This document shows, piece by piece, positions 1 through 31,244 of a stretch of DNA of 31,244 nucleotides; positions within the stretch are counted from its first letter, which is position 1; every line of letters begins with the position of its first letter. The notes beneath the pieces were generated by a model. It was not told the origin of the DNA. It saw only the letters and a program-made list of their open reading frames with translations, and did no database searches. Source of the DNA: Saccoglossus kowalevskii (Eukaryota; Hemichordata; Enteropneusta; Harrimaniidae). Both the position numbers and the translations under genes were made by a program. The DNA lies in the NCBI RefSeq assembly GCF_000003605.2, contig NW_003135845.1, positions 79,945 to 111,188 of the forward strand, written 5' to 3'.

Positions 1-560
1 CTCCAACACAATGTGATAATCTAATTAGTTTTAGGTTTATATAAATCTATAATAATTACCTAATTTGCATAATAATTTACTTTTCTTTCTACTAATTTAG
101 TTAGGATTACTCATCACATTATAATGACACTTTGTACATATGTGTTCTGAAACAATATACAGACCCAAATCTATGCAAAATAATTATGTTTATGCTTAAA
201 TTGTATAATAAATCATTTGGTTCATTGAGTTAATCCACCGTTAATCCAGTTTAATGTTGATAAACATACATATTGATTAACTATTTTATTAGCACATTTC
301 TGATATCTAAAAAATCAGATTTAAATTGAATTCATCACTATGGGATTAATTAAACTAAAAACCATGGATGAAAATTCAAATGTATTTTCTGTATGTATTA
401 TAAATTTTGATAATGTGAATCACATTGTTTTCATGTTGTGCATCTCAAATAGTAGACAAATATTAGTTGCCAAGCTTCTCATTTGAAAAGCAAATCTTAA
501 ATTTTGAATTAATTTTAATGTGTCTCCAATACTCTCTGCACACATGAGTTCTTTCTAAGC
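1..560 (-). repeat. Inverted copy of the CAAATTAGG-core repeat (truncated by window start)
   Basis: Read on the minus strand, this block matches 18361 to about 18875 almost base for base with small indels. Shared landmarks include the TATGCAAATTAG-type core, the stretch around CAATACTCTCTGCACAC, and a common inner end at TTCTTTCTAAG (position 560 here, about 18365 there). Past that point the two copies stop matching, so it is a real element edge. The outer end lies beyond the window. No coding potential is visible. It may be a satellite-derived or non-autonomous element; I cannot name the family. Confidence 0.85.
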
Positions 561-782
561 TATTATGGCCCTTTATTTGAAAGCCGTTAATAGCCTACAT
601 TTCATAGGCGATCTAGTAATTAATGGCTGCCATCTTGATAGGATGTTGATACTTAAGTTGAACAGTTTTTTTTTAATGTTCGCACCTAACATTGTCGTTA
701 TATCATACCAGTTTCCTTGTGAATATACCATGGTTATATATATGGTTATATATAACTTTTCAACACTGAACGCTTTGTGCAT

Positions 783-2040
783 GTTCACAGGGGACAAGGT
801 CAAGGCAGAGACAATCCGGCAGGAAGTAGCCAGCCTTCTGGAGAAGGGGTGGCACGTCTGGTGGAGAACCCCCATTTAGACCCAGGGTTCTATTCCCACA
901 TCTTCCTCGTTCCCAAGAGTTTGGGGTGGCGTTCTGTCCCAGACGTCAGTCGGCTGAATGGGTTTGTGGAGCTCAATCACTTCTGAATGGAAACACTGGT
1001 TTTAGTGCTTCCAAGGGTGGGGCGGCCATCTGATAGACCTTCAAGTCCAAGGGACGTGGCCGGCCATGTATACGGGCTGCCATATCAATTGGCTGGTGTT
1101 GCAGACCGTCCTACTGTCTCTGAAACATTTACACGAGGTTGCACACCACCACAGAGTCCTGCTTCGGACAGACAACACCTCAGTAGTGTTGTACATCGAC
1201 AAGGAGGGGGGAAACGTTCCCCCACATTGTCAAAGCTGGCAGAGGAGATCCTCCTTTGGTGCCTGGAGAACCAAGTGGAGATAATGGCTCACCACCTTCC
1301 GGGGATACGCAACAGTGCCGCGGACACCCTCTTGAGACGAGTGGCATATTCCATAGTGGGTGGCGGATCGCCTTTTTTCATCTCTGGGACGGTCCCCAGA
1401 TAGATCTGTTTGCCAATCACCGCAATGTCATCCTCCCAACTTATGTGTCGCTTCTCCTGGAGACAAGCACCTCTGCCATGAACGCTCTATCGATCTCTTT
1501 GGATCACATGGACGCTTACGTCTTTCCACCCTTACAACTAGTGCAACTCTAGCCCACCTGTTTCCAATGTTGAGTGACCATCTAGTCGAGTCCACAGTGG
1601 AGTTGCCGCATCTTCCGGATCTGTTGTCCCAGCCAGACGGCACTCTCCGGGTGAGTCCCGCATTACTCCATCTTCACGCATAGAGGCTGTCAATAAACTT
1701 GTGCCAGCGCAAGGCTTTTCTGCAGAGTTGTCCAAATTCCTCGATTCGACACAGTCGGATGGCACCAGACGTTTGTATGAGTCCAGATGGAGACTCTACA
1801 TTGATTGGTGTAATCAGAGGAAGATTGATCATATCCATCTTTCTATTAGCGAGGTAGCCGATTTTTATTGTATTTATTTGATCAGGAAAATCTGTATTAA
1901 CGCTTCTTGGATATCGGTCAGTTTTGTTCCCAGTTCCCAGCGCAATCTGCTGGACTGAAACTGGCCTCGAATTTGGTTATGCAACAACTGTTTAAGTCTT
2001 TCCCTAATTCGAATACTTGGCCCAAATGGGCAAGTCAAAG
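783..2040 (+). mobile_element. DIRS-type tyrosine-recombinase retrotransposon fossil (partial, broken)
   Basis: Parts run in the usual DIRS order. The start of the reverse transcriptase lies at about 783-985 and includes AETIRQEVASLLEKGW. RNase H-like sequence lies at about 1020-1330 and includes VLLRTDNTSVVLYI. The region before the recombinase, at about 1380-1550, carries PQIDLFANHRN and a YVFPP motif. The N-terminal part of the tyrosine recombinase lies at about 1690-2040 and includes DSTQSDGTRRLYESRWRLY. The DLFA...YVS...FPP signature plus a YR domain is typical of DIRS and Ngaro elements rather than Gypsy or Copia. The copy is old, incomplete and interrupted in several places. Its 3' side meets the second fossil at about 2040. 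Confidence 0.8.
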
Positions 2041-2044
2041 GAGT

Positions 2045-3275
2045 CGTTGACTCACTGGGTGCATCTTAATGTGCCAGTAAGCATCACTTAAATCTAGTGC
2101 GGCTAATCAATTGAACAGGACACAGAAGGTAAAACATTTAGATCCAGAACTGGACGCTGGCCACTTGTAGCATTTTTGGAACTACAAACATGTGCGAGTA
2201 GAAGCCCGGACTTCCACCCTGTGCCCTTTGTAAGCAAACTGTCTACCTCCCGTCGGATTGCCTCCGCTTGAGGGGGTCCCCAGGTCGCAACTCCAATGGA
2301 GGAATATCGACAGGGGAGGCGGACATAGCAGCAGAGTAACCGTGCATCGCCTGGAGTGTCCAGGGGTTGGTTACCCGCTACTTTCAAGCCAGAATACACC
2401 GGGCAATCTGTGCGTGACAGGGACATAGGCCACTGGTTCAGGAGTTCTACATTGGGGGCAAACTCTCCTCCGTCAAGGCGAGTCCTCTCGCGGTTCATAA
2501 CACTTGCCCATTCCCCTTGTCTGGGGGGCAACCACCTGAGGAAGGGGAGGATCCACCACCTGGTCCCTTTTTCCTGGGAGGCACGCCACCACTCTTCTCT
2601 CGCCAAGGAGAGTAGGGGTGCTTGCCTCCTGGCTGCTTCTGGACAGTGGGTGCCAACTTTTGCTGTCATGTTTTATCTGCTTGGGGTCCATTTGTACCAT
2701 CTGGTCAGTGGCTTCCCAAAGCTCCGAGACTGCCCCTTCATCTCCCGATCAAAGAGATGGAGGAGGTCCAGTCTGTGTAACTGAGGTGGTGACGCATCCT
2801 GTGACTTAGTTCGCCAGCAAAAACAGAAGCTGCCAAAACGGCATCCCGCTGCACAGAGGTAGCCCCTGCCAAGAGAGCCAGATGACACACATAGCCATTG
2901 GATATCCCGCTAACAAATGTGTCTACTGGTCTAGTAGGCTGGTCCTGGAAACGCACCCTGCTTTTCACTTATAAGGAAGTGAGCAATGGTATTCAAGTCA
3001 ATCCCCTGCGGGAACGCCTGCGGATCATCGAAGGGGGAAAGACTCGTAGCCGAGGCATTGTTAGGAGGAATCCCAGGAGGAAGCACTCTCTGAATGTGAA
3101 CGCTTCCTGTGGTGCTTTCTCCTGCTCGTCGACCGGGAGGCGTTTGCAGTGGAGACAACACGCTCCTGCTGCAGCTTGTCCGCCTGACCTGAAAGGGACG
3201 AATTTGGTTTTTCAGGCCCTCAAACATCGCCCAATAGCCCAAGCCCGGGGAATGCGATCAGTCTCAGCAACATGA
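2045..3275 (-). mobile_element. DIRS-type retrotransposon fossil, gag-like region and start of RT (partial, broken)
   Basis: On the minus strand, about 3275-2450 encodes a gag-like DIRS ORF1 region; residues such as SVQRDAVLAASVFAGELSHR resemble DIRS and Ngaro gag. It is followed by the start of the reverse transcriptase at about 2400-2045, with QAEAIRREVDSLLTKG, then RPVLDLNVL, then the palm motif LDLSDAYWHIKMHP. It contains the same RT-start segment as the plus-strand fossil, so the two are separate copies and not halves of one inverted element. No terminal repeats are seen. It is old, with a handful of interruptions. The base composition is noticeably richer in G+C than the surrounding AT-rich DNA. 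Confidence 0.78.
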
Positions 3276-3319
3276 TTTTCAGGAAATGAATCTAGACGAG
3301 GAGGAGTTGCTGGTACAAA

Positions 3320-5140
3320 AACAAATTCAAGAAGTTTATTATTGCTAACAAAAAAAAAACGATCTATACGTCGGGTGCATCTATAATAATAATAATTCAA
3401 CCTCTGTATCGGCACCATGAAAACAGTAATACATATCATAAATTACATATTTCCTAATTAAAGCTGATGAGGTATTTCCCACAATCTCATTTATATTCAA
3501 TAGTGTATCACCAAAAAGGAAATTGAACATATAATTAAACCCCCCTGAAAGAAAGATATTCATTAGTAATGAAGATTCAACATTGTTTCTCAGTGAGGTT
3601 TCTAATGTTAAATAAAACTCTGAAAGTGGTAAATGTCTTCTGTGCCCTGATTGCAGACTCTGCAAGTTACATTACCCCTGTAATTTGTCCATCCCATTTT
3701 GTTACCTATCTAAAGAGTTTGACCTAATTTTAAAGGGATATTCCGTGATGGTCATTAGGATTCATTATGTAATTTTCTTTTTTAATATTTTTTTAACAGT
3801 AGTGTTTTCAAAGATTTCATCTTCTCTGAATTTTGTGTAAACATGTTTATTTCATTTTCTTCAGTTGTATGCTTATGCCTAAATATTTGTATGTTTTACT
3901 TTCCTAGTTTCCAAATTGTGTCATTTATGCGTAGTTTTTTGCCAAAATACATTATCTGTGACTTGGATTAGTTATAACTAAGTTTCCATTTACTGGCAAA
4001 CTGAGCTGCTATATTAAGCATACCTTTAAGTGTAAACATATGATCCTCGCATCTCATATCTTCCCTAAAACCTCCTTGAATTTCTCCCAGGATGTTTTTT
4101 CTTCAACAAATTTTCTTAACTTTGTTTCAATGACCTTACTGTACATTTTTGAAACACAGGAATTTAGAATGATACCTCTGTAGTTGTTCAGGTCCTTTGT
4201 ATCACCCTTTTTGTGGATTGGTTTTACAACACCCTCCTTCCAGCCATCATTTTCTTTTAGAAAATATTTAAAAAGTAGCGTTGATGTATGGGTTATTGCA
4301 TTGCCATCATTCCTAATGAATTCATTGACGATTTCATCAGGACCGCAAGCTTTTCCAGATTTGGTCGATTCCATTGCTTTTAGAACATCGTCCTTTGTCA
4401 TATCTATTGTGTTAATTACTGGAGAGTTTGTATCAATTTCCTTTTTAAAATATTATTCCAAAATCAATATAGTTCCTCACATATTTGATAAAAATTTGTT
4501 ACATTATTAATTTCCCTATTCATCTTCCCCATTCCAGTAATGTTTCAAGTTGTTCTTAATGACTTAATGGGTTTTTACTTTTGGTTAAAATGTCATAAAT
4601 GCATGTTTGGTTAGCATGATTTTTAAAACCTTTCAAATTTTGCTGAAACAGTGTTGTCGTTTTTGAATTAATTAATGTTTGTGCTTTCTTTTTTGGTCAA
4701 TATAATTGGACCATAGCATATCTCTATTTCCAAATGTCTGAATTGTCTACATGCTTCTTTTCTTTTATTTATGACATCTCCTATCTATTTGTTTCTCTCC
4801 AACACATTTGTTTGCAACTCTGTCTTCCGATGCCATGCTATGATTACATCTTTTCCACTGTTATCAATCTTCCAGTCCCCAAATATGTTTGACAGCTCTT
4901 CCTAGAAAGGTTCCCATTCCTGATTGTAAGTTATATTCCATTTTCTATGATTTGTGTAATAATTAGAAACCTGATTGAGGTGCAAAATCATGACATTGTG
5001 ATCAACAGATTTTCTAAGTGACAACTAGATTTATCATCTACTATAAATTTCTTTGCATTTTCTGAATCGCAGCAAAACTATATCAGTTTCTGGCCATTAT
5101 ATTTTTTGGTGATTTCAGCATCTTTGATAAAATCGCCTAC
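3320..5140 (-). mobile_element. Minus-strand LINE remnant (endonuclease end, RT start, C-terminal end)
   Basis: Reading from 5140 down, a degraded end of the endonuclease (about 5140-4980) is followed by the linker (NHRKWNITYNQEWEPF). The N-terminal RT block at 4401-4054 has KACGPDEIVNEF, IHKKGDTKDLNNYRG and an ILNSC box. The next recognisable segment (about 4040-3850) is already past the catalytic YADD box (AAQFASKWKLSY, then MYFGKKLRIND), so palm motifs A to C are deleted. A zinc-binding C-terminal piece, CRVCNQGTEDIYHF, lies at about 3690-3620. The 3' end is near 3320. The 115-residue open stretch at 4401-4054 is the longest. The linker resembles that of the minus-strand LINE at 27-30 kb, which suggests a related family. 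The clade is not resolved. Confidence 0.8.
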
Positions 5141-5142
5141 TC

Positions 5143-5430
5143 TATATGGACTATCATATCACCTCTATGCCGATGATACCCAGTTATACATATCATTTCA
5201 ACCAAACTCAGTATATGATTGTGACATAGCTATGACTAATCTTAAGGATTTTGTCAGTGAACTGAAAGATTGGATGTACTGCCATAAGATAAAACTAAAT
5301 CCTGAGAAAATAGATATTTTAGTTTTTGGCATGCCTCAGTAAATTAAGAAATTAAATTTGATTTCCCTCTGTCAGGAATGATGTACGTAATCTGGGTGTC
5401 ATGTTAGTCAGGTGACAAAATCATAATTTT
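5143..5430 (+). mobile_element. CR1/L2-like LINE reverse-transcriptase scrap (YADD box)
   Basis: A short plus-strand piece encodes GLSYHLYADDTQLYISF, with the catalytic YADD at 5166-5177. It continues through LKDWMYCHKIKLNPEKIDILVFG to a final VRNLGVML at about 5375-5410. The order YADDTQLY - WM..KLNP.K - LGV is the palm-to-thumb transition of CR1/L2/Jockey-superfamily RTs. Nothing of the same element is recognisable on either side. It starts within a few bases of the end of the minus-strand LINE. It is a separate, heavily truncated insertion or a rearrangement remnant. Confidence 0.75.
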
Positions 5431-5599
5431 ATCATCTGTATAGGATTTTCCAAAACAAAAAACTACTATTATTGTTCATACTGATGTAAATGTAAATGTA
5501 AAGTGTAACAATTTGAAGAAGGAAATACTTTGGATTACATCAGCAATTAAAAAGTCAATTAAGAAAAAACATACCGTACATCACAGTTTTAAAAAGTAA

Positions 5600-6860
5600 T
5601 CACGTCTCTCGAAAAGGCCCAAACAATATTCCCGGAAACTATATGCCAATCTTATTAGCAGGGTTCTAGAAAAAATAGTTAACAAACAACTACTGCATTA
5701 TTTGGATAAAGAGAAAATTCTTTACAAGCATCAATACGGGTTTTGTAATAAATTCAGCACTAAGCTTTCCCTAATAAATTGAGGGACAACATCAAAAGTT
5801 CAATGAAGGATAAAAAACTTAATTCCTTTAGTTCCCCCCCCCCACACACACACACACCTCCCACTGAAACTTAATTGATAAATATTGATCATGGCGACCC
5901 ACCCCCAAACTAAAGCAGATCTTTTGACGTCGTCCCTTAATAAACACACTACTTCTTCAAATTGACGATGACAAGCCAACTATTGGAATATTTATCGATT
6001 TTACAAAAGCTTTTGATACTATTAATCATACAATTTTGCTGGAAAAAATGGGTCATTATGGTATACGTGGGCGTCCAAATAAGTGGTTTAAAAGTTATCT
6101 AGAAGATAGATCACAATTCATTTTTTTTTCAAATTGTGTTTCATCTGGGCAACTTCCTGTACCACAAGGTTCAGTACTTGGCCCTACCTTATTTCTTTTG
6201 AACATTAATGATTTCCCAATGATTTTTTGTTAACTTCAGACTCTTTGTTTTTACCAGGGGCAGATATTGATTTGTGTATTATTAACAAATATTTAAACAG
6301 TGTTGTACACTGGTGTGATGCAAATAAGTTGACCATCAATTTTTCAAAAACAAATGATATGATCATCAGTGGTAGGCGTATGTGTGTGACTGTAAGAGGT
6401 GCCCTGTCCATAAAAAAAAACAATGTAGTATATGAGACTGAATTAGCAACTTTCGTAGGGGTGGAAATTGATAAATATCTGACCTGGGATAACCACATTT
6501 CAAAAATCAATAAAATTGTTAGGATTGTTAAAATTAAGACATTATGTCCCACGTCATATCTTTCTTTTGTTATACAAAATGTTGTTTCAGCCTCATGTCA
6601 CCTATGGATTAGAAATTTGGGGTAGTACATACCCGTCACATCTTAAAGTTATACATACCACACAAAAAAGTTTTTCGACTTTACTGCACATGCTCCACCA
6701 ATTTTTAAAAGTCTCCAAATTCTTGATGTTTTTAAACTTCATAATTCATTACTTTTAAGTTTTATGTATAATATAATTCATGAGAATCTCCCACAATCAA
6801 TGTCAACATACAATTTGCGGGAGCCGACGCTGAGGAAATACAATTCACGTCGGTCATCGT
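5600..6860 (+). mobile_element. CR1/Jockey-superfamily (Daphne-like) LINE, RT to C-terminus, 5'-truncated
   Basis: The copy begins inside the RT fingers (NLISRVLEKIVNKQLLHYL, then KHQYGF). It continues with IFIDFTKAFDTINHTILL (about 5970-6040), YGIRG, VPQGSVLGPTLFLLNIND, then HWCDANKLTINFSKTNDMI, FVGVEIDKYLTWDNHISK and the C-terminal QPHVTYGLEIWGS region. At the place of the catalytic (F/Y)ADD box (about 6225-6250) only a degraded LTSD-like reading remains, so the enzyme is dead. A frame change near 6225 and another near 6540 separate the open pieces. A 159-bp MITE sits at 5779-5937. It is closely similar in layout to the LINEs at 10.7-14.3 kb and 22.7-26.8 kb. Confidence 0.88.
5779..5937. 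mobile_element. 159-bp MITE with AGGGAC inverted repeats inside the LINE RT
   Basis: The ends are inverted repeats. The left end reads AGGGACAACATCAAAAG from 5782, and the right end reads, on the opposite strand, AGGGACGACGTCAAAAG. It is flanked by TAATAAA at 5772-5778 and again at 5938-5944 (8 bp if C/T at the first base is allowed). Removing the element plus one flank restores an unbroken LINE frame, KLSLINTLLLQIDDDKPT, which confirms the boundaries. The inside holds a C tract followed by (CA)n at about 5830-5860. The 7-8 bp duplication would fit hAT-like mobilisation, but no transposase is present to assign it. Confidence 0.85.
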
Positions 6861-6959
6861 CGATCTCGTGTGTGGTACTACTCACTTCAAAAACAGAACA
6901 AATTTATCTCTCTGTACTCGTAGACATACATTGTACCCCCACTTCGTTTATCGCATTTG

Positions 6960-8390
6960 CTTGGATAAATCACCTCCGGTTAAACTCACTTCATCAACAC
7001 GATAGATGTTTTTTCTGTTGTTGTAGGATAGTTGCCACCAAAGGTACAAGAGCTGGTGATAGGTGCCCTATGTGGATGGTTTATATGTGGCTGGTGTTGT
7101 ACGTAGGCTGTAGTTGGCAGTACTTGGTGGTTAACACATGGGAGCTGGTGGCTGTTGCATTCTGGAAGGTGGTGTATCTTGCGTTATGAGAGGTGCTGGT
7201 TCTTTTCTGATGAGTGGATCCTGCTATACCACCGACTGTGAGTGTTGTTGTGGCAGCTCTTCCACACTGTATATATGACTAGTTTCAATAGATGAGACTT
7301 TGGGATGTTCATCTTCTACATGTATTGTAGGATGGTGTGCTTGTTTTCTGTTCAGGGTTAAGTTCAATTTGTTGACTGAGGTGAGAGCATGTTTTTGCTA
7401 TTCTTTCACAGTGATTGAATTAAATTTGGAATTCAGTAAGTCAAACTTGTATAAAAATTCTCTCATGCATTGATTGATTTCATCCATGTCACTTTAACAC
7501 TTGTTTTGACATCAGTGCAGTTATCATGAAAGGATTCTATTTTTGTAGATTATCCCATCAAGGTTATATTTATGTTTTTTTGGCTGTGTTGGAGTTGTCG
7601 TGTATTCCTGGTCAGAAATATCACAAGCTTCATGGCGTAAAGCATTATTTTCATTACGTTCAGGTGGTTGATCATCATCAGTTTTGATTATTTCATATAT
7701 CTTATCAAGAGTTTCATCTTCATTTGTAATAAATGTGTTGTCATAGATGAAGTTTCCACAACGTTTTAGGGGTTGTGTTATTGTGCTGGTAGTTTGTTAT
7801 CAGTTGGTTGGTCTTCACATTTTCCTGGGGGTTCTGGAATTGGGTCAGTGTCCTTGTCTTCACGAAGAATGTCAGGTGCACCATGTTGCTGTAAATAGTA
7901 CTTGGCACCATCCAGTGAATTAAATCATATATGTAAACAATGGCTATATATCCATCAACTTAACTGCCAGCTACCAGCCAGCTTTTAAAAACTCCACATT
8001 TCATTTCTCTGGCAAATGCATAATAACTATAAGAGCTCCTATTGGTCTTGCCATGAATTCTTTGGTTGCCATCGTTTTCCTTGCTGTGGTCATTATTACA
8101 TAGCAGACTAGGATTTACATGTGGTGCCCATGTGTCATCATTTATAACACACGTATTAATGCTGATTGAACGGTCATCAGGTATGGGATGTCACTGTTGA
8201 TAGTGAAGAGAGTACATACACACTGGTATTCTGTATTCCCTCAGAATCATCTGGTATACAAGTACAGAGATTATCAACAACTTTGTTACATTGTTTATTC
8301 CTTTTGTCTTGGCCCCCTTTGTTCTTTGTTGAATTTGTTGTTTGGGTAGCCATCTTTGTTCCTTTGTATCTGTCTTCTCTGACTCCATTG
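6960..8390 (-). pseudogene. Decayed ORF with RNase H1-type hybrid-binding (viroplasmin-like) domain
   Basis: On the minus strand a coding-like region runs leftward from about 8390, with candidate starts at 8388 and 8353. It has a Lys/Asn/Gln-rich N-terminus, then at about 8030-7880 a match to the N-terminal hybrid-binding fold of RNase H1. YYAFAREMKCGVFKSW is followed, six residues on, by VDGY, and then by FNSLDGAKYYLQQHG. The spacings (YA-7-GVF, W-6-VDGY, VDGY-4-Y, then FNS..AK.YL) equal those of the family (yeast RNH1 has GIY, W, VDGY, FNS...AK.FL). After it come an acidic linker, a helical stretch around about 7480-7300 and a Pro/Gln/Thr-rich tail to about 6960. The frame is interrupted several times. 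No RNase H catalytic domain is seen. It is most likely a transposon ORF (perhaps a LINE ORF1); a host RNase H1 relic is less likely. Confidence 0.6.
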
Positions 8391-8454
8391 TTTTTGGTAA
8401 TGGACAGGAATAATACTCAATTTACTTCATTCACACTTGAATAGTAACCAAAAG

Positions 8455-8930
8455 ACTATTGACTATTGTACTGTACTGTACTGAACTTATATGTATTGTA
8501 TAGCTAGATCACCATTTTTCTAACCAAGATGCTTATGTAAGACTGCATTCTGAATTTTTGTAACTCCAATAGCATAAAGTCATTCCACTGTACACAAAAC
8601 TCAGGGTTTTATGTTTTTCAGCTATTGAGGTCTTTTCTCTTTTACACCACTCAAGAGATCTTCACCAATGGTTCTTTACACATTCATGTTGATGTTGTAG
8701 TTAGTATAGTATCATATTATATTAAGAAAAAGTGGTAATTTTAATATAAGTCTGGAGCTGATGGTGCTAGTTACATTACGACCAAAATGCAAAATAGTAT
8801 ATATCCCCTGGAAAACTCACCAATGTATAAAAATAACAACGTTGATTAATTCCAAATTATAGAGAAATATATAACTTTGTTCTTGTCGGCTGATGACATA
8901 ATTTGTTAGGAAATCCTATTGATATTGTTG
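8455..8930. other. AT-rich spacer, nothing recognised
   Basis: About 475 bases without a convincing reading frame, terminal repeat or RNA gene on either strand. A TGTACTGTACTGTACTGAA run near 8465-8485 is a short 5-bp-step repeat only. It may be flanking host DNA or an eroded 5' region of the neighbouring LINE. Confidence 0.5.
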
Positions 8931-9935
8931 GTGACAATGATAACTAACATCTTCCAATTCCATCAAATTACATAAATGATAATTTTAGAAACAATGCTGA
9001 CGTGATTTCCAATTCATGTATTAACAAATTAGGCCAAAAATTGAATCATCTTTGCTTAATGAGTAATATGATTATTTTAAATGGATGTACAATATAAACG
9101 ACTCAACTGGTTCATTTACTTGCTACGCCCCATGTGGTAATTTTGGTATAAGTAACTAAACTTCAAAGTGATTTCTTGATCATGAAAAATCAAATGGAGA
9201 CCCCTCGACTTGTGTAGCATGAAGAAAAAAACAAAACGCGAACAATGTAATTATAGATAAACTAATATCAGAACAACTAAAAACAAAATTTGAAAAAGAA
9301 ATTGTTAACAGATTTTAGGCAATGATAACAAAGGGAAAACCACAAAAATAAATTGCACACTTACAGAGAACTGAAAACAGACGTTGGCTTTGAAAACTAC
9401 TTACATGTAGTCAAAAATACTTATCACAGGTCATCAATGACAAAATTGAGGATTAGTGTTCACAGACTACAAATAGAGACTGGGAGATATAACAACGCAG
9501 ATATATCTGACAAAAAATATATATTTTGTGAGAAGAATGTCATAGAGGACGAAGAACATTTTCTGTTAACATGTGATCTTTATACAGGAAAAGGAAAAAA
9601 CTTTATCAGCTGTTATCACCCCTACATTTAGCAAACAATAAAGAAAAACTAAAATATGTTTTAAATAATAAAGATGAGAAAACAATAATACAAATAGCAC
9701 AATACATAGAGAACTGTTTCAAAACAAGAGAAAAACTGAAAACAATATAGACAGCTATCTCAAGATTAGTAAACCAAATATTCACCAACACAAATATGGA
9801 AAAACAATCCAACTTATTTTTACCACTATATTTTTTTCTACTTTAATTTGCTTGTCAGTTTTTGTTTTGTTTTTATTTTCGTGTTTTTTTGTTTTTGTTT
9901 TTTTATTCTCACTTTAATTGTTTGTCTTTCTTCAC
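8930..9935 (+). mobile_element. Plus-strand LINE remnant: endonuclease end joined to ORF2 C-terminus
   Basis: About 8990-9150 carries the end of the endonuclease domain: RNNADVISNSCINKLGQKL, then MIILNGCT, which matches the LNGRT box that precedes the final FT...S.IDY part of LINE endonucleases. After a short linker, 9353-9631 encodes the typical C-terminal block MTKLRISVHRLQIETGRY...IEDEEHFLLTCDLY, a zinc-ligand-containing region of many LINE ORF2 proteins. It continues to ENCFKTREKLKTI at about 9745. The whole RT is missing between the two, an internal deletion of more than 2 kb relative to a full ORF2. A T-rich stretch at 9820-9930 probably belongs to the 3' UTR. Confidence 0.75.
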
Positions 9936-9939
9936 ATCT

Positions 9940-10214
9940 GTAATGCATTTTATTCAAAATCCTAATAGGGATACGAACGCAATAAAGATACTTCCAAAAA
10001 CTTTCAAACCCACTTCCAAAAACCCACCAAGTGATCCTATACCCCAAATGATTGGGTTTCCTACTTCAAAAAACTACTTTACCGCATAAATCTGATAACA
10101 AACTAATTGATACCGTCAACCAGCTTCTACAAAACAGAGAAAAAAAAATATAGGGAAAAACATTGAACTAGATGGTACTATCCTCAAAAGAAAGTAAATC
10201 TATGAAAACACATG
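9940..10214 (+). mobile_element. Outer LINE of the nest, left part (endonuclease-RT linker)
   Basis: The readable pieces are PNDWVSYFKKLLYRIN and DNKLIDTVNQLLQN, then KNIELDGTIL (about 10030-10190), with frame changes between them. This is the segment just before the first RT motif in LINE ORF2, where an (E)LD..I...E box precedes K.LK...S.GPD. The match stops at the edge of the DNA transposon. The next expected RT piece (DKMCSEIFEYGQYYL) resumes just past its far edge at 16536, so both are parts of one element. Confidence 0.7.
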
Positions 10215-10219
10215 TATGT

Positions 10220-10672
10220 AAGGGGGTCTAAAAACTAACTTTGCGACGAATGTTGATTAGTGCACTCTGCGAAAGGGACGCAGTGTCAGTCTGCAAAGAC
10301 CACGATTACCATTTGTTGGTTGGTAGAAAAGTGTGAACCCCAATGGTCGATCGATGCCCATATTATTTCTTTATTTACAGTGTAAGGGTTTACCGCATTC
10401 CTTTAAAAATTAAGTTTTAAGTGGTTCCTAGTATTTCGCCGACTGCTCGCGAATTACGGTAAACAAGTATGTACCAGCGACATGTCGCACTGTTCGGTGA
10501 TCGGCAAGCACATGGAAGACAAGTTATGGGACCAAACAAATGTCACATGGTTTACGGTGATTAGACACATCACACCGCTGGCTAGAAAAGTGAAATAGTG
10601 TAACGTGCACGTTGGTATTGACTGCCTATTTACGCATCTTGGAGTTGTAAGGCTTCGTCCCGACGACTATGC
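10220..10672 (+). repeat. Left terminal inverted repeat, outer part
   Basis: This matches the minus strand of about 16506-16034 with scattered substitutions and small indels. Shared blocks include CACTCTGCGAAAGGG near the end, CCAATGGTCGATCGATGCCC, GTTCGGTGATCGGCAAGCAC and CACACCGCTGGCTAGAAAAG. It ends at CGACGACTAT, where the LINE begins. No ORF is expected here; it could be taken for the 5' UTR of the LINE, but the right arm shows that it belongs to the DNA transposon. Confidence 0.88.
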
Positions 10673-11461
10673 CTAAGTGTGAAGAGTGTGCTGCAACCAG
10701 AGGAGTTAAACTAACACAAGGTGACTTGCTTTTATGTAAGAAGTGTGAGTTGATCAGATACCCTCAACAAAACCGCAATATGGATTCAATCATGGAAAAG
10801 CTAAACAAGATCAGCACTGATACTACTGAACTCAAAGCATTACAAGCTGAGGTAACAAAATTGATACAATTTATGAACAAGCAATTTGAAGACATGAAAA
10901 CCAAGCTAAACATTTTACAAGATTCAAATACCAGTCTTAGGAAAGAGAATGATGAGCTAAAGGAAAGAGTTGGTGGTCTGGAACAAGAGGTAACTGACTT
11001 AAATCAATACCACCGCAGGGTTAACCTTGAAGTATTCCGGAAACACCCAATGGAGAAGAGAATACAGACAGCGCAGTTCTGAACATATTACAGAAAATTG
11101 ATCCAGAAATAACAGCAAATGAAATAGATATAACTCATCGCATAGGTACAAGAAAATCAGGAACCATGGCGACCCGAAGTGAGGAGAGACAACAACCACG
11201 ACCGAGGCCTATCATTGTAAGATTTACCACCAGAAGACGACGTAACAGTATATATGACAAAAGGCGCAAACTTATCTCCACCAGAGATTTGGGATATGAA
11301 CAAAATAACAATATATACATCAATGAAAACTTAACTCCAGCTGGGCGATCTATATTAGGCAAGACCAATGCAGCAAAGAAACGGACAGGATATAAATTTA
11401 TGTGGACTTACAATGGGCGCATTTATGTGAAGAAGTCACCTGACCACAATACAAATTTATA
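10669..11461 (+). pseudogene. LINE ORF1 (zinc finger + coiled coil + RNA-binding-like C-terminus), one frameshift
   Basis: It starts at ATG 10669 with MPKCEECAATRG and then LLLCKKC, a CxxC...CxxC knuckle of the kind found at the start of CR1/L2-group ORF1 proteins. Residues about 38-115 form a coiled coil (LQAEVTKLIQFMNKQFEDMK, then SLRKENDELKERVGGLEQEV), followed by the conserved QYHRRVNLEV box. A single frameshift near 11031-11036 moves the reading into another frame, which continues IPETPNGEENTDSAVLNIL through EIDITHRIG and RPIIVRFTTRRRR to INENLTPAGRSIL and ends at 11461. This second half is the RRM-like/C-terminal region of L1-ORF1-type proteins. With the shift ignored the protein would be about 263 residues, a normal length. 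The start codon lies at the LINE-TIR junction. Confidence 0.85.
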
Positions 11462-11659
11462 AATACAGAAGCCGACATCAGTAAGATAATATAATGTTAT
11501 TGTTTTCTGTTTCTCCTCTTAAATTTTAGTTAAGCAATTTGTACATTCTCTTCAAATATGACTGCCAACCAAGAGATGAGAACAACTCATAAATTTCATT
11601 GTAAATCATATTCCGTTAATGACTGTAATACAGAATAGAATTTCCAAAACCTCCACGAG

Positions 11660-12490
11660 GTTCTATTGCCATTATACATTTAAATATAAGATCTTTTAAA
11701 AAAATATTGACCAATAACAAATGTTCTGTTAAAATACTTTATCACAAAATTTCAAATAATTTCCTTTACTATATTTTAACATTCCTAATTATACTCTAGT
11801 TAAAAAGTATATAAAACGTATATTCACAACTCAATCCCATTCAAAATATTACCAAAAGTTAACATACGTGAATCAGAATCATTGTGGCTCGAAATACAAT
11901 TATCAACTACCATTTTCACTTTATGCATTATTTACAGGCGCCCTGGTTCAAGCATGGTTCATTTTGGTTATGACCTTGAGAATTATCTTATTAACTCACA
12001 ATCAACTAAATCCAACTATATCCTCATTGGCGATTTCAATATTGATTATACACATGAAAACACTGTGAGTCAACGTTATTTTGGCACAATGTCAGCCCTT
12101 AATTTCCAACAAATAATTAACACCCCACCCGTATCACTTCTTCCTCTTTAACTACAATTGATCATGTATATTCATTTTTTTTTATTATTTTGTTCATTGT
12201 GGGACTATATATGCAGATATTACAGATCATCTTCCAATTTTTGCCTTCAATGATAAAATGTTTCACAGAACTAAAGAACACTACATACGCGGCTTTTCTA
12301 GGTATAACATTAATGACTTCGATCATCAAATCAACAACACAAATTGGGAAAATGTTTATAATACGGCTGATGTAGATACAGCTTATGATAATTTCACTGA
12401 AGTTTTCAACAAAGTTTGTGATAAAGATGCCCCCTTAGTGAAACAGAAACTCAAATCAACGAAACCCAAAAAACTCGAGGAATTATGAAG
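11660..12490 (+). pseudogene. LINE ORF2, endonuclease domain (broken)
   Basis: The apurinic-type endonuclease domain nicks target DNA for target-primed reverse transcription. It opens at about 11675 with IHLNIRSFKKNID, the usual start of the domain, then a degenerate stretch. It continues with SLWLEIQLSTTIFTLCIIYR (about 11877-11937), then GDFNIDYTHENT with the catalytic GDFN box at about 12030, and a degraded distal part. The linker to the RT (YDNFTEVFNKVCDKDAPL) is open at 12258-12488. Several frame changes separate these pieces. The predicted protein is non-functional. Confidence 0.8.
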
Positions 12491-13956
12491 TCAATCAACC
12501 ATAAGCATAAAATATATTATAAATTAGTGAAAAGTAATTATGATTCAACACGTCAACGTGTCTATAACGGATACAAGAATAGTTTAACTTCTCTTCTCTT
12601 CTTCGAAAAGCCAAAAAGTTGCATTTCTCTAAGCAAATCAATGCCAAAAAAACAATTCTAATAAACTGTGGAAAATAATTAATGAAGTAACTGGAAGAGT
12701 TGCTGCTAGTAGTGGCAAATTACCCAAAATTCTTGAAATTTAAAATCCTAACAATCAATCTGAATATCCGCATGATCCCCCAAAAATAAGTGATTGTCTT
12801 AACAAGTTCTTCGCCAATTTTGGAGAAGAACTGCTAATAAAATCAAAAAATCTAAAGACCCCGCCAGCTATTTAACTTCTAGTAATATTACATCATTTTT
12901 TCTTCACCCAGTTACAAAATATGATCTGGAAACTGAATTACAATTATTACATCCTCACAAATCATGCGGTCATGATTACATTTCGCCTCATTTGTTAAAA
13001 GATGCTACCCAGTTTATATAGAAACCCCTATGCCATATCACAAATCTTACATTTACAACTGGAGTCTTTCCCAACCAATTAAAAATAGCCAAAATTACCC
13101 CCATATTTAAAAAGGTTCCCCTTATTTACCAAGAAATTATAGACCAATTTCGATATTACCCATATTAAGTAAAATTATTGAAAAAGCTGTAAACAAACAA
13201 TTACTTTCATTTCTCGAAAAATGTACTATTCTCAACAAATATCAATACGGTTTTCGTAAGAAATACAGCACCAAGCTTGCTTTAATTGATCCCATTCACG
13301 AATTATTAACAGAAATAGATAATGGCAATATTGTACTTACTTTCAATTTTCTTTGATCTAACGAAAGCGTTCGACACAATTGATCACAAAATTCTTCTTT
13401 TAAAACTAAATTCATATGGCATACGTGGGTTACCTTTAAACTGGTTGAATAACTACCTATCAAATCGAAAGCATTATGTCCAGGCCGATGGTTATAAATC
13501 CACAATGCAGTCAATTAAATATGGTGTTCCCCAGGGTTCTATACTACATCCTGTAAATGTTCCAGAAATAAATAACAACCTAACTTTGGTGAGTGACTGG
13601 TGTCAAGCTAATAAACTAACAGTAAATAATACTAAAACTAACTACACAACCTAAATATTTATGACCAACTTAAATACCAACTATTCACATTTATTCATGA
13701 TCTGCACTCTAATAGAATCCCTCGTAATGTGTGTGACTATTTCTCCTTCCCAGAACACAACTATAACACTAGATTTTCAACTAATTTCTCTCTTCTTAGA
13801 AAACAAACTAGCTTGGGACAATCATCTATTGACTACCAGGGAACTATACTTTGGAATAAGTTACCGTCATATTTAAAAAAAAATCACAATCGTGCCTGTT
13901 TCAAAAAAGCTTTAAAAAAATATTTAATAGCTGAACGCATGGTTTCTGATGATTAG
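12490..13956 (+). pseudogene. LINE ORF2, reverse transcriptase and C-terminus (broken, YADD missing)
   Basis: Ordered RT motifs can be read: CLNKFFANFGEEL (about 12800), HPHKSCGHDYISPHLLKDAT, FTTGVFPNQLKIAKITPIFK (about 13050-13110), YRPISILP-like sequence at 13140, QYGFRKKYSTKLALID (about 13240-13290), [20 protein letters not shown] (13350-13410), and YGVPQGSIL at about 13520. Straight after GSIL the frame jumps to [20 protein letters not shown], so the segment that should hold (F/Y)ADD is deleted. The thumb is also missing. The tail at 13660-13956 (CDYFSFPEHNYNTRFSTN, then WNKLPSYLKK) is the typical C-terminal block of this LINE group. The stop is at 13954. Confidence 0.83.
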
Positions 13957-14198
13957 CTCTGACCTATTCTTCTCCGTTAGTTTGTATTAGGATTTCAAAC
14001 ATACTCTTTGTAGATCTCTCATGAAGTTTCATTAATCTTTGTTGTTTTTTATCATTTATGTCACAAATGTCTTCATAATGTCTTCAGAATGCCCTCGTCA
14101 TATACCTTAATAAATATTTTCCAATATATTTTAGCAAAACAGACTCGACTAGCCATATTGTGCTATTTCTGTTTTCTTGCCATAGATTATTGAAAGTT

Positions 14199-14210
14199 TT
14201 ATTATTATTA

Positions 14211-14243
<33 letters not shown>
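14199..14243. repeat. (ATT)n microsatellite in LINE 3' UTR
   Basis: An ATT repeat of about 15 units with one slip lies between the ORF2 stop and the A-rich tail of the LINE. Confidence 0.9.
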
Positions 14244-14347
14244 CTTACATATTTTCATAATTTACTTGTATTTATTTACTTTAGTTATTAATTTATTGAT
14301 TTCCCTGTAATACTTACAATCTATGGCGAATAAATAAAATAAAAAAA

Positions 14348-14453
14348 GCTATTCTTATTAGCATAGGCGGCAGCTTAAAAAAGAGTGGAACGCGAAGTAC
14401 TTTTCACACGTTCTACAACGAATGTTGTAAGTCAGCTTTGACTTAGTTGAGTG
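14348..14453 (+). repeat. Left terminal inverted repeat, inner part
   Basis: It starts just after the LINE tail and reads TTAGCATAGGCGG through TTCTACAACGAATGTTGTA to AGTTGAGTG. It matches the minus strand of 16035-15941. The right arm runs through this position without a break, which proves that the LINE was inserted into a pre-existing repeat arm. Confidence 0.88.
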
Positions 14454-15585
14454 CATCGAGGAAAACAATTTGCATGCAGTGAAAACAAATCATATACTAG
14501 TGATCTTAAATCGTTACTTGTAAAACACTAGCGTCTGACATTGTCATGGTCAGTAGCCCCATGGCCTATACATGATCGTAAATGTCTAGGAGAACTGCGT
14601 TCATTCATGATGTGCAATTTTTTGCCATGACAGCAGTTGTCAGCAAGCGTCTGCCCTCGTTTATATCACGAACTCGAAACGGGAAAAATAAACACTTGTG
14701 GTCTACGATCGGTCAGCTGATATTTTAACAAAATCAGAAATGTAATACTTTGGAACAATTGTGAAAAGTAAACAAAACGGCGTTGTTTGTGGTATGGATG
14801 TAATTATATTTGTATCATAATTTTCGAAGTCGAAGTATTACTTAAAATTATGGTTTATTTTTTTTAAATGAAAGCCAAAAAAGGGAAATTTTCATTTTTC
14901 TTCTTGATTTTGCCAACAAAAAATGATACAGCTTTACTAAAGATTGAAATTTCGGAAAGATCATGCTCGAATTAGTGTTTTAAACGCTAACACTACTGAC
15001 GTCTCGTTAATATTTGCATGATGTTTATCTTTGGGACAGTTTATATGATAAAATCTTATAAGTATACTCTGTTGTTGAAGATTCTGATATAACGGGTGAC
15101 AAGCTTCCAATCGCGAACAATGCGGGTTTATCTAACGTTCATTGTCAGCATTATTGTCAGTCAAGACTTCGTCGGAGAAAACATGGTCAGCGTTTATTTA
15201 GAAGTCCATATTCCATCTTACTAACGCAATGAGGAGGGAAAGAAAGAAAGCGAAGACGTCGATGACAAAGTAAATCTGCAACTCAGTGACGCGCGGGGTC
15301 ATATTTAGACTTGCAGTATGTTGAGGCTGCGATGAAAAATTACAGGACTTTCGCATTCACCCCTCGATAACGAAATTTATTTTTCAAGAATTTGTCATCG
15401 GGATCGCAACAGACTGCAAGCAAGTCTAGGTCATATTATGACTAACCTCGCGAGTAGTTCGAAAGGAACCATGAGGTTGAACTATTCGCATCAACGCGAA
15501 GGAGTTTCAACTACTTAACCGATAGGCCTCTACACGATACCGTGCGGGATCGCATAGACTAATTGCGTATCTTAAGCAGTGAAAT

Positions 15586-15622
15586 CTGATTGGGCGCGCC
15601 TCGAAACAAGGCGCCCAATCAG
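15586..15622. repeat. Perfect 12-bp hairpin with divergent CCAAT boxes
   Basis: The arms CTGATTGGGCGC (15586-15597) and GCGCCCAATCAG (15611-15622) are perfectly complementary around a 13-base loop. Each arm contains a CCAAT/ATTGG box next to a GC-rich GGGCG-type element, a common arrangement in animal core promoters. This could be a promoter remnant of the transposon or a structural feature; there is no direct evidence for transcription. Confidence 0.7.
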
Positions 15623-15672
15623 CTTGGACGTAACAAATTATAAAACAAATACGCATATTTGATGGTCGTTCT

Positions 15673-15718
15673 GCCAAGGTCTGTATAGAGGCTTGGCCCA
15701 ATAAACTTAGACCTTGGC
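15673..15718. repeat. Perfect 10-bp inverted pair
   Basis: GCCAAGGTCT (15673-15682) and AGACCTTGGC (15709-15718) are exact reverse complements separated by 26 bases. They lie about 50 bp after the CCAAT hairpin, inside the transposon core. The function is unknown. Confidence 0.7.
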
Positions 15719-15940
15719 TAGCGAAGATGGTCGACGGCTATCGGCCAAATTAACAAAGCCATCGTTTTCGTTTATGTGGAGAGCGTGCACCCACCTAATT
15801 TTCCATTGACACTCCCGTTTCAGTTTTCTATCTACAGCAGTGGATCAAATCCATTCACACAGCTTTACTTTTTTTCTCTTAATAATCTTAATAAAACGAA
15901 ATTGATTGCCTAGAATTATTGGAGACGATATTTAACAATA

Positions 15941-16506
15941 CACTCAACAAAGTCAGAGCTGACGTACAACATTCGTTGTAGAAAGTGTGAAAAGTAGTTC
16001 GCATTCCACTCTCTTTGAAGCTACCGCCTATGCTAATGAGCATAGTCGTCGGGACGATGCTTTACAACTCCAAGATAGCGTTATTGTTACACCGAAAATA
16101 GGTAGTCAATACCGACGTTCACATTACACTATTTCACTTTTCTAGCCAGCGGTGTGATGTGTCTAATTACTGTAAACCCATGTGACATTTGTTTGGTCCC
16201 ACAAATTGTCTTCCATGTGCTTGCCGATCACCGAACAGTGCAGCATGTCGCCGCCAGCAGTCGGCGAAATACTAGCAACCATTTAAAACTATTTTTTTCT
16301 ATAAGACATGCGATGAACCCTTACACTGTAAATAAACAAGTCATATGGGCATCGATCGACCATTGGTATTCACGCTTTCTACCAAACAGCCAATGGGAAT
16401 CGTGCTCTTCGCAGACTGACACTGCGACCCTTTCGCGGAGTGCAATAATCGACATTCGGCGAGTCGCACATTCGCGTCGCAGTTAGTTTTTAAAGCCCTT
16501 TACTTA
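15941..16506 (-). repeat. Right terminal inverted repeat (uninterrupted)
   Basis: This is the complete arm of the DNA transposon. Read on the minus strand it matches 10220-10672 and then, with no gap, 14348-14453. At the join it reads CGACGACTATGCTCATTAGC, which gives the approximate empty-site sequence for the LINE insertion. Small differences from the left arm are spread over the whole length, so both arms have been diverging for some time. Confidence 0.88.
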
Positions 16507-16519
16507 CCTCGAAAACATG

Positions 16520-18360
16520 AAAAACTTCAACTGAAGATAAAATGTGCAGCGAGATATTTGAATATGGTCAATATTATTTATTGAATGCTATACATAAAAT
16601 ATTCAATATTGTCTACTCATCAAATAGTTTCCCAAAATCATGGAATTCTAGCTTAATCTTTCCAATTCACAGATCGGGATCGAAATCAAATCCTTCAAAT
16701 TATAAGGGAGTTGCTATTTCTAGTTGCCTGGGAAAACTCTTCACAAAAATACTAAACACAAGATTGATAAATTACCTAGATAAAAATAAGGCAATTTCAA
16801 TTGATCAATTTGAATTTAGAAAAGGTCTTCGGACTACTTAAAATATTTTTGTTTTAAAGTCAGTTATCAATAAATATTTATACCATAACAATGGCAGTTA
16901 TGACAACTCAGATACTGCTTATCAGAAACCAAATAAGGCGAACAAACTATACGCATGTTTCGTTGATTTGAGAAAGCGTTTTACAGTGTTTGGCATAATG
17001 CTTTAGTGTAAAATTATTGGAGTATGGTGTGAGTGACGTCTCGTAAAAGATAAAAACCAATGGGGGCTTACAACATCGTTTTTATCAAACTCCGGGGTGA
17101 AGCAAGGGTGTAATCTAAGCCCAATACTATTCAATATTTGTATTAATGATCTTCAAGCTATTTGTTATCAAAGTGCATGTAAACCACCAATTCTACTTAA
17201 CACCCCAGTTAGCTGTCTTCCCTGTGCAGACAATATCGTTATGCTTTCTGAAACAAAGTAAGGCTTGTAGATGTGTCTTGATAAACTATCAGAATACACC
17301 AATAACTGGAAACTGTAAACAAAGAAAAGAACGAACATTATGGTGTCAATAGACTTTTAAACAATACCCTTTTTTTTCTAGAAAAAAAGTAATCAAACTA
17401 ATTTTTTTAATTACCTTGAGATTGTACTGAGCCCCATTGGGAAGTCCAAAGAAACAATTATTAACTTAAAACAAAAGGGCCAAAAAGCCATGTTCTCAAT
17501 TAAAGAAAGGTTAAGTTATAAACAAAAGGTAAAAATAACTACATTTTTATCACTATTCGATAAACAGATCCGACCAATACCAGTTTGTGGCAGTGATATC
17601 TGGGGAGGTGAAAGTAACAAATCTGCTATCGAGGATGTACGTCTAAGCTACTACCGGTAACTTGGCGGTAACTTGGCGTCTCAACAAATACAAAATGGGC
17701 ATTCACGTAGAACTCTGCAGATACCCATTAGATATATTCATCAAGAGACAAATGATCAAATATTACAATCGCATAATGAATACAAATATTACTCTTCTTA
17801 AAAAGCTGCAGATTTAAACAAGAAAATCAACAGTAAATTATACAAGGAAGTGGAAACCCAACCAATCACTGAAAAAATAATAACAAAAACCCAATCAAAA
17901 ATATTGGATAAACAAATTAAAACATCTTTTGAATTACTTTGGGAAAATGATATCCATATGATGACAATAATAATAACGTCAGAGAAAAAATAAACTGAGA
18001 CCATACAGAGATTTCAAAATGATATATTCAGATAGGAAAAATACCTGCTTGATATCGAGAACACCAACATGAGAGAACAATTGAGTAAAATCTGACTCGG
18101 CAATCACTGTCTCAAAATCGAAGTGGGCATACATACAAAACCTAAAACTCCAATGTGACTTATGTACTGCTATGGAAATATGAGACACACTTCCTAATGT
18201 CATATAAAAAATACAAACAAGGAAGGAAGGAAAGGAAGGAAAAGCAAGGAAATTTACTTTTTGACAATGCAGTAAAAAAAATAGTAATATCGTGTTAGCA
18301 AAGTACATAGAAAAATGTGTATAAAAATTATGTATAAGTCTATATAAAATTGAATCAAAG
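16520..18360 (+). mobile_element. Outer LINE of the nest, right part (RT to C-terminus)
   Basis: It resumes the element seen at 9940-10214. The RT fingers at 16542-16841 are open: MCSEIFEYGQYYLLNAIHKI, then IPIHRSGSKSNPSNYKGVAI, LFTKILNTRLINYL, DQFEFRKGLRTT. Next come motif A (LYACFVDLRKRF, about 16950), then GVKQGCNLSPILFNICINDL (about 17095-17155) and a degraded catalytic box reading PCADN where (F/C)ADD is expected (about 17220). The thumb and C-terminal region (LDKLSEYTNNW, IKRQMIKYYNRIMNTNITLL) are cut by many stops up to about 18350. The right edge coincides with the shared terminus of the repeat at 18361. It is dead and older than the transposon that splits it. Confidence 0.8.
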
Positions 18361-20185
18361 AAAACTTAGAAAGAACTCCCGTGTGCTGAGAGTATTGGAG
18401 ACACATTAAAATTAATTCAAAATTTAAGATTTGCTTTTCAAACAAGAAGCTTGGCAACTAATTTTTGTCTTCTATTTGAGATGCATAACATTATCAAAAT
18501 TTATAATACATACATTTTCTTCCATGTTTTTTAGTCTAATTAATTCCATAGCACCTCTGCGATGAATTAAATTTAAATCTGATTTTTTTTAGATATCAGA
18601 AATGGGCTAATAATAGATATTGATATGCATGTTTATCAACATTAAACTAATCATGTCTGTGGATTACTTCAATGAATCAAATGAATTATTATACAAATTA
18701 AGCCGTTATTATGCATAGATTTAGGTCTGTATATTGTTTCAGGGTGCACATGTGATGATTAATCCTAACTAAATTAGTGGAAAGCTGAAAAGTAAAGTAT
18801 TATGCAAATTAGATAATTATTATAGATGTACATAAACCTAAAACTAATTTGATCATCACATTGTCTTGTGTACATATGTACCAAGATTCATTGAATTAAG
18901 ATAAGTACTGTCACAGACCATCTATGTACGAAGTTTCATTGAAATGTAATTTGAACCAAAAATTATGATTTATTATGCAAATTAGGTAGTTAATATGATC
19001 TGATTTTAACCCAAAACTGAACGGGTCTGTGCAGTGTTCTGGAGCATCAATGTACCAAGTTTCATTGAAATGAAATAATTAGTTCATGTGATATCAATGT
19101 AAAAGCTAAAAATTGGCTAATTATGCAAATTAGGTAATTAATATTTCACATATCTGTCTGTACATCGTCCTATGTATCTAAGTAAGTGACGGTTAGTACC
19201 TGAGATATCAGCGGAAAATCCGAAAATTTACTAATCATTATGCAAATTAGGTTAATTATATGCATCGATGTTTACCTAGACTGGCCCAGCTGTGGTGATT
19301 TTTTTTTCAGTTAAAAAAATTTGAGAAAAATAGTTTTGCGAAAGGTGGGATGAACGCGAAACCACCACAGACTGGTCTTATTTGCAGCTAATCTGTTGCT
19401 ATTATTTATTCATGATATGCGGTGACATCACTGAACGGATACAGAAAAGGAGTGGGGGCGTGCGTGCTGCATAATGAGGTAAACATTGTGGGTCTTCTGT
19501 GCAGATCGCGCTTTATTGTAACCCAGGCGAGATAAAGCTACACACAGGCTTCTTCTCTCCATTAGAATAATTTGTACGGAATGTTACAAATAGTAATTCG
19601 TTTATTATGATTGACGATCGAGAAACTTGAAGAAAAGTGAAGTCTTCAGGTACAAAGGTTAACTAGATATAGTTTAAAGGTCAAATTACTCTGATTGGAT
19701 AACGTTCTTGCCTGTCATTCTGCTCATTAACATAAAAACTAGTATGAAAACACACTAGTTCCTGCTTTCATCACAGAGGGCGCGGCAAAAACGTCCAGTC
19801 TGGGTGATTTCGCAGTTACAGGGGATTTCGTGTTAACACCTCCATTTCACTATTTTTTTTATTTAATTTTAAATTTAAAAAAAAAAAATCGCCCAGACTG
19901 TACCAGTCTAATGTTTACCCAAAACCAATGAATGGCTCTTTAGATATCAGTGGAACAGTCAAGGAGCAGCTAAAAATTATCTGATTATCATGCAAATCAG
20001 GTAATTAATATGTATGGATTTCAACCAAACCCTGATAAAATCTGCGCATTATCCCAGTGCATATATACACCAAGTTTCATTAAAAAACAACATACGGTAT
20101 CAGTGGAACGAACAGACACACACATACACACACACAGGGTAACTGCAAAGACTCCCATTGTGTGCTTCGCACACGGAAGTAAACA
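18361..20185 (+). repeat. CAAATTAGG-core repeat, complete copy interrupted by a MULE-like element
   Basis: An AT-rich, non-coding element of about 1.2 kb once the insertion is removed. The second half is made of diverged tandem-like units sharing TTATGCAAATTAGGTAATTA (cores at about 18799, 18972, 19122, 19237 and 19987) and ACCAAGTTTCATTGAAATG. Core spacing is irregular, about 105-175 bp. It ends with a (CA)-rich tract at about 20115-20135 and a perfect hairpin, GTGTGC-TTC-GCACAC, at 20160-20174. The first part (18361-18875) is the inverted partner of 1-560. I recall similar CAAATTAGG repeats as common in marine invertebrate genomes, but cannot name the family. Confidence 0.75.
19277..19910. 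mobile_element. 634-bp MULE-like non-autonomous transposon with 9-bp TSD
   Basis: The termini are TAGACTGG...CCAGTCTA. The inverted repeats are about 100 bp (19277-19374 and 19797-19910) and share CAG.., GATTTTTTTT and, further in, a CCAGTCTG...GATTTCG block. Each arm is itself foldable, because GACTGG at its outer edge is mirrored by CCAGTC at its inner edge. The element is flanked by a perfect 9-bp direct repeat ATGTTTACC (19268-19276 and 19911-19919). Removing the element and one copy restores the host repeat unit (GATGTTTACCCAAAACC). Long TIRs and a 9-bp duplication point to the Mutator superfamily. There is no transposase; the 420-bp centre is non-coding. Confidence 0.85.
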
Positions 20186-20189
20186 AATT

Positions 20190-22740
20190 TGAAATTATTC
20201 TAATTAAACCTCCTTGTTATGTCCAAATTTCCATTATGCCATTTTCTCCTTTAATCTTAATTGCTTACTTTTGTAGCTTTATACTTCCTGACTGAATGTT
20301 CAATTTCAACTTTATTATAACCATTTTTTGTATATGCACTTGTTGTACTTAAAGCCAGAAAATAGTTCTTAGTGTGTTGTAATCGTTTCAGATTTCCTTG
20401 CCATCTGCACTTGCGCACAGCGCTTATTGTGATATGGTATATACAAGCAGAGTTGTCGCACCTAAAACGTTCTTCTGTCTTCTGTGGGATAAAGAGAAAT
20501 TCCTGCCAACTGTTGTCATTAAAGAAATCAGAACTTGAAAGACTTGACTATCATAAATTAAACTGGAATTGACCACCCAGAGTTAGCGGGACCAGCGCAA
20601 TATAAACGTGACCTTGATAATTGGATTGTGTTTTCCAGAGTGTTCAAATAATAGAAGCTGACATTTTTTGACTAACGTTATCAGTGTTGTAAACAGAGTG
20701 TTATGATTAAATCTGGTATGATGTGCATGACACGACTCATGACTCATGTTGACGGAAGACCCAAATAATAGGTATCACCACCGACATCAAATTTGGTAAT
20801 AGTCATATTGCCAAAAATATTATATCTTGTTGTTTTCAATAAGTATATGTGCAGCAACAATAAACAGTACAAAACCAGTAGTTTACAACATTGTACAAGA
20901 CAGTATTATAGACTAGTCACCCATATCATGCAAAGTTACAGGGTATCGCACAAATATACCCACTTACTTTTAGGCTATTGTATGTTCATCCAACTATCCA
21001 TTCAGAATGAATAGGAAATAAAGTAGGTGCAAAGAGTCTATATGAAATGTAATTGTACTTCACAGGAATATCACTACCTTATATGAATGATATCAATCCT
21101 ATCAGAATGATAGAACCCGTAAAAGTCATGAATTTATCTCATGGCAATGGCAATGTGCCATCTGACATATAACCGGAGTGAATTGACCATGTGCAAAGAC
21201 AGCATTGTTGGTTTGCATAAGACATGCTATATGAAGTAAAATCCTGGTATCACCAATGACAGGGCTGTAAATGAGTCAACATCAAACCAGAAACATAGAA
21301 TGTAAATGCATGGACCTATTTGTACAGAATACCAGTTCATCACTCATTATTTATGTGGACCATGTTAAAAAGATCTCAAACCATTATGAGACCAATGAAA
21401 ACAAATTCGGTGTTTCCAGTATTAGGGTAAACAATATTGCGTAGTTAGGCAGGGATTTTATTATTTTAGATTTATTTTATTCCCAACATGTTTAGTCTAC
21501 ATAAAATATATTCATTTTAAACGATTGTTTTTTGACATGATGATATTAATATCAATTTTTGTTCATTGTAGAAAAAGGTAACTCGTTTCTATAAAAATAA
21601 AATTTGGCCTTAATAACAAATGGCAACACATGTCATTGTTTCAGGTTGAGATGAGTGACAAGAACTGTTGATCGGTGGCACAATTTCAAGAATGGCAGCT
21701 GGCGACATCAGCACAAGGAATTGGCCCCTATCAGTTTCTGCCCAATAAATGACAGTTATGTACATTCCTGCTGTGGCCATTTACCTACAATAGCAACATC
21801 ACAAGCATGATAAGAGCATTTCTAATGTACACATTGCAGCCCTTGCTGTTTCTTGCAAGTGGTAAAAATCAGCCTAAATCACAAGAAAATTGTAGTGGGC
21901 CAAACAATGACCATGAAAAAGTAGGAATGGGTACAGCCAGCCATGCCAATTCATGTGGTGAATGAAATGCAATTATTGCATGACTTTCTGCTCAATATCA
22001 GACAGTGTGTGGTAGTCTATGCTGTATAATCAATGGCGTAATCAATAATCATTTATGTTATCATTTATGTACGATACAACGTTTGGCGATGACATGCTTC
22101 CGTGGCCACAATGAGACGTCACGTTTATTTTTGGTCATTAGATTCCCTGATTCATGACATCATGTGCCAATAAATCCTGAAAATCGGCTTTGTTAAGCGA
22201 TGAAGTCGTTTAGTTCCAAGTACTGAATAATCATAGCATGGTGTGCAGAGTTTTAGAGGTAAAGCAATTGTTAAGAATATATTTAAATTTGTGGAAAAGA
22301 GCACGAGCTCTTACCTATAGAACAATGTATGTACGGCGTCCTCGGCTGGCTGGCAAAATAATCTACGTCATCGAAAGGTGCGTTTACGTGTACTGTAGTC
22401 AATTCCCATGACGCTGCATTACATGCGTGGAATTGACGTCGTGTGTTCGCATCCTACGTTCGTTGAGCAAGTAAACAATGTACAATCTTAGGGTAGTCGA
22501 TATTTTTTCAGTGTATTAAACTGACTCCAGGCAGTTAGATTGAAATCCGGCTCTGAAGTGTGCATAGTTGTCGCGATCGTCCAGGAAACAAGGTGACGGA
22601 CGTGGCGGGTGTGGTTGTGAGTGTGTCCGAGTGTTTTGATAATGGGTCGGTGATTTGGGCAAAGTAACTACTAAATTTACACTGATTCAGTTATTGGTAC
22701 TGCCGTGTTTATATATATGCTTTTTGTGCAATTTATGTTG
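20190..22740. other. 2.5-kb region with no recognisable gene or element
   Basis: Open frames are all under 75 codons and show no family match on either strand. No terminal repeats, tails or tRNA-like folds were seen. A short inverted pair, GTCAATTCC (22398-22406) and GGAATTGAC (22429-22437), and more CpG-rich sequence from about 22320 on may mark the 5' UTR or promoter of the following LINE. The rest may be unique host DNA (intergenic or intronic). Confidence 0.5.
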
Positions 22741-22745
22741 TCAAC

Positions 22746-23461
22746 ATGGTGAAACAGACAGAGTTTGATCAGCTGAAGAATTCCATGGAAAGTGTTTCAA
22801 AGTAGGAAGACTTGGATGGGGCAATCAAGTCTCTGGAATATATAACTGGGCAACTAGATGATATGCAGAAAAGTAACTATCAAGAGACTGTGAAGATGAT
22901 GCTTGCCAAGATAGTGAAATTAGAAGAGGTAAACGTGAAAAAAGAAAAAAAGAATTCTGCAGCTGGAAACACGTGTTGATGAGCTTGAACAATACAGCAA
23001 AATTCAGAATGTAATCATATCTGGCCTACCAGTTCAACCATTTCAGAAGAGTCCAGTGCTACTGAGGTTATTGCAGACAAAAGCTATGCTGAGGTAGCAA
23101 TAAATGACACCAAAGCTCCCATGGCGAGGAGGAGGAATGCTGTGTGACAAACTCGGTGGAGGAACAGGTTCTGAATTTCTTCAAAAAGGATCTACATGTA
23201 CATATTAAACCTAATGAGATTGATGCTGTCCACATCTTACCTCGGAAGTCAGGAAAGAAGGACATCTTAGTGCGTTTTGTCTCAAGGCGCCGTAAGGCAA
23301 GAATCATGGGTAGTAAGAAGAATCTTAAAGATAAAGGTAATAAAATCTATATCAATGAACATCTAACTAACAGAACAGCACTGATCTTCAAGCGATCGCG
23401 TGAACTTAGAAAGCTGGTACTATCTAGGCTGCCTGGACTCGGAATTGTAAAGTTTACATAA
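22746..23461 (+). pseudogene. LINE ORF1 (coiled coil + RNA-binding-like C-terminus), broken
   Basis: It starts at ATG 22746 with MVKQTEFDQLKNSMESVSK; a stop follows at 22803. The same frame continues through DLDGAIKSLEYITGQLDDMQ, a coiled-coil-like stretch. A frame change near 22955 leads into LETRVDELEQYSKIQNVII and SGLP, the conserved E.YSR..N..I.G.P box of LINE ORF1 proteins. After further shifts, the last 105 residues (23144-23461) are open and hold the C-terminal domain: IDAVHILPRKSGKKDILVRF, VSRRRKARIMGSK, YINEHLTNRTALIFKRS. The C-terminal part is homologous in layout to 11166-11461. Confidence 0.83.
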
Positions 23462-23685
23462 AAACACTTGGAGAACAGAGAAAAGTGCTTAATATTAACT
23501 CTATGGCTGATTTCCAGGCACATTGTTTGTGTTAATGTATGCTTGAAATGTTTTAATGTGTAAATAACGGGTGATAGACAAAATACTTGTTTATTTTCCA
23601 ATTCGCTGTACCATTATATCTGTGATACATGTATATCAATCATATATTTTTATTTTCAACATTAACATATGATATTTCTATGTAG

Positions 23686-24814
23686 TATGTGTTCCAAAAA
23701 TGTTGGAACTAATTCCATCCAGTGTGACATATGTAATCCGTGGTTCATCAAAAATGTGCAAAAATGTCTTCTTATGAATTATATAATTATGATCCTAATT
23801 CCGCATGGTACTGTTATAGTTGTGTAACGGATTCACTTCCTTTTTGTAATTTAAATAGTGAGGAATTTGATTGCCTCATTAATGCAGATGTGTCATAGAG
23901 TCTTTATGATATCTATAGTAAATGTTCCAATCTAAATTTTCAACGATACAAATATACAGATTACAATATTAATGATCATAATACAGATATAGATCCTGAT
24001 AACAATTTCTTTAACCATATTACTACTGATTCAATGTACTACACTGATCAGCAGTTTGAAGTGATTTTAAAACAGTATCAGAAAAATTTGGCTAAAACCT
24101 AATGATGTAGGTAATTATAAAATACCAGGATATAAGTCTTATGCTGCTTATAAATCCAACAGAAGTGGAGGGGGAGTCTTGTTGTACATAAAAGACATTT
24201 TTGAACAGAATCTGATTGATAATATGTCCATCTGTATTGATGGAGTTACTGGATGTGTTACCGTTCAACTTGTTGTGATGATGAATATTAATATTTATAT
24301 TTCTTGTATTTATCGTTCTCCTGGCACTGATATAAATATTTTCAGCAAGTATGTGGAGGAATTTCTTGCTAAACTAAAAAATAAAAAAGCATTTGTTTGT
24401 GGTGATTTCAACATTGATTTATTAAAATGTGATAGTAATTCACCTACCAATAAATTTGTTAACTTATTATTCAGTGGTGGGCTATTTCCCATGATAACCA
24501 GACCTACTAGGGTAACCGAATACAGCAATACAATTATTGATAATATATTTACTTCTGAGCTTTGTGCTAGTACAACCAGTGGTATCTTTATCAATGATAT
24601 CACTGACCACCTTCCTATATTTGCAAATATTGCCTATGATGTAAATTATGAACAAGAGACCACCAGGTATATTGAAAAACGTGACATTACTAATGAGAAT
24701 TTCCACAATTTAAGAGAAGATCTTAGAAATGTTAATTGGAATGATGTTATGATTATTAATGACCCCAATGTTGCATATCGAAGGTGTATGGGATACTTGT
24801 GGAGGAATGTATGA
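23686..24814 (+). pseudogene. LINE ORF2 N-terminus: PHD-like finger and endonuclease
   Basis: About 23686-23825 reads CSKNVGTNSIQCDICNPWF, then KCAKMSSYELYNYDPNSAWY and CYSC. This is the C..C...CxxC..W...C...WYCxxC pattern of a PHD-type finger, with one frame change inside. The endonuclease follows: WLKPNDVGNYKIPGYKSYAA, GGGVLLYIKD, CIYRSPGTD, the catalytic CGDFNIDLLK (about 24400), then ITRPTRVTEYSNTIIDNIFT and DHLPIFA. The stretch 24179-24814 is open for 211 codons. The first part of the endonuclease, before the ETWL box, appears to be deleted: the text jumps from the finger region into WLKPND. Confidence 0.8.
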
Positions 24815-24899
24815 TAAACACTGTCCCAGAAAGAAAATTGTCATAAAGACCTTGGCTAACCAGTAGCCTAAAAAATGCATGCATTAACAAGAACCATTT

Positions 24900-26690
24900 A
24901 TATAAGACTTCTTAAAATATCAGACCTCTGCTGCTGAGACTAAATATAAATATTATAAAAATAAACTTACTTCTATTTTGAAAAATGCAGAAAAAGTATA
25001 TTATAGTAAGCAATTATGTGATTATGCCAATAATATTATAAAAAAAATATGCATTGTCCATTCTCAAGAGAATTTAAGTGTGGGGGATACTCTTCTACGG
25101 GATAAATACAGTATTGCTAATGGTTTTAACAAATTCTTTGTAAATGGCTCTGATTTAGCTAAGAAAATTACAAATAGTGGAATTGACTTCAATTCTTACA
25201 TGACTAGTAGTGTTTGTGATTCAATATACCTGAGTGAAGTGACTTCATCAGAAATTGCTGGTGAAAGTATAAAAGTAAACATTCTGTTGGATGTGATGAT
25301 ATATATATGTATACTGTTATATATATTATGCCTGCTATTTTACAACCATTTAAACATATTTGTAATTGTTCATTTAGTTCTGGAGTGTTTCCTGATTTAC
25401 TGAAAATAGCTAAGGTTACACCATTTTTTAAGTCTGGCGACAAAAAGGTATTTTCCAACTACAGGTTAATATCGTTGCTACCTAAGTTTTCTAAGATAAT
25501 TGAAAAATTGTTTAACAATAGATTAATGGGTTTTATAAACAAAAATAATGTATTATATAAGGGTCAATATGGTTTTAGAAACAATGTGTCAACTGCTTTT
25601 GCTTTATTAATTTTAACTGAAGAAATCACTCCTCTATGGACTCTACTATGTATACAGTTGGTGTTTTCATCGACACAAAACACGCGTTCGACACTGTAGA
25701 CACTAAATCCTAGTCCAAAAATTATGTAATTATGGCATACGAGGTGTTGCCTCTTCTTGGATACGTAGCTATTTTAGTAATAGATTACAGCAGGTCTGTA
25801 TTGATGGTATTAACTCAGAACCGCAAGATTCAATTCTTGGACCAACATTATTTATACTGTATGTAAATGATATCTGTAATGTATGACAATTGTTAAAGGT
25901 TATATGCAGATGATACTAACATATTTCTATCTGGCAAAAATCTGAAAAAAGTGTGCGAATCAGTATCTAGAGAATTGAAGAAGTTACACTTATGGTTTAT
26001 GGCTAACAATTATCTTTAATTATTTCTAAAACTAACTACATGATTTTCTATTGTAAAGATGTAAACAGTGTCCATCCAATCAAAATTAATGATGTTTATA
26101 TTGAAGAGTGTATCATACTAAATTCTTAGGTGTAGAACTGGACTGTAAATTCCAGTGGAAAGAACATGTGAAAACTATTCAGATTAAAGTTGCTAAAAAC
26201 TTAGGTATTCCTCTGAAATGCCTGTTAGACTCATCTGTATTTTAAAATCTGTATTTAACCCTTATATTGCCATATCTTGTGTATTGTTGTGAAATCTGGG
26301 GTAATATATATAAAACTACTCTAAATTGTTTATTTTTACTCCAAAAGAAAGCTATAAGGGATACTTTAGCCATACAAAACCATTATTTTATAAACTAAAT
26401 GTTTTTAAGTGTATATGATCTAATTGAATTAAGAACCATGCTTGTAATGTATAATGTTTATCATAAAAAAAGTCCCAGAAAACATCTTGAAGTACTTTAC
26501 AAATACCCATGAAGTACACAGCCATAGTACAAGACAACATTTAGATTTCTGTATAAAATATAGAAGAACTACTCTCAAGTCATATGTCATGTTATGGAGT
26601 CAAACTCTGGAATAATGTCAAAAATGATATTAAATATTGCAATAATCTAAAAAAAATAAACACTTGCATGTAAAGATTTTGTTATATAAA
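24900..26690 (+). pseudogene. LINE ORF2 reverse transcriptase and C-terminus, YADD retained
   Basis: Pieces in several frames spell an RT: FNKFFVNGSDLAKKI (about 25120), FSSGVFPDLLKIAKVTPFFK, NYRLISLLPKFSKIIEKLFN, YKGQYGFRNNVSTAFALL (25370-25610), FIDTKHAFDTVDTK (about 25670), QDSILGPTLFILYVNDI-like sequence at about 25825-25870, LYADDTNIFLSGKNLKK with the catalytic YADD at 25903-25914, and LHLWFMANN. The C-terminal end carries CYGVKLWNNVKNDIKY (about 26595). The longest open piece is 130 codons (25307-25699). It is the only one of the three Daphne-like copies here that keeps YADD. Confidence 0.82.
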
Positions 26691-26794
26691 TACAATATCC
26701 AATAACTGCAGTAACTAAGTATCTATTTAACTTATTTTGTCAATTATTTCACTTTTATGTCACATTTTGTGCTATAGAATTAAAAGGCTTTGTT

Positions 26795-27166
26795 ATAGTA
26801 ATTGTTTTTTGCGTGTCAATTTATCTTCGCTTTTTTCAACAAATAATTCACTTTTTTCTACACGGAAAACGTCGTCAATCTTATTTTATTAACCTGAACT
26901 TTGTCTTGTCAGCGCAAATTACACCTAAATAAGCGTCTTCGGTTGACTTCTGGTACCCAAAATTGATTCTCGATTCAGTCGTAATTACGCGTTTAAGAAT
27001 GATCTGGTGATCCTAAATTGACCTCGCATGAAAATCCTATAATATATTTACAGCAAGGGAATAAGTACTCTCTCATAGATTATCATTAGATGTTTTACCT
27101 TGAGAAAATGTGTATCCTTTATCACAGATTTGTCAGTTTTATGGTACCTTTTACTAGTATTTATTA
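26795..27166. other. Spacer between two LINEs, nothing recognised
   Basis: About 370 bases of mixed composition (somewhat more CpG at 26860-27000), with no open frame or repeat that I can identify. It may be unique host DNA or the eroded 3' flank of the plus-strand LINE. Confidence 0.5.
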
Positions 27167-27168
27167 AT

Positions 27169-27251
<83 letters not shown>

Positions 27252-27253
27252 TT
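27167..27253 (-). repeat. (AAAT)n microsatellite, 3' tail of the minus-strand LINE
   Basis: About 22 units of TTTA on the plus strand, without interruption. It lies exactly where the 3' UTR of the minus-strand LINE ends, so on that strand it is a terminal (AAAT)n tail of the kind that several LINE groups use instead of poly(A). An open frame over it on the plus strand (27100-27291) is a by-product of the repeat. Confidence 0.85.
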
Positions 27254-27652
27254 GCTTCCCTTTTGTAACAGGGGCTCACTATGTAAATTAGGAGCTGCTC
27301 CAAATAAAAAATACATTTCACTCAAAGGCTAATGAAAACAACTTTTGATAGACAAAATAGAAACTAAGTTACATGAGCTAAAATAACAAAATATAACAAC
27401 AAAAACATCTAAAAGTAGAAAAAATAAGAAAACTAATATAATATATAAGAAGTATATATTATCTGTATACTTCTTCCTACTCTCCATGGCATCAATTAAG
27501 AATTTTTTTGTAAAAGTATCAATTTCGTCACACAAGACTGAATTATACTGCCTTGTGCTGTCACTCAGGATTAAACATAGCACTTCTTTGTTTGAAGTCT
27601 TTACATAAATTTATTTCGTTTTTGTTGCATAGGAGCATTTTAATCCCTTCCA

Positions 27653-28501
27653 TTAGGGTTTTTCTCTGTGCTGAGAAACATTCACAATGTAATATGAAAT
27701 GCTCAAGTGTTCAGGTTCCTTTTTGCAACATGGACAGATACAATCATTATTATCCAAGTTTGCCCATTTCCTTTTCTCATATGCCAAACCAAGAGTGCAG
27801 GATCTTGCCTTGAATTTTAATTGGGTGCCCTTGAAGTTGGATACAGAATTTAAATATTTTTCACAATATTTTAAATTTGTTTTAAATTTTCTATAATGAA
27901 CGAGACTTGATTTCTCTGCCATTTTCTGTTTCCATTGAATCTCGTCACTGTTTACAATCATATTTTTAATATTTCTTTCAGACAGATTAGTGAATTTACT
28001 TTTGTTTATCTTTATAGTTCTTTCTATATCTTCAATGCTATTTAGCCATGGCCAGGTCTTATTCAGATTATTCTCTTCTTTAACTGCAGTTAGTTTATTA
28101 AAAATAACTTTTGACCATCTGGTTGATTCCATTAAACACAACCGCCTGTAATAATTCAGTTTTAATAAACTGACTCTACTTTTCATAGTTATCCACCCCA
28201 GGTCCCCTACAACGGCTTCATTTGCTGTGTATCGACATGCTCCTAGAATAAACTTTCCCACTGTACGTTGCATTCTTTCTAATTTTTCCATATCTGTTGA
28301 ACTAAATATTAGTAACTCACAGGCATACTCTAAGGCAGGTCTAATAATGTGGTTCCACAGGGATATACCATAATCTACTCTATTCACATTGCCATGGTTA
28401 CCAAGAATTGATTTCATAATGGGGAATAACTTGTTAAACTGTTCAGACATTTTTGTACATTGTGTATGATCTGACAAGTTACGTGTAATCCAATAACCCA
28501 A
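27653..28501 (-). pseudogene. LINE ORF2 C-terminal region with zinc-ligand motif
   Basis: An open frame of 282 codons, the longest in the window, continuing YKYLGYWITRN after a shift just upstream. It contains YGISLWNHIIRPALEYACEL (RT thumb/connection: W.....P...YG.E.W type), MEKLERMQRTVGKFILGACR, and at the end ANLDNNDCICPCCKKEPEHL, a CxxC...H cluster with later cysteine seen at the C-terminus of many LINE ORF2 proteins. The frame ends near the 3' UTR at 27653. The open state of 282 codons suggests a younger age than the neighbouring Daphne-like copies. Confidence 0.82.
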
Positions 28502-28518
28502 ATATTTATACTTTTCTT

Positions 28519-29470
28519 TTATTTATATTTATAAGCTTCTTTTATCTTTGAGTTCCCAACCTGCCAATCTTTGATTTTGTTAACTTTCTTGTTAATGATC
28601 AACACGTTTGACTTTTCCTCATTAATTGTCATCTTCCATAGTTTGCAGAAATGGTTTGTGACATTTAACATGGATTTCAGTTGGTCCTCATTTGGTGCAA
28701 TAAGCACCACATCATCAGCAAAAAACAAGCCATTTATACAAATTCCATCTAATTTAACACCAAGTAGTGAATCATCTAACAGTTTTTTGAATTCATTTAT
28801 GTAAATTGGGAATAACGTTGGGGCTAAAACACATCCTTGTTTTAAACCCTCATTCTGTGAAAAATAATCTGTTTCAATATCGTCAAATGATACTTTACTT
28901 TCAATATGTTTATATATATTTTTTATTATACGCCATAATTTGCCCTTTACATCATTCTGCCATAGAGCATACCATAAACCTTCTCTCCAAATGCTGTCAT
29001 AAGCTTTTTTAAAATCTAAGAAGGCAAAATATGTATGCTTTTTCTGGTGTTTACGAATTGAAGCTATCCCATCTTTCTCATCCAAATTTTGATGACTTCT
29101 TTCACCCAAGTGTTCCCAATAATTTATCAAAACATTTTTAACTTTATCTTTTTCGATGATTAATTTATGTTCCTGGTCAAGTACAACTGAAGAATATGTT
29201 CTTTGTTTAGGACCCTTTAGAATTGACCAGTACTTTCGAGTTGATTTACCTCCACATTTACCAACCTCAATACACTGTTTAACTTTGTTTTCAATTTTTT
29301 TCTGTTTTATAAGATTTTGGACATTATTTTTATCTTCTAGATATTTATTCCATAATATTTTACCTTCATTGTCATGGTAACTGCTGCTGGTAAACTCTTT
29401 GTGTTTTTTATTTGATTTTTTTCTTTCAATTATTGCACTTTTAATTTCTTGATCAAACCATGGTTTAGCA
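28519..29470 (-). pseudogene. LINE ORF2, linker and reverse transcriptase (fingers deleted)
   Basis: The linker, 29470 to about 29090, reads KPWFDQEIKSAIIERKKSNK, then KYWSILKGPKQRTYSS and NVLINYWEHLGE. The frame then passes directly from HQNLDEKDGIASI to KKHTYFAFLDFKKAYDSIWR (motif A). The RT finger motifs (K.GPD, KKGD, NYR.I) that should lie between are absent, an in-frame loss of roughly 100 or more residues. Next come EGLKQGCVLAPTLFPIYINE, the catalytic FFADDVVLIAP (FADD at about 28712-28723) and LWKMTINEEKSNVLIINKK. The 203-codon frame 29130-28519 is open to its end; a shift then leads to the C-terminal piece. Confidence 0.85.
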
Positions 29471-30366
29471 TTACCGGTACTTGATGTATTTGTTTTTGTC
29501 TATAACCTCACGACATGTTTCAATTGTATGTTTTAACCACTGGTTCCAAACTTTATCACATGCTGATTGTTTATTTGTTTTATTAGTTGCCAAATGCACT
29601 GTATCATCAAAGGATGATAACTTGGTGGTTAATACATTTTGAAATTCATTCCAATCAGTGTTTTTGTTTATATCCCATTTTTGTTTTTTATTTATTTTGT
29701 GGTCTCGTTGTAAAGTTGGGATGTTTAGAGTGGCATACATATTATTGTGGTCACTACCAATATCAAATATTTTTTACCATTATTATTTACAGTTTTATCA
29801 CCTGAAATATTCCCAATTCTACCGTTAAAATCCCCTAGCAATAAATACTGATCATTTGATCCTTCTAAATTACTAATATTACTATATAATTCATGGTACA
29901 GTTCATCAACCCCATCCTTGTTTGTATTTTCTGGGGGAACATATACCACACATAAACTCAATGTTTGCCCTTCACCTACTTTTAATCTGATCCATAATCT
30001 TTCTATATCATCATCCTGTGATTGGAATAAATTATCGTCTATTATCTGGAAATTATTCTTAACTAAAAAACCGATTCCCCCACCACCCTTTTTTAATTTT
30101 AGTTTACGGTTTTTACCAAACCATTTGTAACCTTTTACAACTGGTGTTTTACTATTTTTGAGGAAGGTTTCAGTGCCTCCAAAAATGTCCAAATTTAGTT
30201 CCCTAAGCAGGGGGCTAAGCTTATGCTCTTTAGACCTCAGCCCTCTGAAATTTACATATCCTACCCGTAATGTTGATGCAAGTGATTTTGATTTGTTGGC
30301 TTTTCGTCTTATTTTATGGGTAGCTTTATGGCAGTTAGGACTGTTATATGAAACACTACTGGACAT
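29471..30366 (-). pseudogene. LINE ORF2, endonuclease and start of linker
   Basis: The endonuclease domain opens with VGYVNFRGLRSKEHKLSPLL (N-terminal strand of the fold), then ELNLDIFGGTETFL with the ET catalytic glutamate, GYKWFGKNRKLKLKKGGGGI, VVYVPPEN, and LLLGDFNGRIGN with the GDFN box at about 29830. ORF start candidates include the ATG at 30366; coding-like sequence continues upstream to about 30540 (QEECAGEKETLIEYLNQDQL), so this ATG may be internal. A shift near 29730 leads to 29740-29471 (DHKINKKQKWDINKNTDWNE), the endonuclease-RT linker. The distal endonuclease (S.IDY...) is missing or degraded. Confidence 0.83.
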
Positions 30367-30540
30367 GCATGTATGGCTTTGAGTTTTAACTACTTTATCA
30401 AAGAGAACATTTGAGTTTGTGGCATTTGGTAAAATTATATCATTCTTAAAAGTCTAATTAATGCCCAATTGGTCCTGGTTTAAATATTCTATAAGAGTCT
30501 CCTTTTCACCGGCACACTCTTCTTGGCCATTGTATAGTGT

Positions 30541-30905
30541 TAGCTAAAATAAAATAAAATAAAAACTATTTTATCACACTGTATCCGAGTAATTCTTTGG
30601 AACCTAGAGATAAAACCAGGGACCGGTTACACAAAAATATTATTTGCATACTTTTTTCCATCTGTCAGTTGTGACTAAATGACTACAAAAAGGTCCAGCA
30701 AGCATATATTTTTGGAATCGACAGGGTACAAGCTATCTACATTCTGTGACACGAGACACACTAAATTACAAAATATTGTATTACATCGCTATCCTTACAG
30801 TTTACTTACTTTACTTACTGGTACTTTCCAACATAGTAAAGGCTCTTGTGTCATTGGAAGCATAGCTAATTTTTCAATTATTTCAGGCTCCTGCAGTTGG
30901 CCGGC
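30541..30905. other. Spacer between LINE and minisatellite
   Basis: It begins with a short TAAAA repeat (about 30545-30565) at the 5' edge of the minus-strand LINE. The rest has no recognisable frame, repeat or RNA gene. Confidence 0.5.
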
Positions 30906-31244
30906 CATTAGCATAAACTTGCATGATTTTCGTGTACCCACCCTATCCATGCATCTAATTAGCATATACTTGCATGATTTTCGTGTACCAACCATATCCA
31001 TGCATCTAATTAGCATATACTTGCATGATTTTCGTGTACCAACCATATCCATGCATCTAATTAGCATATACTTGCATGATTTTCGTGTACCAACCATATC
31101 CATGCAGCTAATTAGCATATACTTGCATGATTTTCGTGTACCAACCATATCCATGCAGCTAATTAGCATATACTTGCATGATTTTCGTGTACCAACCATA
31201 TCCATGCAGCTAATTAGCATATACTTGCATGATTTTCGTGTACC
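30906..31244. repeat. 51-bp minisatellite (six full units plus part), running off the window
   Basis: Units start at 30917, 30968, 31019, 31070, 31121, 31172 and 31223 (last one cut by the window end), each 51 bp and nearly identical. Unit 1 differs most (CCCACCCTATCC for CCAACCATATCC). Units 1-3 carry GCATCTAATTAG and units 4-6 carry GCAGCTAATTAG, so recent duplications spread blockwise. Because 51 is a multiple of three, the minus strand stays open with a 17-residue repeat (MLISCMDMVGTRKSCKY). This is a repeat artefact, not evidence of a protein. There are no spacers of independent sequence, so it is not a CRISPR array. Confidence 0.95.

What the first reader, a model, noticed from the sequence alone, without database searches (positions are those of the whole stretch)
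6960..8390. RNase H1-type hybrid-binding domain in a decayed transposon-like ORF
At 8030-7880 (minus) the residues YYAFAREMKCGVFKSW, VDGY and FNSLDGAKYYLQQHG reproduce the hybrid-binding (Cauli_VI/viroplasmin) domain of RNase H1 with exact internal spacing. The flanks are not those of RNase H1: a Lys/Asn/Gln-rich N-terminal extension of about 100 residues, then acidic, helical and Pro-rich regions and no RNase H catalytic domain. The ORF lies among LINE fragments and on the same strand as one of them (3320-5140). A DNA:RNA-hybrid-binding module in a mobile-element ORF1 would make sense for target-primed reverse transcription and, as far as I know, is not a standard LINE part.
Basis: partly seen in the sequence, partly recalled or inferred. 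Interest (0 to 1): 0.72.

Follow-up and report, generated by a model that had tools for sequence, protein, structure and literature searches.

The report
LINE ORF1 with RNase-H1 hybrid-binding domain
This is the wreck of an animal jumping gene (a LINE) whose first protein carries the piece of RNase H1 that grips RNA:DNA hybrids, joined in related copies to an esterase and in some to zinc knuckles; I found no earlier description of this combination, which suggests how such proteins hold nucleic acid.

Summary
A diverged, frameshifted RNase H1-type hybrid-binding domain (HBD, PF01693) lies at 8028-7881 on the minus strand. It far outscores 300 simulated windows, though the window copy alone stays just under the Pfam cut-off; a 79%-identical copy in the same genome passes it. 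That copy (contig C1704) is colinear with the window: the HBD frame and the LINE fragment at 3381-5144 are one element, split by plus-strand LINE sequence (5145-7010) where about 1.3 kb is missing. In C1704 the order is HBD, linker, Pro-rich stretch, SGNH esterase, two CCHC knuckles, APE endonuclease, RT. Of 12 PF01693 loci in this 572-Mb genome, 8 have HBD then SGNH, 6 of these also APE; one is the host RNase H1 gene; 3 are undetermined. Between diverged families the HBD is the best-conserved ORF1 piece compared. Esterase-type LINE ORF1 is known; a structural RNA-binding domain in it was reported absent in 2013 (PMC3905857). My searches found no HBD in LINE ORF1. What the HBD binds is inference.

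The parts
7011..8786 (-). 5' part of the LINE copy (5' leader and the first part of ORF1), decayed
   Evidence: 79% DNA identity with C1704:11864-13589 over window 7125-8786, plus 7011-7065; 75% with C11:344073-345111 over 7007-7972
8029..8390 (-). N-terminal Lys/Asn/Gln-rich extension of ORF1, broken frames
   Evidence: three-frame translation; in the three frames of 8040-8422 only one weak Pfam match (DUF1376, 14.4 bits, cut-off 30.1)
7881..8028 (-). RNase H1-type hybrid-binding domain (PF01693), interrupted by a stop and a frameshift
   Evidence: C1704 copy 32.7 bits
7323..7775 (-). acidic, helical (possibly coiled-coil) linker of ORF1
   Evidence: 54% protein identity to the 199-aa open stretch in C11; coiled coil is inferred from composition and weak sub-cut-off matches, no coil predictor was run
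7006..7322 (-). Pro-rich stretch in front of the esterase; the esterase itself is missing here
   Evidence: matches residues 9-72 and 79-100 of the 262-aa C11 open stretch, whose SGNH part begins at about residue 140
5145..7010 (+). plus-strand LINE sequence that splits the element; about 1.29 kb of the element (C1704 10508-11797) is absent at this point
   Evidence: RVT_1 at 5928-6233; 6900-7005 is a common repeat
5061..5144 (-). remnant of the APE endonuclease of ORF2
   Evidence: 93% DNA identity with C1704:10425-10508; 82% protein identity over 28 residues with C1704 APE
4434..4990 (-). ORF2 connector between endonuclease and RT
   Evidence: 77% DNA identity with C1704 within 4020-4990; protein match
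4010..4239 (-). fragment of the reverse transcriptase of ORF2
   Evidence: 66-87% protein identity with C1704 RT, which matches RVT_1 at 21.9 bits, cut-off 29.6; the window's own 4054-4452 frame has no Pfam hit at E 1
3381..4031 (-). 3' part of the element ending in an ATT-rich tail; about 0.34 and 0.54 kb present in C1704 are missing within it
   Evidence: matches C1704:7555-8118 and 8661-8842 and C11:343505-343579; the three copies end in the same tail with different flanks

Best explanation
The region is ORF1 of an old, inactivated APE-type non-LTR retrotransposon (LINE) about 6 kb long. Its ORF1 protein is HBD, helical linker, Pro-rich stretch, SGNH esterase, CCHC knuckles, and it is followed by APE-RT (shown by colinear copies; about 0.95 sure). 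Most likely mechanism (inferred; about 0.5 sure): ORF1p multimerises through its helical region. The CCHC knuckles hold single-stranded element RNA, and the esterase contacts membrane lipids, as proposed for ZfL2-1. The HBD supplies the double-strand-specific grip: it binds the RNA:cDNA hybrid that target-primed reverse transcription leaves on the new insertion, keeps ORF1p on it, and protects or hands over the hybrid until the host removes the RNA. The ORF2 pieces tested, before and after the RT, show no RNase H domain, so a separate hybrid-binding part is plausible.
For: Colinearity of the window with C1704 from 8786 to 3383. HBD followed by SGNH, knuckles, APE and RT in C1704. HBD, SGNH, APE and RT in that order in C602, C4226, C2124 and C4008, and up to APE in C3786. 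Three copies with one common 3' end and different flanks. C602 HBD matches yeast RNase H1 N-domain 1qhk (E 2.1e-9) and human 3bsu (E 1.3e-6). The best solved match of the C11 ORF1 esterase is 4c1b, 'ORF1-encoded protein', E 1.5e-5, which I take to be the ZfL2-1 esterase of PMC3905857 (the papers I saw did not give me that code). Purifying selection on HBD between families: with synonymous sites near saturation, amino-acid-changing differences are 0.13, 0.22 and 0.30 per site in HBD against 0.31, 0.37 and 0.46 in the rest of the 290-aa ORF1 stretch (C602 against C4341, C2124, C3786). No RNase H hit in the ORF2 pieces of C1704, C602, C4226 and C2124 given to Pfam. The human HBD, and fly RNase H1 and its variants, bind RNA/DNA hybrid more tightly than dsRNA or dsDNA (passages of PMC7657459).
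Against: No binding or retrotransposition data exist. Of the two human hybrid-contact residues named in the PMC7657459 passage, Y29 is kept in 4 of the 5 loci scored, but K60 in none: G in C602, C2124, C4008 and C3358, a stop in C4226. By my reading it is Arg in C1704. [quoted passage not shown] No copy examined is intact over both ORFs. SGNH matches and relatives of the ORF2 connector also occur on contigs without a PF01693 hit, so the HBD may be dispensable in this group. In the recent decayed pair selection is not visible (window against C1704, dN/dS 1.36 over 93 codons, a stretch that partly runs out of frame).
Confidence: 0.65

Rival explanations
1. Same element, other job: the HBD is the RNA-packaging domain of ORF1p, taking the place of the RRM, and binds double-stranded stretches of the element's own RNA in the cytoplasmic particle rather than the cDNA hybrid in the nucleus.
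For: ORF1 proteins generally form the RNA particle. Esterase-type ORF1 lacked a known structural RNA-binding domain, which was an open question in 2013 (PMC3905857 section 13). [quoted passage not shown] K60 is kept in none of the five loci scored.
Against: The human HBD prefers hybrid. The CCHC knuckles of the window family (C1704 two, C4008 one) already offer RNA binding.
Confidence: 0.38
2. The HBD piece is a captured or overlapping exon of a host RNase H1-like gene that merely lies beside LINE fragments.
For: The genome has a host RNase H1 gene with HBD split over two exons and RNase H pieces downstream (C1). A Helitron is known to carry a PF01693 gene in a fungus (PMC4289320 passages).
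Against: In the elements the HBD is not split by an intron (C602, profile 1-43 in one frame), and it lies upstream of SGNH on the same strand in 8 of 12 PF01693 loci, on different contigs. The three copies compared have different 3' flanks. No RNase H domain follows in the window pieces tested.
Confidence: 0.03
3. Chance resemblance in decayed sequence.
For: The window copy alone stays below the Pfam cut-off.
Against: 36.6 against a maximum of 15.8 in 300 simulations; C1704 copy 32.7 bits.
Confidence: 0.005

Closest known systems
Esterase-type (type IV) ORF1 of CR1, L2 and RTEX LINEs, e.g. zebrafish ZfL2-1 (PMC3905857, PMC4120745)
   Same: ORF1 upstream of an APE-RT ORF2; SGNH esterase preceded by a helical region; the GDS, GTND and DGIH blocks each occur in canonical form in some copies, though no copy shows all three by the patterns used (C1704 GDS, GTND, NNIH; C602 GDS, GAND; C4226 GTND, DGIH)
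   Different: An RNase H1-type HBD in front and, in the window family, CCHC knuckles. PMC3905857 states that no esterase ORF1p in RepBase then had a structural RNA-binding domain (section 13). PMC4120745 lists no HBD among the ORF1 domains in the passages I saw, and the words RNase H and viroplasmin do not occur in it.
Hybrid-binding domain of RNase H1 (PF01693; human 3bsu, yeast 1qhk)
   Same: Length and spacing; of five element loci scored, G38 is kept in 5, Y29, G34 and W43 in 4 each
   Different: No RNase H catalytic domain found after it; K60 kept in 0 of 5
Caulimovirus P6/TAV viroplasmin domain
   Same: The same Pfam family, in a reverse-transcribing element
   Different: Different element class and a different rest of the protein; recalled and from search listings, not compared here
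RNase LS (RnlA) with viroplasmin-RNase H module in bacteria (PMC3710099)
   Same: HBD reused outside RNase H1 to aim a protein at RNA:DNA duplexes, as its authors suggest (passage)
   Different: Bacterial antiphage protein, unrelated architecture

Membership tests
APE-type non-LTR retrotransposon (LINE) | Apurinic-endonuclease-like domain upstream of RT in ORF2 | tested here: met
   C1704: Exo_endo_phos_2 20.5 bits and RVT_1 21.9 bits, both below curated cut-offs but in order; C602 Exo_endo_phos 26.8 (over); C4226 RVT_1 45.1 (over) and 27.8 (below); window keeps remnants
APE-type non-LTR retrotransposon (LINE) | Common 3' end with simple-repeat or A-rich tail and no LTRs | tested here: met
   Window, C1704 and C11 copies end in the same ATT-rich tail with unlike flanks; none of the direct repeats of 40 nt or more in the window flanks the element
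APE-type non-LTR retrotransposon (LINE) | Target-site duplications | not tested
   5' ends of old copies are not sharply defined
Esterase-type (type IV) LINE ORF1 | SGNH esterase domain in the ORF upstream of APE-RT | tested here: met
   Met in relatives: C11 Lipase_GDSL_2 23.9 bits (below its cut-off of 32.9), PDB 4c1b E 1.5e-5, motif blocks. The window copy itself has lost this part
Esterase-type (type IV) LINE ORF1 | No structural RNA-binding domain (as stated for RepBase members in 2013) | tested here: not met
   HBD and two CCHC knuckles in C1704 (zf-CCHC 19.1 bits, cut-off 20.8; motif twice)
RNase H1 hybrid-binding domain PF01693 | Score over the curated cut-off of 21 bits | tested here: inconclusive
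   Window copy 13.1 unjoined and 19.7 read through (below); C1704 copy 32.7 and C602 53.1 (over)
RNase H1 hybrid-binding domain PF01693 | Binds RNA:DNA hybrid | not testable with these tools
   Needs protein
RNase H1 enzyme | RNase H catalytic domain after the HBD | tested here: not met
   No RNase H hit in the pieces of the window and copies given to Pfam; the host gene at C1 does have RNase H pieces (25.4 and 21.8 bits, cut-off 25.8)
RTE-X clade | RT placed in that clade by phylogeny | not tested
   No reference RTs of eukaryotic LINE clades available; the RT block of C1704 and the window has a YRGI-type rather than YRPISLLP-type motif, which I recall as unlike CR1/L2

The most novel reading that the evidence does not exclude
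A separate ORF1 type of LINEs, HBD plus SGNH esterase (with zinc knuckles in one branch), shared by at least two diverged LINE families. In it a domain taken from RNase H1 grips the RNA:cDNA hybrid of target-primed reverse transcription, making ORF1p a hybrid-handling factor and not only an RNA-packaging one.
Probability: 0.45. Interest if true: 0.82.

Novelty: new variant of a known kind. Interest (0 to 1): 0.68.

Why it matters
How esterase-type ORF1 proteins hold nucleic acid was left open in 2013 (PMC3905857, section 13). Here LINE families carry a structured nucleic-acid-binding domain of known fold and, in RNase H1, known preference. If it binds the hybrid, it gives a direct handle on a poorly understood step: what happens to the RNA:cDNA hybrid after first-strand synthesis in LINEs in which no RNase H of their own is seen. 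It also adds a LINE to the places where the RNase H1 HBD has been reused.

Tried and rejected
Host RNase H1 exon: rejected, because the host gene is elsewhere (C1) and the HBD recurs in ORF1 of several elements.

BEN-domain or other DNA-transposon architecture (my own first idea on reading the C-terminal stretch): no Pfam support. The stretch 6900-7005 proved to be another repeat, common in the genome.

Relatives in viral contigs: two scans, six peptide patterns each, found nothing, as expected for an animal LINE.

RT tree: only short blocks are available and no named reference clades, so I only aligned them and did not build a tree or assign a clade.

Whether related LINEs without an HBD exist: open. 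One search shows relatives of the ORF2 connector on contigs without a PF01693 hit (e.g. C4611, C216). One search shows SGNH matches on many contigs without one.

Literature looked at without use in the argument: passages of PMC5603734.

Full report
What was claimed. It asked for a Pfam test and for other copies followed by an endonuclease-RT frame.

The domain is real. The N-terminal half alone hits PF01693 (Cauli_VI) at 13.1 bits. Read through the frame break with X at the stop it reaches 19.7 bits, E 0.0011, over 42 of 44 profile positions; the curated cut-off is 21. A frameshift-tolerant scan with a profile from five other HBDs (two RNase H1, three loci of this genome) gives 36.6 for this place, the best of both strands, against a maximum of 15.8 and a mean of 5.4 in 300 simulated windows. 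The window's genome (G000, 572 Mb, 4830 contigs) holds a copy at C1704 with 79% identity over query positions 1-1326, or about 1.7 kb. In it the first HBD half scores 32.7 bits, over the cut-off; the second half lies in another frame there too.

One element, split in two. Comparing the window with C1704 gives a colinear series on the minus strand: window 8786-7125, 7065-7011, 5144-5061, 4990-4020, 4031-3868, 3861-3443 and 3437-3383 match C1704 13589-11864, 11851-11797, 10508-10425, 10286-9183, 8842-8661, 8118-7655 and 7609-7555. Between 7011 and 5144 the window has plus-strand LINE sequence (RVT_1 at 5928-6233) in place of 1.29 kb of the element; two further stretches of about 0.34 and 0.54 kb of ORF2 are also missing. 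A third copy, C11, keeps ORF1 from window 7972 to 7007 and the 3' end. All three copies stop at the same ATT-rich tail, with different sequence beyond.

Architecture. In C1704 the order on the strand is HBD (at about 12.8 kb), linker, Pro-rich stretch, SGNH (GDS at about 11.65 kb, GTND, then NNIH), two CCHC knuckles, APE (Exo_endo_phos_2 20.5 bits) and RT (RVT_1 21.9 bits). C11 has the esterase region open for 262 residues (Lipase_GDSL_2 23.9 bits); its best solved match is the ORF1-encoded protein 4c1b. Several of these scores are below Pfam cut-offs, as expected for broken pieces; the fixed order carries the argument. C4008 is a diverged relative of this family with HBD, SGNH, one CCHC motif, APE and RT. 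A second family (C602, C4226, C2124) has HBD (C602 53.1 bits), helical stretch, SGNH, a Tyr-rich tail, then APE (C602 26.8 bits) and RT (C4226 27.8 and 45.1 bits). No RNase H domain was seen in the stretches after or around the RT of C1704, C602, C2124 and C4226.

How general within the genome. PF01693 gave 13 matches at 12 loci. Six show HBD, SGNH and APE in order: C1704, C602, C4226, C2124, C4008 and C3786. Two show HBD and SGNH, with APE beyond or absent from the fetched stretch: C4341 and C2615. One, C1, is the host RNase H1 gene, with HBD in two exons and RNase H pieces downstream. Three are undetermined: C3574 (no other piece matched in 3.1 kb), and C2163 and C3358 (runs of N). Further HBD loci outside that list are the window itself, C11 (second half only) and C2730. 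The search tool says its counts are lower bounds. On the other side, SGNH matches and relatives of the ORF2 connector also occur on contigs without a PF01693 hit, so not every relative need carry the HBD.

Selection. Between C602 and the diverged relatives C4341, C2124 and C3786, synonymous differences are near saturation (0.73-0.79 per site). Amino-acid-changing differences are 0.13 (37 codons), 0.22 (43) and 0.30 (40) in the HBD, against 0.31 (105), 0.37 (149) and 0.46 (131) in the rest of that 290-aa ORF1 stretch, and 0.29-0.41 in the SGNH stretches. Between C602 and C4226, dN/dS is 0.19 in HBD (45 codons) and 0.72 elsewhere (213). More distant comparisons were C602 with C3358 (0.38 in HBD) and with C2615 (0.35). 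The decayed pair window/C1704 shows no constraint (1.36, 93 codons, partly out of frame). Codon numbers are small and I gave no error bars.

Residues. In human numbering, of five element loci scored, Y29 is kept in C602, C4226, C4008 and C3358 (F in C2124). W43 is kept in the same four (a stop stands in C2124). K59 is kept in C602, C4226, C2124 and C4008 (E in C3358). K60 is kept in none: G in C602, C2124, C4008 and C3358, a stop in C4226. PMC7657459 names Y29 and K60 among the four residues needed for hybrid binding in the human domain (passage), so affinity cannot be assumed.

Function. Shown: an ORF1 reading frame with an HBD, an SGNH esterase and, in one family, zinc knuckles, in an APE-RT LINE. 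Inferred: multimerisation through the helical part; lipid contact by the esterase, by analogy with ZfL2-1 (PMC3905857: start of the abstract, passages, and sections 12 and 13 seen); hybrid binding by the HBD at target-primed reverse transcription. The main rival is binding of structured element RNA in the particle, since the yeast domain prefers dsRNA (PMC7657459 passage).

What is known. Esterase-type ORF1 is known in CR1, L2 and RTEX LINEs (PMC3905857 sections, PMC4120745 passages, PMC5408684 passages). PMC3905857 says none of those in RepBase had a structural RNA-binding domain and asks how they bind RNA. I looked for HBD in LINE ORF1 with searches. Of the 10 papers holding Cauli_VI, PF01693, 'Caulimovirus viroplasmin' or 'RNase H1 N-terminal', none appears from its title and the start of its abstract to treat LINEs; I saw passages of two of the ten. 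The library lacks most subscription papers, and RepBase reports were not searchable, so 'not described' is limited to these searches.

Verdict. Observation confirmed, interpretation supported. A new variant of a known kind: an esterase-type LINE ORF1 carrying an RNase H1 hybrid-binding domain.

Noticed in passing
window 27653-30453, minus strand: A second, better-preserved LINE ORF2 (RVT_1 94.1 bits at 28519-29499; Exo_endo_phos 23.7 bits, cut-off 24.5, at 29725-30453). Its ORF1 was not seen; the contig ends at window position 31244.
   Followed up: partly
window 10651-11462, plus strand: ORF1 of another LINE type: Cys-rich start, coiled-coil-like part and Baculo_FP_2nd match (30.7 bits), followed by RT fragments to about 13956.
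   Followed up: no
window 987-2672: GC-rich fragments that look like a DIRS-like or tyrosine-recombinase element (my impression from the translations; one piece tested, no Pfam hit).
   Followed up: no
window 10244-10634 and 16093-16461: Long inverted repeat, about 370-390 nt with small gaps, pieces 87-94% complementary.
   Followed up: no
window 30856-31212: Direct repeat with a spacing of 51 nt, 153-nt stretches 75-97% like the reference, near the end of the contig.
   Followed up: no
L001 1501-1632 (C3358:100360-100491): The best HBD of the genome (68.4 bits) in an open frame with an ATG about 40 residues upstream, cut by a run of N. It could be a young element or a domesticated gene; another HBD locus that looks similar to it by eye, C2615, is followed by SGNH.
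   Followed up: partly
window 18674-20026: Scattered repeats around a TTATGCAAATTAG-like motif; this part of the window also matches stretches of C2124 and C4226.
   Followed up: no
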